A DNA stretch of 64,000 nt from Aliiroseovarius sp. S1123. GTDB lineage: Bacteria; Pseudomonadota; Alphaproteobacteria; Rhodobacterales; Rhodobacteraceae. The stretch lies in contig NZ_JALKBE010000001.1 in assembly GCF_023015885.1 (NCBI RefSeq), positions 496,001 to 560,000 on the forward strand, read 5' to 3'. The translations under genes were made by a program, and so were the position numbers. Below, piece by piece: positions 1-64,000 of the stretch (the stretch's first letter is position 1; each line of letters starts with the position of its first letter). A model generated the notes under the pieces. It ran no database searches, was not told the origin of the DNA, and saw only the letters and a program-made list of their open reading frames with translations.

Positions 1-74
1 ACGGTGCGGCGTTCCTTGCGCCGGTTCTTGGGGCCGTGATGTGCTCGTCCGCTGTTTACCTGCTGGTTCACTAA
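1..74 (+). CDS. C-terminal end of an unidentified hydrophobic protein (partial)
   Basis: An open frame enters from the left edge and stops at the TAA at 72-74. Only about 23 codons are visible and they encode a hydrophobic stretch ending in LLVH, consistent with a last membrane helix. It lies 88 bases upstream of ccmF on the same strand. There is too little sequence to name a family; I see nothing that identifies it as another Ccm protein. Confidence 0.4.
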   Translation, partial: GAAFLAPVLGAVMCSSAVYLLVH

Positions 75-162
75 GGCCGATCAAAACAAAAGCCCGTGAC
101 CGGGTGCCGCATCTCGCGGCAAGGGCTAGTGACCGGGGCCGACTCTCTGTACAGTCCGCCGC

Positions 163-2133
163 ATGATTACAGAGCTTGGACATTTTGCGCTGATCTTGGC
201 GCTGGGCGTGGCGGTGGTGCAAACCATCGTGCCACTGATCGGGGCACATAAGGGCTGGAACAGCTGGATGGAGATGGCCGTACCAGCGGCCACGATCCAG
301 TTCCTGTTGATCCTCACGTCTTTTCTGGCGTTGACATATGCGTTTGTGACCTCGGATTTCTCGGTCCGACTGGTCACACTGAACTCGCATTCTGCCAAGC
401 CGATGCTCTATAAAATCTCGGGTGTGTGGGGGAACCACGAAGGGTCGATCCTGCTGTGGGTTCTGATTGTTGCGGGCTTTGGTGCGACAGCCGCCTGGTT
501 TGGGCAAAACCTGCCAAAAACGTTGAAGGCACGGGTGCTTGCGGTGCAAAGCTCGATTGCGGTGGCATTCTTGGCCTTTGTCATTTTCACCTCGAATCCG
601 TTCCTGCGTCTGGCGCAACCGCCCTTTGACGGGCAGGATCTGAATCCGCTGCTACAAGACCCCGGTTTGGCCTTCCATCCACCGTTCCTGTATCTGGGCT
701 ATGTGGGCCTTTCGATGGCGTTTTCCTTCGCTGTCGCCGCCTTGATCGAAGGCCGTATTGACGCCGCGTGGGGCCGCTGGGTTCGCCCGTGGACGCTGGC
801 CGCGTGGGTCTTTCTTACCATCGGCATCGCGCTTGGTAGCTGGTGGGCCTATTACGAGCTTGGCTGGGGCGGGTTCTGGTTCTGGGACCCTGTTGAGAAT
901 GCATCCTTCATGCCATGGCTGTTCGCAGCAGCCCTGTTGCATTCGGCCATCGTGGTCGAGAAGCGTGAGAGCCTGAAAAGCTGGACCATCCTGCTGGCAA
1001 TTCTTGCGTTCGGGTTCTCGCTGATCGGGACGTTTATCGTACGCTCGGGCGTGATCACTTCGGTTCACGCATTCGCATCCGACCCCGAGCGCGGCGTGTT
1101 CATTCTGTTCATCCTGCTGTTCTTTACCGGCGGCGCGCTGACGCTGTTTGCGGCCCGCGCCGGCGCGATGGAGGCCAAGGGCGTCTTTGGCTTTGTCAGC
1201 CGTGAAAGTGCGTTGGTGGTGAACAATATCCTGTTGGCCGTGTCGTCCTTTGTGGTGTTCGTCGGCACGATCTGGCCCCTCGTGGGTGAGGCGTTCGATC
1301 GCAAGATCTCGGTCGGCGCACCGTTCTTCGAAGCTGCCTTTACACCCTTTATGGTTGTCTTGGCCTTGGTGCTGCCGATCGGCGCTATGCTGCCGTGGAA
1401 ACGGGCCAAAATTGGGCGCGCTGTGAAGCAACTGATCCCGGCTTTCGTCTTGTCCATTGCGGTTTTGGCGCTGGTCTGGGCGATGCAGACGGATAAGTCT
1501 GCACTGGGGCCGATTGGCATGTTCTTGGGCACCTGGCTGGTCGCCGGGTCCATGACGGATATTTTCAGCCGCACGGGACGTGGTGCCATCGCAGGCCGCC
1601 TGTCGCGCCTGACCCGTCTGCCGGGGGCCGACTGGGGCAAGTTTGCCGCTCATGCTGGGCTTGGGATCACCATGATGGGGATTTCCGGCCTGATGGCGTG
1701 GGAGGTCGAGGACATCCGCGTTGCCCAGATCGGTGAGACCTTCCAAGTGGCCGAGTATGATATCACGCTAGAAGCTGTCGGGCGCGAGCAGGGGCCGAAC
1801 TATATCTCGACAAAGGCCACCGTCATTGTGTCGCAGCACGATGACGGGATTGCGACCCTCTATCCCGAGAAGCGCGTCTATCCCGTGCAGGCCATGCCCA
1901 CGACCGAAGCCGCGATCTCGAACGGGTTCTGGACCGATATCTATGTGGTGATTGGCGACCCGCAAGAAGGCGGCGGCTGGGCCGTGCGCACCTTCATCAA
2001 GCCCTTCGCCAACTGGATCTGGGCGGGCTCGATCATCATGGCACTGGGAGGTGTTCTCAGCCTGTTTGACCGCCGGTTCCGCGTGGCTGCTGGTGCGGCC
2101 AAGACCCGTATGGAAGGGGTGCCTGCTGAATGA
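163..2133 (+). CDS. ccmF: Cytochrome c-type biogenesis protein CcmF (heme lyase subunit)
   Basis: This 656-residue polytopic membrane protein is the core of the CcmF/CcmH heme lyase, which takes heme from holo-CcmE and attaches it to CxxCH motifs of apocytochromes c on the periplasmic side. The tryptophan-rich signature WGGFWFWDP is seen near residues 235-243 and is preceded by WWAYYELG; many hydrophobic segments run through the protein. The length is that of the family. The stop overlaps the start of ccmH by 4 bases (ATGA), so the two are translationally coupled. The other ccm genes are not in this window. Identification is firm. Confidence 0.97.
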   Translation: MITELGHFALILALGVAVVQTIVPLIGAHKGWNSWMEMAVPAATIQFLLILTSFLALTYAFVTSDFSVRLVTLNSHSAKPMLYKISGVWGNHEGSILLWVLIVAGFGATAAWFGQNLPKTLKARVLAVQSSIAVAFLAFVIFTSNPFLRLAQPPFDGQDLNPLLQDPGLAFHPPFLYLGYVGLSMAFSFAVAALIEGRIDAAWGRWVRPWTLAAWVFLTIGIALGSWWAYYELGWGGFWFWDPVENASFMPWLFAAALLHSAIVVEKRESLKSWTILLAILAFGFSLIGTFIVRSGVITSVHAFASDPERGVFILFILLFFTGGALTLFAARAGAMEAKGVFGFVSRESALVVNNILLAVSSFVVFVGTIWPLVGEAFDRKISVGAPFFEAAFTPFMVVLALVLPIGAMLPWKRAKIGRAVKQLIPAFVLSIAVLALVWAMQTDKSALGPIGMFLGTWLVAGSMTDIFSRTGRGAIAGRLSRLTRLPGADWGKFAAHAGLGITMMGISGLMAWEVEDIRVAQIGETFQVAEYDITLEAVGREQGPNYISTKATVIVSQHDDGIATLYPEKRVYPVQAMPTTEAAISNGFWTDIYVVIGDPQEGGGWAVRTFIKPFANWIWAGSIIMALGGVLSLFDRRFRVAAGAAKTRMEGVPAE

Positions 2134-2588
2134 GACGTCTGATTGCATCACTGGCCGTGATGGGCTGCCTTGCGGCGCCTGCCTACGCTGTGAATCCCGA
2201 TGAAGTGCTGGCGGATCCAGTGCTGGAAGAGCGCGCGCGCGATATCTCGTCCGACCTGAAATGCGTGGTCTGCCGCGGCGAGAATATCGACGAAAGCAAC
2301 GCGTCCATTGCCCGAGACCTACGCCTTCTGGTGCGCGAACGGCTGGTCGAAGGCGACAGCAATGAAGAGGTTGTAGACTTCATCGTCGAACGCTATGGCG
2401 AATACGTTCTGATGAAGCCGAACCGGTCGGGCGCGAACCTGATTCTCTGGGCGACGGCGCCGGTACTGTTTCTGATCGCCGCCTTGTCGGGTGTGCTCTA
2501 TCTGCGTCGGCGCGCACAGTCGAAGGACGGGGCGGTTGCTCTGACACAGGATGAAGAGGCCCGGCTGAAAGAATTGCTGGACGAGTAA
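2130..2588 (+). CDS. ccmH: Cytochrome c-type biogenesis protein CcmH/CycL
   Basis: This 152-residue thiol-disulfide protein works with CcmF by reducing or presenting the CxxCH cysteines of apocytochrome c. It has a signal peptide of about 20 residues, the redox motif CVVC at residues 45-48 followed by RGENIDES as in the CcmH/CycL/NrfF family, and one membrane helix at about 104-125 with a short cytoplasmic tail. It lacks the TPR domain found in fused enterobacterial CcmH, so a separate CcmI is expected elsewhere. It overlaps ccmF by 4 bases. Confidence 0.96.
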   Translation: MRRLIASLAVMGCLAAPAYAVNPDEVLADPVLEERARDISSDLKCVVCRGENIDESNASIARDLRLLVRERLVEGDSNEEVVDFIVERYGEYVLMKPNRSGANLILWATAPVLFLIAALSGVLYLRRRAQSKDGAVALTQDEEARLKELLDE

Positions 2589-2682
2589 GGCCTGACCACA
2601 GGAAACTTCCACAAATGACGGGGCGTTCATATTTACCTGACCGCTTGGTCGGTTATATTGCGTGAAACTCCGGGAGGACGAC

Positions 2683-3459
2683 ATGATTTACGAAACGATC
2701 ACATTGGACATTACGGATGGCTTGGCGGTTCTAACCTTTGACCGTGCCGACGTGATGAACGCCCTGAACACCCAGATGCGGGCCGAGATTGCACATGCCG
2801 TGCAAGAGGCGGGCAAGACCGCCCGTGCGCTGGTGATCACCGGCTCGGGCCGCGCGTTCTGCTCGGGTCAGGATCTGGGCGACCGCGCTAATGCCGCCGA
2901 GGTTGATCTGGAACGCACCCTGCGCGACGAATACGAACCGCTGCTGCGCGCCATCTATGACAGCCCGATCCCGACGATCTCGGCCGTGAATGGGGCTGCT
3001 GCCGGGGCAGGGGCCAACATTGCGCTGGCCGCGGATGTGGTGATCGCATCGGAAAGCGCCTTCTTCATGCAGGCGTTCTCGCGCATTGGTCTAATCCCGG
3101 ATGCCGGTGGCACCTATTGGATGCCGCGCCAGATGGGCTTTGCCAAGGCGATGGGTGCTGCCCTGTTTGCCGAAAAGATGCCCGCGAAAGAAGCGGCTGA
3201 TCTGGGCCTGATCTGGGAATGCGTTGCAGATGATGAGTTTGCAGCCACATGGCGCAAGCGGGGCGAGCAGCTGGCGAAAGGCCCGACCCTGTCCTATCGC
3301 AACATCAAGAAAGCCATGCGTGCTTCGCTGAGCAACACGCTGGACGAACAGCTTGCGCTTGAAGCGAGCCTGCAAGGTGAGTGCGGCAAGTCGCGTGACT
3401 TCAAGGAAGGCGTCATGGCGTTCCTCGAGAAACGCGCGCCGCAATACGAAGGGCGCTAA
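2683..3459 (+). CDS. Enoyl-CoA hydratase/isomerase family protein, PaaG-like
   Basis: A crotonase-superfamily enzyme of 258 residues. The oxyanion-hole segments AFCSGQDLG (about 59-67) and NGAAAGAGANIALAAD (about 105-120) are present, and the stretch IGLIPDAGGTYWMPR resembles PaaG, the ring-1,2-epoxyphenylacetyl-CoA isomerase of phenylacetate breakdown. No other paa gene is near, so the substrate is inferred only at family level. I chose the ATG at 2683 because GGGAGG lies at 2672-2677; a GTG at 2662 would add seven residues. A strong terminator follows. Confidence 0.88.
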   Translation: MIYETITLDITDGLAVLTFDRADVMNALNTQMRAEIAHAVQEAGKTARALVITGSGRAFCSGQDLGDRANAAEVDLERTLRDEYEPLLRAIYDSPIPTISAVNGAAAGAGANIALAADVVIASESAFFMQAFSRIGLIPDAGGTYWMPRQMGFAKAMGAALFAEKMPAKEAADLGLIWECVADDEFAATWRKRGEQLAKGPTLSYRNIKKAMRASLSNTLDEQLALEASLQGECGKSRDFKEGVMAFLEKRAPQYEGR

Positions 3460-3483
3460 TCCAACACGGATCGCGACCATGAA

Positions 3484-3506
3484 GGAGCCTTCGGGCTCCT
3501 TTTTTT
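3484..3506 (+). terminator. Rho-independent terminator after the PaaG-like gene
   Basis: Stem GGAGCC / GGCTCC with a TTCG tetraloop, then seven T residues, 24 bases after the stop codon. Confidence 0.9.
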
Positions 3507-3545
3507 GTTGGCTGACTAGCGCTTGAACGCACAGCCCCCCAAACG

Positions 3546-3577
3546 AAAAAAGCCGCCCAAATTGGGCGGCTTTTCTT
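3546..3577. terminator. Bidirectional terminator downstream of gltA
   Basis: The stem GCCGCCCAA / TTGGGCGGC has an A-run on its left and a T-run on its right, so it can stop gltA transcription on the minus strand and residual plus-strand transcription. It sits between two convergent genes. Confidence 0.85.
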
Positions 3578-3591
3578 TAATTTGGTGTAGC

Positions 3592-4887
3592 TTAGCGCTT
3601 TTCGACGTCGATATAGTCGCGCTCGGTGTCGCCTAGGTACAGCTGGCGCGGACGGCCGATTTTCTGACCCGGATCGCCCAGCATCTCTTTCCACTGCGAG
3701 ATCCAGCCGACGGTGCGCGACAGCGCAAAGATCGGGGTGAACATCGAGGTCGGGAAGCCCATGGCCTCGAGGATGATGCCCGAGTAGAAGTCGACGTTCG
3801 GGTACAGCTTTTTGTCAACGAAATACGGATCTTCCAGCGCGATGCGCTCCAGTTCCTTGGCGACTTTCAGCGTTTCGTTGTCTTCGATGCCCAGAAGGCC
3901 CAGAACCTCGTCAGCGCTTTCCTTCATGACCTTCGCACGCGGGTCGAAGTTCTTGTAGACGCGGTGACCGAAGCCCATCAGGCGGAAGGGATCGTCCTTG
4001 TCCTTGGCGCGGGCCACGTATTCCGGAATGTTGTCGACCGAACCGATTTCACGCAGCATCTCCAAGCAAGCCTGGTTGGCGCCACCGTGAGCAGGGCCCC
4101 ACAGGCAGGCGATGCCAGCAGCGATACAGGCGAACGGGTTGGCGCCCGACGAACCGGCCAGACGCACGGTCGAGGTCGACGCGTTCTGCTCGTGGTCGGC
4201 GTGCAGGGTGAAAATCCGGTCCATCGCCTTCGCAAGGATCGGGTTCACTTCATACTCTTCAGCCGGAACGGCAAAACACATGCGCAGGAAGTTCGAGGCA
4301 TAGTCCAAGTCGTTCTTCGGATAGACGAACGGCTGACCAACCGAATATTTGAACGCCATCGCGCAAATGGTGGGCAGCTTGGCGATCATGCGGATCGCAG
4401 CCACTTCGCGCTGCCAAGGGTCGTTCACGTCGGTCGAGTCGTGATAGAAGGCCGACATTGCGCCGACAACACCAGTGATGATCGCCATCGGGTGTGCGTC
4501 ACGGCGGAAGCCCGAGAAGAACTTGATCATCTGCTCGTGCACCATCGTGTGACGGGTCACGCGGCTTTCGAAATCCACCAGTTCGGCTTCGCTGGGCAGT
4601 TCACCGTAGAGCAGCAGATAGCATACTTCGAGGTAATGCGATTTCTCGGCCAGTTGGTCGATCGGATAACCGCGGTAAAGCAGTTCGCCCTTGTCGCCAT
4701 CGATATAGGTGATGGTCGAATCGCAGCTAGCGGTCGACGTGAAGCCCGGGTCGTAGGTAAACACATCGCCCTGAGCATAGAGCTTGCGGATGTCGATCAC
4801 GTCCGGACCAGCGGTCGGGGAGTACATGGGAAGCTCGAGTTCTTTGTCTCCGAACGAGAGCTTTGCGGTTCCGGTTTGTTCAGCCAT
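3592..4887 (-). CDS. gltA: Citrate synthase
   Basis: A type II-like citrate synthase of 431 residues that condenses acetyl-CoA with oxaloacetate to enter the TCA cycle. Family motifs include GPAHGGANQ and [15 protein letters not shown], which carry the catalytic histidines and the arginine and aspartate near the active site. The start at 4887 (MAEQTG) is preferred over an upstream in-frame start at 4995 because GAAGGGA lies just upstream and the extra residues would overlap gltX. It lies 55 bases downstream of gltX on the same strand and probably has its own promoter. A terminator follows. Confidence 0.98.
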
Positions 4888-4942
4888 GTATTTTCCCTTC
4901 GTGTTAGAAAGCGACCGCCCCGGTTGGCCGATCGCTTGTGCT

Positions 4943-6349
4943 TCAGGCGCTTGCGTCGTCCAGTCGTGCGATGGTTTCGTCACGCCCGAGAACAAGCATC
5001 ATATCAAATACGCTAGGGGTTACGGCGCGTCCGGCAAGGGCTGCGCGCAGGGGCGCGGCCAGTTTGCCAAATTTCGTGCCATGGGCCTCGGCCAATCCGT
5101 TCAGGATTCCCTCAAGCGTCTCGCGATCCCAGCTAGCATTTTGCAGCTGCGGCGTCAATTCTTTCAGTATACCACGGGATACTTCGTCGAGAGCCTTCTC
5201 GGCTTTCTCGTCCCGGTCAATAGGGCGCGAAACCGTTGCAAACCTAGCCTTTTCAAGCAGTTGCGGCAAAGTTTTGGCGCTGGTTTTCAGCACATACATG
5301 GCCGACGATACCAAATCAAATTGCTGCGACTGCAAAGAAATTTCGCCTGCGGCCTCCATATAGCCCTGCAGAGCGGCCAGAACGTCCGCATCATCCATCG
5401 CGGCCAGGTGCTGCCCAGACAGGTTATCCAGCTTTTTGAAGTCGAAGCGGGCGGGGCTTTTGCCGATGCCAGACAGGTCAAACCACTCCAGTGCCTGCGC
5501 GTCCGAGAAGAACTCGTCATCTCCGTGGCTCCAGCCCAGACGGGCCAGATAGTTGCGCATCGCCTGCGCGGGATAGCCCATCGCCTGATATTCCTCGACC
5601 CCCAGCGCGCCGTGGCGTTTGGACAGCTTCTTGCCATCAGGGCCGTGGATCAGCGGGATGTGAGCCCAAACGGGCAGATCCCAGCCCATCGCCTGATAGA
5701 CAATCGTCTGGCGCGCGGCATTGTTCAGGTGGTCGTCCCCCCGGATCACATGGGTTACGCCCATATCGTGATCATCAACAACAACGGCCAGCATGTAGGT
5801 GGGTGTGCCATCCGAACGTAAACAAATCATGTCGTCCAGCTGGTCGTTGCGGATCGTGACGTTGCCCTGCACCTCGTCATGGATCACCGTCACGCCTTCG
5901 CGCGGGGCTTTCAGGCGGATCACATAAGGCGCATCCGGGTGAGTCGCCGGGTCAGCATCGCGCCACGGGCTTTGATAGAGGGTCGAGCGTCCCTCGGCCC
6001 GCGCTTCGTCACGGAAGGTCTGAATTTCGTCCTGCGTGGCAAAGCACTTATAGGCATGGCCATTTGCCAGCATCTCGCGGGCAACTTCGGCGTGGCGGTC
6101 TGCACGGTCAAACTGGCTGACGACGTCTCCGTCATGGTCCAGACCCAGCCACGCCATGCCCTTCAGGATTGCCTCGGTTGCCTCGGGGGTCGAGCGCGCG
6201 CGGTCCGTATCTTCGATCCGCAAGAGGAATTTACCGCCGCGGCCACGAGCGTATAGCCAGTTGAACAGCGCCGTGCGGGCGCCGCCAATATGCAGATAGC
6301 CGGTGGGCGAGGGGGCGAAACGGGTGACAATCTGGGGCGTCTGAGACAT
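4943..6349 (-). CDS. gltX: Glutamyl-tRNA synthetase
   Basis: A class I aminoacyl-tRNA synthetase of 468 residues that charges tRNA-Glu, and in bacteria without GlnRS also tRNA-Gln. The HIGH-type motif is seen as [11 protein letters not shown] (residues 13-23) and the KMSKS-type loop as KKLSKRHG near 239. The length is normal for the bacterial enzyme. It precedes gltA on the minus strand; upstream and divergent lies comEC. Alphaproteobacteria often carry a second gltX; this window cannot show whether one exists. Confidence 0.97.
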
Positions 6350-6475
6350 CGGTCATTAACCTTTTGGAAACCATGCGCGCGGTACGCAGAGGGGATAGCA
6401 TTTCAGGGGAAGCCCGAAATCAAGTTCTGTTGAGATGCTTTTAACAAAAGCAAGGTTTTGAACAAGGGTGCGGTC

Positions 6476-8518
6476 GTGAATCTCTTGTCTCGTATCGAAG
6501 AAGAACGCGGGCGGTTCCTGATCTGGGCGCCGCTTTTCTTCGGTACGGGTATCGGGTTGTACTTCGTGCCGCTGCGCGAACCGGATATCGCAACCTATAC
6601 GGCGCTGGCTGTTCTGACCTTGATCTGCGCCGGCATTGCGTGGCGCTGGCCGTGGGGGATCGGGCCGCTGGCGCGTGCGTTGATCTGTGTTGCACTTGGC
6701 TTCGGCGTTGCCGGGGCGCGTGCCCACTGGGTGGCCGGGCCGGTGCTGGATTTTCGATATTACGGCCCGATCGAGGGGCGGATCGTCGCGATGGACCGCT
6801 CGCAATCGGACGCGGTGCGCCTGACCTTGGATCAGGTGCGACTGTCGGATGTAAATCCCGCGAAAGTGCCGAACCGAGTTCGCGTGTCTTTGCATGGGAA
6901 TCAGAGCTTTCTATCCCCCGCCATTGGCCAGCGCATCGCCCTGACCGGGCACCTGTCCGGCCCCAATGGCCCGGTCGAGCCCGGCGGCTTTGATTTCCAA
7001 CGTATGGCGTGGTTTCGTGGGATCGGCGCGGTAGGCTATACGCGCAGCCCTGCGCTGCTGCTATCTTTGCCCACGGGCGAGCTGTCGCTGGCGGTCGGCC
7101 AGCTTCGTCAGACGATTGCAAACCGCGTGCGCGAGGTGTTGCCCGGTGAAAGCGGAGCCTTTGCCGCGACGATCACAACGGGCGACCGATCCTCGATGGA
7201 GCGTGCCACGATCGACGCACTGCGCGGGTCGAACCTTGCGCACCTTCTGGCGATCTCGGGCCTGCATATGGGGCTGCTGACTGGCTTTGTCTTTCAGGCC
7301 ATGCGCGTGTTGATGGGCCTGTGGCCCAGACTGACCCTGAATGTTCCGGTCAAAAAACTGGCCGCCGTGACGGCCATCGGGGCGGGGGTGTTTTATCTGG
7401 CGTTGTCCGGCGGTGCGGTGGCCACCACGCGGGCCTTCATCATGGTAACCACCATGTTCGTGGCGATCCTGTTCGATCGGCGTGCCCTGACCCTGCGGGC
7501 GGTTGCCATGGCGGCGATGATCGTTCTGATCCTGACGCCCGAAGCCCTGGTCGAGCCAGGGTTCCAGATGTCCTTTGCCGCGACCACGGCGCTTGTGGCG
7601 GTGTTTGCGTGGATTCGCGACCTGTCACGCGACGGATCCACCCGGCGTTTGCCCGGTTGGCTGAGGCCCGTGGTGACGGTGGTCATTTCCTCGGCCGTGG
7701 CGGGGCTGGCGACAGCGCCCATCGGGGCGGCGCATTTTAATCAGGTTAGCCATTACGGGCTGGCGGCGAATCTGCTGAGTGTTCCCATAATGGGTGCTGT
7801 GATCATGCCGCTTGCGGTGTTGGCCGCGTTGCTGGCAGTCGTGCGCCTTGAGGCCGTTGCTCTTTTGCTGATGGATTGGCCCATCCGCTGGATCCTGTGG
7901 GTGGCGGACACGGTGTCATCGCTGGATGGAGCCATCGGGAAAGTGCCGACGCCCCCCGGATATATCCTGCCGCTTCTCGCTGTGACGGGGATTGTCTTCG
8001 TATTGCTGCGCGGGCGGGAAAAATGGGTGGCGATAGTTCTGACAGTGGTGGCTTGCGCAGGCTGGGCAACGGTCGAGCGCCCGGCAGTTCTGATCAGCTC
8101 TTCAGGCGGATTGATCGGTGTGATGACGGATCAAGGGCGCGCCTTGTCGAAAGCGCGAGGGGAAGGGTTCTCTGCCCTTTCATGGCTGGAGAACGATGGC
8201 GATGCAGCGACGCAAAAGACTGCGTTCGAACGGGCCGGTTTCTTTGGTGAGAAAGGTCAGCAAGAGGTCGATCTGTCCAGCATGTCCATTGCGCTTCTAA
8301 CCGGGCGTGGGGCCGAAGAGCACTTGGCCGATGCCTGCGAAAACGCGGATCTTGTTGTTTTGGCTGCGTGGCGCGAGGGACCGGCGCCAGACGGGTGTAC
8401 TCTGTTGGATCGCAAGGCACTTGCCGAAACTGGTGCCGTCGCGGTGCATCTTGCGCCAGACGGCTGGTATATCGAACCGTCCCGACAAGAGGATCAGATA
8501 CGCCTTTGGACCCGCTAA
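6476..8518 (+). CDS. comEC: ComEC/Rec2 family DNA-uptake channel protein
   Basis: A large membrane protein of about 680 residues of the ComEC/Rec2 family, which forms the inner-membrane channel for single-stranded DNA during transformation. An N-terminal DUF4131-like region is followed by the competence domain, visible as the segment LAISGLHMGLLTGF and a run of hydrophobic helices to about residue 515. The C-terminus lacks the metal ligands (HxHxDH) of the metallo-beta-lactamase domain found in long ComEC proteins. I chose GTG at 6476 because AAGGG lies 8 bases upstream; a TTG at 6458 is the alternative. It diverges from gltX. Confidence 0.9.
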   Translation: MNLLSRIEEERGRFLIWAPLFFGTGIGLYFVPLREPDIATYTALAVLTLICAGIAWRWPWGIGPLARALICVALGFGVAGARAHWVAGPVLDFRYYGPIEGRIVAMDRSQSDAVRLTLDQVRLSDVNPAKVPNRVRVSLHGNQSFLSPAIGQRIALTGHLSGPNGPVEPGGFDFQRMAWFRGIGAVGYTRSPALLLSLPTGELSLAVGQLRQTIANRVREVLPGESGAFAATITTGDRSSMERATIDALRGSNLAHLLAISGLHMGLLTGFVFQAMRVLMGLWPRLTLNVPVKKLAAVTAIGAGVFYLALSGGAVATTRAFIMVTTMFVAILFDRRALTLRAVAMAAMIVLILTPEALVEPGFQMSFAATTALVAVFAWIRDLSRDGSTRRLPGWLRPVVTVVISSAVAGLATAPIGAAHFNQVSHYGLAANLLSVPIMGAVIMPLAVLAALLAVVRLEAVALLLMDWPIRWILWVADTVSSLDGAIGKVPTPPGYILPLLAVTGIVFVLLRGREKWVAIVLTVVACAGWATVERPAVLISSSGGLIGVMTDQGRALSKARGEGFSALSWLENDGDAATQKTAFERAGFFGEKGQQEVDLSSMSIALLTGRGAEEHLADACENADLVVLAAWREGPAPDGCTLLDRKALAETGAVAVHLAPDGWYIEPSRQEDQIRLWTR

Positions 8519-8579
8519 ATGGGATTGGATGTTGCCCGGCCTCTGCTTTGCCCCTAGCTTTTGCACAAAGGAGAGCGAC

Positions 8580-9542
8580 ATGGTCGAAACTGTTGGTCGG
8601 ATCACGCTTTGGGGGGTCGAGGTCTTTGTCGCCATTGCAGATGAACGCTCGATATCCATGGCTGCACGACGCTTGGGTGTCAGTCCGTCATCCGTCAGCC
8701 AGCAGCTTACCAACCTCGAAGCGGCAATGGGCGCCAGCCTCTTGGATCGTTCGGCCCGGCCTGTGTCCTTGACCGCCGCAGGGTATCTGTTTCTGAAACG
8801 CGCGCAGACCATTCTGAACGAGGCCGAACAGGCGAAGGCGGAACTGACACTGGGCGCGCTGTCCCAGTTGTCCCGCTTACGCCTTGGGATGATCGAGGAT
8901 TTCGACGCAGACGTCACCCCGCGCCTGTTGTCCGAGGTTGCCGGGCAGTTGACATCCACGCGGTTCCTGCTGGAAACCGGCGCCTCGCACCGGTTGCACG
9001 ACCAACTGGATGCGCGGGCTTTGGACGTGATCGTGGCTGCCGACACTGGAACCTCTGCGCCGTGGATGGAGGTGCATCCCCTGATGGAGGAACCCTTTGT
9101 CGCTGCTGTGCCCAAAGGACTGATCGGAGATCGTGATCCGCTTGAGGTGTTGAAAGACCTTCCGCTGGTGCAATACACGGCGCGTCACCATATGGGGCGT
9201 GTGATTTCGGACAATTTGGCGCGGCAGAACCTGAAGCTGGACAATCGGTTCGAGCTGGACAGCTATCACGCGATCATGGCGATGGTAGCGGGTGGGGCCG
9301 GGTGGACGATTATCACGCCCTTGGGGTTCCTGCGCGCCCACCGCTTCCGAGACGCCGCCGACCTAATCGAGCTGCCCTTTGCCCCGTTCACCCGCCGCAT
9401 CAATCTTGTTGCGCGCGCGGATATGCTGGGGGATTTGCCGCATGATCTGGCGGCGCAGTGCCGCACGCTTTTGGGTTCGCTGATTGTTGAGCCAGCTGTG
9501 CGGGACTATCCGTGGCTGAACGGCGCGCTGCGCGTGTTGTGA
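8580..9542 (+). CDS. LysR-family transcriptional regulator
   Basis: A 320-residue LysR-type regulator. The N-terminal winged helix-turn-helix is clear (SISMAARRLGVSPSSVSQQL, about residues 25-44, then LEAAMGASLLDR), followed by a substrate-binding-like effector domain. The ATG at 8580 has AAAGGAG at a good distance. It follows comEC by 61 bases on the same strand and converges with the DegT-type aminotransferase gene. LysR regulators usually act on a divergent neighbour, but the gene upstream is co-directional, so the target cannot be read from context. Confidence 0.92.
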   Translation: MVETVGRITLWGVEVFVAIADERSISMAARRLGVSPSSVSQQLTNLEAAMGASLLDRSARPVSLTAAGYLFLKRAQTILNEAEQAKAELTLGALSQLSRLRLGMIEDFDADVTPRLLSEVAGQLTSTRFLLETGASHRLHDQLDARALDVIVAADTGTSAPWMEVHPLMEEPFVAAVPKGLIGDRDPLEVLKDLPLVQYTARHHMGRVISDNLARQNLKLDNRFELDSYHAIMAMVAGGAGWTIITPLGFLRAHRFRDAADLIELPFAPFTRRINLVARADMLGDLPHDLAAQCRTLLGSLIVEPAVRDYPWLNGALRVL

Positions 9543-9546
9543 GGGG

Positions 9547-9563
9547 GAGGGGCGTTGCCCCTC
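9547..9563. terminator. GC-rich hairpin between convergent genes
   Basis: GAGGGGC / GCCCCTC with a three-base loop, five bases past the LysR stop. No T-run follows, so it is a transcript-end structure rather than a textbook terminator. Confidence 0.45.
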
Positions 9564-9580
9564 TGCGCTGCGCGCATTCA

Positions 9581-9606
9581 CCCCAGGATATTTGCAGCAA
9601 GAAAAT
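9581..9606 (+). repeat. Intergenic motif, first copy (CCCCAGGATATTTGCAGCAA type)
   Basis: A 26-base segment between the LysR and DegT-type genes; a recognisably similar segment occurs inverted at 19381-19414. From general familiarity, motifs of the form CCCGAGGATATTTG-CAAGA recur between genes in Rhodobacteraceae genomes. Its role is unknown to me. Confidence 0.4.
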
Positions 9607-9618
9607 GCGCAGAGCAGT

Positions 9619-10857
9619 CTAAGCTGCGGTTTCCGCTTTCTGGGCTTTGACTTCAGCGATGGCATCCACAATGGCATCGGCGATGAAGTCCAGCTCGGGC
9701 TGGGTTAGGCGCACGGGCAGGCGGGTGTCGCAGGCGCGGGACAGCATGGCACGGGTTTGCGGCAGCGGGCCTTGGTCGTCGATGAACTGCCAGTTCCAGA
9801 AGGCACGGGCGTTGTCTTCGCTTTTCCCGAAGACCTGAACGCCGACGCCGCGCGCCTTGGCGGCGGACTGGAAAGCGTTGGTGTCCTCGTCGCTGACGTC
9901 AACCAGATTGAACTGGATCGAATCCGGTGCGCGGGTTTCCGGGGCCAGCGGTGAAGGAACGGTAATCCATGGGCTTTGTTCCAGCTTTGCCGCCACATAA
10001 TCGTGGTTACGCAGCCCGTCCGTCACGCGGCGCTCGAGCTCTGGAATTTGAGGGCGGATGACGGCGGCGGACAGGTTGGACAGGCGCGTGTTGTAGAGCG
10101 GAAGCTGGTTTTGCCAGCGGGCAAAGGCGTCGGCCAGATCGGTCGAGTTCTCGCCATGCGGGGTTTTGTGTTTTTTCCAGTTGTGCTCGTAGGCGCCGGA
10201 CATGATGACGGCGCGCGCCGCCAGATCAGCGTCATCAGTGATCAGGATGCCACCTTCGCCAGCGTTCAGCATTTTATAGGACTGGAACGAGAAACAGCCG
10301 ATCTTGCCGATCGTGCCGATCTTGCGCCCGTGCCACAGCGTGCCCAGCGAGTGGGCGGCGTCTTCGATCACGGGGATCTCGGCGGCATCACAGAGCTGCA
10401 TGATCGCATCCATGTCCGAGGTATGCCCGCGCATGTGGCTGATGATCACTGCGCCCACATCCGGGGTCAGCTTGGCGGCAAAATCGTCCATGTCGATGCG
10501 ATAGTTGTCCTGTACGTCCACCAGCACCGGTTTGCAGTCGGCATGTACGACCGAACTGGGCACGGCGGCGAAGGTAAAGGCAGGGATCAGGACCTTGGTG
10601 TCACGCGGCAGGTCCAGCGCTTTCAGGGACAGAAACAGCGCGGCCGAGCAGCTGGCCACGGCCAGTGCGTATTTGGCGCCCATCATCTCGGCGAATTCGG
10701 CTTCCAGAAGGGCAACGGGCGCGTCTTCCGGGGCGGTGTAGCGGAAAAGGTCGCCTGATTGCAGCAGGCGGTCGATCTCGGCGCGGGCGGCTTCAGGGAT
10801 GGGCTCGGCGTCATGGACGTTCGGGGCGGCGAGTGCTGCGGTCTGGTCCAGGGTCAT
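9619..10857 (-). CDS. DegT/DnrJ/EryC1/StrS-family PLP aminotransferase
   Basis: A 412-residue fold-type I aminotransferase of the sugar/cyclitol aminotransferase group. The PLP-binding region is seen as FSFQSYKMLNAGEGG with the Schiff-base lysine, and the segment VIEDAAHSLGT carries the cofactor-ring aspartate. Typical members transaminate nucleotide-linked ketosugars or inosose for surface polysaccharides or aminoglycosides. No sugar-nucleotide genes lie nearby, so the substrate is open. The ATG at 10857 has AGGAGA upstream, better than the ORF start at 10878. It is 224 bases downstream of the amidotransferase gene and probably separately transcribed. Confidence 0.88.
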   Translation of the reverse strand: MTLDQTAALAAPNVHDAEPIPEAARAEIDRLLQSGDLFRYTAPEDAPVALLEAEFAEMMGAKYALAVASCSAALFLSLKALDLPRDTKVLIPAFTFAAVPSSVVHADCKPVLVDVQDNYRIDMDDFAAKLTPDVGAVIISHMRGHTSDMDAIMQLCDAAEIPVIEDAAHSLGTLWHGRKIGTIGKIGCFSFQSYKMLNAGEGGILITDDADLAARAVIMSGAYEHNWKKHKTPHGENSTDLADAFARWQNQLPLYNTRLSNLSAAVIRPQIPELERRVTDGLRNHDYVAAKLEQSPWITVPSPLAPETRAPDSIQFNLVDVSDEDTNAFQSAAKARGVGVQVFGKSEDNARAFWNWQFIDDQGPLPQTRAMLSRACDTRLPVRLTQPELDFIADAIVDAIAEVKAQKAETAA

Positions 10858-11033
10858 GCTGTCTCCTCTTTCGAGCATAGCCTTTTCGGCTTTTTCGAAA
10901 AGTCATTTCGGAAAATATAAAAGAGTAGGGCGAGTCTGGCCAGAAGTTTTACTGCCTTCGACGCGGCGAAATTTTTTGGAGTTGTCGTTCTCGTGTTACG
11001 AATCTGCGGGGTGAAGACGCGCGAAACGAGAGA

Positions 11034-11056
11034 AGCCGCGCAGTGGCAACGCGGCT
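11034..11056 (-). terminator. Hairpin after the glutamine amidotransferase gene
   Basis: AGCCGCG / CGCGGCT inverted repeat 25 bases past the stop; on the minus strand it is followed by a pyrimidine-rich TTCTCTCGTTT tract, so it is a moderate terminator candidate for the transporter operon. Confidence 0.5.
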
Positions 11057-11080
11057 TTCAATGTGTTTCGGGGCGTGGGG

Positions 11081-11752
11081 TTAGCGTTTCAGAACGGCGG
11101 CCATCTGATCGGCAAACTTGGCGTTGTCCGTCTGCGTGCCCAGCGCGTCCTCTGCGGCATCCAGCAGTGCGTCCGGGACATTGCCACGCCCGCGATGTTC
11201 GATCAGACCCGCGACAAGCGGGGCCGTAAACTCGGGATGAGGCTGGATGGTCAGGATTTTGTCGCCGATCATCATGGCCGCATTGGCGCAGAAATCGGTT
11301 GAGGCGACAATCTCGGCCCCTTCCGGGGCTTCGACCACCTGGTCCTGATGCCATGCATTCAGGGCCAGTTTCTGATTTCCGAAATTATATTCGGTACGGC
11401 CGATCGACCAGCCACCGTCGAATTTCTCGACGCGGCCACCCAGCGCTTGGGCGATGATCTGGTGGCCAAAGCAGACGCCCACCAGAGGTTGGCCTGCGTC
11501 GCGAATATCGCGGATCAGTTCTTCCAGCGGCGAGATCCAGTCGTGATCCTCGTACACACCATGCTTTGAGCCAGTGATCAGCCAGCCATCGGCGTCTTGC
11601 GTGCCGGCAGGAAATTCGCCATCCACCACCGAGAAGATCTGGAAGTCGAACCCATGCCCGTCCAAGAGGCGGGTGAACATTTCGCCATAGTCTCCGACGC
11701 TGTCGCGCAGTTCGTCGGGGGAATGGCCTGCTTGCAGAATGCCGATTTTCAT
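11081..11752 (-). CDS. Class I glutamine amidotransferase-like protein
   Basis: A stand-alone class I glutamine amidotransferase (223 residues). The nucleophile elbow GVCFGHQIIAQALGG and the later histidine of QPHPEF are present, so the catalytic Cys-His pair is intact. Such free-standing proteins resemble the GuaA amidotransferase domain and gamma-glutamyl hydrolases. It is the last gene of the amino acid importer operon, 90 bases after the second permease, which suggests that it acts on the imported, perhaps gamma-glutamylated or amide-containing, compound. The start MKIGILQAG at 11752 is preferred to the ORF start at 11773. Confidence 0.85.
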   Translation of the reverse strand: MKIGILQAGHSPDELRDSVGDYGEMFTRLLDGHGFDFQIFSVVDGEFPAGTQDADGWLITGSKHGVYEDHDWISPLEELIRDIRDAGQPLVGVCFGHQIIAQALGGRVEKFDGGWSIGRTEYNFGNQKLALNAWHQDQVVEAPEGAEIVASTDFCANAAMMIGDKILTIQPHPEFTAPLVAGLIEHRGRGNVPDALLDAAEDALGTQTDNAKFADQMAAVLKR

Positions 11753-11842
11753 GTCGTACCCAAATTTGATCAAATTATTGCGCAGTCATACATGACCTAC
11801 CCGAGCCTTGACGCCGGAGCAAGGGCAATTTTGCGTGATTGA

Positions 11843-12649
11843 TCAGCGAAACAAGGTGCGCATGAAGCTCGGGCGACGCAGGACGGCCTGCGGAAGATGC
11901 CGGTTCAGGTGCTTTCCGATGCGGCCAAAGATCGTGATGACAGCGAGCGTCAGCAGGATGAAATAGAAAGCCAGGATCGGGTAGGGGACGAACGGGTTGA
12001 ACGTCTTGTCCGCGAAATAGCTTGCGTAATACAGCGCGTCTCCGCGTTGCTGCCAGACCGGAAAGCCCGAGAAATAGACCAGTGCCGTGGCGTGGAACAG
12101 GAAGATCGCTTCGTTCGTATAGGCAGGCCACGCCAGACGCATCATCGATGGCCAGACAATCCGTTTGAACCGGGTCCAGCCGGTGATGCCATAGGCGTCG
12201 GCGGCTTCAAGATCGCCTTTCGGGATCGATTGCAGCGCGCCATAGAAAATTTCGGCCGAATAGGCGGTGGTGTTCAGGAACAGGACAATCGCTGCGCCCA
12301 GCCACGCCGATGTCAGCAGCGAAAAGCCCGGAACGCTCTGCTTGATCGACAGAAACACCGCATAGGCAAAGAACATCTGGATGAACAGCGGCGAGCCGCG
12401 GAAGATATAGATGAAGAATTCGGCCGGTTTGCGCAGCTTGGCCGAACCACTGTTTTTGGCGATGGCCAGCCCGGTGGCAGCGAAGAAGCCAAACAGGATC
12501 GCCACAAGTCCGAAATAAATGTTCCAGATCATGCCCGAGCCGATCAATGTGAATTGCTCGCACAGCGTATAGTCTTCGCGCGGCAATAGACGTTCACCAA
12601 GGCCGATCGAACGGAAAGCATAGTCCTGGATGGTCTGAACGCAGCTCAT
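11843..12649 (-). CDS. Amino acid ABC transporter permease, HisM/OccM type
   Basis: The second of two membrane subunits of a polar amino acid importer (268 residues). The permease-ATPase coupling loop EAADAYGITGWTRFKRIVWP (about residues 153-172) is clear, with membrane helices on both sides, and the RGSPLFIQMFF segment is typical of HisM/OccM. It overlaps the preceding permease gene by 4 bases, so the heterodimer is made by coupled translation. Histidine, arginine, lysine, ornithine or opine specificity is inferred from the family, not proven. Confidence 0.92.
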   Translation of the reverse strand: MSCVQTIQDYAFRSIGLGERLLPREDYTLCEQFTLIGSGMIWNIYFGLVAILFGFFAATGLAIAKNSGSAKLRKPAEFFIYIFRGSPLFIQMFFAYAVFLSIKQSVPGFSLLTSAWLGAAIVLFLNTTAYSAEIFYGALQSIPKGDLEAADAYGITGWTRFKRIVWPSMMRLAWPAYTNEAIFLFHATALVYFSGFPVWQQRGDALYYASYFADKTFNPFVPYPILAFYFILLTLAVITIFGRIGKHLNRHLPQAVLRRPSFMRTLFR

Positions 12650-13530
12650 GTCGCAGCCTTCCGTTGCGCTTCGCCGGCGGCGGTGGCTTGCCCATGGGAC
12701 AGGCGGAGGGACAGCCGTTTATACACGCGTTCGCTGATCGAGGTAAGCAGCAGGTAGAAGACCAGGAGGCCCCCGAAGTAATAGGCGTTCCAGTTTCCAT
12801 GCGGAAAGTCTGTAAACTTGGCAGATTTTGTCGCCCCAAGTTCACGCGCCCAATAGACGATGTCTTCAACACCCAAAAGGAACAACAGCGGTGTGGCCTT
12901 GATCAGGATCATCCAAAGGTTCGACAGGCCGGGCAGGGCGTAGACCCACATTTGCGGAACCATGATGCGCCAGAAGGTTTGGCGGGTCGACATGCCATAG
13001 GCCTCGGCGGTTTCAAGCTGAGCGCGGGGAACGGCCTTCATCGCGCCGAACAGAACGTTGGCCGCGAAGGCTCCAAACACGATGGCGAAGGTCAAGACGG
13101 CCAGCGCAAAGCCATATGTCTCGTGCACCCATTGCGGGCTGGTCGAAAGCGGCAGTTTGGCCTGCGCACAGACCACGAAGTCATTGCCCTGACGCACCGG
13201 TTCAGACCAGTCCGAGCATTTCACCTTGTGGCGCAGATATTCGAACCCCTGATCCAGCGCGATCACGAAGAACATGAAGAACGCAATATCCGGTACGCCC
13301 CGCACAATAGCGGTATAGGACTTGCCCAAAAGGCTGATCGGCCAGATGCGCGAGCGGGCAGCCGTTGCGCCCGCAAAGCCAAACATCAACGCCACCGGCG
13401 CGGTGATTGCCAACAGCACCAGAACAATCCCGAAGGATTGATAGAACGCCATGTGCTTACCTGTGGTCAGGTAGCAGCTGAGCCAGCTTAGGCCCTCTAG
13501 CGTGGAAGGATCGGTGCAGTAGGAAAACAT
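12646..13530 (-). CDS. Amino acid ABC transporter permease, HisQ/OccQ type
   Basis: The first permease subunit of the importer (294 residues from the start used here). It shows the coupling loop ETAEAYGMSTRQTFWRIMVP and a RGVPDIAFF segment as in HisQ/OccQ. Compared with short HisQ proteins there is a longer periplasmic insertion with the cysteine pair of FVVCAQAK and VKCSD. I chose the ATG at 13530 because an in-frame start at 13572 would lie inside the terminator hairpin that separates this gene from the binding-protein gene. No strong ribosome-binding site is visible. Confidence 0.9.
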   Translation of the reverse strand: MFSYCTDPSTLEGLSWLSCYLTTGKHMAFYQSFGIVLVLLAITAPVALMFGFAGATAARSRIWPISLLGKSYTAIVRGVPDIAFFMFFVIALDQGFEYLRHKVKCSDWSEPVRQGNDFVVCAQAKLPLSTSPQWVHETYGFALAVLTFAIVFGAFAANVLFGAMKAVPRAQLETAEAYGMSTRQTFWRIMVPQMWVYALPGLSNLWMILIKATPLLFLLGVEDIVYWARELGATKSAKFTDFPHGNWNAYYFGGLLVFYLLLTSISERVYKRLSLRLSHGQATAAGEAQRKAAT

Positions 13531-13553
13531 CGCGCGTGCAGTTTGTCCGTTGG

Positions 13554-13590
13554 AAAAAAGCGGGGCCCGCATGCGTCAGCACACGGGCCC
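13554..13590 (-). terminator. Intra-operon terminator between binding-protein and permease genes
   Basis: On the minus strand GGGCCCG / CGGGCCC forms a stem with a 14-base loop and is followed by a run of six T residues. It lies just after the binding-protein stop and before the permease start, so partial read-through would give more binding protein than membrane subunits. Confidence 0.75.
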
Positions 13591-13600
13591 GGCTATTACA

Positions 13601-14314
13601 TTACCACTGGGAAGAAACTTCCCATTTGGCGATAAGAGTGTTCAGCGTGCCGTCGTCTTTCATCGACTGGATGGCCGCGTCGAACTTGGCGCGCAGGTCG
13701 CCGTCGCTTTCACGGATACCCATGCCAACGCCGCCGCCGATCTGCTCCATACGCTCAAGCATCACCAGACCGTCTGTACCAACCATGGTGTCGAGGAACG
13801 ACTTGTCGGCCAGAACCGCGTCAGCTTCGCCGTTTTTCACAGCAGCAACGGTTTCTTCCGGGGTTGCGAATTCGACCAGCGTCCAGCCCTGTTCAGCCAC
13901 GAAAGCGGCCTGAATGGTGGTCGCCTGAGCAGCCACAACACCACCAGCGGGGTCTACGTCTGCCGACATGGCAGCATAAGCCGAGGGATCTGGCGGGGTG
14001 TAGGCTTGAGTGAAGTCGATGACTTCGTCACGCTCGTCGGTGATCGACATGCCTGCGATGATGGCGTCATAGTTGCCCGACACGAGGTTCGGAATGATGG
14101 TGTCCCATTCGTTCTTCACCCACTCGCAGGTCAGCTCGGCGCGCTTGCACAGCTCGTCGCCCAGCTCGCGCTCGAAGCCGTCGATTTCGCCAGCGTCGTT
14201 CACAAAGTTCCACGGTGCATAGGCGCCTTCGGTGCCAAGGCGCACGGTGTCCGCGGCCATGGCGAAGCTAGCCGTCAGGGCCAGTGCCGCCGTCGAGACG
14301 ATCAGTTTTTTCAT
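13601..14314 (-). CDS. Periplasmic polar amino acid-binding protein (HisJ/OccT type)
   Basis: The solute-binding protein of the importer, 237 residues. A signal peptide of 20 residues ends in AMA. The mature protein shows SBP_bac_3 features: TEGAYAPWNF near the N-terminus, then WDTIIPNLVSGNYDAIIAGM followed by SITDERDEVIDFT, which in this family carries the arginine that binds the ligand carboxylate. It lies 40 bases downstream of the ATPase gene and is followed by an internal terminator. The ligand is probably a basic or opine-type amino acid by family resemblance. Confidence 0.93.
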   Translation of the reverse strand: MKKLIVSTAALALTASFAMAADTVRLGTEGAYAPWNFVNDAGEIDGFERELGDELCKRAELTCEWVKNEWDTIIPNLVSGNYDAIIAGMSITDERDEVIDFTQAYTPPDPSAYAAMSADVDPAGGVVAAQATTIQAAFVAEQGWTLVEFATPEETVAAVKNGEADAVLADKSFLDTMVGTDGLVMLERMEQIGGGVGMGIRESDGDLRAKFDAAIQSMKDDGTLNTLIAKWEVSSQW

Positions 14315-14354
14315 GATTTACTCCCAGGTTACTTTTATTGGTTAGAAATTGGTC

Positions 14355-15158
14355 TCACACAGGGTGCGAGTGAGACAGGAATTGCTTCAGACGCTCGCTT
14401 TTCGGGTTGCCGAACAGCTCGGCCGGGGCGCCTTCTTCTTCGATCAGACCTTGATGCAGGAACACCACGTGGTCCGAAACATCATGGGCCATACGCATGT
14501 CATGGGTCACGATGATCATGGTGCGGCCTTCAGCGGCCAGATCTTTGATGACCTTGACCACCTCTTGCTCCAGCTCTGGATCCAGCGCTGAAGTGGGTTC
14601 GTCAAACAACAGCGCCTTGGGCTCCATGCACAGGGCACGGGCAATCGCAGCACGCTGTTGTTGGCCACCCGACAGCTGGGCAGGCCAGACGTCGCATTTG
14701 TCGCCAATGCCGACCTTCGCCAGATATTCGCGCGCCTTTTCCTCGACCTCGGCCTTGTCGCGGCCAAGGACGGTGACGGGGGCCTCCATCACGTTTTGCA
14801 GGATGGTCATGTGGGACCACAGATTGAACTGCTGGAACACCATCGACAGGTTGGTACGGATCCGTGTCACCTGTGCGCGATCGGCAGGATGACGGTTCAG
14901 TCCCTGACCCTTCCAGCTGATCGGCTCGCCTTCGAAACGAATGTCGCCCTGCTGGCTTTCTTCCAACAGGTTGGCGCAGCGCAGAAGGGTGGATTTGCCC
15001 GATCCGGAGGACCCGATCAGCGACACAACATGCCCGCGTGGAGCCACCAAATCGACGCCTTTCAGCACCTCCAACGCACCATAGCATTTGTGCAGGTCGC
15101 GGATTTCGATCACCGGCGTTGTGTCGGTAGGGTTCTGGTCAGAGTTATCGCGAGGCAA
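14355..15158 (-). CDS. Amino acid ABC transporter ATP-binding protein (HisP/OccP type)
   Basis: The ATPase subunit that powers the importer, 267 residues. Walker A GSSGSGKST (49-57), signature LSGGQQQR (162-169), Walker B LLFDEP (183-188) and the switch histidine in IVTHD are all intact. It is the first gene of the operon ATPase, binding protein, permease, permease, amidotransferase; the promoter is expected in the 228 bases upstream. Naming as HisP, OccP or GlnQ cannot be settled from sequence alone. Confidence 0.95.
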   Translation of the reverse strand: MPRDNSDQNPTDTTPVIEIRDLHKCYGALEVLKGVDLVAPRGHVVSLIGSSGSGKSTLLRCANLLEESQQGDIRFEGEPISWKGQGLNRHPADRAQVTRIRTNLSMVFQQFNLWSHMTILQNVMEAPVTVLGRDKAEVEEKAREYLAKVGIGDKCDVWPAQLSGGQQQRAAIARALCMEPKALLFDEPTSALDPELEQEVVKVIKDLAAEGRTMIIVTHDMRMAHDVSDHVVFLHQGLIEEEGAPAELFGNPKSERLKQFLSHSHPV

Positions 15159-15386
15159 GAGTGGATCCGGCTAAAACAGGGTTTTGTGGTGCACGAGTAG
15201 GACGCAATTCTATTTGGATTGCAACGGCGAAATGACGGGGAAGTTACGTAAATATGGGTGGATGGTCGGTTCGCGCTGCAAAATGTCGGTTTGTGCGTCA
15301 GGGATCAACATCGGGTAGAGCGCGCATCTTTTGGCGCAGAGCCGCGCGCTCTGCGAAGAATCATGATCGGAAAGAGGTATGAGTGG

Positions 15387-15827
15387 CTACAGTGCCTTTG
15401 CGGCACGTTGTCGGGCCAAATTGTTGTCCAGATCGCTGATGCCCAGAAAACGTGGAATCATCCGCATCAGCGCATCTTCTTCCGAGGCACGTTCTCCGTC
15501 CGTAAGGACAACCGTCCACGCAGCTTCTAGAATGGCGATGCGGTCGTCCAAGGGGACGGCGTCTTTCACGGCATTGGTGAAACGGACGGTGTCTGGTGCG
15601 GTGGCTTCCAAGGCTTCGGCGTCGGCACGCAGGGACGCCGCATCCGTTTCTGACAGGCTGTGCCGCGTGGCCAGCACGCGGTCGATTGCGCGTTTTTCGG
15701 CGGCGTCATAGTCGTTATCCGCCCGTGCAAGCCGGACAAGAATGGCGGCCACGGCAAGGCGTGCATCCCCGTCCTGAAGCGGTTGGGGGGCGGGTTGGGT
15801 CAGTTTGTCCAGAAGCGATCGCAGCAT
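15387..15827 (-). CDS. TerB-family (tellurite resistance-like) protein
   Basis: A small, mostly helical acidic protein of 146 residues with the TerB/DjlA N-terminal fold pattern: ARLAVAAILVRLARADNDYD, then ERAIDRVL, and a second half with LTDGERASEEDALMRMI, the acidic loops of which are proposed metal-binding sites in the TerB superfamily. No ter operon is present, so tellurite resistance should not be inferred. The start MLRSLLDKL at 15827 fits better than the ORF start at 15854. Confidence 0.75.
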   Translation of the reverse strand: MLRSLLDKLTQPAPQPLQDGDARLAVAAILVRLARADNDYDAAEKRAIDRVLATRHSLSETDAASLRADAEALEATAPDTVRFTNAVKDAVPLDDRIAILEAAWTVVLTDGERASEEDALMRMIPRFLGISDLDNNLARQRAAKAL

Positions 15828-15877
15828 TTGTCTAAAGTGGGCGCGGCACAACAAAAGCCAAGCCCCAGTCCTTTCAC

Positions 15878-16171
15878 TTATCCGTCATAGCCTTCGATGA
15901 TGATGAGATCCGCCACCGAAACCGGGTCGCGGAGGGACTTGGCAGCTTGATAGACGTCGCTGTTATAGCAGTCGACAGCGGCCTGATAGTCGGGGAATTC
16001 GATGACGACATTGCGCGCACGCGACTGGCCTTCGACGGTTTTGAACTGACCGCCCCGGATCAAAAAGCGCGCATCATACGCCTTGAACGCTGCCCCATTG
16101 GCTTGGACATAGTCCTGATAACGCTCAAGGTCGTCCACATCGACACGACCGATCCAATATCCTTTGGCCAT
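15878..16171 (-). CDS. DUF1330 family protein
   Basis: A 97-residue ferredoxin-like fold (dimeric alpha-beta barrel) protein of the DUF1330 family. The hallmark features are seen: MAKGYWIGRVDVDD at the start, a central FLIRGG and the VVIEFPDYQAAVDCYNSDVY segment before the end. It stands between the TerB-like gene and a secreted-protein gene on the same strand. The biochemical function of DUF1330 proteins is not known. Confidence 0.88.
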   Translation of the reverse strand: MAKGYWIGRVDVDDLERYQDYVQANGAAFKAYDARFLIRGGQFKTVEGQSRARNVVIEFPDYQAAVDCYNSDVYQAAKSLRDPVSVADLIIIEGYDG

Positions 16172-16187
16172 CTTTGCCCCCTGTCAT

Positions 16188-16898
16188 TCAGTTTGTCAGA
16201 CTGTCCAGCGAATAGCGGATGTCGTCAATCGCAATTCCGCCGGGATCCTGATGGGTGAGGGTAATTGCCGTGATCGGCACCGAGCTGAGGAACCCGAAAC
16301 TTTGTACACCATGCGTTGGTGTCAGCGTTTCAATCTGAATCAATGCGGCGTCTACATCGTAGAAGTGCAGCCACACCGGACCGGGGGCGGGGCGGCTGCC
16401 CAGCGGGTCCGCATAGTCCAGATGCAGGCGCAGGGCGAAGGACTGGATTGGGGCGTGAAAACTGATCGCCACGCTGCCTTCACCCCGGCCAGAACGTTGC
16501 GCGAACCCATCTGGCCCCAAGGGGAAAGCCGCATTCGAGCCAAAGCCCGCGTGAAAGGCGATGGCCATCGTAGGCCGCTCTGGAGGCTGTGCCACGCGCG
16601 GTGGGGAAGATGGCGCGCCGCCGAGAGCGGTGAACGTGTGGTTCTCTTCAACGCTCTGCCCAGTCAACATGGCCCCTAAAACGGCTCCTGAGGCATGGAT
16701 CGCGTTTGGAACGGCCTGGCCCGGCTCGGGCAGCACAGGGAAGTCTTCGAAATCAATCACCCCGGCTGCTGTTTGGGCGACCAGATCATAGGGCACGGGG
16801 GCGATAGCGTCTGCTAGCGCCGGGCCGATGCTCAGGCAGATCGCACATAGCGCCAAAAGAGAACTTCGGGGGCCGCAGGGGGCTTTGAATTGCTGCAC
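16188..16898 (-). CDS. Secreted protein of unknown function
   Basis: A 236-residue exported protein. The GTG at 16898 is chosen because AAGGA lies 7 bases upstream and the product then begins with a textbook signal peptide ending in ALA. An ORF start at 17120 would run through the pyrG terminator and into pyrG. The mature part is rich in beta-strand-like segments and ends with GIAIDDIRYS, a pattern common in secreted beta-sandwich (lectin or PEP-CTERM-like) domains; no C-terminal sorting signal is present. It follows pyrG by 95 bases. I do not recognise a function. Confidence 0.6.
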   Translation of the reverse strand: MQQFKAPCGPRSSLLALCAICLSIGPALADAIAPVPYDLVAQTAAGVIDFEDFPVLPEPGQAVPNAIHASGAVLGAMLTGQSVEENHTFTALGGAPSSPPRVAQPPERPTMAIAFHAGFGSNAAFPLGPDGFAQRSGRGEGSVAISFHAPIQSFALRLHLDYADPLGSRPAPGPVWLHFYDVDAALIQIETLTPTHGVQSFGFLSSVPITAITLTHQDPGGIAIDDIRYSLDSLTN

Positions 16899-16944
16899 AG
16901 CGGGGTCCTTCACGATCACAACGACCCTAAAACTCTGACTGTGC

Positions 16945-16972
16945 AAAGAAAAGGGCGAGGAAAACCCCGCCC
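16945..16972 (-). terminator. Rho-independent terminator after pyrG
   Basis: Minus-strand stem GGGCG / CGCCC, extended by GG/CC pairs, followed by TTTTCTTT, starting about 22 bases past the pyrG stop. Confidence 0.75.
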
Positions 16973-16993
16973 GTTTCCGAATTCCGGTGTGTA

Positions 16994-18637
16994 TTAGACC
17001 AGCCGTTCGATGTCTTTCGCAGCGCGTACGAAATCGGCAAACAACGGCGCGGGATCGAAGGGTTTCGACTTCAGTTCCGGGTGGAACTGCACGCCGATGA
17101 ACCACGGGTGATCTTCCCATTCGACGATCTCTGGCAGACGCCCATCCGGCGACATGCCCGAGAACTTCAGCCCGCAGGCTTCAAGTTGCTCGCGGTATTT
17201 TGCATCGACTTCGTACCGGTGACGGTGACGCTCTTCCAATTCGGTGCTGCCGTAAATACGCGCCACGTTCGACCCTTCGGCAAGCGTCGCGGAATAGGCG
17301 CCCAGACGCATCGTGCCGCCTTTGTCGTCACCCACCTTGCGCTTGACCTTGTAGTTGCCCTGCACCCATTCTTTCAGGTGATAGATAACGGGTGTGAAAC
17401 GGGTTTGGCCGGCTTCGTGGTCGAATTCTTCTGACCCAGCATCTTTAATCCCAGCAACATTGCGCGCGGCTTCGACCACCGCCATTTGCATGCCCAGGCA
17501 GATGCCCAGATAGGGGATCTTGTGTTCGCGGGCATATTGCGCGGCTTTGATCTTGCCTTCTGTCCCGCGTTCGCCAAAGCCGCCGGGGACCAGAATGGCG
17601 TGGAAGCCTTCCAGATACGGGGCGGGATCTTCCTTGTCGAAAGGCTCGGCATCGACCCATTCCAGCTTCACGCGGGTGCGGTTGGCCATGCCGCCGTGGG
17701 TCAACGCTTCTTTGATGGACTTATAGGCGTCCTCAAGCTGCGTGTATTTCCCGACCACAGCGATTTTCACTTCGCCCTCGGCGTTGTGAATGCGATCTTC
17801 GACGTCTTCCCAGCGGCGCAGGTCGGGTTTCGGGGCGGGCGCGATCTGGAACGCATCCAGTACTGCCTGATCCAAACCTACATTGTGATACGCCATTGGT
17901 GCTTCATAGATCGACTTCAGATCATAAGCCGGGATGACGGCTTCTTGGCGCACATTGCAGAACAGGCCGATCTTGGCGCGTTCCTTGTCGGGAATCGGAT
18001 GTTCCGAGCGGCAGACCAGCACGTCGGGCGCGATGCCGATCGAACGGAGCTCTTTTACGCTGTGCTGGGTCGGCTTCGTCTTCAATTCGCCGGAGGCTGC
18101 CAGATAAGGCAGAAGGGTCAGGTGCATGAAGATACACTGGCCGCGCGGACGTTCCTGGCTGAACTGGCGGATGGCTTCGAAAAAGGGCAGGGCTTCGATG
18201 TCGCCCACGGTGCCGCCGATTTCGCAGAGCATGAAATCGACTTCGTCGTCACCGATCTCGATGAAGTCTTTGATTTCATTGGTGACGTGCGGGATTACCT
18301 GAATGGTTTTGCCCAGATAGTCGCCGCGGCGCTCTTTTTCCAACACGGTGGTATAGATACGGCCCGAGCTGACCGAATCCGTGTTGCGCGCCGCCACGCC
18401 GGTGAACCGCTCATAGTGCCCAAGGTCCAGATCGGTCTCGGCGCCATCGTCGGTTACGAACACTTCGCCATGCTCGAACGGGCTCATCGTGCCTGGGTCA
18501 ACGTTTAAATAGGGGTCGAGCTTGCGCAGACGCACCGTATAGCCGCGTGCCTGCAACAGTGCACCCAATGCGGCCGAGGTGAGACCCTTGCCCAAGGATG
18601 AAACAACGCCGCCGGTGATGAAGATGTAACGTGCCAT
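16994..18637 (-). CDS. pyrG: CTP synthase
   Basis: CTP synthase, 547 residues, converts UTP to CTP with glutamine as nitrogen donor. The N-terminal synthetase domain starts [18 protein letters not shown] with the P-loop, and the C-terminal class I amidotransferase domain shows GICLGMQ with the nucleophilic cysteine near residue 380 and the final HPE motif in FHPELKS. The start at 18637 is standard for the family; the longer frame from 18733 is not supported. It lies downstream of secG, as in other alphaproteobacteria. Confidence 0.98.
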
Positions 18638-18845
18638 GTGGTTGGCTGCCCCCGTGATACTGGCGTCGTTGCGCCGCAATAGCTTGTAAGTGGATGCGCA
18701 AACAGCAAGCAGAGAACACCGCTGCGAATCCAATCCTCACGGGATTAAAGATATAACCGATTCCGGCGTCCCGCGCAACCGGATCGTCTAGATAATGGGG
18801 CGGTGCAGCGCTCCGCCTCTAGGTGTTGTGTGGGTTGTCTATCGT

Positions 18846-18868
18846 CCGGTTTTTCAAGTGAAAACCGG
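18846..18868. repeat. Inverted repeat in the secG-pyrG gap
   Basis: CCGGTTTTT / GAAAACCGG forms a nine-pair stem (one G-T pair) with a five-base loop. Possibly part of transcript ends or an operator ahead of pyrG. Confidence 0.4.
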
Positions 18869-18884
18869 TTCGATTGAAGATACG

Positions 18885-18902
18885 GGGCAGGCGAACCTGC
18901 CC
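18885..18902 (-). terminator. UUCG-capped hairpin just after secG
   Basis: On the minus strand GGGCAGG-TTCG-CCTGCCC, a very stable tetraloop hairpin five bases after the secG stop. No T-run follows, so it may protect the 3' end or attenuate rather than fully terminate. Confidence 0.5.
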
Positions 18903-18907
18903 GATGA

Positions 18908-19276
18908 TCAATCCGCGCGCGGCGGGGTCAGGCTGTCGTCGGTGTTGACCGGCGGCAGCAGGTTGCTGACATCCGGAACCGCAGGCGCGGTTTCACCTTC
19001 AGCGGCAGGCGCCTCAAGACCCAGCGCATCCACGACCGAGCTGTCAGCCGAGTTCTTTGCCGAAATGATCGTCAGCGAGATCGAGGTCACCAGGAACGCA
19101 ATCGCAAAACCCCAGGTCAGTTTGCCCAGGGCCGTGGCTGCACCACGTGCGGACATGACGCCGCCTCCACCGCCGCCACCAATGCCAAGGCCACCGCCCT
19201 CAGAGCGCTGCAAAAGCACGATCCCGATCAGACCAAGGGCCAGGATCAGGTGAATGACGAGGATGACGTTTTCCAT
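18908..19276 (-). CDS. secG: Preprotein translocase subunit SecG
   Basis: SecG, 122 residues, an auxiliary subunit of the SecYEG protein-export channel. Two membrane helices are seen at about 3-22 and 51-71, separated by the glycine-rich loop with LLQRSEGGGLG that is diagnostic of SecG. A low-complexity Ala/Pro/Glu-rich tail of about 45 residues follows, as in other Rhodobacteraceae. The start MENVILVIH at 19276 is clear; the much longer frame to 20347 is only antisense to purA. It diverges from purA. Confidence 0.95.
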   Translation of the reverse strand: MENVILVIHLILALGLIGIVLLQRSEGGGLGIGGGGGGGVMSARGAATALGKLTWGFAIAFLVTSISLTIISAKNSADSSVVDALGLEAPAAEGETAPAVPDVSNLLPPVNTDDSLTPPRAD

Positions 19277-19380
19277 ATGGGGCGCTTCCCGTGGTTTGGG
19301 TTCGTTCGATCTGCCGGGGTATGTAGGCGAAAAGAACGCAGGGTGCAAGCGGCCCGAACCATGATCGCGACCTTTCTGCA

Positions 19381-19414
19381 TTCGCAGCAAATACTCCTTT
19401 CGCTGGGGAAGATG
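19381..19414 (-). repeat. Intergenic motif, second copy (inverted)
   Basis: On the minus strand this reads CCCCAGCGAAAGGAGTATTT followed by GCTGCGAATG, similar to the segment at 9581-9606. It lies between secG and purA, close to where their divergent promoters should be. Confidence 0.35.
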
Positions 19415-19459
19415 TGCCGCTATACCGGGCCGGGTTTTCTTTGAGATAGGAAAAAGACC

Positions 19460-20755
19460 ATGGCCAATGTCGTTGTCGTAGGCGCCCAATGGGGCGATGA
19501 AGGAAAAGGTAAGATCGTTGACTGGCTCAGCGAACGTGCCGATGTGATCTGCCGATTCCAAGGGGGGCACAATGCGGGCCATACTCTTGTTATTGACGGA
19601 GCGGTTTACAAGCTGCACGCGCTGCCCTCGGGTGTTGTGCGTGGCGGCAAGCTGAGTGTGATCGGCAACGGTGTCGTGTTGGACCCGTGGAACCTGCTGA
19701 AGGAAATCGAAACAGTTACCGCGCAAGGCGTTGATATTTCGCCGGAAACGCTGATGATCGCGGAAAACACTCCGTTGATCCTGCCCTTCCACGGCGAACT
19801 GGATCGTGCGCGGGAAGAGGCCGCATCGAAAGGCACCAAGATCGGCACCACCGGTCGCGGTATCGGTCCGTGCTATGAAGATAAAGTGGGCCGTCGCGCC
19901 ATCCGCGTAGCCGATCTGGCAGACCATGCCACGCTTGAGGCCCGCGTCGACCGCGCGCTGCAGCACCACGATCCGCTGCGCAAAGGTCTGGGCATCGAGC
20001 CCATCGACCGTGACGCGCTGATCGCATTGTTGAAAGAGGTCGCGCCGGCTATCCTGAAATTTGCTGCTCCGGTCTGGAAAGTGCTGAACGAAAAGCGCAA
20101 ATCTGGCAATCGGATCCTGTTTGAAGGTGCGCAAGGCGCGCTTCTGGACATTGATTTCGGCACCTATCCTTTTGTGACGTCCTCGAACGTGATCGCAGGA
20201 CAGGCCGCCACCGGCGTGGGTATCGGGCCGGGCTCGATCGACTATGTTCTGGGCATCGTGAAAGCCTACACCACCCGCGTGGGCGAAGGCCCGTTCCCAA
20301 CCGAACTGGACGATGATGATGGTCAGCGTCTGGGCGAACGTGGGCACGAGTTTGGCACCACCACCGGACGTAAGCGCCGCTGTGGCTGGTTTGACGCCGC
20401 TTTGGTGCGCCAGACCTGCGCCACGTCGGGCGTGACGGGGATCTCACTGACGAAACTGGACGTTCTAGACGGGTTCGAGACGCTGAAGATCTGCGTGGGC
20501 TATGAACTGGACGGCGAGCGCATGGATTACCTTCCCACCGCAGCCGATCAGCAAGCCCGTTGCACGCCGATCTATGAAGAGATGCCCGGTTGGTCAGAAT
20601 CGACCGAAGGCGCACGCAGCTGGAATGATTTGCCCGCCAACGCGATCAAATACGTCAAGCGCGTGGAAGAACTGATCGAGTGCCCCGTGGCGCTTCTATC
20701 CACCAGCCCGGAACGGGATGACACCATTCTGGTGACTGACCCGTTCGCGGATTGA
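19460..20755 (+). CDS. purA: Adenylosuccinate synthetase
   Basis: PurA, 431 residues, makes adenylosuccinate from IMP, aspartate and GTP, the first committed step to AMP. The N-terminal GTP-binding loop [14 protein letters not shown] (residues 7-20) with the catalytic aspartate and GGHNAGHT with the catalytic histidine are present; the length is typical. The gene is preceded by a GATAGGAAAAAGACC ribosome-binding region and is followed four bases later by a DUF2842 gene. Confidence 0.98.
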
Positions 20756-20759
20756 TCTG

Positions 20760-21041
20760 ATGGCGCTGGGATACAAGGCGCGGAAGCGACTGGCACTTCT
20801 AGTGCTGGTCGTTGGGCTGCCACTTTACATCGTCGCGGCGGTGTTCGTGGTCAGTCTGTTCAACCGTCCGCCGATTTGGCTTGAGTTCATCATCTACGCA
20901 GCGCTTGGCTTTTTGTGGATGGTGCCGCTGAAGCAGGTGTTCCTGGGGGTCGGCAAGGCGGATCCGGATGCGGATGAGGCCAGCTATCCCCATGATCCTG
21001 CAGGGAAATATGCCCTAAAGGACAAGGAAAACAACGAATAG
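20760..21041 (+). CDS. DUF2842 family membrane protein
   Basis: A 93-residue inner-membrane protein with two hydrophobic helices (about 10-32 and 40-63) and a charged C-terminal tail. The YKARKRLALLVLVVGLPLY start and the mid-protein LGFLWMVPLK match the alphaproteobacterial DUF2842 family, whose function is unknown. It starts four bases after purA stops, so it is co-transcribed, and a strong terminator follows directly. Confidence 0.85.
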   Translation: MALGYKARKRLALLVLVVGLPLYIVAAVFVVSLFNRPPIWLEFIIYAALGFLWMVPLKQVFLGVGKADPDADEASYPHDPAGKYALKDKENNE

Positions 21042-21045
21042 AAAA

Positions 21046-21069
21046 GGCCCCGATATCGGGGCCTTTTTT
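21046..21069. terminator. Bidirectional rho-independent terminator
   Basis: The perfect palindrome GGCCCCGATATCGGGGCC is flanked by AAAA on the left and TTTTTT on the right, between the convergent DUF2842 gene and the 677-aa gene. Confidence 0.92.
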
Positions 21070-21089
21070 GTGTCTAGAACTGTGTTCGA

Positions 21090-23123
21090 TCAGGCGGTTT
21101 GCAACCCGCCCTTACCTAGGGTGGTATCCGCAGCGGTCAGCGAATAGCATCCCTGCGCCACCTTAATGATCTCACCTTCCCGCAGAAGACGGCCAAACGA
21201 GCGCAGCGCATCTTCGCGTGAGATCCCGCCGGGAACATCCAATTTTGTCACCAGTTTCACCACCTGAGGGCGGTTGAAATGGGTCAGTCCTGATTTCTGC
21301 GTGACGAACGATGCAGCCGCACGCAGATAGCCTTCGGTGTCATCATGGTCGATATGAGCAGCGAATGTCGTAAAGGCAGCCAGATCTGTATTGGCGGCGA
21401 AGACCGGCTCTGCATCCGAATCTGTCTCGGTCGCATCCGAGCGCTTGCGGGTCGTGCTGACATTGACGCGGCGGGGGCGAACAAGGCGGTCCCGCGGTGC
21501 CGTAACAGCTGCGTCCTGCTCGGCTTCCGTTTCTTTAACCCGTTGCTCGGAAATCAGGACCAGAGGCGAGGCGCGCTGAGGTTCCGGCGTCTTCTGTGCG
21601 GTCGCATCAGGGCTGGGGGGCTTGACGGCCTTTGCCAGATCGTTGCGATAGACTGATTTTTGCTGTTCTTCAGTGCCATCAACGGGGCCAGTTCCCTTAT
21701 CGGCGCGAGTAGCCTGAACGGCGGCCTTAAGGTGGCTGATCGAGTTGCGACGACGCGAGGCATGCTGATCGTCCATATGTGTGTTGGTTTCGGCCAAAAT
21801 ACGGTCCAGCGCGGTATCATCACGCGCAGACTCCTGATCATCGAAGACTTGGGCGCGGCGCTCACGGCGCGCGTCCATGCGGCTTTCGGCCTCCATCGTC
21901 GACAAAAGCGCTTCGATCTCGCTGTGAAGCTCGCTGCGGGGGGCGCTGGCCGAAATATCACCTGTGATGCTGTCTCCCACCTTGGTCGAGACTTCCTGAA
22001 CGGCGACGCGCAGGGAATCGTCCAGCGGTAGGGGAGGCAGCGGAGCGATAGAGGCAAATGCGGATTTGACCGCCGGTGCGGGGTCGCCCTTTGCGACATG
22101 TCCGGCGCGGGTTTCCGCCTCGACCTGAGCCAACTCAGCGGCCAGTTCGGCCTCTTGCTCGGCGGTCAATGCAGGCTCTTGTACTGCTGCCGTTTCTACG
22201 GATGCATCAACGTCAATTTCGGTCACGTCTTCGATGCTGTCAGTTGTAGGCGTGTTTGTTTGCGAGATGACGACGTTTTCCTCACCGTCGCTGCGGCGCT
22301 TACGTTTAACACGCAGGACGCGCGAAACGTTGCCAGCCTCGCCCGCTGTGCTTTCGCGACGATCGGTGTCTTCAGCTTGCAGCGCGACCAGTGCGGTATC
22401 GACGACCGCTTCTTCGCCAAGATCGAGCACCGGAGCCTGCTCATTTGCTTCAGGCGCCGCATCATCGTTCATTGCGATCTGATCTTTTACGCGCTGGCGC
22501 TTGGCTTCGCGCCCTGCAGTTTCCGATACGGTATCTTCTTCAGCTACTACATCCGCTGCACGCGCATGATTGCTGATCAGCTCTTCGAAATCGTCCAGAT
22601 CATCCAGATCCGTCAGCGCCGATTTCTCCGAGCCAGCGGCGTGCTCGTCTTCCAGAAACTCGTCCGAGGTCGGCACATCGCTCATCGCGGCTGCGCGCAG
22701 TCGGGACAGTTTCGACAGCGCATCGTCTTCGCTCAGATCATGTTCCGCACCCGCGTCGTCTTCACGTTCCTCAGACAGTGTGCCCATTGCGACAACTTTG
22801 GCTGTCTGTGTGGCGGGCTTATCGTCGTCACTTTCTGACTGGACAGTCGCGTGCGTCTTCAGGTCTTCGGCGCTTTGGCGCAGGATGATGCCCTTATCCT
22901 CGATCTCGGCATCCACCTGTTTCAGGGATTCACGCTCGGCAATCTGGTGCAGAACAGATGCATCGGGTGCAACGGGTTCTGCGCCGAACGAGCGGTCTTG
23001 CTCGGCCAACCCACGGAAGTATTCGGCAATCGATTTCATGGCGCCAAACGGATCATCAAATCCTTCCAGCGTGCAGGAAAACGTGCCATAGGAAACCGTG
23101 AGGATCTTGTTGTTGTTAACCAT
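21090..23123 (-). CDS. Long acidic low-complexity protein with conserved ends (unknown function)
   Basis: A 677-residue protein with no recognised enzymatic motif. The first 40 or so residues (VSYGTFSCTLEGFDDPFGAM, then SIAEYFRGLAEQDRSFGAEP) look like a compact conserved domain, and I recognise this start as recurrent in roseobacters. Residues about 75-575 are rich in Asp, Glu, Ala, Ser and Thr and look disordered. The last 90 or so residues (FAAHIDHDDTEGYLRAAASF and DALRSFGRLLREGEIIKVAQ) have a winged-helix-like pattern. No signal peptide or membrane helix is seen. It stands alone, divergent from the thiamine pyrophosphokinase gene. Chemotaxis or kinesin labels sometimes given to such proteins are not supported by anything I see. 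Confidence 0.8.
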   Translation of the reverse strand: MVNNNKILTVSYGTFSCTLEGFDDPFGAMKSIAEYFRGLAEQDRSFGAEPVAPDASVLHQIAERESLKQVDAEIEDKGIILRQSAEDLKTHATVQSESDDDKPATQTAKVVAMGTLSEEREDDAGAEHDLSEDDALSKLSRLRAAAMSDVPTSDEFLEDEHAAGSEKSALTDLDDLDDFEELISNHARAADVVAEEDTVSETAGREAKRQRVKDQIAMNDDAAPEANEQAPVLDLGEEAVVDTALVALQAEDTDRRESTAGEAGNVSRVLRVKRKRRSDGEENVVISQTNTPTTDSIEDVTEIDVDASVETAAVQEPALTAEQEAELAAELAQVEAETRAGHVAKGDPAPAVKSAFASIAPLPPLPLDDSLRVAVQEVSTKVGDSITGDISASAPRSELHSEIEALLSTMEAESRMDARRERRAQVFDDQESARDDTALDRILAETNTHMDDQHASRRRNSISHLKAAVQATRADKGTGPVDGTEEQQKSVYRNDLAKAVKPPSPDATAQKTPEPQRASPLVLISEQRVKETEAEQDAAVTAPRDRLVRPRRVNVSTTRKRSDATETDSDAEPVFAANTDLAAFTTFAAHIDHDDTEGYLRAAASFVTQKSGLTHFNRPQVVKLVTKLDVPGGISREDALRSFGRLLREGEIIKVAQGCYSLTAADTTLGKGGLQTA

Positions 23124-23267
23124 TAAAAATTTACCTTCTCAACCAGAACGACGACAACGATACATCTAACTACAATGCTGCTTAAATTGCGCAAAAGCGC
23201 GATGCGGAAAGTACATTTCTGTGTCGGAAATGTGGCGATTGTGCGGAGAGAGGTCAAAATACTAACC

Positions 23268-23951
23268 ATGGGTTGTCGAGTTCTACGTCTGGATGAAGGG
23301 GTTACGCTGCTAGGTGGTGGTCAATCATCCGCGAAAGACATCGCTGAATCGTTAAGAGTGGCTCCAAATCTGTTTGGCGTTGATGGCGGGGCAAACCGCG
23401 CAGTGTCTCTGGGCCTTGATATCTTGGGGGTTTCGGGGGATTTCGATTCCATATCCGATGCGACGCGTGCGGAGCTCGACCCCTCGATTCTAATCGAAAC
23501 CCCAGACCAAAACAGGACGGATTTCGACAAGGCTTTGGATCTGGTAGACGCCCCGGTGATCCTGTGCGCGGGCTTTACTGGCAAGCGCATGGATCACCAG
23601 CTGGCCTGTTATTCGGTTTTGGTGCGTCGGGCGCGGAAGCCAGCGATTCTTTTGGGCGAGGAAGATGTCTGTTTTCACCTGTCCCACGAGGTCACTCTGG
23701 ACCTACCCGCAGGCACGCGGCTGTCGCTGTTCCCGATGGCCCGCGTGGTGGCGAATTGCACCGGTTTACGCTGGCCGGTCGAGGGGCTGGAACTCGCGCC
23801 ATGGGGGCAGATCGGCACCTCGAACGAGGTGACGGAAAGCCCAGTAACCCTATCTGCCGAGGGCGAGGGGCTTTTGGTGATCCTGCCCCGCGCGTTCCTG
23901 ACACAGGTCGTACGGGCCCTGTGGCAGGGCGACCCGGCGCGCTGCCCCTAG
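23268..23951 (+). CDS. Thiamine pyrophosphokinase
   Basis: Thiamine diphosphokinase (227 residues with this start) transfers pyrophosphate from ATP to thiamine, giving TPP. The family signature is complete: GVDGGANRAV, then SGDFDSI, then a TPDQNRTDFDKALD segment with the metal-binding aspartates, and AGFTGKRMDHQL. The start is uncertain: ATG at 23268 gives a product of usual length, but the ribosome-binding site is weak and an in-frame ATG at 23202 also exists. It diverges from the acidic 677-aa gene. Conventional names are tenI-independent thiN or TPK. Confidence 0.9.
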   Translation: MGCRVLRLDEGVTLLGGGQSSAKDIAESLRVAPNLFGVDGGANRAVSLGLDILGVSGDFDSISDATRAELDPSILIETPDQNRTDFDKALDLVDAPVILCAGFTGKRMDHQLACYSVLVRRARKPAILLGEEDVCFHLSHEVTLDLPAGTRLSLFPMARVVANCTGLRWPVEGLELAPWGQIGTSNEVTESPVTLSAEGEGLLVILPRAFLTQVVRALWQGDPARCP

Positions 23952-23969
23952 GCCCGGAAACTCAGGGGG

Positions 23970-25349
23970 TCAGCAGTTTGGAACGTTGACCGCCAGACCG
24001 CCCAGAGAGGTCTCTTTGTACTTCTCCATCATGTCCTGACCGGTCTCGAACATCGTCTTGATACAGGCGTCCAGCGGGACCAGATGGGTGCCGTCTCCGC
24101 GCAGCGCCAGAGAGGCCGCCGAGACCGCTTTGATCGCACCCAGACCGTTGCGTTCGATGCAGGGCACCTGCACCAGACCGCGCACGGGGTCGCAGGTCAG
24201 ACCAAGGTGGTGTTCCAGTGCAATTTCGGCTGCATTCTCTACCTGCATGGCAGTGCCACCCATTACGGCGCACAGACCTGCGGCGGCCATGGCGCTGGCC
24301 GATCCGACCTCGGCCTGACACCCGGCTTCGGCACCCGAGATCGACGCGTTGTGCTTCACGATGGCCCCGATGGCCGAGGCTGTCAGCAGGAAGTCGTGGA
24401 TGCGCGCAGACGATGCACCCGGCACGTGATTGAGCCAATAATAGATCGTGGCAGGCAACACGCCCGCCGCGCCATTGGTCGGGCTGGTCACAACCTGCCC
24501 ACCTGCGGCGTTTTCTTCGTTCACCGCCATGGCATAGACGCTCATCCAGTCGTTGATCGTATGCGGGGCGGTCAGGTTCAGGCCCTGTTCGGCAACCAAG
24601 CTGTCATAAATGGCCTTGGCGCGGCGCTTGACCATCAAGCCGCCGGGCAGGATGCCATCTCTCGCCAGTCCGCGCTCGATGCAGTCCTGCATGACCTCCC
24701 AAACCCGGTCGAGCTTTTCGGCCAGTGTGGCGGGGCCCATATGGACCAGTTCGTTGGCGCGCTTCATGTCCGCGATGCTTTTGCCCGACGCTTTCGCCAT
24801 CTCAAGCATTTGCACCGCGTTTTCGAACGGGAAAGGGTGGGTTTTGGCGTCTTCAGCGTCCAGCTTGGCTTCCTGCGCCTGCTCGGCCTCGGTCACAACG
24901 AAACCGCCACCGATCGAGTAGTAGGTCTCGCGCACAACCACGTCGCCTTGCGCGTCGGTTGCCATCAGCTGCATGCCGTTGGCGTGGCCGGGCAGGGAAT
25001 GTTCGTAGTCGAAGATCAGGTCGGTTTTGGGCGCGAATTTCAGCGTGCCCAATCCTTCAGGGGACACGGTGCCGGTCGCCTCGATGTCCGCCAGCGTAGC
25101 TTCGGCTTTGGCGTGGTCATAGCTGTCGGGCAGGAAGCCTGCGAGGCCCAGAATGGTGGCGCGGTCGGTCGCGTGGCCGACGCCAGTAAAGGCAAGCGAG
25201 CCATGCAGCGAGGCCTTCAGCCCATGCACCTGGAAAGGCTGCTCACGCAGCAGCTCCAAAAAGCGCGCACCCGCAACCATCGGCCCCATCGTGTGGGACG
25301 AGCTGGGACCGACCCCGACCTTGAACATGTCAAATACAGACAGGAACAT
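23970..25349 (-). CDS. sdaA: L-serine dehydratase, iron-sulfur dependent, single chain
   Basis: L-serine ammonia-lyase (459 residues) converts L-serine to pyruvate and ammonia using a [4Fe-4S] cluster. The N-terminal beta domain carries [12 protein letters not shown]; the C-terminal alpha domain has the cluster cysteines in [23 protein letters not shown] and VQVPCIERN. The final residue is cysteine, matching the C-terminal tail cysteine that in characterised enzymes caps the cluster in the resting state. The start at 25349 has GAGG upstream. It converges with the thiamine pyrophosphokinase gene. Confidence 0.96.
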
Positions 25350-25443
25350 TTTGACCTCGCTTGATTTCGTCAGACCATTGTGCGGATTTTCCGCCATTAG
25401 GTGCGTGAAAAAGCGACAGTTTTTACGCCAATCGCGTTGAAGA

Positions 25444-25797
25444 TCAGTCTGGGCGGGTCAGAATGAACGCCGCGCCTGCCCCCATCAGCAGAACTTGTGC
25501 CGAAACGACCCACCATGGGGCGCCCAGGATCAGCGAGACGACAAGCACAAGCGTCATCATGCTGGTCGCCAATGTCTTGGCCCGTCGCGAGATCGCGCCG
25601 CGTTCTTCCCAGTCTTGAATGGCCGGGCCGAAATGGGCGTGGTCAATCAACCAAGCGCGGGCGCGTGGACTGCTGTTGCCAAAAGCAAAGGCAGCGACCA
25701 ACAGAAAAGGCGTGGTGGGCAGAACGGGCAGAATGACCCCGAGCAGGCCAAGCGCGACTGCGCACCAACCAAGAGTAAGATAGAAATACTTGCCCAT
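25444..25797 (-). CDS. DUF454 (YbaN-like) inner-membrane protein
   Basis: A 117-residue membrane protein of the DUF454/YbaN family. Two or three hydrophobic segments are seen, with the family segment LGVILPVLPTTPFLLVAAFA near residues 18-37 and the following HAHFGPAIQDW-like motif (residues 60-70). Its function is unknown. It lies between the GST gene and sdaA on the minus strand with gaps of 64 and 94 bases. Confidence 0.88.
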   Translation of the reverse strand: MGKYFYLTLGWCAVALGLLGVILPVLPTTPFLLVAAFAFGNSSPRARAWLIDHAHFGPAIQDWEERGAISRRAKTLATSMMTLVLVVSLILGAPWWVVSAQVLLMGAGAAFILTRPD

Positions 25798-25861
25798 ATC
25801 CTGCGCCTGTGTTGCTGGCCGGCAGTCTCAGATGCCGGAGGGGGATTGTCCAGATGGTGCT

Positions 25862-26545
25862 TTACAGCGCCACACCTTCTGGCGGATTGGCGGGCGAGGG
25901 GTTGCTGAGGGGTCTCTCGCCCAAGCCCTCGGCGGCGATTGCGGCCTGCATCGCCGGGCGGGTCTCGATCCGTTTGGCAAGGGTGTGCAGGCGTGGCCAG
26001 TGACCCAGATCAAACCATGTCTCGCCCTGCAGATACAGCGCGAACCAGCGCAGGGGGGTGGCAACATAAAAGTCCAGAGCGGTTGGATTCTCAGCCCCAA
26101 ACCATGCATGCCCTTCGCCCAGCAACGCTTCATAGCGATCCAGATGCCCACGCAGGCGTTCCGCGACGATGCGGCGGTATTCCGCAACGGACCCGGTCGT
26201 AAAGCGTTCTGCATAGAAATGCTGGCGCAGATCCGTCTGCAACCCGTTGGACGCCACCATCATCCACGACAGAAAAGCGCCGCGATCCGGGCTGTCCACA
26301 GCCGGGGCCAGTCGCCCCGCGCGATCCACAAGCCACAACAGGATGGCGGCAGTTTCAAAGACCACACCATGCGGGGTCTCAAGCGCGGGGATCGTCCCCA
26401 TTGGATTGACCCTCAGATACGCGGGACTTTGCTGCGCATTGCTGCCGCGATCAACCAAAACGGTTTCATAGGGGGCGCCAAGTTCCTCTAGTACAAGCCG
26501 GATGATCAAGGATGCGTTGTCGGGGGCATAGTGAAGTTTTAACAT
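25862..26545 (-). CDS. Glutathione S-transferase family protein
   Basis: A 227-residue protein with an N-terminal thioredoxin-like GSH-binding domain and a C-terminal helical domain. The first strand is followed by YAPDNASL, where Ser in place of Tyr/Cys is the likely GSH-activating residue as in beta-like or theta-like bacterial GSTs; VNPMGTIPALE contains the cis-proline and GVVFETAAIL the glutamate and serine that bind the gamma-glutamyl group. The ATG at 26545 is preferred over a TTG at 26557. It diverges from rpiA. Confidence 0.88.
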   Translation of the reverse strand: MLKLHYAPDNASLIIRLVLEELGAPYETVLVDRGSNAQQSPAYLRVNPMGTIPALETPHGVVFETAAILLWLVDRAGRLAPAVDSPDRGAFLSWMMVASNGLQTDLRQHFYAERFTTGSVAEYRRIVAERLRGHLDRYEALLGEGHAWFGAENPTALDFYVATPLRWFALYLQGETWFDLGHWPRLHTLAKRIETRPAMQAAIAAEGLGERPLSNPSPANPPEGVAL

Positions 26546-26674
26546 GAGGCGAGACAATCAAATCAATCGCAAACTGACCAGAAAAAAGATGTCGGCGGGG
26601 CTCGGTACTCGCCAATGAAGAGGCAGAGCCCTATAAATTGTGGAAAAGTTGCTTGGTTTGAGGGATTCGTTGTT

Positions 26675-27457
26675 ATGACCGCAGAACTTTCACCTATCGA
26701 CACGGCAAAAAGCATTGCGGCGAAATACGCGGTACAGTTTGTCGAAGATGGGATGAGCATCGGGCTGGGGACCGGGTCGACATCGGCGTGGATGGTTAAA
26801 TATCTTGGCGAACGTGTGCGGCAAGAGGGGCTGAGAATTGTCGGCGTACCGACCAGCCATCGCACGGCCATCCTTGCGCAAGAGGCCGGTCTGCGGATCG
26901 CGACGTTGGATGACGTCAAGTGGCTGGATATTACCATTGACGGAACCGACGAATACGACGCTGAACTGACCTTGATCAAGGGTGGCGGCGGGGCGTTGCT
27001 GCACGAAAAGATCGTCGCATCAGCATCGGACCGAATGATTGTGATTGCCGATCACTCGAAATCTGTGGCGCATCTTGGCGCCTTTCCCCTGCCGATCGAG
27101 GTCGTACCTTTCGGGTTGCAAACGACCCGCGCAACGGTCGAAGCGATGTTGGACGGAATGGACGTGCTGGGTTGGGAAACCGTGGTGCGGATGATTGACG
27201 ATGAACCGTTCATGACGGATCAGGGCAACCATATCATTGATCTGCACCTGAAACGGATCGGCGATCCGCGTCATCTGGCGCTTGCTTTGAACCAGGTCCC
27301 GGGTGTCGTTGAAAACGGCTTGTTCATCGACATTTGCGATATGGTGATTTCGGGCCACGGTGATGGCCGGATCGAAGTGACCGATCTGACTGACGGCACC
27401 TTGACCGAGGTGCAGGTGGAAACCAGTCAGGATGCTAATATTTTCGCGGATATCTGA
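26675..27457 (+). CDS. rpiA: Ribose-5-phosphate isomerase A
   Basis: RpiA, 260 residues, interconverts ribose 5-phosphate and ribulose 5-phosphate. The phosphate loop GLGTGSTSAW, the acidic pair in DGTDEYD, KGGGGALLHEKI with the catalytic lysine and glutamate, and the nearby lysine of IADHSK are all present. The ATG at 26675 starts MTAELSP; the longer frame from 26615 is less likely. It is followed, after 137 bases, by glutathione reductase on the same strand, linking NADPH-generating and NADPH-using genes, though co-transcription is only inferred. Confidence 0.97.
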   Translation: MTAELSPIDTAKSIAAKYAVQFVEDGMSIGLGTGSTSAWMVKYLGERVRQEGLRIVGVPTSHRTAILAQEAGLRIATLDDVKWLDITIDGTDEYDAELTLIKGGGGALLHEKIVASASDRMIVIADHSKSVAHLGAFPLPIEVVPFGLQTTRATVEAMLDGMDVLGWETVVRMIDDEPFMTDQGNHIIDLHLKRIGDPRHLALALNQVPGVVENGLFIDICDMVISGHGDGRIEVTDLTDGTLTEVQVETSQDANIFADI

Positions 27458-27594
27458 TTGGGATCAGACGCGAAAACGTGATCAATGTGACAATTGCGGG
27501 GGTGGAAAGCCCAGCCGCAAGCACCTAGTTCTCAGCGGATGCAAACCCTGATGTGATGCACACCCGACCGGGTGGGACGTGAAAGGCAATGGAT

Positions 27595-28962
27595 ATGAGC
27601 GGATTTGACTATGACCTCTTTGTAATCGGTGGCGGCTCGGGCGGCGTGCGCGCTGGCCGTGTGGCAGCCGAAGGCGGTGCGAAAGTGGCGCTGGCCGAAG
27701 AGTTCCGCATGGGCGGCACCTGTGTCATCCGTGGCTGCGTGCCGAAAAAGCTTATGGTCTTTGCCTCGCAGCATGGTCCGGCGGCTGCTGACGCTGCCGC
27801 ATATGGCTGGCAGGGCAATGCGCGTGGCGAATTTGACTGGAAGGGCACCTTCCGTCCCGCGCTTCATGCCGAGCTTGATCGGCTGGAAGGCATCTATACC
27901 CGCAACCTCGGCAACTCGGGGGCTGACATTTATAACGCCCGTGCGGTTGTCAAAGACGCCCACACGGTCGAGCTGTCAACGGGTGAAAGCTTTACTGCCA
28001 AGCACATCCTTGTGGCCACCGGTGGACGTCCCTTCATCCCGGATACGCCGGGCGCGGCCGAGCTGGGTATTACCTCGAACGAAGTGTTCAATCTGGAAGA
28101 CTTCCCGAAGCGCATTCTGATCGTGGGCGGCGGCTATATCGCAACCGAATTTGCCTGTATCTTCAACGGTCTGGGTAGCCATGTCGCCCAATGGTATCGC
28201 GGCGCACAGATTCTGCGCGGCTTTGACGACGAAGTGCGCGGCTTCTTGGCCGAACACATCCGCGAGCGCGGTGTGGACCTGCATGTCGGTCTTGAGGTTG
28301 AGCGGATGGAGGAACGTGACGGCGCAATTTGGGTGAAAGGTACGGATGGCCGTGAAGAGGTCTTTGATCAGGTGCTCTTTGCCACCGGGCGCGTGCCAAA
28401 CACCGACGGGTTGGGCCTTGAAGAAATCGGGGTGAAGCTGGGCCGTGGCGGGGAAGTGGTCGTGGATGACTACAGCCAGACCTCGGTCCCCTCGATCTAT
28501 GCGGTGGGCGATGTGACCAACCGGATCACGCTGACCCCGGTCGCCATTCGCGAAGGCATGGCGTTCGTCGAAACTGTCTTTAACGGCAATCCCACGAAGC
28601 CCGACCACGATAACGTCGCCTCAGCCGTGTTCACGCAACCGGAATACGGCACCGTTGGCATGTCCGAGGAAGATGCGCGTGCCCAAGAAAAGATCGACGT
28701 CTATTGCGCAGCCTTCCGCCCGATGCAGAAAAGTTTCATTGGATCGAACGAACGTGTTCTGTTCAAGCTGATCGTCAGCCAAGAGAGCCAGAAAGTATTG
28801 GGCGTGCATATCGTCGGCGACGGCGCGGGTGAGATGATCCAGCTGGCCGCCGTGGCCGTGAAAATGGGCGCGACCAAAGCAGATTTCGACCGCACGGTGG
28901 CCGTTCACCCGACCATGTCGGAAGAGATTGTGCTGATGAAGTCACCCACGCGCAGCGACTGA
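27595..28962 (+). CDS. gor: Glutathione-disulfide reductase
   Basis: An FAD-dependent pyridine nucleotide-disulfide oxidoreductase of 455 residues that reduces glutathione disulfide with NADPH. The FAD motif GGGSGG (about residues 11-16), the redox-active disulfide in GGTCVIRGCVPKK, an NAD(P)-binding GGGYIATEFA and the C-terminal HPTMSEE with the acid-base histidine are present. The ATG at 27595 lies 8 bases after GAAAGG and is preferred over the ATG at 27589. Plant-type Gor of alphaproteobacteria is the closest likeness. Confidence 0.95.
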   Translation: MSGFDYDLFVIGGGSGGVRAGRVAAEGGAKVALAEEFRMGGTCVIRGCVPKKLMVFASQHGPAAADAAAYGWQGNARGEFDWKGTFRPALHAELDRLEGIYTRNLGNSGADIYNARAVVKDAHTVELSTGESFTAKHILVATGGRPFIPDTPGAAELGITSNEVFNLEDFPKRILIVGGGYIATEFACIFNGLGSHVAQWYRGAQILRGFDDEVRGFLAEHIRERGVDLHVGLEVERMEERDGAIWVKGTDGREEVFDQVLFATGRVPNTDGLGLEEIGVKLGRGGEVVVDDYSQTSVPSIYAVGDVTNRITLTPVAIREGMAFVETVFNGNPTKPDHDNVASAVFTQPEYGTVGMSEEDARAQEKIDVYCAAFRPMQKSFIGSNERVLFKLIVSQESQKVLGVHIVGDGAGEMIQLAAVAVKMGATKADFDRTVAVHPTMSEEIVLMKSPTRSD

Positions 28963-29018
28963 TCTAGCAATAAGTGCATCTAAACATGTGAAAAGGGGGC
29001 GCATTGCGGTCCCTTTGC

Positions 29019-29047
29019 CTTGAAATTCTGTGCCCGAAGGGCCAGTT
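29019..29047 (+). promoter_or_regulatory. Possible RpoH (heat-shock) promoter of hflKC
   Basis: CTTGAAA at 29019-29025 matches the sigma-32 -35 box; after 16 bases CCAGTT is a weak match to the CCCATNT -10 box. The hflK start lies 45 bases further on. Weak evidence on its own. Confidence 0.35.
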
Positions 29048-29091
29048 ATGACCGCGAAACCCTGTTTTTAACACGGAAGGAATTGGACCAG

Positions 29092-30249
29092 ATGGCCAGC
29101 GATAATGGCGGTCCCTGGGGCGGCGGTGGAAACCGTGGCGGCTCTGACGGACGTCCCCCCTCGAACAATGATGGCAACCGCGGCGGCAACAATCGCCCCG
29201 GTGGAGATACCCCCCAGATCCCGGAAATCGACGAGCTGATGAAAAAAGGCCAAGAGCAACTGCGTGTGCTCATGGGTGGCCGTAGTGACGGTCGCAAAGG
29301 CGGCGGTCACGGCGGGCAAAGCTCGGGCGGTCCCAGCATTGGGCGCGGTTCGATCCTTCTGGTCGCACTGGTGGCGGCTGCGGTTTGGGTCTTTGCCAGC
29401 TTCTATCGCGTGGACACATCCGAGCAATCGGTCGAACTTCTGTTCGGCGAGCGTTATGGCGTTGGGCAAGAGGGTCTAAACTTCGCCCCGTGGCCCGTCG
29501 TGACCAAGGAAATCTATGCGACTACGCGTGAAAACGTCATCAACATTGGTGATGGTACCTCGGAAGGCCTGATGCTGACGGGGGACGAAAACATCGTCGA
29601 CATCGACTTCCAGGTTGTGTGGAACATTTCGGACATCGAAAAGTTCGTGTTCAATCTGGCCGCTCCGGAAAACACAATTCAAGCCGTGTCCGAATCCGCC
29701 ATGCGCGAGATTATCGCGCGTTCGCTTCTGGCGCCGATCCTGACCTCGGATCGTGGCGTCATTGCACAAGAACTGGAAGAACTGATTCAGGCAACTCTGG
29801 ATGGCTATCAATCGGGTGTGAACATTGTGCGTGTGAACTTTGACCGCGCCGACCCTCCTGCTGAAGTTATCGACAGCTTCCGTGAAGTGCAGGCTGCTGA
29901 ACAGACCCGCGATACGCTGCAGAAACAGGCCGACGCCTACGCCAACCGCGTCGTCGCGGCTGCCCGTGGTGAAGCCGCTCAGTTGGTGGAGCAGGCCGAA
30001 GGCTATCGTGCGCAGGTCGTGAACGAAGCCGAAGGTGAAGCCGCACGCTTCCTTGCCGTGTTCGAAGAATACCAGAAGGCGCAGGATATCACGCGCAAAC
30101 GCCTGTATCTGGAAACGCTGGAAAAAGTCATGTCCAGCGTCGACAAGGTCATTCTGGATGAAGCTATCAGTGGCGGAAGCGGCGTCGTGCCCTATCTGCC
30201 CCTGAACGAGCTGAACAAATCGCAATCCAACAGCGGAGGGTCGAACTGA
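29092..30249 (+). CDS. hflK: FtsH protease modulator HflK
   Basis: HflK, 385 residues, a SPFH/band 7 membrane protein that with HflC forms a large periplasmic cage around the FtsH protease. A glycine-, asparagine- and arginine-rich cytoplasmic N-terminus of about 80 residues precedes one membrane helix (about 85-105); the SPFH domain follows, then a long Ala/Glu-rich coiled coil with QADAYANRVVAAARGEAAQL. The ATG at 29092 has GGAAGG upstream. Stop and start of hflK and hflC overlap (TGATG). Confidence 0.95.
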   Translation: MASDNGGPWGGGGNRGGSDGRPPSNNDGNRGGNNRPGGDTPQIPEIDELMKKGQEQLRVLMGGRSDGRKGGGHGGQSSGGPSIGRGSILLVALVAAAVWVFASFYRVDTSEQSVELLFGERYGVGQEGLNFAPWPVVTKEIYATTRENVINIGDGTSEGLMLTGDENIVDIDFQVVWNISDIEKFVFNLAAPENTIQAVSESAMREIIARSLLAPILTSDRGVIAQELEELIQATLDGYQSGVNIVRVNFDRADPPAEVIDSFREVQAAEQTRDTLQKQADAYANRVVAAARGEAAQLVEQAEGYRAQVVNEAEGEAARFLAVFEEYQKAQDITRKRLYLETLEKVMSSVDKVILDEAISGGSGVVPYLPLNELNKSQSNSGGSN

Positions 30250-31121
30250 TGAAACGTACTCAAATCGGTCTTTTTGTCCTGTTCGCTCTGGTCGTTGGTG
30301 CGTTGCAGGCGGTCTATATTATTGATGAACGGCAGACCGCTCTGCGTCTGTGGTTTGGTGAGGTGACCGCCGAGATCCGCGAGCCGGGCCTGAACTTTAA
30401 AGTTCCTTTCCTACACGAGATCGTAAAGTACGACGACCGTATCCTGCCGCTGGACACGCGAAAGCTTGAGGTTACCCCGGCCGATGGTCGGCGTCTTGAG
30501 GTCGATGCATTTGCCCGTTGGCGCATTGCGGATGCCAAGCAATTCCGCCGTGCAGTTGGCGCAAGCTCGATCGAAGGTGCTCGTCCGCGTCTTGAGCGGA
30601 TCCTGAACGCTGAATTGCGTGAGGTTCTGGGTAAGGTGAACTCTGGCGCTGTTCTGTCTGCTGACCGTGTCGTGTTGATGAACCAGATCCGTGATCAGGC
30701 GCGTGCGCAGGCGTTGTCGCTTGGCGTTGATATCGTTGACGTGCGGATCAAGCGCGCCGACCTGCCCAAGCAAAACCTTGAAGCCACCTTTGAGCGGATG
30801 CGCGCCGAGCGTCAGCGTCTGGCAGCAGACGAGATCGCCCGTGGTAACGAAGCTGCTCAGCGTCTGCGTGCGACCGCAGATCGTACCGTGGTGGAAACCG
30901 TGTCGGAAGCCCGCAAGAACGCTCAGATCGTGCGTGGTGAGGCGGACGCCCGCCGTACCGCTATTCTGGCCGAAGCGCTGGGCCGTGACGCCGAGTTCTT
31001 TACCTTCCTGCGCTCGCTGGAAGCCTATGAGAAATCTCTGACCACTGGAAATTCGTCGTTGGTGATTTCACCGGATAGCGAATTCTTCGACTATCTGGAA
31101 TCGGAGAAAGGCCGGCAATGA
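30249..31121 (+). CDS. hflC: FtsH protease modulator HflC
   Basis: HflC, 290 residues, partner of HflK. An N-terminal membrane anchor (about 5-24) is followed by the SPFH domain with DERQTALRLWFGEV and KVPFLHEIVKYDDRILPLDT, then an Ala/Arg/Glu-rich coiled coil. The start overlaps the stop of hflK by one base and its own stop overlaps the start of the DUF2065 gene by four, so three genes form one translational unit. Confidence 0.95.
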   Translation: MKRTQIGLFVLFALVVGALQAVYIIDERQTALRLWFGEVTAEIREPGLNFKVPFLHEIVKYDDRILPLDTRKLEVTPADGRRLEVDAFARWRIADAKQFRRAVGASSIEGARPRLERILNAELREVLGKVNSGAVLSADRVVLMNQIRDQARAQALSLGVDIVDVRIKRADLPKQNLEATFERMRAERQRLAADEIARGNEAAQRLRATADRTVVETVSEARKNAQIVRGEADARRTAILAEALGRDAEFFTFLRSLEAYEKSLTTGNSSLVISPDSEFFDYLESEKGRQ

Positions 31122-31309
31122 GCCTTGTTTTACTAGGTATCGGGCTTGTGCTCGTGATCGAGGGGCTGGTGTTCGCACTGGCCCCTTCGCGTCTGGATGA
31201 TTTGGTACAGATGATGGCGGCCATGTCACGGGATCAGCGGCGCATGATCGGATTGGTCGCATTGGCGCTTGGTGTGCTCTTGGTCTGGCTGTCTGGGGCC
31301 GGGACATAA
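31118..31309 (+). CDS. DUF2065 family small membrane protein
   Basis: A 63-residue protein with two hydrophobic helices separated by a short charged loop containing MSRDQRRMIGLVAL. The family (DUF2065, YjeT-like) is commonly encoded right after hflKC, as here with a 4-base overlap, suggesting that it belongs with the FtsH-HflKC complex. Its function is not known. Confidence 0.85.
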   Translation: MSLVLLGIGLVLVIEGLVFALAPSRLDDLVQMMAAMSRDQRRMIGLVALALGVLLVWLSGAGT

Positions 31310-31457
31310 TTCCGGCCTGACCGCTCACGCCGTGTTACGCATGTTCACATAGCGGTGAGGTCGCCGCCCAAACTTTGCGTTGCGCTTTTCGGCTCCTATC
31401 TAGAGACTATCATTTAAACGGATGGTTTATCCGGTAGATATCGAAAAGGAGAGTAGT

Positions 31458-32951
31458 GTGAGAGCGCAGGCATACGCCTTAAGGCAGGTGCAGACAGAGT
31501 ATTATCGGGGCTTTGTGGCCCTGATCCTTGCGGTCGCCACATTGTTGGCAACATCCCTTCGTGCAGATGCGCGCGGCGCACCAGAAAGCTTTGCTGATCT
31601 GGCGGAACAGGTCAGTCCCGCCGTGGTGAACATCACGACCTCGACGATTGTAGCAGGGCGCGAAGGCGGGCCGCAGCCGATGATTCCGGAAGGCAGCCCC
31701 TTTGAAGAATTTTTCCGCGATTTCCTTGACCGCAACCAACAAGGCCCTAACGGCGGCGAACCTCAGCAGCGTCAACGCCGCAGTCAGGCGCTGGGCTCGG
31801 GTTTTGTGATCTCCGAAGACGGGTTCATCGTCACCAACAACCACGTGATTGAAGGGGCAGATGAGATCCTGATCGAATTCTTCGACCGCGAAGACCAACT
31901 GGAAGCCAAGGTTGTTGGCACCGATCCAAACACCGACATCGCGCTTCTGAAAGTCGAAAGCGACGCGCCGCTGGCTTATGTCAGCTTTGGTGACAGCGAC
32001 ATTATGCGCGTTGGCGATTGGGTCATGGCCGTTGGCAACCCGCTGGGGCAGGGTTTCTCGGTTTCGGCCGGGATCGTGTCGCAGCGCAACCGCGAGCTGT
32101 CGGGCAGCTATGACGACTACATTCAGACCGATGCCGCGATTAACCGTGGCAACTCGGGCGGTCCGCTGTTCAACATGGATGGACAGGTGATTGGCGTGAA
32201 CACTGCGATTCTCAGCCCCAATGGTGGCTCGATCGGGATCGGCTTTGCCATGTCTTCGGCCGTGGTGGATCGTGTGGTTGGTCAGCTGAAAGAATTCGGC
32301 GAAACCCGTCGCGGTTGGCTGGGCGTGCGCATTCAGGACATCACCGATGACATTGCCGAAGCACTGGGTCTGGAAAGCACCGATGGTGCGCTGGTGACGG
32401 ATGTGCCGGATGGCCCTGCGAAAGAGGCAGGTATTCAGGTCAATGACGTGATCCTGAGTTTCGACGGTGTTGATGTCACGGATTCAGGCGAACTGGTCCG
32501 CACCGTAGGCAACGCACCGGTTGGCAAGGCCGTGCGCGTGATGATCCTGCGGGACGGCAAGACGGAAACTATCAAGGTGACCCTTGGTCGTCGTGAAGAT
32601 GCCGTGGCCGCATCGAACACTACCGATGAAGAGCCCTCAGCCCCTGCTGAACCCAGCAAGTTGCTGGGCATGTCGCTGGCACCGCTGGATGACAGCACCC
32701 GCGAAGCACTGGGCCTGAACCCCGGTGAAGACGGTCTAGCCGTTTTGGACATCGACGAAGACACCGAAGCGTTCGAAAAAGGCATCCGTGCGGGTGACCT
32801 GATCTCGGAAGCAGGGCAGCAGCCTGTTGCCACGATTGAGGATCTCGAGGCCAGCCTGCAAGTCGCCCGCGACGGTGGTCGCAAATCGGTCCTGCTTTTG
32901 GTCCGTCGGGATGGCAATCCGCGCTTTGTCGCGCTGTCGCTGGAGGAGTAA
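31458..32951 (+). CDS. Do-family periplasmic serine endoprotease (DegP/HtrA-like)
   Basis: A 497-residue envelope quality-control protease. A signal peptide of about 40 residues (GFVALILAVATLLATSLRA then DARG) is followed by the trypsin-like domain with the intact triad His129 (TNNHVIEG), Asp160 (NTDIALLK) and Ser233 (GNSGGP), and two PDZ domains at roughly 280-370 and 400-495. I chose GTG at 31458 because AAGGAGAG lies 5 bases upstream; the ATG at 31422 is possible. It follows hflKC by 148 bases, so two membrane proteolysis systems are neighbours. Confidence 0.95.
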   Translation: MRAQAYALRQVQTEYYRGFVALILAVATLLATSLRADARGAPESFADLAEQVSPAVVNITTSTIVAGREGGPQPMIPEGSPFEEFFRDFLDRNQQGPNGGEPQQRQRRSQALGSGFVISEDGFIVTNNHVIEGADEILIEFFDREDQLEAKVVGTDPNTDIALLKVESDAPLAYVSFGDSDIMRVGDWVMAVGNPLGQGFSVSAGIVSQRNRELSGSYDDYIQTDAAINRGNSGGPLFNMDGQVIGVNTAILSPNGGSIGIGFAMSSAVVDRVVGQLKEFGETRRGWLGVRIQDITDDIAEALGLESTDGALVTDVPDGPAKEAGIQVNDVILSFDGVDVTDSGELVRTVGNAPVGKAVRVMILRDGKTETIKVTLGRREDAVAASNTTDEEPSAPAEPSKLLGMSLAPLDDSTREALGLNPGEDGLAVLDIDEDTEAFEKGIRAGDLISEAGQQPVATIEDLEASLQVARDGGRKSVLLLVRRDGNPRFVALSLEE

Positions 32952-32968
32952 ACCCGGGCAAGAAATTT

Positions 32969-32991
32969 CCCGCCGGATCTGATCTGGCGGG
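32969..32991 (+). terminator. Hairpin after the Do protease gene
   Basis: CCCGCC / GGCGGG with an 11-base loop, 18 bases after the stop; it precedes the stronger terminator at 33001. Confidence 0.45.
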
Positions 32992-33000
32992 CAAAACAAA

Positions 33001-33026
33001 ACCCGCGCTGGGTAAGCGCGGGTTTT
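33001..33026. terminator. Bidirectional terminator between the Do protease and DUF1127 genes
   Basis: ACCCGCGCT / AGCGCGGGT stem with a five-base loop, AAAACAAA on the left and TTTT on the right; serves both convergent genes. Confidence 0.85.
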
Positions 33027-33088
33027 ACTTTGCGTCTGCGTCTGATCGTAGGACGTTCAGTGCAAACGTATTCGCGAGTGGCGAAGTC

Positions 33089-33283
33089 TTAGATTGCGTC
33101 GATGTCGCCGCGGCACAGCCCGATATCATCAAGCTCGCGATCCGTCAGTTTCGACAGTGCGTTGCGGGTCTCGCGAGCGTCATTCCAGGCGACCACTGCG
33201 GCAACAATACCGCGCATGGCGTCGGACAGACGGCCCCCGAAGACGCCGTGGGTTACGGGAGTCATGGTTTCGAAAGCAGCCAT
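33089..33283 (-). CDS. DUF1127 domain small protein
   Basis: A 64-residue protein ending with the arginine/aspartate-rich DUF1127 helix pair LSKLTDRELDDIGLCRGDI. In alphaproteobacteria such proteins are small regulators that bind RNA or affect phosphate and carbon metabolism and stress. The ATG at 33281-33283 has AAGGACA at a good distance; the much longer frame to 33601 has no ribosome-binding site and is antisense to the ruvC leader. It is a single-gene unit convergent with the Do protease gene. Confidence 0.88.
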   Translation of the reverse strand: MAAFETMTPVTHGVFGGRLSDAMRGIVAAVVAWNDARETRNALSKLTDRELDDIGLCRGDIDAI

Positions 33284-33639
33284 TTTCGTGTCCTTCACAA
33301 AAAAGAGGTTGGGCGAGCTGAATTGCTCTGAAGCGCCATCTAGGACCGAAAAACCCATGCGACAAGCGCGGTTTTTGCATGTCCCATATGCGTTTTGTGC
33401 AATGGGTCGCTTTCGGAAATTGCGATGTCGAATTTGGTCGGAATCTGGTAAGAAATCTCTCCTGTCAGTGAGGCGGGCCAACAGGTTTTTTGTTCGTGTT
33501 TTATTGGTTCTGGTTTTTGAAACGGCTCGCAAGACTGACATGCGCAAATCTCGCTGGCCTATGTTCTTGTTTCGTGCTAATTCTGAAGGCGCAACGAACA
33601 AGCGCCGAAAAGGCGCGAAACAGCAGAGCAGGGCAGGAT
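33284..33639. other. Gene-free region between the DUF1127 gene and ruvC
   Basis: These 356 bases should hold the divergent promoters of the DUF1127 gene and of ruvC. An in-frame extension of ruvC back to 33490 encodes aromatic- and basic-rich residues without a ribosome-binding site, so I treat it as non-coding. Apart from a near-match to an SOS box at 33563 I see no tRNA, terminator or riboswitch here. Confidence 0.5.
33563..33577 (+). promoter_or_regulatory. Near-match to an alphaproteobacterial LexA box upstream of ruvC
   Basis: GTTC-N7-GTGC, one mismatch from the GTTC-N7-GTTC LexA operator known from alphaproteobacteria, 63 bases before the ruvC start. SOS control of ruvCAB is plausible but a single near-match can occur by chance. 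Confidence 0.3.
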
Positions 33640-34146
33640 ATGCGCATCATTGGCATCGACCCGGGACTTCGAAACATGGGTTGGGGTGTTGTGGACACCG
33701 CGGGGACGCGTCTGTCGCATGTCGCCAATGGCGTTTGCCTGTCCCGAACGGGGGATCTGGCGTCGCGGCTTCTGTCTTTGCATGAACAGCTGACCGAGGT
33801 GGTGGTGCGGTTTCAGCCGGATACCGCAGCGGTCGAGCAGACCTTCGTGAACAAGGATGCGGTTGGCACGCTGAAGCTGGGACAGGCACGCGGTATCGCG
33901 CTGTTGGTGCCGGCGCAGGCGGGACTGAGCATTGGCGAATACGCCCCCAACGCGGTGAAGAAAGCCGTGGTTGGCGTGGGCCACGCCGACAAAAAACAAG
34001 TGGATCACATGGTGCGGATGCAATTGCCGGGCGTGCAGATCACCGGGCCGGACGCGGCGGATGCTTTGGCGATTGCCATCTGCCATTCCTTCCACGCACA
34101 AAACGCAGGACGGCTTGAGGCCGCAGTGAAAAGGGCGACAGCATGA
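33640..34146 (+). CDS. ruvC: Holliday junction resolvase RuvC
   Basis: RuvC, 168 residues, the endonuclease that resolves Holliday junctions after RuvAB branch migration. All four catalytic acids are seen at the positions known for E. coli: Asp7 (GIDPG), Glu66 (AAVEQTF), Asp138 and Asp141 (GPDAADALA). The ATG at 33640 gives the standard MRIIGIDPG start. It overlaps ruvA by 4 bases. Confidence 0.98.
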
Positions 34147-34829
34147 TTGGACGGATCGCAGGACGCATTGACTATCGGGCTGAGGATCACGTGCTGATTG
34201 ACGTGAAGGGCGTGGGCTATCTGGTCTATGTCTCGGACCGGACCATGTCGGCGCTGCCGGGAAATGGCGAGGCCGTGGCGCTTTATACCGACCTGTTGGT
34301 ACGGGAAGACAACTTGCAGCTGTTCGGCTTTACCTCGCTGGTCGAGAAAGAATGGCATCGCCTTTTGATGAGCGTGCAGGGCGTGGGGGCGAAAGCCTCG
34401 ATGGCCATTCTAGGCACGCTGGGGGCAGATGGCGTCAGCCGCGCGATTGCTTTGGGGGATTGGAACGCGGTGAAAGCGGCCAAGGGGATTGGCCCCAAAA
34501 CCGGGCAGCGCGTGGTGAACGAACTGAAAGACAAAGCGGCAAGTGTTATGGCACTGGCAGGGGCAGGGGGTAGCACCGGTGCTGCACCGGTTGTTGATGC
34601 AGACGACGCCGTAATCGAAGTCGCAACGCCCGCGCCTGCACCCACCGTTCCTAATACACCCAATGCTGATCCCGCCGCGCAGGCCGAAGCTCTGTCGGCC
34701 CTGACCAATCTGGGCTACGCCCCGGGCGAGGCTGCCTCGGCCGTGGCGCAGGCCTTGGGTGACGATCCGAGGCTGAACACCGCCGGGTTGATCCGTGCGG
34801 CGCTGAAACTGCTTGCGCCCAAAGGCTAA
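34143..34829 (+). CDS. ruvA: Holliday junction branch migration protein RuvA
   Basis: RuvA, 228 residues, binds the four-way junction and loads the RuvB motor. The N-terminal OB-fold ([11 protein letters not shown]) is followed by helix-hairpin-helix motifs with [13 protein letters not shown] and [18 protein letters not shown], then a flexible Ala/Pro/Thr-rich linker (about 145-180) and the C-terminal RuvB-binding three-helix domain ([15 protein letters not shown]). The linker is somewhat longer than in E. coli. Confidence 0.98.
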
Positions 34830-34847
34830 GGGTTGAAGGATTAACTT

Positions 34848-35909
34848 ATGTCGAATTCGGACCCCGCTTTCAGCCCTGATCCTACGCTGCGTCCTGCGCC
34901 CACGCCGCAAGAGCGTGCAGAAGTGGATCGTGCCCTGCGCCCGCAGGCGCTTGGCGATTTCATCGGTCAGGCCGAGGCCCGCGCCAACCTGCGCGTCTTC
35001 ATCGAAAGTGCCCGCCGCCGAAACGAGGCGATGGACCATGTGCTGTTCCACGGCCCGCCCGGTCTGGGCAAAACCACTCTGGCGCAGATCATGGCGCGCG
35101 AGCTTGGGGTGAACTTCCGCATGACCTCGGGGCCGGTGTTGGCCAAGGCGGGCGATCTGGCGGCGATCCTGACCAATCTGGAAGCAAATGACGTCTTGTT
35201 CATTGACGAGATTCACCGCTTGAACCCCGTCGTTGAAGAAGTGCTCTATCCCGCGCTTGAGGATTTTGAGCTGGATCTGGTGATTGGCGAAGGCCCTGCC
35301 GCGCGCACCGTGCGGATTGAGCTTCAGCCGTTTACGCTGGTCGGCGCGACCACCCGTTTGGGCCTGTTGACAACGCCCCTGCGTGACCGTTTTGGCATTC
35401 CGACGCGGCTTCAGTTCTATACCGTGGATGAACTGCACGAGATCGTCTCGCGCAATGCTGTGAAGTTGGGTGCACCTGCAGACGTAGATGGCGCGCACGA
35501 AATTGCCAAACGCGCCCGCGGTACACCTCGGATCGCGGGTCGTCTGTTGCGCCGCGTGGTGGATTTCGCCGTGGTCGAAGGCGACGGGCGTATCACGCGC
35601 GATATAGCGGATAACGCTCTGACCCGGTTGGGTGTGGACAATCTGGGCCTTGATGGTGCGGACCGGCGCTATATGGGCCTGATGGCTGAACACTATGGCG
35701 GCGGCCCAGTGGGGATCGAAACGCTGTCTGCTGCCCTGTCGGAAAGCCGTGATGCGCTGGAAGAGGTGATCGAACCCTATCTGTTGCAGCAAGGCCTGAT
35801 CCAACGCACCCCGCGTGGTCGGATGCTGGGGCAGCGCGCGTGGCGGCATCTTGGGCTTGAGGCGCCGAAGGTCGAGCAGAAGGTTCAAGGGCAATTGTTC
35901 GAGGGATAA
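34848..35909 (+). CDS. ruvB: Holliday junction branch migration ATPase RuvB
   Basis: RuvB, 353 residues, AAA+ hexameric motor for branch migration. Walker [11 protein letters not shown], Walker B LFIDEIHR, the sensor segment [20 protein letters not shown] and the C-terminal winged helix with QRTPRGR are present. It starts 18 bases after ruvA and completes the ruvCAB operon. Confidence 0.98.
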
Positions 35910-35965
35910 GTCTTGCAACGGGACGCTGCCTGCGCGACACACAGCGCCGAGTAAGGAGATCGCCC

Positions 35966-36640
35966 ATGACCGACGCCCCACAGATGACGCTTATGACCCC
36001 CGAAGATGTCACCGCGCATTTCACGCGACCCGATGGCAGTTTCACCTTTGCCCGCTGGGGCCGTCCAATTGTGCCGGTGGTCTTCGGCGTCGAGGAAGAA
36101 ACACTCGAGATCGTTAAGGGTGCAATCGAGGCGGTTGTGGTTCTGGCCGGTCACAAGATGGCCGAGACCGATCCCGAACTGGGCGCCAACCTGATGGTGT
36201 TCTTCTTCCGGGACTGGGACGAGCTTTTGGACGTTCCGAAACTGGGCGAGATGATCCCGGATCTTGAGCCTCTTGTCCCGCGACTGAAAGCCGCCGGAGC
36301 CAGCCAATACCGTGCATTCCGGTTCGACAATGACGGGGCCATTCAGGCCTGTTTCACTTTTGTATGCATGTCGGGCGAGATGGCCGAGCAACCCGCCGAA
36401 AGCATCGCTTTGGCGCAGGCGGTGCAGGCCGTGATTTTGTGGGGCGAGGGCGCGTTTGGCGCGAAAAGTCCCTTGGCCTTGCTACCCGATGGCCAGACCA
36501 TCCTACGCCCGGAAATCGCAGCCCTGATCAAAGCGGCCTATGATCCGATCCTGCCGCCTTGTGCGGGAGATGCATCTCATGCCTTGCGCATGTTTGCGCG
36601 GATGCAGGTGGTGGTGCCCGAGGGTGAAACGCAGCATTGA
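35966..36640 (+). CDS. Conserved protein of unknown function in the ruv-tol block
   Basis: A 224-residue, probably cytosolic protein that I cannot assign to a family. It starts with AAGGAG well placed, has no signal peptide or membrane helix, shows a GSFTFARWGRPIVPVVFGVE segment, an acidic middle (FFRDWDELLDVPKLGEM) and a cysteine-containing ACFTFVC, and ends with a helical DASHALRMFARMQ. It is placed between ruvB and thpR and overlaps thpR by 4 bases, so it is certainly expressed with the block. Codon use looks like its neighbours. Confidence 0.75.
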   Translation: MTDAPQMTLMTPEDVTAHFTRPDGSFTFARWGRPIVPVVFGVEEETLEIVKGAIEAVVVLAGHKMAETDPELGANLMVFFFRDWDELLDVPKLGEMIPDLEPLVPRLKAAGASQYRAFRFDNDGAIQACFTFVCMSGEMAEQPAESIALAQAVQAVILWGEGAFGAKSPLALLPDGQTILRPEIAALIKAAYDPILPPCAGDASHALRMFARMQVVVPEGETQH

Positions 36641-37176
36641 TGCGCAGTTTTCTCGCTCTTCCACTACCTGATGATCACGCGGATCAGGTGGAGCGCTTCG
36701 CCGCGCGGCTGAAAATCGGGCGTCCGCAGCCCTTTGAAAACCTGCACATCACGCTGGCGTTCCTGGACGATCAGCCCCACGAGGCACTGCAGGATCTGCA
36801 CGAGGTCCTCGAGGCCACCTCGCTTCCCGCCGTCACCGCCGAATTCTCTGGACTAGAACCTTTGGGCGGTAAGGTTCCGTCTGTGTTGGGCTTGATGGTG
36901 TCGGGTGTGGATGGGCTGCAGAAACACGTGTTGTCCTGCCTGCGTCGGGCCGGGATCACCCTGCCGCATCGTCGGTTTCGTGCTCATGTGACGGTGGCGC
37001 GGCTGCCCCGTAAACCCCTGCCTGCGGACATGACCGCACTGGGGCACGTGTTGGAGACCCATGGCGCGGTCCGCTTTCCAGATGCGCAGCTGGACACCCT
37101 GTCTCTGTACCGCTCGGAACTGCGCCCCGAGGGCGCACGATACGAAGTCTTGGCGGACTATCCTTTGACGTCCTAG
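36637..37176 (+). CDS. thpR: RNA 2',3'-cyclic phosphodiesterase (2H phosphoesterase)
   Basis: ThpR/LigT-like protein, 179 residues. The two HxT motifs of the 2H phosphoesterase superfamily are intact: His36-Ile-Thr38 (NLHITLAF) and His116-Val-Thr118 (RAHVTVAR). Such enzymes open 2',3'-cyclic phosphates on RNA ends and have been called 2'-5' RNA ligases for the reverse reaction. It overlaps the upstream unknown gene by 4 bases. Confidence 0.93.
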   Translation: MMRSFLALPLPDDHADQVERFAARLKIGRPQPFENLHITLAFLDDQPHEALQDLHEVLEATSLPAVTAEFSGLEPLGGKVPSVLGLMVSGVDGLQKHVLSCLRRAGITLPHRRFRAHVTVARLPRKPLPADMTALGHVLETHGAVRFPDAQLDTLSLYRSELRPEGARYEVLADYPLTS

Positions 37177-37201
37177 AGTGGGCAAAAATCACGAGGCACC
37201 G

Positions 37202-37585
37202 ATGCATCATTTCCCCGTTCGCGTTTACTATGAAGACACCGATATGGCCGGGATTGTCTATTACGCCAACTATCTGCGCTATATCGAACGGGCGCGGTCT
37301 GATTGGGTGCGCGAGATCGGGATTGATCAGAATGCCATGCGGGACGAGGGGCTGGTTTTTGCCGTGCGCCGGGTCGAAGCAGATTATATCGCGCCCGCCA
37401 AATTTGACGATGAGTTACAGGTTGAAACATCAGTTGAGCAAGTGACAGCTGCGCGTCTGGTGCTGGCGCAGGTGGTTAAACGCAACGAACAGGTTTTGTT
37501 TCAGGCGGTTGTGACCATCGTGTGCATCGCGGACACGGGGGCGCCCGCCCGTCTTCCGGCAAATATTCGCCGGTTGGTGCACTGA
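37202..37585 (+). CDS. ybgC: Acyl-CoA thioester hydrolase YbgC
   Basis: YbgC, 127 residues, hotdog-fold thioesterase that is the usual first gene of tol-pal clusters and has been linked to phospholipid metabolism. The active-site segment YYEDTDMAGIVYYANYLRY has the catalytic aspartate at residue 14, matching Asp18 of E. coli YbgC. The ATG at 37202 with GAGG five bases upstream is preferred over a GTG at 37178. Confidence 0.95.
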   Translation: MHHFPVRVYYEDTDMAGIVYYANYLRYIERARSDWVREIGIDQNAMRDEGLVFAVRRVEADYIAPAKFDDELQVETSVEQVTAARLVLAQVVKRNEQVLFQAVVTIVCIADTGAPARLPANIRRLVH

Positions 37586-37696
37586 TATTACAGCAAATCC
37601 TGCTGATGACGCGGTTTTGATAGCCATTGGCTTTTGCATGGGCTAATCTTCGTGCAGAAAAGCGGCCCAAAGAGGCGGCGGTACAGAGGCAGAGTT

Positions 37697-38392
37697 ATGG
37701 AAACGGAAGCGCTTTCGGCAGCGGCGGAGATTGATTTCTCCTTCTTGGCCCTATTTCTACGTGCGACATTCACAGTGAAGCTGGTGATGCTTCTGCTGAT
37801 CGTTGCGTCGGTCTGGTCTTGGGCCATCATCATCACAAAATTCATGGCATTTCGGCAGTCCCGTGCTGAGGCAGATGTGTTCGACCGCAAGTTCTGGTCG
37901 GGCGAGCCGCTGGACGAGCTGTTCGACCAGATCGGTCCCAGCCCCTCGGGCTCGGCGGAAAAGGTTTTCGCGGCGGGGATGCTGGAATGGCGTCGCTCGC
38001 ATCGGGCGGATGGCGGGCTGATCGCCAATGCGCAGTCGCGTATTGATCGCTCGATGGATGTGGCGATTGCCAAGGAAGGCGAGAGCCTGAACAAGGGGCT
38101 GAGCTTTTTGGCTACGGTCGCCTCGACCGCGCCGTTTGTTGGTCTGTTTGGCACCGTCTGGGGCATCATGAACGCCTTTATCGAGATCGCCCAGCAACAG
38201 AACACCAACCTGGCCGTTGTTGCCCCCGGCATCGCCGAGGCGCTGCTGGCGACGGGTCTTGGGCTTCTGGCGGCGATCCCAGCCGCGGTGTTCTACAACA
38301 AGCTGAGCGTGGACAGCGACAACATCCTCTCTGGCTACGAGGCCTTCGCGGACGAGTTCGCCACCATCCTCAGCCGACAGTTGGACAGTTAA
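37697..38392 (+). CDS. tolQ: Tol-Pal system protein TolQ
   Basis: TolQ, 231 residues, ExbB/MotA-family inner-membrane channel subunit that with TolR turns proton-motive force into movement of TolA for outer-membrane constriction during division. Three membrane helices are seen (about 15-40, 130-155, 170-195), the last two containing ATVASTAPFVGLFGTVWGIM and GLLAAIPAAVFYN. The start METEALSA at 37697 has GAGG upstream. Confidence 0.97.
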   Translation: METEALSAAAEIDFSFLALFLRATFTVKLVMLLLIVASVWSWAIIITKFMAFRQSRAEADVFDRKFWSGEPLDELFDQIGPSPSGSAEKVFAAGMLEWRRSHRADGGLIANAQSRIDRSMDVAIAKEGESLNKGLSFLATVASTAPFVGLFGTVWGIMNAFIEIAQQQNTNLAVVAPGIAEALLATGLGLLAAIPAAVFYNKLSVDSDNILSGYEAFADEFATILSRQLDS

Positions 38393-38393
38393 G

Positions 38394-38876
38394 ATGGGCG
38401 CGAATGTGCAAGCCAGCGGGGGTGCCGATCGGCGCGCCCGTCGTGGGCGTCGTCGTGGTAAGCATCGCCGGGTAATGGCCGAAATCAACGTGACGCCCTT
38501 CGTGGACGTCATGCTGGTGCTTCTGATCATCTTCATGGTGGCCGCCCCCTTGTCGGTGGTCGGCGTCCCGGTCGAGCTGTCACAGACGGCGGCGAAATCT
38601 TTAGAAGCACCCGAAGAAGAGCCTTTGGCCATCACCATCAATGCAGAAGGTCAAGTCTTTCTGCAAACGACTGAGATTGCGCGCGACGATTTGATCCCGC
38701 GCCTGCGCGCCGTTGCCGCCGAGCGTGTGGACGACAAGATTTTCCTTCGGATCGACGGTCAGGTCGAATGGGACACGACCGCCCAGATCATGGGCGCTTT
38801 GAACGCAGCAGGCTTTTCCAAGATCGGTTTCGTAACCGAAGGCGGTGGGCCGACGCTGACCGGGCAGGGGAACTGA
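38394..38876 (+). CDS. tolR: Tol-Pal system protein TolR
   Basis: TolR, 160 residues, ExbD-family partner of TolQ. A basic N-terminus ([14 protein letters not shown]) precedes the single membrane helix with the proton-carrying aspartate in [20 protein letters not shown]; a periplasmic domain follows. It begins one base after tolQ ends. The family role is to couple proton flow to TolA. Confidence 0.97.
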
Positions 38877-38883
38877 GGCAGAG

Positions 38884-39927
38884 ATGCGCAAGGGGCTGTA
38901 TATCTCGACAGCCGCTCATGGGGTTCTGATCCTGTGGGTGCTTTTCGGCGGGGTCTTCAAGTGGGACCGCGACGATGAGCTTGTGTCAGTGTCCGATGTC
39001 TCGTTCATCTCAGAGGATGAATTTGCCGCGCTGAGTGCCCCGAAAGGCGAGGCCAATGCGCCTGAGGAAAGCCCGGCGCCCGCGCCGCGTCCCGAGCCGG
39101 AGCCGACACCTGAGCCAGAACCTCAGCCCGAGCCAGAACCAGAACCCACCCCGGAACCCGAACCCGAGCCTGAACCCGAGCCGGTGCCAGTGGAAGAACC
39201 CGCTGACGTCACAGAAGCTGCGCCGCCTGAAGCCGCCCCTCGTGTGGCCCCCGAGGCTGCACCCGAACCTGAAACCCCGGTCGAAGAAGCGCCGGAGCCG
39301 GTTGAAGCTGTGACGCCCGAGCCGACCCCTGAAGCGGCCCCCGCGCCCGAAGAGGTCACCCCCGCCGCGCCCGCTGAAGCCACGACCGAGATCGTGACCG
39401 AGGCCGAAAAACCAGCAGATGAACCCTCTGCTGCACCGGCGACCTCGCAACGACCAAAATCGCGCCCGAACCGCCCGCGTCCGCAGGTGGCACAACCGGA
39501 AACGCCCGCCGAAACGCCCCCCGCTGACGCCAACGCCGTTGCGAATGCTGTTGCCAACGAGGTGGCAGGCGGCGCTCAAGACGCGCCTGCACAGGACATC
39601 CCGCTTGGCCCGCCGCTGACGCGTGGCGAAAAAGATGGGCTGCGCGTGGCCGTGAGCCGGTGCTGGAACCTCGGGTCGTCGTCGACAGATGCGCTGTCCA
39701 CAACCGTGGTCGTGCTGGTCACGATGAGCCGCGAAGGCAAACCCGAAGGGATCACGCTGGACAGTTGGGACGGCCCGAACCAGGCCGCCGCGAACACCGC
39801 GTTCCAAGCCGCCCGCCGCGCCATCATCCGCTGCGGCGCGCGTGGCTTTGACCTGCCTGCCGAGAAATACGGCCAGTGGCGCGAGATCGAGATGACCTTC
39901 AACCCCGACAAGATGAGGATCAAGTGA
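38884..39927 (+). CDS. tolA: Tol-Pal system protein TolA (Pro/Glu-rich type)
   Basis: TolA, 347 residues, spans from the inner membrane to TolB/Pal. An N-terminal membrane anchor (about 7-25) is followed by about 220 residues dominated by Pro-Glu repeats and Ala/Pro/Thr instead of the Ala/Lys-rich helix of E. coli TolA; the last 100 residues form the globular domain with SRCWNLG and [16 protein letters not shown]. Two cysteines in that domain may form a disulfide. It is co-directional and close (7 bases) to tolR. Confidence 0.93.
39085..39200 (+). repeat. Pro-Glu codon repeat inside tolA
   Basis: A tandem low-complexity run of Glu-Pro codons (GAGCCN, GAACCN and CCCGAG variants) encodes a rigid EPEP-type spacer. 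The mixed synonymous codons suggest selection on the protein rather than recent slippage. Confidence 0.8.
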
Positions 39928-39955
39928 TGGGTCCGAAACACAGAGGGGAGAGGTC

Positions 39956-40684
39956 ATGACCCGATCAACTCACATGATCCCGCTTGAAGTCTGCGTGGAC
40001 ACGTTCGACGGCGCGCGTGCTGCACAAGACGGCGGCGCAGATCGGGTCGAACTGTGCTCGGCTCTGTCCGAAGGCGGGCTAACCCCCTCTGTTGGACTGA
40101 TGCGGCAGGCCGCGACGCTGTCTATCCCCGTTTTTGCCATGATCCGCCCCCGCGCGGGGCTGTTCCACTTCTCGGATGCAGATGAAGCGATCATGGTGGC
40201 GGACATTCAGGCCGCAAAAGAGGCTGGGCTGGAGGGCGTCGTTCTGGGCGCGCAGAAACGCGATCACCGGTTGGATGAAGCGCGGCTGAAGCGTCTATTA
40301 GCAGCCGCCGACGGGATGGGCAGCACCTTGCATCGCGTGATCGATGTGGTGCCAGACCCGCTTAAGGCGTTGGACACGGCCATCCAGCTTGGGTTCGACC
40401 GGGTGTTGACCTCGGGCGCGGCACCTGACGCGCCAGACGGGGCTGCGATGTTGCGCGATATGGTTGCGCGGGCTGACGGTCGGATATCGGTGATGGCGGG
40501 GTGTGGGCTGACCCACCAGAACGTTGCGGCGTTCATGCGCGATACAGGGGTCGCCGAAATTCATGCCTCTTGTGCTGAAAAGATCGCAAACGAGCGGATT
40601 TTCTCTGATTTTTCCCCTGCCAGTGGCAGGGCCACAACCTCTAAGCATATGGTGCAACTGATGAAGGGAGCGTTGGAACAATGA
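39956..40684 (+). CDS. cutC: CutC family protein
   Basis: CutC, 242 residues, a TIM-barrel protein historically linked to copper homeostasis, although its biochemical role is disputed. Typical segments are [37 protein letters not shown] and [15 protein letters not shown]. It sits between tolA and tolB and its stop overlaps the tolB start (ATGA), an unusual place for this gene in a tol operon, so it shares transcription and coupling with the cell-envelope genes. Confidence 0.92.
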
Positions 40685-42045
40685 CACGCAGATCGAAACG
40701 CATGGGTTTCCAGCTCAGAAAAGTGACTTGCCTTCTGGCAGCATGTGCCACGTTTATGGCGGGGCACGTGACGACAGCGTCTGCTCAATCCGATGGTCCT
40801 CTGCGGATCGAGATCACCGACGGCGTCATCGAACCTTTGCCCTTTGCCATTCCCGATTTTGTGCCGGAAGACGGCGGCGCTTCGGACTTTGCCCGCTCAA
40901 TCGCGCGCGTGATCGCTGCGGATCTGGCCAGCACCGGGCTGTTTCGCGAAATCCCGCAAGATGCGTTCATCTCGGGCGTGACCAACTTTTCAAGCCCTGT
41001 GGCCTATGCCGATTGGAAGGCGATCAACGCACAGGCGCTGATCACCGGGGCGGTCAGCAGCTCGGGCGACAGCATCAACGTGAAGTTCCGCGTGTTCGAC
41101 GTGTTCTCGGGCCAACCGCTGGGCGAGGGCCTGCAGTTCTCGGGCGGGGCGGCGGGGTGGCGTCGCATGGCGCACAAGGTCGCGGATATCGTCTATAGCC
41201 GGATCACCGGCGAAAGCGGCTATTTCGACAGCCGCGTGGTATTTGTGGCCGAAAGCGGTCCGAAGAACGCCCGTCGCAAGCGTCTGGCGATCATGGATTA
41301 TGACGGCGCAAATGTGCAGTACCTGACCGATAGCTCGGCGCTGGTACTGGCGCCGCGCTTCTCGCCTCAAGGGGATCGCGTGCTGTACACCAGCTATGAA
41401 ACCGGTTTCCCGCAGGTCTACGTGCTGGATGTGGCCACGGTCGGACGCCGCGTGTTGTCCAGCCAAGAGGGAACCATGACCTTCGCGCCGCGCTTCTCGC
41501 CGGATGGCCGCACCGTTGTGTATTCGCTGTCTGCGGGCGGCAACACGGACCTTTACACAATGGACATTGCCAGCGGACAGGCCCGCCGTTTGACTCAGGC
41601 CCCCTCGATCGAGACCGCGCCCAGCTTTTCGCCTGACGGATCGAGCATTGTGTTTGAAAGCGATCGCTCGGGCAGCCAGCAACTGTATGTTATGCCCGCT
41701 ACAGGTGGCGAGGCGACGCGGATCAGCTTCGGACAAGGCCGCTATGGCACCCCGGTCTGGTCGCCGCGTGGCGATCTAATCGCCTTTACCAAACAGAATG
41801 CGGGCCGCTTCCATATCGGCGTGATGCGCACCGATGGATCAGAAGAACGCCTTCTGACAGCCTCGTTCTTGGACGAAGGCCCGACCTGGTCGCCCAACGG
41901 CCGCGTGATCATGTTCACCCGTGAAAGCCAGGGTGAAACGGGCGAAGCGTCGCTCTATTCGGTGGACATCACTGGCCGCAATCTGCGCCGCGTCCTGACC
42001 GAAGGGGCGGCATCTGACCCTGCGTGGTCGCCCTTGCTGAACTAA
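40681..42045 (+). CDS. tolB: Tol-Pal system beta-propeller protein TolB
   Basis: TolB, 454 residues, periplasmic protein that links TolA to Pal. A signal peptide of about 35 residues ends in ASA; an N-terminal alpha/beta domain (about 40-170) is followed by WD40-like PD40 repeats, each with an [15 protein letters not shown] or [13 protein letters not shown]-type core. The length is normal. It overlaps cutC by 4 bases. Confidence 0.97.
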
Positions 42046-42157
42046 ACCCAAACGGGCGCGAATGCGCTTTGTTTTCAAATCGCCGGTGAAATGTTAGACT
42101 TCCGGCAAGAATATGAAAGAGCATGCCCAAAAAGGGCAAAATGATACAGGAAAGACC

Positions 42158-42661
42158 ATGAAACATATTGCGATGACTGCGCTGTTCGTGGGCGCATTGG
42201 CCGTGTCGGCCTGTTCGAACGACCGCTTTGGAAATGGCCGCTTTGGCGGTGGTTCCGGCGATTTCGTGGCAGGCAGCCCGTCTGACCCGCGCTCGCCAGC
42301 TTATTTCAACCAGACCATCGGGGACCGCGTGCTGTTCGCCGTGGACCAGTCGACGCTAAGCCAGGAAGGCGTTCAGGTGCTGACCCAGCAGGCCACGTGG
42401 CTGATGGAAAACACCAGCTATACCGCCGTGATCGAAGGTCACGCCGACGAACAGGGTACCCGCGAATACAACCTTGCGCTGGGTGCACGCCGTGCCTCGG
42501 CCGTGCAGAACTTCCTGATTGATCGCGGCGTTGCGCCGAACCGTCTGCAGACCGTCAGCTATGGTAAAGAACGCCCGCTCGAGATCTGCTCGGACGAGCT
42601 GTGCTATTCCAAGAACCGCCGCGCCGTGACCGTGCTGGCTGCGGGTGCGATTACCAGCTGA
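42158..42661 (+). CDS. pal: Peptidoglycan-associated lipoprotein Pal
   Basis: Pal, 167 residues, an outer-membrane lipoprotein that anchors the membrane to peptidoglycan. The lipobox LAVSAC places the lipidated cysteine at residue 19. The OmpA-like domain shows VIEGHADEQGTREYNLALG and ARRASAVQNFL, which bind diaminopimelate. The ATG at 42158 has AGGAAAG upstream. It follows tolB by 112 bases. Confidence 0.97.
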   Translation: MKHIAMTALFVGALAVSACSNDRFGNGRFGGGSGDFVAGSPSDPRSPAYFNQTIGDRVLFAVDQSTLSQEGVQVLTQQATWLMENTSYTAVIEGHADEQGTREYNLALGARRASAVQNFLIDRGVAPNRLQTVSYGKERPLEICSDELCYSKNRRAVTVLAAGAITS

Positions 42662-42688
42662 TCCAACTGGACGAAGAGGGCCTGAAAT

Positions 42689-43522
42689 ATGGTGGCAAAA
42701 TCCTTGAAAGCTTTGTTACTGGGTGCCGTTCTGGTGGGCGCGCCTGCCTTGGCGTTAGCGCAGGACCGGACGCAATCTCTGGCGGATATCCGGCAGGAAC
42801 TGACTGTGCTCTATGTCGAGATCCAGAAGCTGAAGACCGAGCTGTCGACCACCGGGGGCGCCAATGTGACCACCGGCGTGGGCAGCCTGTCTCAGCGGAT
42901 GGCGGCCATTGAAGGAGAGCTGTCGCGTCTAACCTCGAAGACCGAGCAGTTGGAGTTCCGCATCAACTCGATCGTGAAAGACGGCACCAACCGCATTGGC
43001 GATCTGGAATTCCGTCTGGTCGAGCTGGAAGGCGGCGATATTTCCAAGCTGGGGGAAACCTCGACCCTTGGGGGTGGCGTGGTTCCGGAAGGGCCGGTTG
43101 CGGCCCCGACGTCGCCCACGTCCCCAGCGACCGAGCTTGCCGTGGGTGAGCAGCAGGATTTTGATGCTGCCGGCGCGGCGCTGGAAGCAGGTGACTTTGC
43201 CCAGGCCGCAACCCTGTATACGCAGTTCATCGAGAACTATCCGGGCAGCCCCTTGACCTCGGAAGCGCATTTCCAGCGGGGCGAGGCCCACACAGGCGAG
43301 GGCGACGTGAAGAATGCCGCGCGTGCTTATCTGAACGCGTTCTCGGGTGCGCCCAACAGTGACCGCGCGCCGGACGCGCTGTTTCGTCTGGGCTTTTCGC
43401 TGGGCGAGCTTGGGCAGGTGAACGAAGCCTGTGCGACGCTTGCTGAAGTGGGCAAGCGTTTCCCCGGTGCACCTGCCGTGGCGGATGCGCAAACCGCGCG
43501 TCAGACGCTGAACTGCCCGTGA
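42689..43522 (+). CDS. cpoB: Tol-Pal associated protein CpoB/YbgF
   Basis: CpoB (YbgF), 277 residues, periplasmic coordinator of peptidoglycan synthesis and Tol-driven constriction. It has a signal peptide of about 25 residues ending in ALA, a coiled-coil N-terminal part (QRMAAIEGELSRLTSKTEQL), a Pro/Thr-rich linker and C-terminal TPRs (AGDFAQAATLYTQFIENYPG, then KNAARAYLNAF). Its stop overlaps the GTG start of tilS by 4 bases. Confidence 0.94.
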   Translation: MVAKSLKALLLGAVLVGAPALALAQDRTQSLADIRQELTVLYVEIQKLKTELSTTGGANVTTGVGSLSQRMAAIEGELSRLTSKTEQLEFRINSIVKDGTNRIGDLEFRLVELEGGDISKLGETSTLGGGVVPEGPVAAPTSPTSPATELAVGEQQDFDAAGAALEAGDFAQAATLYTQFIENYPGSPLTSEAHFQRGEAHTGEGDVKNAARAYLNAFSGAPNSDRAPDALFRLGFSLGELGQVNEACATLAEVGKRFPGAPAVADAQTARQTLNCP

Positions 43523-44757
43523 GGCCCGAGCAGACATTCGAAATCGCCTTAGACCGGGCCCGCCAGCGCGGGCCCGTTTCGCGTCTTGGGCTGGCCGTCT
43601 CTGGTGGCAGCGACAGCATGGCGATGCTGGTCTTGGCGGTTGAATGGGCAAAACGGGTGGGGGCTGATCTGAGGGCAGCAACCGTAGACCACGGGCTGCG
43701 CCCCGAGGCTGCGGACGAGGCCAACTGGGTCAAGGCCCGCTGTGCAGAGCTTGGCCTGCCCCATGACACGCTGACATGGGCCGACGCGCCAAGCGGTAAT
43801 GTCCAAAGCGCGGCCCGCGCTGCGCGGTATGAGCTTCTGGCCAATTGGGCGCAGGGTTTGGGACTGGATGCCGTGGCCGTAGGCCATACCGCCGATGATC
43901 AGGCCGAAACCTTCGTAATGCGTTTGGCACGCGGGTCGGGCGTGGACGGCCTGTCTGCAATGCAAGATGACTGGCAGGCGCAGAAAATGCGCTGGCTGCG
44001 CCCGGTCTTGGCGACTGGTCGAGATGACCTGCGGCGGTGTCTGACCGAACGTGGACTGGGGTGGATTGATGATCCCTCGAACACGGACGCAAGGTTTGAA
44101 CGCGTCCGGGTGCGCAAGGCGATGAAGGATCTGGCCCTTTTGGGATTAGATCGTGACCGGCTGGTTGGCACAGCACTTCGCATGACCGAGGCACGCACTG
44201 CGTTAGAACAGGCTGCTCTTGATGCGGCCGAGACACATGCAGAGGTGATACTTGGTGACGTCGTATTCGACAATTCAGCGTATTCGGTCCTTCCGACCGA
44301 AACCCGTCACCGTCTGCTGACCGCTGCAATTCGCTTTGTCTCTGGCGCTGCCTACCGCCCGCGCTATGACGCGTTAAAAGAAATCGAGGCGCAAGTTCTC
44401 GAAGGTCAACGCCGGACCTTGTCGGGGTGTGCACTGCACCAAAAGTCCGGGCAGCTTGTCGTGGGGCGCGAGCTGAATGCCCTTCGATCCGAAGCAGCGC
44501 GGTCTGGCGAATCTTGGGATGGACGCTGGGTTCTGACCGGGCCTTCTCATGCGCATGTGCGGGTCTTGGCGAACGCCATTTCCGACTGCCCTAATTGGCG
44601 CGCAACCGGCCAACCCCGTGATCGCCTGATGACCACACCTGCACTGTTTGTAGGTGATCAGATATTGGCTGCTCCAGCTGCTGGTTTTCTGTGCGAAGGT
44701 GCTACGCTGGCTGGGCCAAGCAAAGCCGATTTCCTAAAGGCGATTTTATCGCATTGA
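43519..44757 (+). CDS. tilS: tRNA(Ile)-lysidine synthase TilS
   Basis: TilS, 412 residues, converts cytidine-34 of tRNA-Ile(CAU) to lysidine. The PP-loop ATPase motif SGGSDSM lies at residues 28-34 and the segment VGHTADDQAETFVMRLARGS is family-typical. The start is GTG at 43519, overlapping cpoB by 4 bases. The stop falls within the -35 region of the proposed ftsH promoter. Confidence 0.95.
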   Translation: MRPEQTFEIALDRARQRGPVSRLGLAVSGGSDSMAMLVLAVEWAKRVGADLRAATVDHGLRPEAADEANWVKARCAELGLPHDTLTWADAPSGNVQSAARAARYELLANWAQGLGLDAVAVGHTADDQAETFVMRLARGSGVDGLSAMQDDWQAQKMRWLRPVLATGRDDLRRCLTERGLGWIDDPSNTDARFERVRVRKAMKDLALLGLDRDRLVGTALRMTEARTALEQAALDAAETHAEVILGDVVFDNSAYSVLPTETRHRLLTAAIRFVSGAAYRPRYDALKEIEAQVLEGQRRTLSGCALHQKSGQLVVGRELNALRSEAARSGESWDGRWVLTGPSHAHVRVLANAISDCPNWRATGQPRDRLMTTPALFVGDQILAAPAAGFLCEGATLAGPSKADFLKAILSH

Positions 44758-44780
44758 ACCTCGGCCAATCATCCCTATTT
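44754..44780 (+). promoter_or_regulatory. Probable RpoH (heat-shock) promoter of ftsH
   Basis: ATTGAA (TTGAA at 44754-44758) and CCTATTT (44774-44780), spaced by 15 bases, resemble the sigma-32 consensus CTTGAA and CCCATNT/CYTATNT. ftsH is a classical heat-shock gene and starts 66 bases downstream; the -35 box overlaps the tilS stop codon. Confidence 0.5.
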
Positions 44781-44845
44781 TAAGAACACGGTGTTAAGCG
44801 TTCCGCTTGGCGTCCCGTCGCTATGGCATCTAAAGGAGATCCCCC

Positions 44846-46762
44846 TTGGGCAACGCGAGAAATTTCGCCTTCTGGATTGTGCTTTTTGTGCTCATCCTGG
44901 CCTTGTTCAATCTGTTTTCGAACGGTCAGTCTGGGCTTGCATCGTCTCAGACAACTTATTCGGAGTTTATCGCCGCCGTTGAGGGCGACAATGTAAAATC
45001 CGTCACGCTTGATGGCGAAAAGCTGGTCTATCAGGCTGCAGACGGTAAAATCTATCAAACCATCGTGCCGCGTGATGCTGAAGTGACGCAGCTGTTGATT
45101 GCGGAAGGCGTCGAGGTGACTGCCGAAGCGCAGCAGCAATCAGGGATCATGAACCTTGTGACACTGCTTCTTCCGGTGGCTTTGCTGATCGGCTTCTGGT
45201 TCTTCATGATGAACCGGATGCAAGGTCGCGGGGGCGGCGGTGCCATGGGCTTTGGAAAATCGAAAGCCAAGATGCTGACCGAACGCGAAGGCCGTGTGAC
45301 CTTTGACGATGTGGCCGGTATCGACGAAGCCAAAGAAGAGCTGGAAGAGATCGTGGAATTCCTGCGCAACCCGCAGAAATTCAGCCGCCTTGGCGGACAG
45401 ATCCCCAAAGGCGCGCTTCTTGTTGGCCCTCCGGGTACCGGTAAAACGCTTCTGGCCCGCGCGATTGCAGGCGAAGCAGGCGTGCCCTTCTTCACTATTT
45501 CGGGCTCGGATTTCGTCGAGATGTTCGTCGGTGTAGGTGCAAGCCGCGTCCGTGACATGTTCGAACAGGCCAAGAAAAACGCACCCTGTATCGTTTTCAT
45601 CGACGAGATCGACGCCGTGGGCCGGTCGCGTGGCGCTGGCTATGGTGGTGGTAATGACGAACGCGAACAGACGCTCAACCAGCTCTTGGTCGAGATGGAC
45701 GGCTTTGAAGCCAATGAAGGCGTGATCATTCTGGCCGCGACCAACCGTCGTGACGTTCTGGACCCCGCGCTGCTGCGCCCCGGCCGTTTCGACCGTCAGG
45801 TCACCGTGCCGAACCCCGACATCAAAGGCCGCGAGAAGATTCTGGGCGTCCATGCCCGCAAAGTGCCGCTGGGCCCTGACGCTGACATGCGCATCATTGC
45901 GCGCGGTACGCCGGGTTTCTCGGGTGCGGATCTGGCGAACCTTGTGAACGAGGCTGCGCTGATGGCTGCCCGAGTGGGCCGCCGTTTCGTGACCATGGAA
46001 GATTTCGAGAACGCGAAAGACAAGGTCATGATGGGGGCAGAGCGCCGCTCGATGGTGCTGACCGATGACCAAAAGGAAAAGACCGCCTATCACGAAGCAG
46101 GTCACGCCGTGGTCGGCATGAAGCTGCCGCAATGTGATCCGGTCTATAAGGCGACCATCATTCCGCGCGGTGGTGCGCTGGGGATGGTTGTATCCTTGCC
46201 GGAAATCGACCGCCTGAACTGGCACAAGTCGGAATGCGAAGAAAAGCTGGCCATGACCATGGCGGGCAAGGCTGCCGAAATCATCAAGTATGGCGAAGAA
46301 AATGTGTCGAACGGTCCGGCTGGGGATATCCAGCAGGCATCCGGTCTGGCGCGTGCCATGGTGATGCGCTGGGGCATGTCAGACAAAGTCGGTAACATCG
46401 ACTATGCCGAAGCGCATGAAGGCTATCAGGGCAATACTGCTGGCTTCTCGGTCTCGGCGCATACGAAAGAGCTGATCGAGGGAGAGGTGAAAGGCTTCAT
46501 CCAGAACGGCTATGAGACTGCGTTCAAGATCCTGAAAGAACATGAACAGGAATGGGAAAATCTGGCGCAGGGCCTGTTGGAATACGAAACCCTGACCGGC
46601 CCGGAAATCGAGCGTGTGATGAAGGGCGAACCGCCCCACGCATCCGACGACGATGACACGCCGGACGAGGGCAACGCCCCGTCGGTCGCTGCGATCCCGA
46701 AAACCAAACCGCGCAAGAAATCGTCTGACGATGGCGGGATGGAACCGGAACCCACCGTATAA
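44846..46762 (+). CDS. ftsH: ATP-dependent zinc metalloprotease FtsH
   Basis: FtsH, 638 residues, the membrane-anchored AAA+ protease that degrades misfolded membrane proteins and short-lived regulators. Two membrane helices flank a periplasmic domain (about 5-27 and 100-120). Walker A GPPGTGKT starts at residue 194, Walker B is [10 protein letters not shown], and the zinc motif HEAGH lies at 416-420. The start codon is TTG, supported by AAGGAG 7 bases upstream and the conserved first residues. HflK and HflC, its regulators, are encoded 15 kb upstream in this window. A strong terminator follows. Confidence 0.98.
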
Positions 46763-46772
46763 AGCACAAAAA

Positions 46773-46799
46773 CCCCAGAGTGATGCTCTGGGGTTTTTC
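46773..46799 (+). terminator. Rho-independent terminator after ftsH
   Basis: CCCCAGAG / CTCTGGGG stem with a five-base loop and five T residues, 10 bases after the ftsH stop; a flanking A-run also makes it work in reverse. Confidence 0.93.
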
Positions 46800-46876
46800 T
46801 TTCAGGGCGACACAAGCTGTGAATTGCTGTTCATCGCACAACCGGGCAGGGTGCTGCAAAACGAAAAGGAGCACCC

Positions 46877-47464
46877 ATGCCCGCCTTGATCCCATCGGAC
46901 TATATAGCAACGATCACATGGCTTGGGGTCACGTCCGATCGTAGCAGCACCATGCGTAGCGAAGCACGTGACATGGTCGACGTGTCGTATGATGGATTTG
47001 TCGGAGAAGCCCGCTCGGGTCTGATGCGGGCGTCCTGTCCCCGCGTGACGAACCAATACCCACAGGGAACGGAAATCCGCAACACGCGCCAGATCTCGAT
47101 CCTGTCGGCCGAGGAGATGGCGGAGGCGGCGGCAACGCTGAAGCTGGACGCGCTGGATCCGGCATGGCTGGGCGCGTCGCTGATTGTCGAAGGCATTCCC
47201 GACTTTACTCGTATCCCGCCATCCTCGCGCCTCCTGTCTGAAAACGGTACATGTTTTGTGATCGACATGGAAAACCGCCCTTGCAACATTACCGGACGCG
47301 AGGTCGAGCGCGCCATGCCGGGACACGGCATCAGGTACAAACAAGCAGCAACGGGCAAACGGGGCGTTACGGCTTGGGTCGAACATGCCGGAACCCTGAA
47401 AATCGGGGACGAGCTACGACTGTTCGTTCCGGATCAGCCCGCTTGGAACCCGACGCCCGGCTGA
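46877..47464 (+). CDS. MOSC domain-containing protein
   Basis: A stand-alone MOSC-domain protein of 195 residues. The conserved cysteine is in the MENRPCNITGREVERAM segment, and the GKRGVTAWVEHAGTLKIGDEL end is typical of the fold found in molybdenum cofactor sulfurases and YiiM. No moco gene is adjacent. It starts 114 bases after ftsH behind that gene's terminator and ends 213 bases before fhs. A role in sulfur transfer or detoxification of N-hydroxylated compounds can only be guessed. Confidence 0.85.
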   Translation: MPALIPSDYIATITWLGVTSDRSSTMRSEARDMVDVSYDGFVGEARSGLMRASCPRVTNQYPQGTEIRNTRQISILSAEEMAEAAATLKLDALDPAWLGASLIVEGIPDFTRIPPSSRLLSENGTCFVIDMENRPCNITGREVERAMPGHGIRYKQAATGKRGVTAWVEHAGTLKIGDELRLFVPDQPAWNPTPG

Positions 47465-47511
47465 CGGGCACCGACACCGGAAATCTTGGTGCCTTTCAAG
47501 GACCTTCGGGG

Positions 47512-47540
47512 CGGATCAGAAACGTTGCGTAACTGATCCG
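47512..47540. repeat. Inverted repeat upstream of fhs (CGGATCAG/CTGATCCG)
   Basis: An eight-base perfect arm pair with a 13-base centre, 48 bases after the MOSC stop. It lacks a T-run, so it is more likely an operator or mRNA leader structure than a terminator. Confidence 0.45.
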
Positions 47541-47615
47541 ACGAAATCGGCGGCAAACATGTCGGATTTCACCCTGTGAGTCGGGATTTGGGTCGTTATG
47601 CAGAGGAAGATATTT

Positions 47616-47642
47616 GGCTGCAGCGCTAACAGGGATGCAGCC
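47616..47642. promoter_or_regulatory. Inverted repeat close to the fhs start (GGCTGCA/TGCAGCC)
   Basis: Seven-base arms with a 13-base centre, ending 35 bases before the fhs ATG. The position suits an operator or a leader hairpin for the fhs-folD genes. Confidence 0.4.
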
Positions 47643-47677
47643 GCCTTGAACATGCTCTCGTTTCTGAAGGATCTGCC

Positions 47678-49354
47678 ATGAGCTATAAATCTGACATCGA
47701 AATTGCCCGCGAAGCCAAAAAACGCCCGATTCAGGAAATCGGCGACAAGCTGGGCATTCCGAGCGAGCACCTGCTGCCCTATGGCCACGACAAAGCCAAA
47801 GTCAGCCAGGACTTCATCAACTCGGTCCAGTCCAAAGAGGACGGCAAGCTGATCCTGGTGACCGCGATCAACCCAACCCCGGCAGGTGAAGGTAAAACCA
47901 CCACCACCGTAGGTCTGGGCGACGGCCTGAACCGCATCGGCAAGAACGCCATGGTCTGTATCCGCGAAGCATCGCTGGGCCCGAACTTCGGTATGAAGGG
48001 TGGTGCTGCTGGTGGCGGCTACGCGCAGATCGTTCCGATGGAGGAAATGAACCTTCACTTCACCGGTGACTTCCACGCCATCACCTCAGCCCACTCGCTC
48101 TTGTCGGCCATGATCGACAACCACATCTACTGGGGCAACGAGCTGGAAATCGACGAGCGTCGCGTCGCTTGGCGTCGTGTGGTCGACATGAACGACCGCG
48201 CTCTGCGTGACATCGTATGTTCGCTGGGTGGTGTGGCCAACGGCTTCCCGCGCCAGACCGGCTATGACATCACCGTCGCGTCGGAAGTTATGGCGATCCT
48301 GTGCTTGGCCAACGATCTGCAAGATCTGCAGAAGCGTCTGGGCGACATCATCGTGGCCTATACTCGTGAACGTAAAGCCATCTACTGCCGTGACATCGGT
48401 GCAGACGGTGCAATGACCGTACTTCTGAAAGATGCCATGCAGCCGAACTTGGTGCAGACGCTGGAAAACAACCCGGCCTTCGTGCACGGCGGCCCGTTCG
48501 CCAACATCGCACACGGCTGTAACTCGGTCATCGCAACCAAAACCGCGCTGAAACTGGCCGACTATGTTGTGACCGAAGCTGGCTTTGGTGCCGACCTTGG
48601 CGCCGAGAAGTTCATGAACATCAAGTGCCGCAAGGCAGGGATTGCCCCGTCGGTTGTGGTTCTGGTTGCCACCGTGCGGGCGATGAAAATGAACGGCGGC
48701 GTGGCCAAGGCTGATCTGGGTGCCGAGAACGTGGACGCTGTCAACAATGGCTGCGCCAACCTGGGTCGCCACATCGAGAACCTGAAATCCTTCGGCGTGC
48801 CGGTTGTGGTTGCCATCAACCATTTCGTCACCGACACCGATGCCGAAGTGCAGGCTGTGAAGGATTATGTTGAGGGCCACGGCTCCGAGGCAATCCTGTC
48901 GCGTCACTGGGAACTGGGTTCCGAGGGCTCGGAAGCGCTGGCCAAGCGCGTGGCAGAGATCGCAGACGCAGACGTCGCATCCTTCGCCCCCATCTACCCG
49001 GACGACATGCCGCTGTTTGAGAAGATCGAGACCATCGCCAAGCGCATCTACCGCGCGGACGAAGTTCTGGCTGACAAAAAAATCCGCAGCCAGCTGAAAG
49101 ACTGGGAAGAGGCCGGATATGGCAATCTGCCGGTTTGTATGGCGAAAACGCAGTACAGCTTCTCGACCGACCCGAACCTGCGCGGTGCACCCACCGGCCA
49201 CTCGGTTCCGGTACGCGAGGTTCGCCTGTCGGCGGGCGCTGGTTTCATCGTCGTTGTCTGCGGCGAGATCATGACTATGCCGGGCCTGCCGCGTAACCCT
49301 GCAGCGCTGTCAATCGGCCTGAACGCCGAAGGCGAAATCGAAGGTCTGTTCTAA
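47678..49354 (+). CDS. fhs: Formate-tetrahydrofolate ligase
   Basis: Fhs, 558 residues, interconverts formate and tetrahydrofolate with 10-formyl-tetrahydrofolate at the cost or gain of ATP. The nucleotide loop TPAGEGKTT is at residues 67-75; later segments such as [20 protein letters not shown] are family-typical. With the two folD genes downstream it completes the route between methylene-tetrahydrofolate and formate. In roseobacters this direction usually serves oxidation of methyl groups from DMSP, methylamines or glycine betaine, which is inference here. A hairpin follows. Confidence 0.98.
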
Positions 49355-49364
49355 GAACTATCAA

Positions 49365-49389
49365 GAAGGGCGGGGATTACCCGCCCTTC
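49365..49389 (+). terminator. Terminator-like hairpin between fhs and folD
   Basis: GAAGGGCGGG / CCCGCCCTTC with a five-base loop and a short TTTT shortly after; it may reduce read-through from fhs into the folD genes. Confidence 0.6.
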
Positions 49390-49431
49390 ACTTTTACGAC
49401 CCCCAACAATTCCCGCGAAGAAGGAGAGGCC

Positions 49432-50325
49432 ATGATTGGCAATACTGCCACTCTGATCGACGGCAAGGCCATTGCCGCTGACATGCGCAAGGATGTGGCC
49501 GCCCGCGCAGCCGAGCTTTCTGATAAAGGCTGGTCGCCCAAGCTGGTGTCGCTGTCCGTCGGTGACGTCGCCGCAGCCGAGCTTTACGTGCGTAACCAAC
49601 AGAAATCGGCGGAAAGCGCCGGGGTCGAGTTTGAAGCGCGCAACTATCCCTCTGAGACCTCGCTGGAGCAACTGACGGGCATCATCCAAGGCCTGAACGC
49701 CGACCCGCGCGTGAACGGGATCATCATTCAGCGCCCGCTGCCCGACCATATCCCGGTAAAGACCCTGCAAAAGCTGGTCCATCCGTTGAAGGATGTCGAA
49801 GGGATGCACCCCGCATCCATCGGCAACATCGTCTATAACGATCTGGCGCTGGGTCCCTGTACCGCTGTGGCGGCTGTCGAAATCCTGAAGACGTTGCCCT
49901 TGGACATGGAAGGGCTGAACGTCACTGTGATCGGCCACTCGGAAATCGTCGGCAAACCCATCGCCTTCCTTTTGATGGGGCTGGGCGCGACGGTCACCGT
50001 ATGTCACCACATGACCCGCTCGGTCGCGATGCATAGCCGCGCAGCGGATGCGGTGTTCGTCGCCGTGGGCAAGCCCGGTCTGGTGACCGGCGAGATGCTG
50101 AAACCCGGCTGCGCGGTGATCGACATTGGTATCAACCGCGTCGACGGCAAGACCGTGGGCGACGCGGATTTCGAAAGCTGCAGCCAAGTTGCGGGCTGGA
50201 TCACCCCGGTTCCCGGCGGTGTTGGCCCTGTGACGGTTGCGACCCTGATGTCGAACGCGGTATTGGCAACTGAAATGCAGATGAATCACTATCGTGACGC
50301 CTATGCGCGTTCCGAATTTGACTGA
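49432..50325 (+). CDS. FolD paralogue 1 with altered active site
   Basis: A 297-residue FolD-fold protein (methylene-tetrahydrofolate dehydrogenase/methenyl-tetrahydrofolate cyclohydrolase). The NADP-binding motif GHSEIVGKP and the C-terminal [10 protein letters not shown] are intact. The active site differs from normal FolD: Tyr52 is kept, but the following YxxxK lysine is Gln56 (YVRNQ), Gln100 is kept, and the DVDG aspartate is Glu123 (DVEG). In studied enzymes the lysine is essential for cyclohydrolase, while replacement can spare dehydrogenase. It is followed 17 bases later by a canonical FolD. I infer a mainly dehydrogenase or otherwise specialised enzyme. Confidence 0.9.
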
Positions 50326-50342
50326 CTGGTAAGGAGAGCGTG

Positions 50343-51233
50343 ATGACGGCTCAGATCATTGATGGCAAGGCATTTGCCGCAACTGTCCGCGAGAAAGTCG
50401 CGGGTCACGTGACCCGCTTGAAAGAAGAAAACGGCATCACCCCGGGTCTGGCCGTGGTGCTGGTCGGTGAAGATCCCGCCTCGCAGGTCTATGTCCGCTC
50501 GAAGGGCAAGCAGACCGTTGAAGTGGGCATGAACAGCTACGAGCACAAGCTGGACGCTGACACCTCGGAAGAGGATCTTCTGGCGCTGATCGACAAGCTG
50601 AACAACGACCCCGCTGTACACGGCATTCTGGTCCAGCTGCCGCTGCCCGGTCACCTGAACGAAGATCTGGTGATCAACTCGATCGACCCGGCCAAGGACG
50701 TGGACGGCTTCCACATCTCGAACGTGGGCCTTCTGGGCACCGGTCAGAAGTCGATGGTGCCCTGCACGCCGCTGGGCTGCCTGATGATGCTGCGTGACCA
50801 CCATGGCTCGCTGTCGGGGCTGAACGCCGTCGTGATCGGCCGCTCGAACATCGTGGGCAAGCCGATGGCGCAACTGCTGCTGGGCGACAGCTGCACCGTG
50901 ACCATCGCGCATAGCCGCACCAAAGACTTGCCCGAGGTCGTGCGCCGCGCAGACATCGTTGTCGCCGCCGTGGGTCGCCCTGAAATGGTGCCCGGAGACT
51001 GGATCCGCGAAGGCGCCACCGTGATCGACGTGGGCATCAACCGGATCGAGCGTGACGGCAAGAACAAGCTGGTCGGCGATGTGGACTTCGAGAGTGCCTC
51101 GAAAGTGGCAGGGGCGATCACGCCAGTGCCCGGCGGCGTCGGCCCGATGACCATCGCCTGCCTTCTGGCCAACACCCTGACCGCCTGCTGCCGCGCCAAC
51201 GGCCTGGCAGAGCCGGATGGGCTTACGGCGTAA
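50343..51233 (+). CDS. folD: Bifunctional methylene-THF dehydrogenase/methenyl-THF cyclohydrolase FolD (canonical copy)
   Basis: FolD, 296 residues, with every catalytic residue in place and at the same numbers as in E. coli: Tyr50 and Lys54 (YVRSK), Gln98 (LVQLPLP) and Asp121 (DVDGFH); the NADP loop is GRSNIVGKP. The ATG at 50343 lies 6 bases after AAGGAG, better than the GTG at 50340. The last 24 codons and the terminator are duplicated in diverged form 1.1 kb downstream, flanking a cytochrome gene. Confidence 0.96.
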
Positions 51234-51290
51234 GGCTTGCGCTTAAAAGAATTGAGGCGGCGTCAAGGGATCTTGGCGCCGTTTTTGTTT
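51160..51290 (+). repeat. Direct repeat copy A: folD 3' end plus terminator
   Basis: The last 24 codons of folD and the following terminator. The same arrangement recurs at 52304-52433; over the 72 coding bases I count 8 differences, six of them at third codon positions or otherwise silent. Confidence 0.85.
51258..51286 (+). terminator. folD terminator (copy A)
   Basis: CGGCGTCAAG / CTTGGCGCCG stem with a four-base loop and five T residues, 24 bases after the folD stop. Confidence 0.9.
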
Positions 51291-51467
51291 TGAACGGCAA
51301 GACGCGTGACAGGGCGGACAATGCTTTTTCGCAAACGTGGGCCGTTCGCACCCAGTTTTGAGAATTCAGCGAAATATAGTAGAGTATCAAATCAGCTCTT
51401 CAGAAACGTACTGATAGGGTCGTTATTAAAAAAAGGAATACAAGCACTTAGAATTGGGGGGATAATT

Positions 51468-52304
51468 ATGAATAGATTTCTATTCGCGTTTTCAGTTGCG
51501 ACATTTCCATTTTGCGCCATAGCCGAACCAAGTTTGGAGCGCGGTGAATACCTCGTTCGCGGACCAGCCGCGTGTGGCAATTGCCATACTCCACAAGGAC
51601 CAAACGGACCTGACATGTCGAACGAGCTTGGCGGAATGATGGTCGAAAAAAACGACATGATGGAAGCTTGGGCCGTGAACATCACACCCGGCGGTCGTGT
51701 CGCGGATTGGAGTGATGAAGAGCTCGCCCGTGCGATCCGTGAAGGCATTCGCCCGGACGGCTCCGTGATCGGCCCACCCATGCCAATTGGCCTCTATCGA
51801 GGGCTAGGTGATGACGATCTAATGTCGATTGTTGCATTCCTTCGAACCCTACCCGCCAGCGACAATCAAACGCCTTCTTCCACGTACAATTTCCCGCTTC
51901 CGCCAGCCTATGGCCCACCGGTTGAAACTGTTTCCGCGCCACCCCGTGGTGCGACTGTAGAATACGGTGCCTATCTTGCTGGGCCGGTTGCGCATTGCAC
52001 CGAGTGCCACACAACTTTCGGACCACAAGGCCCCATGTTTGACACCCATCTTGGCGCCGGGGGATTCGAATTTCATGGACCATGGGGGGTATCCGTCGCA
52101 CCGAACATAACCAGCCACGAAGACGGTCTGGCCGGCTATTCCGACGACGAGCTGAAAACCATGATCACTTCAGGTAAACGCCCCAACGGAAGTCAAATGT
52201 CGCCCCCGATGGGATATGGGTACTACGCGATGTTTTCACCCGAGGATATTGAGGCTGTCGTAATGTATCTGCGGACCATCCCTCCGCTGCCTGATCCTAA
52301 GTAG
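51468..52304 (+). CDS. Secreted diheme cytochrome c
   Basis: A periplasmic c-type cytochrome of 278 residues with a signal peptide of about 19 residues. Two heme sites are seen, CGNCH (36-40) and CTECH (177-181), each followed about 65 residues later by a PPM methionine ligand candidate (IGPPMPIG, MSPPMGYG); the two halves are internal repeats. Such proteins resemble cytochrome subunits of membrane alcohol or aldehyde dehydrogenases, but no dehydrogenase gene is near. The leader 51421-51480 is only 30% GC, unlike the flanking genes, and folD fragments lie on both sides, so acquisition by transfer is likely. GGGGGGA precedes the ATG. Confidence 0.9.
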   Translation: MNRFLFAFSVATFPFCAIAEPSLERGEYLVRGPAACGNCHTPQGPNGPDMSNELGGMMVEKNDMMEAWAVNITPGGRVADWSDEELARAIREGIRPDGSVIGPPMPIGLYRGLGDDDLMSIVAFLRTLPASDNQTPSSTYNFPLPPAYGPPVETVSAPPRGATVEYGAYLAGPVAHCTECHTTFGPQGPMFDTHLGAGGFEFHGPWGVSVAPNITSHEDGLAGYSDDELKTMITSGKRPNGSQMSPPMGYGYYAMFSPEDIEAVVMYLRTIPPLPDPK

Positions 52305-52433
52305 ACTTCCGGCCATCACCCTGACAGCCTGCTGCCGCGCCAATGGGTTGGCAGAGCCGGACGGGCTGACGGCGTAAGCTGAGGGTTTATGAGGATTGAG
52401 ACGGCGTCAGGGGAACTTGGCGCCGTTTTCCAT
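52304..52433 (+). pseudogene. Direct repeat copy B: orphan folD 3' end plus terminator
   Basis: A 24-codon remnant, in frame and ending in TAA at 52375-52377, that matches the C-terminus of folD (shared [17 protein letters not shown]) at about 89% of bases, followed by a copy of the folD terminator. The similarity begins exactly at the cytochrome stop codon. No start codon or upstream part of folD is present. Confidence 0.85.
52402..52429 (+). terminator. Terminator copy B after the cytochrome gene
   Basis: CGGCGTCAG / CTTGGCGCCG stem followed by TTTT, a diverged copy of the folD terminator; it now ends the cytochrome transcript. Confidence 0.75.
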
Positions 52434-52463
52434 TTAGTTGGTGAGATGCTGGCGATATTGCCG

Positions 52464-52871
52464 CTATGTATTGTCCGTCCGGCGCGGCGAAATGGACATT
52501 GAAACACCCTTTCCTACGATCCTGCCCTCTGCTCCCACAGAACTCGTCCAACTGACTTCCGTTGTCTCTAATGAGCCAGTGAATTCAAGCGAAAACACGA
52601 TGCTCGTATGCCCTATATCGAAGTTTGACAGTTCGATCAGGTCTATGCTCTGGAACTCAATTTCGACAAAGGCGTGCTTGTCCGTCAGAAAGTATCCCTT
52701 GGAATCAACAGCATTCGTAGTGTTCCATGCATGCAAAATGATCCTACTTGGCTCACCCTGAGCCAATTGAATGTCTGATATTTCTGCGTCATGGAACTTT
52801 GGTTCTTGACCGAACCATTCAATAACCGAACTACCGCCGGGCAACCTGGAGAGCAGGCTCATTTTAGTCAT
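52464..52871 (-). CDS. Small orphan protein, possibly Imm50-like
   Basis: A 135-residue acidic, strand-rich protein without signal peptide or membrane segment. The IEWFGQEPKFHDAEISDIQL start resembles immunity protein family Imm50 and related FHD(A/S)E proteins, which protect against polymorphic toxins, but this rests on one short motif. Base composition (about 45% GC in 52621-52680) is lower than that of the flanking genes. No toxin gene is visible next to it. The ATG at 52862 is an alternative start; neither has a strong ribosome-binding site. It belongs to the accessory island between folD and the enoyl-CoA hydratase gene. Confidence 0.6.
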   Translation of the reverse strand: MTKMSLLSRLPGGSSVIEWFGQEPKFHDAEISDIQLAQGEPSRIILHAWNTTNAVDSKGYFLTDKHAFVEIEFQSIDLIELSNFDIGHTSIVFSLEFTGSLETTEVSWTSSVGAEGRIVGKGVSMSISPRRTDNT

Positions 52872-52900
52872 TTACAATACCCAAGCGGTTAGCTGTTCCC

Positions 52901-53695
52901 TCAATCCTTAAACTCCGCCTTCCGCTTCTGCATCCCGGCCATCACGGCCTCCATCTGATTGGGCGTGCCCATCAGCTTTTCTTGCGCTTTGCTTTCGGCA
53001 ATCAGCGTCTCGCGGACGTCCATCAGTTCGGTGTCGCGGATCAAGGCTTTGGCGGCGCGGATGGCGTCGGGGGATTTCGAGGCGATCTCGGCGGCGATGG
53101 CGTGGGCGCGGTCCAGCGGCGTGTCAGAGATCTCGGTCACGAAGCCCCAGTCCAGCGCGGCGGGGGCTTCGAATTGCTCGGCGGAATAGGTCAGTTTGCG
53201 GATCACGTCGCCCCGCGCCAAGCGGCGCATCAGGACCATGCCGCCCATGTCGGGGATGATGCCCCAGCGGCCCTCCATGATGGAAAACCGCGTGTCGGGG
53301 GCTGCGATGCGCATGTCTGCGCCCAGCATGATTTGGAACGCTCCGCCGAACGCATATCCATGCACGGCGGCGATCACGGGCTGAGGCATCTCGGCCCAGA
53401 CCATGCTGGCGGCTTGGAAGAGGTTCGCGTTGTTGTGCGTGCGTTCCAGAAACACGCCGCCCTGCATCGCGAACTGCGCGATCTGCGGCATGGCGTTCAG
53501 GTCCAGCCCGGCGGAAAAGGCGGGCCCGTCACCGGTCAGCACCACGGCGCGAATGTCCTTGCGTGCGGCCAGTGTTTCGCCAGCGTCGACGATGGCGCGG
53601 ATCATGCCCAGATCCAGTGCATTTCGTTTGTCCGCGCGGGTCAGGGTGACGGTTGCAACTTGGTTTTCTTCGGTGATGGACACGCGGTCTGACAT
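52901..53695 (-). CDS. Crotonase-family enoyl-CoA hydratase
   Basis: A crotonase-superfamily protein of 264 residues. The oxyanion-hole segments are AFSAGLDLNAM and HGYAFGGAFQIMLGADMRIA; the acidic residues usual in hydratases are replaced in part (MEGRWGIIPDMGGMVLMRR), so hydratase activity is likely but not certain. The ATG at 53695 has AAAGGA upstream. It follows the thioesterase gene by 57 bases on the minus strand, so the two probably act on the same acyl-CoA pool. Confidence 0.88.
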   Translation of the reverse strand: MSDRVSITEENQVATVTLTRADKRNALDLGMIRAIVDAGETLAARKDIRAVVLTGDGPAFSAGLDLNAMPQIAQFAMQGGVFLERTHNNANLFQAASMVWAEMPQPVIAAVHGYAFGGAFQIMLGADMRIAAPDTRFSIMEGRWGIIPDMGGMVLMRRLARGDVIRKLTYSAEQFEAPAALDWGFVTEISDTPLDRAHAIAAEIASKSPDAIRAAKALIRDTELMDVRETLIAESKAQEKLMGTPNQMEAVMAGMQKRKAEFKD

Positions 53696-53752
53696 TATTT
53701 TATCCTTTGTGTTCAACGCACTTTGCGCCGTCCGGTCATAGGCGCGCAAGTC

Positions 53753-54196
53753 TCACGTCGCGGCAACCGGGATATCGACAGGGACCATGGTGCCGATCAG
53801 CCGTGCGATGTGGGTGGTCTTGTCGCCATCGTCGGCCCAGACGTCAGCCTCGACCGGGATCAGGCGGCGCCCGGCTTTGATGATGCGGCCTTCGGCGATC
53901 AGGCGCTGACCCTTGGCGGGCGCAAGCAGCTGGATCTTCATCTCGGCCGTCAGTACCTCTTGATCCGGGCGCATGACCGACATCGCCGCATAGCCCGCCG
54001 CCGTGTCGCCCAAGGCGAAGGTCAGCGCGGCGTGACCGAAATCATGCTGCTGGCGCATGTCGTCATGGATGGGGCTTACGATGCGAAACCGCCCAAAAGC
54101 GCAGCTTTCCACTTGGGCACCTGCGAAGGTCATCAGGGACTGCGCGGCGAAGCTATCGCGCAAGCGGGTTTCAGTATCGGCGGGCAAGACGGTCAT
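53753..54196 (-). CDS. PaaI-type hotdog acyl-CoA thioesterase
   Basis: A hotdog-fold thioesterase of 147 residues. The PaaI-like segment HDFGHAALTFALGDTAAGYAA contains the glycine-histidine turn and the catalytic aspartate of this group. The ATG at 54196 follows AAAGGAACCGCT, better than the ORF start at 54247. It lies between PdeM and the enoyl-CoA hydratase on the same strand. Confidence 0.88.
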   Translation of the reverse strand: MTVLPADTETRLRDSFAAQSLMTFAGAQVESCAFGRFRIVSPIHDDMRQQHDFGHAALTFALGDTAAGYAAMSVMRPDQEVLTAEMKIQLLAPAKGQRLIAEGRIIKAGRRLIPVEADVWADDGDKTTHIARLIGTMVPVDIPVAAT

Positions 54197-54263
54197 AGCG
54201 GTTCCTTTCACGATCAACATAGCCCCAGAGGGCGACCGCGACATCAAAACGCCACGTCAAAGA

Positions 54264-54929
54264 TTAGCGGGGCATCGGAATGGGACGGGGCGGGGAGCCG
54301 GTGAGGACCGCGATCGCATCCTCACGCATCAGGTCCGACAGGGCGGCGTCATCCGAGCGCAGCCCGCCGGTATATGTCCCATAGGCGGGCAGGATCACGC
54401 GGTTGGCGTCAACCAGCATACAGGGGCGGCTAACCCTGCCGCCACGCAGCTGAAGCCGCGCTTTGGGGTGATAGTGGCCCGAAATCTCGTTGGTGGCGCC
54501 GTCCTGCGCGATGTGGCGGAAGGTTAGCGGGGTCTCGTGCAACTCCGCCAGATGCGTGCCGCCGAACTCGACCGGGCCGGGGTCGTGGTTGCCCTCGATC
54601 CAGATCCAGCGGCGCCCGGCCATCAAGCGGGTGATCCACAGTATTTCAGCCTCTGGCAGGTTTTGCGCGGCAAGCAGGTCGTCGAAACTGTCACCAAGGC
54701 AGACGACAGTGGAGGCATTCGTGTGGCGCAGATCCTCTTCCAACCGCCCCAGCGTGTCGCGGGATTCATACGGTGGCAGCATGTCGCCCGAGCGGCGCAC
54801 GATCCGCTCGGATTTGCCCAGATGCAGGTCCGACACGCACAACAGTGTTCGATCCGGCCACCACAGCGCGCCCGAGGGCAGCAGCATCAGTTGCGTAGCT
54901 GCAAAGGTGAAGTGAAAGCCCTGCGTCAT
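54264..54929 (-). CDS. pdeM: PdeM-type metallophosphoesterase (ligase-associated DNA damage response)
   Basis: A 221-residue calcineurin-like phosphoesterase. The metal-site motifs are in order: SDLHLGK (Asp34, His36), LGDSFDD, EGNHD and GHYHPKA. The protein matches the endonuclease PdeM of the ligase-associated DNA damage response group. It overlaps the helicase gene by 4 bases, the arrangement known for this group. The ATP-dependent ligase and the exonuclease usually associated with them are not in the window. Confidence 0.92.
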   Translation of the reverse strand: MTQGFHFTFAATQLMLLPSGALWWPDRTLLCVSDLHLGKSERIVRRSGDMLPPYESRDTLGRLEEDLRHTNASTVVCLGDSFDDLLAAQNLPEAEILWITRLMAGRRWIWIEGNHDPGPVEFGGTHLAELHETPLTFRHIAQDGATNEISGHYHPKARLQLRGGRVSRPCMLVDANRVILPAYGTYTGGLRSDDAALSDLMREDAIAVLTGSPPRPIPMPR

Positions 54930-57391
54930 CGGATCCCGTCTGCGTTTCCATCAGCGTTCTGGCCGGTTGCGATCAGGGTGGCAAGGCCGGATTGCTCCAT
55001 CAGGCGGTCGGCTTCGGCCTGAAGAAGCGCCTCGCGGCCAGCGCCGTTGACGGGCACTTTGCCAACCTCAAGGAACAGGGGGGCGGCGAAGGGGGTGACC
55101 TGATCGGTGACGACATGGTCGATCCGGCCTTGAGTGCGGGTCAACATTTCGTCGATGCGACCAAAGCCAATCAAGCCGCGCATCGCCTCGGTTCGGGTGA
55201 TCTGTAGCAGCAGGTGGTCCGGATCGTATTTGCGCAACGTGTCATAGAGGATGTCCGAGGAAAACGTCGCCTGTCGCCCCGAGGAGCGTTTGCCCGGCAG
55301 GTTACGAGTGATTAGCCCGGCGATGGTGGCAGCGCCCTTGAAGCTGCGCTTCATCAGCGCATTATCGGCCAGCCAGCCCTCAAGCCCGTCTTGCAACTGA
55401 TCTGCATTCAGCACCTGCATCGGGTCTGTCACATGCGCGACGGACCAGATGAGCGTGGCGTAATCGGTGGCAACAAAGCCCAGCGGCCCTAGGCCCAACT
55501 CCTCCATCTGGCGGGTGACCATCAGGCCCAGCGTTTGCTGCGCGTTCTTGCCAGCAAAGCCATAGATGCAGGTATGGGCGCGTTCGTCATGGTCGAAGCT
55601 TTCCACAAGGATGCGGCCCGTACGGGGCAGGTGGCTGACCTGCGCCTGCAGGCGGATCCAGTCCAGCGTGTGCCTTGGCAGATTGGGCAGGGCGGGGCGG
55701 TGGAGCAGATCGAGAATGCGAACGGACAGCTGTGTCGATGTGGCGAATTTCGTGCCCGAGAATACCGCGAGCTTCGGCTTGCGGCCCCGGTCGCGGCTGA
55801 CTTGCACCTCCATCTCGCGCAGGCTTTCGAACCGGACGATCTGCCCGCCCATCAGGAAGGTATCACCTGGAACCAGAGAGGCGGCGAAGCTTTCCTCGAC
55901 CTCGCCCAGCGGTTTTCCGGCGGACGCACCGGATCGCCCCTTCATCCGCACCTTCAGCGTATCTGTGTCGATGATCGTACCGATATTCATCCGCACCTGC
56001 TGTGCAAGCCGCGGATCGCGCAGCCGCCATAGCCCGTCGTCCCGCTGCATCAGGCGTTGCCAGCGGTCATAGGCGCGCAGGGCGTAGCCGCCGGTCGCGA
56101 CGAAGTCCAGACAGTCGTCAAACTGCGCGCGGGTCAGGGTGCGATAAGGGCCTGCTCCAGTCACTTCTTTGAACAAGGCGTCTGCGTCGAAGGGGGCCGC
56201 GCAGGCGGTGATCAGGATATGCTGGCAGAGCACATCGAGCGGGCCGGGGCCGCGCGGGTCTCCGTCAAGATCATGGGCCAGAACGGCTTCGATCGCGGCG
56301 TGGCATTCGATCACCTCCCAGCGGTTTGCGGGTAGGATCAGTGCTTTCGACGGCGCGTTATAGCGGTGATTGGCGCGGCCGATACGCTGGACGAGGCGCT
56401 TTACGTTCTTGGGGGCGCCGACCTGAATGACCAGATCCACGTCGCCCCAGTCGAGCCCCAGATCCAGCGACCCGGTACACACTACGGCGCGCAGCTGTCC
56501 CGCGACCATTGCGGCCTCGACCTTCTTGCGCTGTTCCAGCGCGAGGGATCCGTGGTGAATTCCGATGGGCAAGCCGTCAGCATTCGCCAGCCACAGCTCA
56601 TGGAAGAAGATCTCGGCCTGCGCGCGGGTGTTGTGGAAGATGAGCGTCGTTTTGTGTTGGGCGACCTGCTGCAGCACTTCGGGAATGGCGTATCGCCCGC
56701 CACCGCCCGACCATGGGGGCGGGGTATCGGTGGTCAGCATGCCAATGTCCGGGTCCGGGCCGGGATCGGCCTGCACGATGTGACAGGGCGCGGGGTGGGG
56801 CGCGACGAAGCGGGCAAGCGCCGGGGGATCCTCGACGGTCGCCGACAATCCGATGCGCCGCAGACCGGGACACATTGCTTGAAGGCGCGACAGGCACAGC
56901 ATCAGCTGATCACCCCGCTTGCTTTCGGCAAGCGCGTGCAGCTCATCCACCACAACCCGCTTGAGCCCTGCGAAGATGCGTGGCGCGTCTTCATAGCTGA
57001 GCAACAGGGCCAGACTTTCCGGCGTGGTCAGTAGGATGTGCGGGGGATCGGCGCGTTGTGCTTTTTTGCGGGTCTGCGAGGTGTCGCCCGAGCGGTCCTC
57101 GACCCGGATGGGCAGGCCCAGGTCGTTGATGGGCGTTGTCAGGTTGCGCCGCATATCCGCCGCCAGTGCCTTCAGGGGCGAGATGTAGAGCGTATGCAGG
57201 CCCGGTTCAGGATCGGCTCCAAGCTCGACCAGGCTGGGCAGGAAACCGGCGAGCGTCTTACCGCCGCCCGTCGGCGCGATCAGCATAAGCGAGGGATCCA
57301 GCGCACGCGCGAGCATCTCAACCTGATGCGGATGCGGTGACCAGTTGCGGTCGGAAAACCAGCTTTGGAACTTGGCAGGAAGGGACGTCAT
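54926..57391 (-). CDS. Lhr-like DEXH helicase (ligase-associated DNA damage response)
   Basis: A superfamily 2 helicase of 821 residues. Walker A APTGGGKT (39-46), DEXH box VVVDELHAL, motif III SATVEDP and motif VI QRIGRANHR are present, followed by the Lhr-type C-terminal domains. Bacterial Lhr-like helicases of this size are 3'-5' DNA translocases linked to repair of crosslink damage. The start MTSLPAKF at 57391 is preferred over the ORF start at 57484. It leads the two-gene unit with pdeM and is divergent from the DUF4405 gene. Confidence 0.94.
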   Translation of the reverse strand: MTSLPAKFQSWFSDRNWSPHPHQVEMLARALDPSLMLIAPTGGGKTLAGFLPSLVELGADPEPGLHTLYISPLKALAADMRRNLTTPINDLGLPIRVEDRSGDTSQTRKKAQRADPPHILLTTPESLALLLSYEDAPRIFAGLKRVVVDELHALAESKRGDQLMLCLSRLQAMCPGLRRIGLSATVEDPPALARFVAPHPAPCHIVQADPGPDPDIGMLTTDTPPPWSGGGGRYAIPEVLQQVAQHKTTLIFHNTRAQAEIFFHELWLANADGLPIGIHHGSLALEQRKKVEAAMVAGQLRAVVCTGSLDLGLDWGDVDLVIQVGAPKNVKRLVQRIGRANHRYNAPSKALILPANRWEVIECHAAIEAVLAHDLDGDPRGPGPLDVLCQHILITACAAPFDADALFKEVTGAGPYRTLTRAQFDDCLDFVATGGYALRAYDRWQRLMQRDDGLWRLRDPRLAQQVRMNIGTIIDTDTLKVRMKGRSGASAGKPLGEVEESFAASLVPGDTFLMGGQIVRFESLREMEVQVSRDRGRKPKLAVFSGTKFATSTQLSVRILDLLHRPALPNLPRHTLDWIRLQAQVSHLPRTGRILVESFDHDERAHTCIYGFAGKNAQQTLGLMVTRQMEELGLGPLGFVATDYATLIWSVAHVTDPMQVLNADQLQDGLEGWLADNALMKRSFKGAATIAGLITRNLPGKRSSGRQATFSSDILYDTLRKYDPDHLLLQITRTEAMRGLIGFGRIDEMLTRTQGRIDHVVTDQVTPFAAPLFLEVGKVPVNGAGREALLQAEADRLMEQSGLATLIATGQNADGNADGIR

Positions 57392-57496
57392 GGGGGCAGG
57401 ATAGGGAATTCCGGCGCGGGGTGAAATTGCTTCTTTAGGTGCGACGGAAAATCGCTGGGCTTTCGTATCACGCAGGACGACCAAAGGAGTAGATCG

Positions 57497-57991
57497 ATGT
57501 CGACACTGCGCAAATGGGCCACGCCGCTGACGGTGGGATCATTTCTTGTAATGGGCGTGACGGGCACGCTGATGTTCTTTCACCTGAACACCATGGTGGG
57601 GAAGGTGATCCATGAATGGGCGGGTTGGCTGATGCTGATCGGTGTTGGCGCGCATATCGTGCTGAACTGGCGCGCGCTGACCACCTATTTCAAACGTCCG
57701 CTGGCGATATGGATCATGGGCGTTGGGGCCGCTTTGACCATCGCGACGGTGCTTCCGATTGGCAGCGCAGGCGAACCGCCCGTGCGCAGTATGGTGATGG
57801 CCGTGGCACATGCGGATGAGGCGACGTTGATGGCCTTGTCCGGACATGATCTGCAAGAGGGCCGCGCGCTTCTGTCCGCAGCTGGCGTCGCGTTGCAGCC
57901 GGGGCAAAGCCTTGCGGACGCAACCGATGGCGATTTCGGCCTGCAATCGGCGGCCATGTCGGCGCTCTTCGCATCAGGTGAGGATCACTGA
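57497..57991 (+). CDS. DUF4405 membrane protein
   Basis: A 164-residue protein with three hydrophobic helices in the first 95 residues, carrying histidines in HLNTMVGKVIHEWAGWL and GVGAHIVLNW, the pattern of heme b-binding DUF4405/cytochrome b561-like domains. A soluble C-terminal part of about 65 residues has HDLQEGRALLSAAGVALQPG, as in membrane proteins with an appended small domain. AAAGGAG precedes the ATG. It is a single gene divergent from the Lhr-like helicase. Confidence 0.82.
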   Translation: MSTLRKWATPLTVGSFLVMGVTGTLMFFHLNTMVGKVIHEWAGWLMLIGVGAHIVLNWRALTTYFKRPLAIWIMGVGAALTIATVLPIGSAGEPPVRSMVMAVAHADEATLMALSGHDLQEGRALLSAAGVALQPGQSLADATDGDFGLQSAAMSALFASGEDH

Positions 57992-58079
57992 CCCCAGAGT
58001 TTGCCGGTATTGTCCCTGACTGGCAAAAAAATCGGGCGGGATCTGACATGCAGAGCCCGCCCGGTTAATCGTCATTCGC

Positions 58080-59393
58080 TTAGTGAATGATTTCTTCTTC
58101 TTTCACGAACATGTTTTCCCACGCCCGGTCGATCAGCTCGGGCGACATCTGATAGGGAATCCCTTCAAATTCGCAAATCGAGATCATCTGGTCGATCAGG
58201 AAGATCGGCTGATAGTTCGCATAGACGTTGTCGATCAGCGGGTACTTGTTCTTCAGAAGGTGGATCAGGGCCTCTTGCGACAGGGGCATCTTCCGCTTCT
58301 TGGCCACCATGGCGAAGATTTTCAGGAAGTCTTCCTGATCGGGGCCGTCGATCTTGATTTTATAGAAGATCCGGCGCAACGCCGCCCTATCGAAGATCTT
58401 GTTCGGGTGGAAGTTGGTCGAGAAGATGACCAGCGTATCGAAAGGCACCTCGAATTTCTCACCCGATTGCAGTGCCAGAATATCTTTGTTCTCTTCCAGT
58501 GGAACAATCCAGCGGTTGACCAGCGCCTGCGGAGGCTCGGATTGACGACCAAGGTCATCCACGATGAAGACGCCACCGGTCGATTTCAGCTGAAGCGAAG
58601 CGGTATAGGTCCGTGCGGTTGGGTTATAGACCAAGTCTAGCATGTCCAGCGACAGTTCACCCCCGGTGATTACGGTCGGGCGATCGCACAGCACATAGCG
58701 GCGGTCGTATTTCCGGGCCGTTCGGCGAAGTGAATCCGGGTTGTCGAAATCCTCTTCCGCCGAGGAATGCACGATCGGGTCATAAACCGTAATGATCTGG
58801 CCGGAATACTCGATCGCTTTCGGAACATAGATCTTGTCCCCCAGCGCGTCGCGGATCCCGTTCGAGATCGACGACTTCCCGTTGCCCGGCGGGCCATACA
58901 TCAAGATCGAGCGGCCAGACCCAACGGCCGGCCCAAGCTGGTCCAGCAGGTTGTCTGGCAGAATCAGGTGCCCCATTGCACCGGTCAGCTGGTCGCGTGT
59001 CATTGTGATGTTGCGGATCGACTGGCGCTTTACCTGCTCGGCGTAGATCTCCATCGGGACGGGCATGGCGCCGAAATATTCGGACTGTGACAGCGCATCC
59101 AGCGCGCGCGCCTTGCCGGTATCGGACAGGCGGTATCCCATTTCCGAGCTCTGCGCGCCGGCATGCATGGTTCCCATTGCCTCGACCAGACTGAGGTCGC
59201 GACCCATGTCGATCAGCTCTTGTACAACGCGGGCGGGCACGCACAGGACGCGTTCCAGATCGGTGATCCGCTCTAGATTTGTGCGGAACATGGTTTTCAG
59301 CAGGATGTCCCGCATCATGACCGTGGTCAGCCCAAGGTCGCTTGCGGTCTTCAGGCCCGGAGGCGCAATCATATCAGACTGTTGCACATTCAT
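58080..59393 (-). CDS. AAA ATPase of unknown role next to the Tad locus
   Basis: A 437-residue protein with a MoxR/AAA-type ATPase core after a 150-residue N-terminal helical region: Walker A YGPPGNGKSS, Walker B GGVFIVDDLGRQ, and a sensor FSTNFHPN. The N-terminal part has the repeated VPARVVQELIDMG and YRLSDTGKARALDAL segments, the latter a winged-helix-like pattern. No signal peptide or membrane helix. Proteins of this type in Rhodobacteraceae lie close to Tad pilus genes, which is also the case here, so a role in assembly or regulation is possible but unproven. It diverges from the GT-C-like gene. Confidence 0.75.
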   Translation of the reverse strand: MNVQQSDMIAPPGLKTASDLGLTTVMMRDILLKTMFRTNLERITDLERVLCVPARVVQELIDMGRDLSLVEAMGTMHAGAQSSEMGYRLSDTGKARALDALSQSEYFGAMPVPMEIYAEQVKRQSIRNITMTRDQLTGAMGHLILPDNLLDQLGPAVGSGRSILMYGPPGNGKSSISNGIRDALGDKIYVPKAIEYSGQIITVYDPIVHSSAEEDFDNPDSLRRTARKYDRRYVLCDRPTVITGGELSLDMLDLVYNPTARTYTASLQLKSTGGVFIVDDLGRQSEPPQALVNRWIVPLEENKDILALQSGEKFEVPFDTLVIFSTNFHPNKIFDRAALRRIFYKIKIDGPDQEDFLKIFAMVAKKRKMPLSQEALIHLLKNKYPLIDNVYANYQPIFLIDQMISICEFEGIPYQMSPELIDRAWENMFVKEEEIIH

Positions 59394-59448
59394 TTTCTTT
59401 GCCCGATCATTCGTTCAGATTATTCCATTAATCCGTGTATATATGCAC

Positions 59449-59463
59449 TTGTATAGCCTACAA
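59449..59463. promoter_or_regulatory. Small inverted repeat in the divergent promoter region
   Basis: TTGTA-TAGCC-TACAA lies in the AT-rich 126-base gap between the AAA ATPase and GT-C-like genes and could be an operator acting on both. Confidence 0.3.
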
Positions 59464-59519
59464 AGCCTTGCCAGAGAATACATTGACGCTAATCTGGCTA
59501 CAAAAAAATGAGGGCAGGG

Positions 59520-61208
59520 ATGAGCGCAAATAGTGGTAAGATTTTGGCGGTCTTCATGGCCGTGTTTCTGGCGGCCTATGCATTCCTCACCTTTTCGAAG
59601 GGCGGATTCTTCATCGGCAAGCATGAAGGGGACACGCTTCACCTGCTGCAAATGCTGTTTCGGATGCAAGACGGGGACTGGCCGCATTTCGATTTTGTCA
59701 CTCCGATTGGCATCTTGGCTTTCGCCCCGATTGTGGTTTTCCTGAAGCTCGGATTTGGCGCTGGGCAAGCCATGCTGGCGGGTCAATACCTTGTAGCTGT
59801 GGTGCTGTTTCCGTTTATCTGGTGGGTGGCAAGAAGCCGGTTTTCGGGGGGCTGGACCTATCTTTTCGCGGGCACCATCCTGATCTTCTGCGTGGCGCTG
59901 GTGTATGGAGAGGTGATCGACGCGGTATCGATCTCGATGCACTACAACCGCTGGGCCTGGGCTGCGGCCTTCTTGGCCATCACCGTTGCCATGCTTCCGT
60001 CAAGCGCAAGCCGCAGCGCGTCCATCGCAGACGGGGTTGTGGTCGGCGCGATGATGGTCGTTATGGCACTGATCAAGGTGACCTATTTCGCGGCGTTTTT
60101 CCTTCCCGTCCTGATCGGCCTCTTGGCACGCGGGGCTGGGCGCACGGTGCTTTGGGCCGTAATCAGCGGAGTGGTGGCTGCAGGCTTGGCAACGCTGGCC
60201 GTTGGGACGCCCATCTTCTGGTTGGCCTATCTTCAGGATCTTCTGAACGTCGCCGGTTCCGAGGTACGTCCCCAACCCGGACGTGACTTTGGCTATGTGG
60301 TCAGTGCGCCCGCCTATATCGGGGGGTCCCTGATCATTATGGCATCGGTGGTGCTAATGCGGCAGGCAGATCGCAAGCCCGAGGGGCTCATGCTTTTGTT
60401 GCTGGCGCCGGCGTTTTTTTATGTGACCTATCAGAATTTCGGAAATGATCCCCAATGGTTATGGCTTCTGGGCCTGTTGCTTTTTGCACGTCTTCCAGAC
60501 GCGGGACTGAAGAACGGGTTCGGTTGGGATCTGCGGCAATCGGTAATGGTCTGCGCCGTTGCGGCACTGGCGCTCGCATCTCCGAGCTTTATGAATTTGA
60601 CGGCAAGCCCTCTGCGCCATCTGGCCACGGATGTCGAGAAATACGAACCCGTGATGCCCGGTTCCGGCCCGCATGAGGACCTTCAAACCTTTGCCCCACG
60701 CGCTTTCCAGCTGGACTTTCGCGCGGCCATGGATGGCGAGGGCACACCTTTCGCGCACTATGCCGAGTATACCGACCGCGATAAGCTGGAAGTCACTTTT
60801 CAAGGCGAAGATATGTCTTATTGCACGCTAGAGCTTGGTCTGGTTGGCTGGTTTGAAACTGTCGCCAATGACATCGCCACTTGGGAAGGTGGTGAAGGGG
60901 CCGCGTTGTTCACCGCGGATCTTCTGTCCAGCTATTGGCTCTATGCCGATCTGGCACCTCTGAAACGCGGCGCGCCATGGTATTATGGCGAACTGTCGGG
61001 GATCGAAAACGCCGACTATCTGCTGGTGCCGAAATGCCCGTTATCGGCGCCGACGCGCAAGGCGATCCTGGACGAGATCTCGGCGCAGAGCTGGGCCGAC
61101 AAGGTGACAGAGGTGCGCCGGACCGAGCTTTATACGCTTTTTGCGTTGCCCGGGGAAAAGGCCGAGCCGGTTGAACGCAAAGCTGACCTCGAGGACGAAA
61201 CCTCGTAG
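59520..61208 (+). CDS. Polytopic membrane protein, GT-C glycosyltransferase-like
   Basis: A 562-residue protein with 9-11 hydrophobic helices up to about residue 365 and a soluble C-terminal part of about 190 residues. The first extracytoplasmic loop has acidic KHEGDTLHLLQ and, slightly later, GDWPHFDFVTPIGIL, which recalls the G-PYRDF-TP pattern of GT-C transferases such as PMT and ArnT. The C-terminal domain (SYCTLELGLVGWFE, LVPKCPLSAP) is probably periplasmic. The ATG at 59520 with AGGG upstream is preferred to the ATG at 59508. Glycosylation of pilus or surface components is a guess from location. Confidence 0.65.
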   Translation: MSANSGKILAVFMAVFLAAYAFLTFSKGGFFIGKHEGDTLHLLQMLFRMQDGDWPHFDFVTPIGILAFAPIVVFLKLGFGAGQAMLAGQYLVAVVLFPFIWWVARSRFSGGWTYLFAGTILIFCVALVYGEVIDAVSISMHYNRWAWAAAFLAITVAMLPSSASRSASIADGVVVGAMMVVMALIKVTYFAAFFLPVLIGLLARGAGRTVLWAVISGVVAAGLATLAVGTPIFWLAYLQDLLNVAGSEVRPQPGRDFGYVVSAPAYIGGSLIIMASVVLMRQADRKPEGLMLLLLAPAFFYVTYQNFGNDPQWLWLLGLLLFARLPDAGLKNGFGWDLRQSVMVCAVAALALASPSFMNLTASPLRHLATDVEKYEPVMPGSGPHEDLQTFAPRAFQLDFRAAMDGEGTPFAHYAEYTDRDKLEVTFQGEDMSYCTLELGLVGWFETVANDIATWEGGEGAALFTADLLSSYWLYADLAPLKRGAPWYYGELSGIENADYLLVPKCPLSAPTRKAILDEISAQSWADKVTEVRRTELYTLFALPGEKAEPVERKADLEDETS

Positions 61209-61234
61209 GGAAGAACGTCACACCATGCCGCAAC

Positions 61235-61262
61235 GAAAAAACCCGCAGTCGAAAACTGCGGG
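61235..61262 (-). terminator. Terminator after the prepilin peptidase gene
   Basis: CCCGCAGT / ACTGCGGG stem; on the minus strand a run of six T residues follows, which ends the Tad transcript 25 bases after the stop. Confidence 0.85.
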
Positions 61263-61286
61263 CTTCTTGATGTATTGGTTTTGATA

Positions 61287-61787
61287 TCAGGCGCCGTAGA
61301 TCAGACCGCAGATCAGATAGGTCAGGAAGGTCAGACAGATGCTTAATCCCATCGGATAGTCGCGTCGTGACCAGCTTTCCCAATCCGGTACCAACTCGCG
61401 CAAGGGCTTGATGCGGCGAAGGATTCTGTGGGCCGTGAAGCCAACGACGATCATCGCGGCAAAGATGGTCAACACCAGAAACGTATCCTGTACTGCCACG
61501 AAGGGCGCGATGGCTGCGGCGAATTTGGCATCACCTGCCCCAAGCATCCGCGCCGCATTCATCAGAAATCCAAGGACCAGGATGAGAGCGAAATGGGACC
61601 AGCGCCACAGATAAGTTGACAGATCCAAGGCAAAGAAGCCCAGGACCGCGAAGCCAATCAGCAAGACCATAACGGCCTTGTTCGGAATCTTCATCCGGGC
61701 CATGTCCGACCACATCACCCAGGCGGACACCAGAAGGGCGAGGGGCAGGAATAGCATCGCTGCCCATTGTGTCAGGAAAATCTGCAT
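61287..61787 (-). CDS. Prepilin peptidase TadV/CpaA (A24 family)
   Basis: A 166-residue membrane aspartic peptidase that cleaves and may methylate Flp prepilins. The two active aspartates are recognised in the WSDMARMKIPN loop and in the MLGAGDAKFA motif (GxGD). Five to six hydrophobic helices are seen, and the short form lacks the N-terminal cytoplasmic domain of PilD, as in TadV/CpaA. It is the last gene of the Tad transcript on the minus strand, followed by a terminator. Confidence 0.92.
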   Translation of the reverse strand: MQIFLTQWAAMLFLPLALLVSAWVMWSDMARMKIPNKAVMVLLIGFAVLGFFALDLSTYLWRWSHFALILVLGFLMNAARMLGAGDAKFAAAIAPFVAVQDTFLVLTIFAAMIVVGFTAHRILRRIKPLRELVPDWESWSRRDYPMGLSICLTFLTYLICGLIYGA

Positions 61788-61792
61788 GCGCC

Positions 61793-62659
61793 TTACCCGT
61801 TGGAGACGTTGTTTTCCAAAGCCTCAAGCGCGCGCGCGGCGGCTTCAAAATGCTGTGGATGGGTGTCGATCGCTTCCTGAAGCAGGCCCTTCCCGACTGT
61901 CACGTCGCCTTGCTTGATCGCTGATAGGGCAAGCGTGTGCAGAAGCTGTGCGCGCTCGATCTGGGTCATCGAGATGACGGGCAGGTCGTATTTCCGCTGT
62001 GCCCCGCGTGCAAGAACCAGGTTATTTTTCGTGGTGAACCGCTTGGCGTCATAGCTCAGGGATTGGGTAAACAGATCCTCTGCGCCCTTATAGTCGGCGC
62101 GCGTCAGTTTCGAATATCCCCAGTTGTTCAGAACGGTCGCCGGGTTCGTGGTCAGGCCCACAGCGGTCTCATAGAAGCTGTCTGCCTTCTTCCACTCTTC
62201 TTTGCTGTCAGCAATCATTGCCTCTAGCCTGTAACGACGGAAGGTTTCGTGTGTGGGGGGGATCTTGTTTAGTTCCGCCTCGGCCTGTTCCCAGTCGCCC
62301 GATCGGATCAGCGCGTCGGCCAGAGAAACACGGTCTTCGTTGGTGGCGCCGGGAAGTGATACAACTTTCTTCCATACTCCGACAGCTTCAGATGGGCGCT
62401 TGGCGCGCACAAGAGATTGCCCAAGGCCGCGTTGAAGATCAATGCGATCAGGATTGTTTTTTACAGCACCGCGGAAATAGGCCGCGGCTTCGTCTGCGTC
62501 TCCGACCGTCAGCATGATGTCGTTCAGGTTGCTTTCGTCGATGACATTCAAATCTGCCATGGCGCGTTCGACGTCTTCACCCTGGCCTTTGGGGTTTTGA
62601 CATGCCGAAAGGGCCAAGGCACTGCTTACGCAAAGCACAAGTAGAGTTGGGTGGCGCAT
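61793..62659 (-). CDS. TPR lipoprotein of the Tad locus (TadD-like)
   Basis: A 288-residue lipoprotein with the lipobox LALSAC (Cys20) and a run of tetratricopeptide repeats (AAYFRGAVKNNPDRIDLQRG, NWGYSKLTRADYKGAEDLFTQ). It matches TadD, the pilotin-like TPR protein of Flp pilus assembly. It ends five bases before the prepilin peptidase start and lies 30 bases after the second TPR gene. Confidence 0.85.
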   Translation of the reverse strand: MRHPTLLVLCVSSALALSACQNPKGQGEDVERAMADLNVIDESNLNDIMLTVGDADEAAAYFRGAVKNNPDRIDLQRGLGQSLVRAKRPSEAVGVWKKVVSLPGATNEDRVSLADALIRSGDWEQAEAELNKIPPTHETFRRYRLEAMIADSKEEWKKADSFYETAVGLTTNPATVLNNWGYSKLTRADYKGAEDLFTQSLSYDAKRFTTKNNLVLARGAQRKYDLPVISMTQIERAQLLHTLALSAIKQGDVTVGKGLLQEAIDTHPQHFEAAARALEALENNVSNG

Positions 62660-62689
62660 GTTCGCGTCCTTTACTGCTCGTCTCTCCGT

Positions 62690-63298
62690 CTAGATTTCGG
62701 ACAGTAGCAGGTAGTCACCCGAGCCTCTCCGAACCAGCGAAAATGTATCATTATTGGCTGGATCATAATCCGGATCGCCTTGATTGGCGAGCGCCAGGCG
62801 CAAATTCTCCCGAATTTCGGCAGATTGGCCACGATCCAGACCAAATGCGATCCGGAAGACGTGGGCTGCTTCGCTGACCTGGCCGGTTTCCATCAGCACG
62901 ACGCCCAAATTATTCCAAGCCGGTGCAAAGTTCACGTCCACCTGAGTGGCCCTGCGCAGCAATTTCTCGGCTTGTCTTAACCGACCAAGCTGCAGATTTG
63001 CCGACCCTAGGGCAGAAAGAACATCCACTGTGAAACCGTGTTCAATCGCCGCACGCTTATAAGCCTTCAGCGCAAGCTCGTGTTCACCAGCAGCGGTCAA
63101 CCTGTGGCCAACGATCAGCCCGTCGACCGAGTCGTCCAGCGTGCCGTAGGTCCCGGGGGCGTATGGGCTGTCATCTGCGCGTCCAAACCCGGTCGTGTTG
63201 GTCTGGCATCCGGTCAGAAACATCACAGATGCTACCACGGTCAGCATGCTGACGGATCTCAGGCCGGTGTGCTTCGGAAGGGTGGGCCGCTGGATCAC
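62690..63298 (-). CDS. Second TPR lipoprotein of the Tad locus
   Basis: A 202-residue lipoprotein with the lipobox FLTGC after a hydrophobic signal sequence (about 16-31) and two to three TPRs (HELALKAYKRAAIEHG, FAPAWNNLGVVLMETGQ). It is shorter than its neighbour and is another TadD-type protein; the pair of TPR genes after tadC is common in Tad loci of Rhodobacteraceae. Both probably help the outer-membrane secretin or pilus assembly. Confidence 0.82.
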   Translation of the reverse strand: MIQRPTLPKHTGLRSVSMLTVVASVMFLTGCQTNTTGFGRADDSPYAPGTYGTLDDSVDGLIVGHRLTAAGEHELALKAYKRAAIEHGFTVDVLSALGSANLQLGRLRQAEKLLRRATQVDVNFAPAWNNLGVVLMETGQVSEAAHVFRIAFGLDRGQSAEIRENLRLALANQGDPDYDPANNDTFSLVRRGSGDYLLLSEI

Positions 63299-63328
63299 GT
63301 GATGTTCCTTTCCATGACGGATGCGCGG

Positions 63329-64000
63329 TCAGAAGCTGACGCTCTTCAGGGTCAGGTAGATCTCGTAAACAGAAGGGCCAATCAGGATGATCAACAACGG
63401 GGGCACCGTCAGCATCATCGTGGCCAGCGTCATCTTGGTCGGAAGCTTGTTGGCTTTCTCCTCGGCGCGCATGACACGTTTGTCCCGCATCTCGCTTGCG
63501 TAGACGCGCAAGGCTTCTGCAATGGATGTACCGAAGGTCGAGGATTGGATCATCACGGTGACAAAGCTGGCCACATCCGGTACGCCCGAGCGTTCGGACA
63601 TGTCGCGCAGAACTTGCACGCGGTCCTTGCCGGCCTTCATCTCGTTCGAGACGATCGAGAACTCGTCAGCCAGCGCGGGGTAGGACGGGCGGATTTCCTT
63701 GGAAACGCGCAAGATCGCCTGATCGAGGGATTGACCGGCCTCGACACAGACCAGCATCATGTCCAGCGCGTCGGGGAAACCGTTGATGATCTCTTCTTTG
63801 CGTTCTTCAACGCGGCGCGTCACCCAATATTTTGGCAACATATATCCGCAGACGCCCGGCAACAGGATCCACAGAATACGAGCCTGCGTAGTCATTTCCT
63901 GCTCATTGGCTGTTTTCAGAATGGTCAGAAATACACCAAACGCCAGCAAGCCTATGCCCAGGGCAAACTGCGCGAAGTGATAGGTCTGAACCGCGTTTTT
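63329..64000 (-). CDS. tadC: Tad pilus inner-membrane platform protein TadC (partial, N-terminus off window)
   Basis: A type II secretion system F-domain protein, open to the right edge of the window, so the start lies beyond it. Visible are MLVCVEAGQSLDQAILRVS and YPALADEFSIVSNEMKAG, the T2SSF core, then TVMIQSSTFGTSIAEALRVY, and a final membrane segment (MMLTVPPLLIILIGPSVYEI). TadC with TadB forms the platform on which the TadA ATPase acts. It starts the visible part of the Tad transcript, 30 bases before the first TPR gene. Confidence 0.93.
   Translation of the reverse strand, partial: KNAVQTYHFAQFALGIGLLAFGVFLTILKTANEQEMTTQARILWILLPGVCGYMLPKYWVTRRVEERKEEIINGFPDALDMMLVCVEAGQSLDQAILRVSKEIRPSYPALADEFSIVSNEMKAGKDRVQVLRDMSERSGVPDVASFVTVMIQSSTFGTSIAEALRVYASEMRDKRVMRAEEKANKLPTKMTLATMMLTVPPLLIILIGPSVYEIYLTLKSVSF

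Follow-up and report, generated by a model that had tools for sequence, protein, structure and literature searches.

The window, a stretch of 64,000 nucleotides from the genome of Aliiroseovarius sp. S1123, contains two adjacent folD-type genes preceded by fhs (Table 1). Both encoded proteins carry the two FolD Pfam domains; in copy 1, PF00763 (109.6 bits, cut-off 32.8) is followed by PF02882 (186.2 bits, cut-off 27). Copy 1 has a glutamine at the lysine site of the YxxxK motif and is termed FolDq; copy 2 has the lysine and is termed FolDk. The two proteins are 43% identical (120/280 columns), and theirs are the only FolD-type (PF00763) genes found in this genome. In Aliiroseovarius sp. PrR006, FolDq is 100%, FolDk 99% and Fhs 95% identical to the proteins of the window.

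Table 1. Features of the fhs-FolDq-FolDk locus, in positions of the window
Feature	Position	Strand	Details
fhs, formate--tetrahydrofolate ligase, 558 aa	47678..49354	+	PF01268 896 bits; NF010030 935 bits (cut-off 652)
Perfect 10-bp hairpin between fhs and FolDq, short T run	49365..49389	+	-22.7 kcal/mol, z -6.1 (200 shuffles)
FolDq (copy 1), 297 aa	49432..50325	+	Gln56, Arg101, Glu123, His169, Glu171, His193
Copy 1 Tyr52 codon	49585-49587	+	
Copy 1 Gln56 codon (CAA)	49597..49599	+	YxxxK lysine site
Copy 1 Arg101 codon	49732..49734	+	human MTHFD1 Leu101
Copy 1 Glu123 codon (GAA)	49798..49800	+	Asp125 in human, Asp121 in E. coli
Copy 1 His169-Ser170-Glu171 codons	49936..49944	+	within GHSEIVGKP; human MTHFD1 Arg173 region
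Copy 1 His193 codon	50008..50010	+	human MTHFD1 Ser197
FolDk (copy 2), canonical bifunctional-type FolD, 297 aa	50340..51233	+	NF010785 512 bits (cut-off 396); canonical residues complete
Terminator-like hairpin 3' of FolDk	51254..51285	+	terminator scan

The hairpin between fhs and FolDq was not reported by the terminator scan. It may be an attenuator or an mRNA-processing site, and the expression level of FolDq and FolDk may therefore differ from that of fhs. The terminator-like hairpin 3' of FolDk is weak, as the stretch has two such sites and shuffled sequences would lead one to expect 1.7. The FolD pair is followed, at 51306-52304, by a gene for a two-haem-type cytochrome c protein (PF00034, PF13442).

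Copy 1 has the motifs YVRNQQK, IIQRP and KDVEG, and keeps Gln100 and Asp121 alongside Tyr52. The corresponding motifs in copy 2 are YVRSKGK, VQLPLP and KDVDG. Both ORFs were confirmed where the first-pass annotation had placed them, with Tyr52, Gln56 and DVEG in the first and a standard FolD in the second. The numbering then given for copy 2 (Tyr50, Lys54, Gln98 and Asp121) holds from the ATG at 50343, which is the likely start; counted from the listed GTG at 50340, every residue number rises by one.

Among the matches listed (25 of 30), copy 1 reaches the cut-off of no NCBIfam model, its best score being 294.8 bits with NF010786 (cut-off 421), and copy 2 passes at least three curated FolD cut-offs. 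The best sequence match of copy 1 is the FolD of P. aeruginosa (4a5o, E 4.1e-73). Its AlphaFold2 model has a mean pLDDT of 90.5 and a pTM of 0.88, and the top Foldseek matches in the PDB are FolD/MTHFD chains, with TM-scores of 0.86-0.90 to several FolDs. Judged by its sequence, FolDq is a variant subfamily within the known FolD enzyme family. Two FolDq proteins are annotated as bifunctional in RefSeq.

The residues that set FolDq apart were compared in 118 distinct FolDq and 118 distinct FolDk sequences, the type being that of the better-scoring of the two window queries. In a separate comparison of 218 matches, 7 were dropped because of a stop or a short sequence (L066, L095, L106, L141, L145, L142 and the FolDk of L047). 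Positions 52, 56, 100, 101, 123 and 169 of FolDq read YQQREH in 116 of the 118 sequences, the exceptions being L095, with an unreadable short stretch, and L110. Residue by residue, Gln56 is present in 117/117 readable FolDq and Glu123 in 116/117. Arg101 is found in 117/117 readable FolDq and in 0/117 readable FolDk, and FolDk has the lysine and the aspartate of the YxxxK and DVDG sites in 117/117 readable of 118 distinct sequences. No intermediate was met in this census, which was gathered by similarity to the two types and is not a sample of all FolDs.

Four further positions, on which the first-pass annotation had not remarked, co-vary with Gln56 and Glu123: Leu101 is replaced by arginine, the equivalent of human Arg173 by His169, an asparagine by Glu171, and the equivalent of human Ser197 by His193. 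Position 171 is mostly glutamate, with alanine in 9/118 sequences, and position 193 is histidine in all readable sequences but two. The nucleotide-binding loop and the GGVGP loop are invariant in an alignment of 74 loci and the window; of the 80 loci, L033 (identical to the window copy), L047, L066, L095, L106 and L110 were omitted. Only L110 has Gly121 and Arg123 instead of the usual Asp and Glu, possibly through a sequence error. In two metagenome assemblies (L066 7010-7885 and L106 3589-4686), FolDq has an in-frame stop or is split into two ORFs, which may reflect either error or decay.

The substrate and catalytic residues given for human MTHFD1 are Tyr52, Lys56, Gln100, Leu101, Asp125, Gly273 and Gly276 (PMC3368264). 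FolDq replaces three of these seven (Lys56, Leu101 and Asp125) and keeps the tyrosine and Gln100. Of the residues by which a bifunctional FolD is recognized, copy 1 thus has glutamine for the YxxxK lysine and glutamate for the substrate aspartate. With the bacterial bifunctional enzymes (E. coli 1b0a/5o22, P. aeruginosa 4a5o), FolDq has in common the two-domain fold, the tyrosine, Gln100, the GGVGP loop and the length, but it differs by the changes of the catalytic Lys to Gln, of Leu101 to Arg, of Asp to Glu and of the NADP-site residues to His. Human MTHFD1 and MTHFD2 have the same fold as the FolDq model; unlike FolDq, they keep the catalytic lysine (Lys56 and Lys88, respectively), and both are bifunctional enzymes (PMC9173628).

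A likeness in these residues is offered by yeast Mtd1 (1edz/1ee9), which the titles of two papers, of 2005 and 1990, call a monofunctional NAD-dependent dehydrogenase. The Mtd1 motifs (1edz) are MYATWTQK, KDVEG, VYFP for VQLP, and INRSEIVG. In both Mtd1 and FolDq the YxxxK lysine is gone, DVEG replaces DVDG, and a glutamate stands in SEIVG. They differ at the lysine site itself, which is Thr (YxxxT) in Mtd1 and Gln in FolDq, and at position 100, which is Tyr in Mtd1 whereas Gln is kept in 117/117 readable FolDq. Mtd1 fits the FolDk profile better (70.9 bits) than the FolDq profile (55.6 bits); on these profile scores the likeness looks convergent, and a common origin of FolDq and Mtd1 is not indicated.

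The best reading of the residue changes is that FolDq keeps the dehydrogenase and loses the cyclohydrolase, a reading supported by the precedent of Mtd1, which the first-pass annotation did not mention. Published accounts disagree on how much Lys56 contributes to the dehydrogenase, and this was counted against certainty. The lysine is credited with supporting hydride transfer (PMC3368264, PMC6443876), so that its loss could harm the dehydrogenase of FolDq. Its catalytic role in that step was doubted from the kinetics of K56E by the authors of PMC9173628, who could not exclude a role in the cyclohydrolase step. The human K56Q substitution had been described in the first-pass annotation as abolishing the cyclohydrolase only; the literature search found no paper testing it.

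Regarding the cofactor, Arg173, His196 and Ser197 are described as holding the 2'-phosphate of NADP in human MTHFD1 (PMC3368264). Ser197 is presented as key to the 2'-phosphate, and Arg233 at this position of MTHFD2 as possibly permitting the use of NAD (PMC9173628). FolDq has histidines, His169 and His193, where MTHFD1 has Arg173 and Ser197, and so departs from the NADP type. This does not prove the use of NAD, as NADP-dependent FolDs such as that of E. coli also vary at these positions; the two histidines are compatible with NADP as well, which counts against the NAD reading. A preference for NAD, suggested by the two residues and the likeness to Mtd1, would suit energy generation.

Taken with the gene neighbourhoods described below, these features favor, with a probability of roughly 0.55, the reading of FolDq as a working 5,10-methylene-THF dehydrogenase, probably NAD+-preferring, that would have lost most or all of its cyclohydrolase activity and would serve the dissimilation of methyl groups.

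The rival that survives best, although it is considered unlikely, is that FolDq is still bifunctional, with Arg101 supplying the charge lost with Lys56 and Glu123 adjusting the binding of the pterin, in a clade tuned for oxidative flux and not deprived of a step. Arg101 is fixed exactly where Lys56 is lost, and replacement of the lysine charge with the cyclohydrolase kept could count against the loss of that activity. However, arginine would presumably serve poorly as a proton shuttle in place of Lys56, and yeast Mtd1 lost the lysine and exchanged Asp for Glu without gaining an arginine.

The complement of partner enzymes also bears on this alternative. FolDq genomes were drawn from the family and the Pseudomonadota sets, 15 from each with two shared, giving 28 genomes. 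FchA (PF04961) was found in 0/28 of these, by a search that gave a match in 2/14 known genomes used as positive controls. An FchA acting as hidden partner of FolDq is thus rejected for these 28 genomes, and its absence is what a bifunctional FolDq would lead one to expect. In acetogens and clostridia, the dehydrogenase gene lies near fhs and the cyclohydrolase is provided by another protein, as is proposed for FolDq; the gene order is fhs1-fchA-folD in Acetobacterium woodii (PMC10472528), and a FolD/FchA pair of Clostridium perfringens is the subject of a title cited in PMC7219735. FolDq would differ from these systems in having a lysine-type FolD as partner. For Paracoccus aminophilus, PMC4543880 gives neither Fch nor MtdA and assigns both steps to FolD.

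Of the 28 genomes, 27 have another, intact FolD-type gene, and the remaining one (G002) has pieces at contig edges only; a lysine-type FolD is present in 7 of 8 additional FolDq genomes. The exception, the possibly incomplete genome G519, showed FolDq and no FolDk, and would fit a FolDq able to carry out both steps. Retention of the lysine-type enzyme speaks against a bifunctional FolDq, but weakly, FolD being, to our knowledge, near universal; for the same reason, the co-presence of FolDk is consistent with a dependence of FolDq on it and is not proof of one. Fhs was found in 28/28 genomes, in G309 by contig-edge fragments only, and is common regardless (113/120 family genomes).

The first-pass annotation had suggested that the pair, together with fhs, splits the two steps of methylene-THF oxidation between two proteins. 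The specialization of copy 1 is supported, but support for an even split is only partial, since FolDk has the look of a fully bifunctional enzyme and keeps every bifunctional residue that was checked. No column differs consistently, at the 80% level, between FolDk paired with FolDq (55 sequences) and unpaired FolDk (15), and a reciprocal specialization of FolDk was rejected. Furthermore, any FolDk is present in only 57/80 FolDq loci, so that many FolDq genes lack a FolDk neighbour.

The order Fhs-FolDq-FolDk is found in 52/80 loci. FolDk immediately follows FolDq in 54/80, and in 20/80 neither Fhs nor FolDk is nearby. Among the 53 loci of the Rhodobacterales group to which the window belongs, fhs is nearby in 49 and methyl-demethylation genes in only 3. 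Outside this main group, methyl-demethylation genes lie within 8.5 kb of FolDq in 23/51 loci, against 3/19 control loci with a solo FolDk (Fisher p 0.028, the rows being related, the controls all from Alphaproteobacteria, and some matches distant homologues). The 23 comprise 8/25 named loci, 11/20 further loci, and 4/6 from a second Rhodobacterales group and plasmids.

Some neighbourhoods are clear examples. One locus (L113) contains SoxB-SoxD-SoxA, fhs, FolDk and FolDq. Another (L114) contains fhs, FolDk, FolDq, Tdm, Tmm, GlnT/GmaS-type and N-methylglutamate synthase-type genes, and a gene for a DmmA-type HODM protein; in L113 and L114, Tdm, Tmm, SoxAB and GlnT exceed the NCBIfam cut-offs. 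A plasmid of Ponticoccus alexandrii (L120, NZ_CP047170.1 374283-396894) carries fdhF, fhs, folD, FolDq and tdm, with serine-cycle-type genes beyond, and this region is possibly a plasmid-borne methylotrophy island. On a Paracoccus aminovorans plasmid, FolDq adjoins a BCCT transporter gene, and choX and betC follow at about 8 kb. A GcvT-fused flavoprotein adjoins FolDq in SAR324 loci, and MTHFR, FolDk, PurU and FolDq lie together in L083. A Ruegeria pomeroyi mutant lacking both fhs copies is reported to grow more slowly on choline and not at all when glycine betaine is the sole carbon source (PMC4744692), and a legend in the supplement of that paper places folD, ftsH and tmm/tdm near the fhs genes.

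The genome of the window gave eight GcvT-domain matches, of which GcvT and a DMSP demethylase exceed their cut-offs. A SoxA-type protein, also among the eight, is truncated at the locus end and scores just under cut-off. No GmaS-like match was found in this genome. Within the family, a GmaS-like gene is present in 6/15 FolDq genomes and 28/105 others (p 0.36), so that a genome-level link between FolDq and GmaS is not significant.

These neighbours also weigh on a second alternative, in which FolDq uses another C1 carrier, or works in the reductive direction, and its residue set reflects the substrate. Three substrate-contact positions have indeed changed together. The retention of Tyr52 and Gln100 and the THF-linked surroundings (fhs in most Rhodobacterales loci, PurU and MTHFR in L083, and demethylases with a GcvT domain) argue against this possibility, which is held to be quite improbable.

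FolD enzymes are dimers, and FolDq might be a regulatory or structural partner of FolDk in a heterodimer, weak or inactive alone. The position of FolDk directly after FolDq in most loci would agree with such a role. The 20 loci with neither Fhs nor FolDk nearby, the invariant nucleotide-binding and GGVGP loops and a sequence constraint equal to that on FolDk make it very unlikely.

The constraint and the ancestry of FolDq were examined with codon comparisons and a tree. Median dN was 0.146 for FolDq and 0.134 for FolDk (300 random locus pairs among 72 loci), and median dN/dS was 0.132 (199 pairs) and 0.135 (220 pairs), respectively, with synonymous sites near saturation, non-independent pairs, and duplicate genomes between the sets. 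On these values FolDq is under purifying selection equal to that on FolDk. In a tree built without the six diagnostic columns, 52 FolDq rows are split from 37 FolDk rows on one branch (SH-aLRT 100). The 89 rows were thinned from 196 distinct sequences, L110 being omitted, and the tree comes from a quick search with midpoint rooting and no bootstrap. The FolDk side includes the FolDs of E. coli, P. aeruginosa and C. jejuni and that of 5nhs. As the two types lie on opposite sides of the branch, FolDq was not derived from the neighbouring Rhodobacterales FolDk, and the pair in the window is not a recent tandem duplication.

FolDq was found in 15/120 genomes of the family, at 66% identity or more in 11 of them (window included) and at 55-61% in 4. 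In a sample of 398 Pseudomonadota genomes, the FolDq profile identified 15, all Alphaproteobacteria by kinship; these matches score above 415 bits and the next one 311 bits, so that the two types separate cleanly. Outside that class, FolDq was found in 15/80 genomes from the order to which L109 belongs (its record is titled Acidiferrobacteraceae), an order that holds gammaproteobacterial MAGs, and in 6/52 genomes from the phylum to which L098 belongs (its record is titled SAR324). The Gln56/Glu123 clade about which the first-pass annotation asked is real, and is wider than the roseobacters. The one other sampled genome of the window's genus (G350) has a single FolD match and no FolDq, suggesting that FolDq was lost or transferred among members of this genus. 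Viral carriage was set aside, as one protein query gave no match among viral contigs. A Rhodobacteraceae-like Fhs-FolDq-FolDk cluster (82-85% identity) is present in a 4.26-Mb record (L069) titled Exiguobacterium profundum isolate SSD5 chromosome, a title that is probably wrong given this cluster.

That FolDq is a drifting duplicate with no special function, as its patchy distribution, its absence from G350 and the stop or split in L066 and L106 might suggest, is hardly credible in view of residues fixed in 116/118 sequences, a dN/dS of about 0.13 and one deep clade spanning several groups. The same evidence rejects a local decay of copy 1 and bears out the earlier description of a specialized and not decaying enzyme, here a conserved full-length lineage.

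Under the preferred reading of FolDq as a dehydrogenase devoted to methyl-group dissimilation, GcvT-type demethylases acting on sarcosine, dimethylglycine, TMAO or N-methylglutamate would load methylene-THF. FolDq would convert it to methenyl-THF with production of NAD(P)H, and a lysine-bearing FolDk, adjacent or elsewhere in the genome, would hydrolyse methenyl-THF to 10-formyl-THF. Fhs would then release formate, with a gain of ATP.

A broader proposal is made tentatively: FolDq may constitute an unrecognized lineage of bacterial methylene-THF dehydrogenases that are monofunctional and NAD+-dependent, have converged on Mtd1, and uncouple the formation of methenyl-THF from its hydrolysis in methyl-oxidising bacteria. 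Arg101 and Glu123 would hold methenyl-THF for hand-over to a lysine-type FolD, and this would apply across Alphaproteobacteria, gammaproteobacterial MAGs and SAR324, making the bifunctional annotation wrong for the whole clade. No description of a Gln56 FolD clade was found in the literature, which is weak evidence of absence since folD could not be separated from 'fold' in the search.

If the reading of FolDq as a monofunctional dehydrogenase is correct, a widespread enzyme of the oxidation of methylated amines and betaines in the sea is misannotated. FolDq would be the bacterial counterpart of yeast Mtd1, pointing to a path along which FolD has more than once lost one of its two activities, and would provide a natural set of residues with which to consider the role of the YxxxK lysine in each step. 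It would also bear on the source of NADH and NADPH as marine bacteria oxidise the methyl groups of osmolytes.
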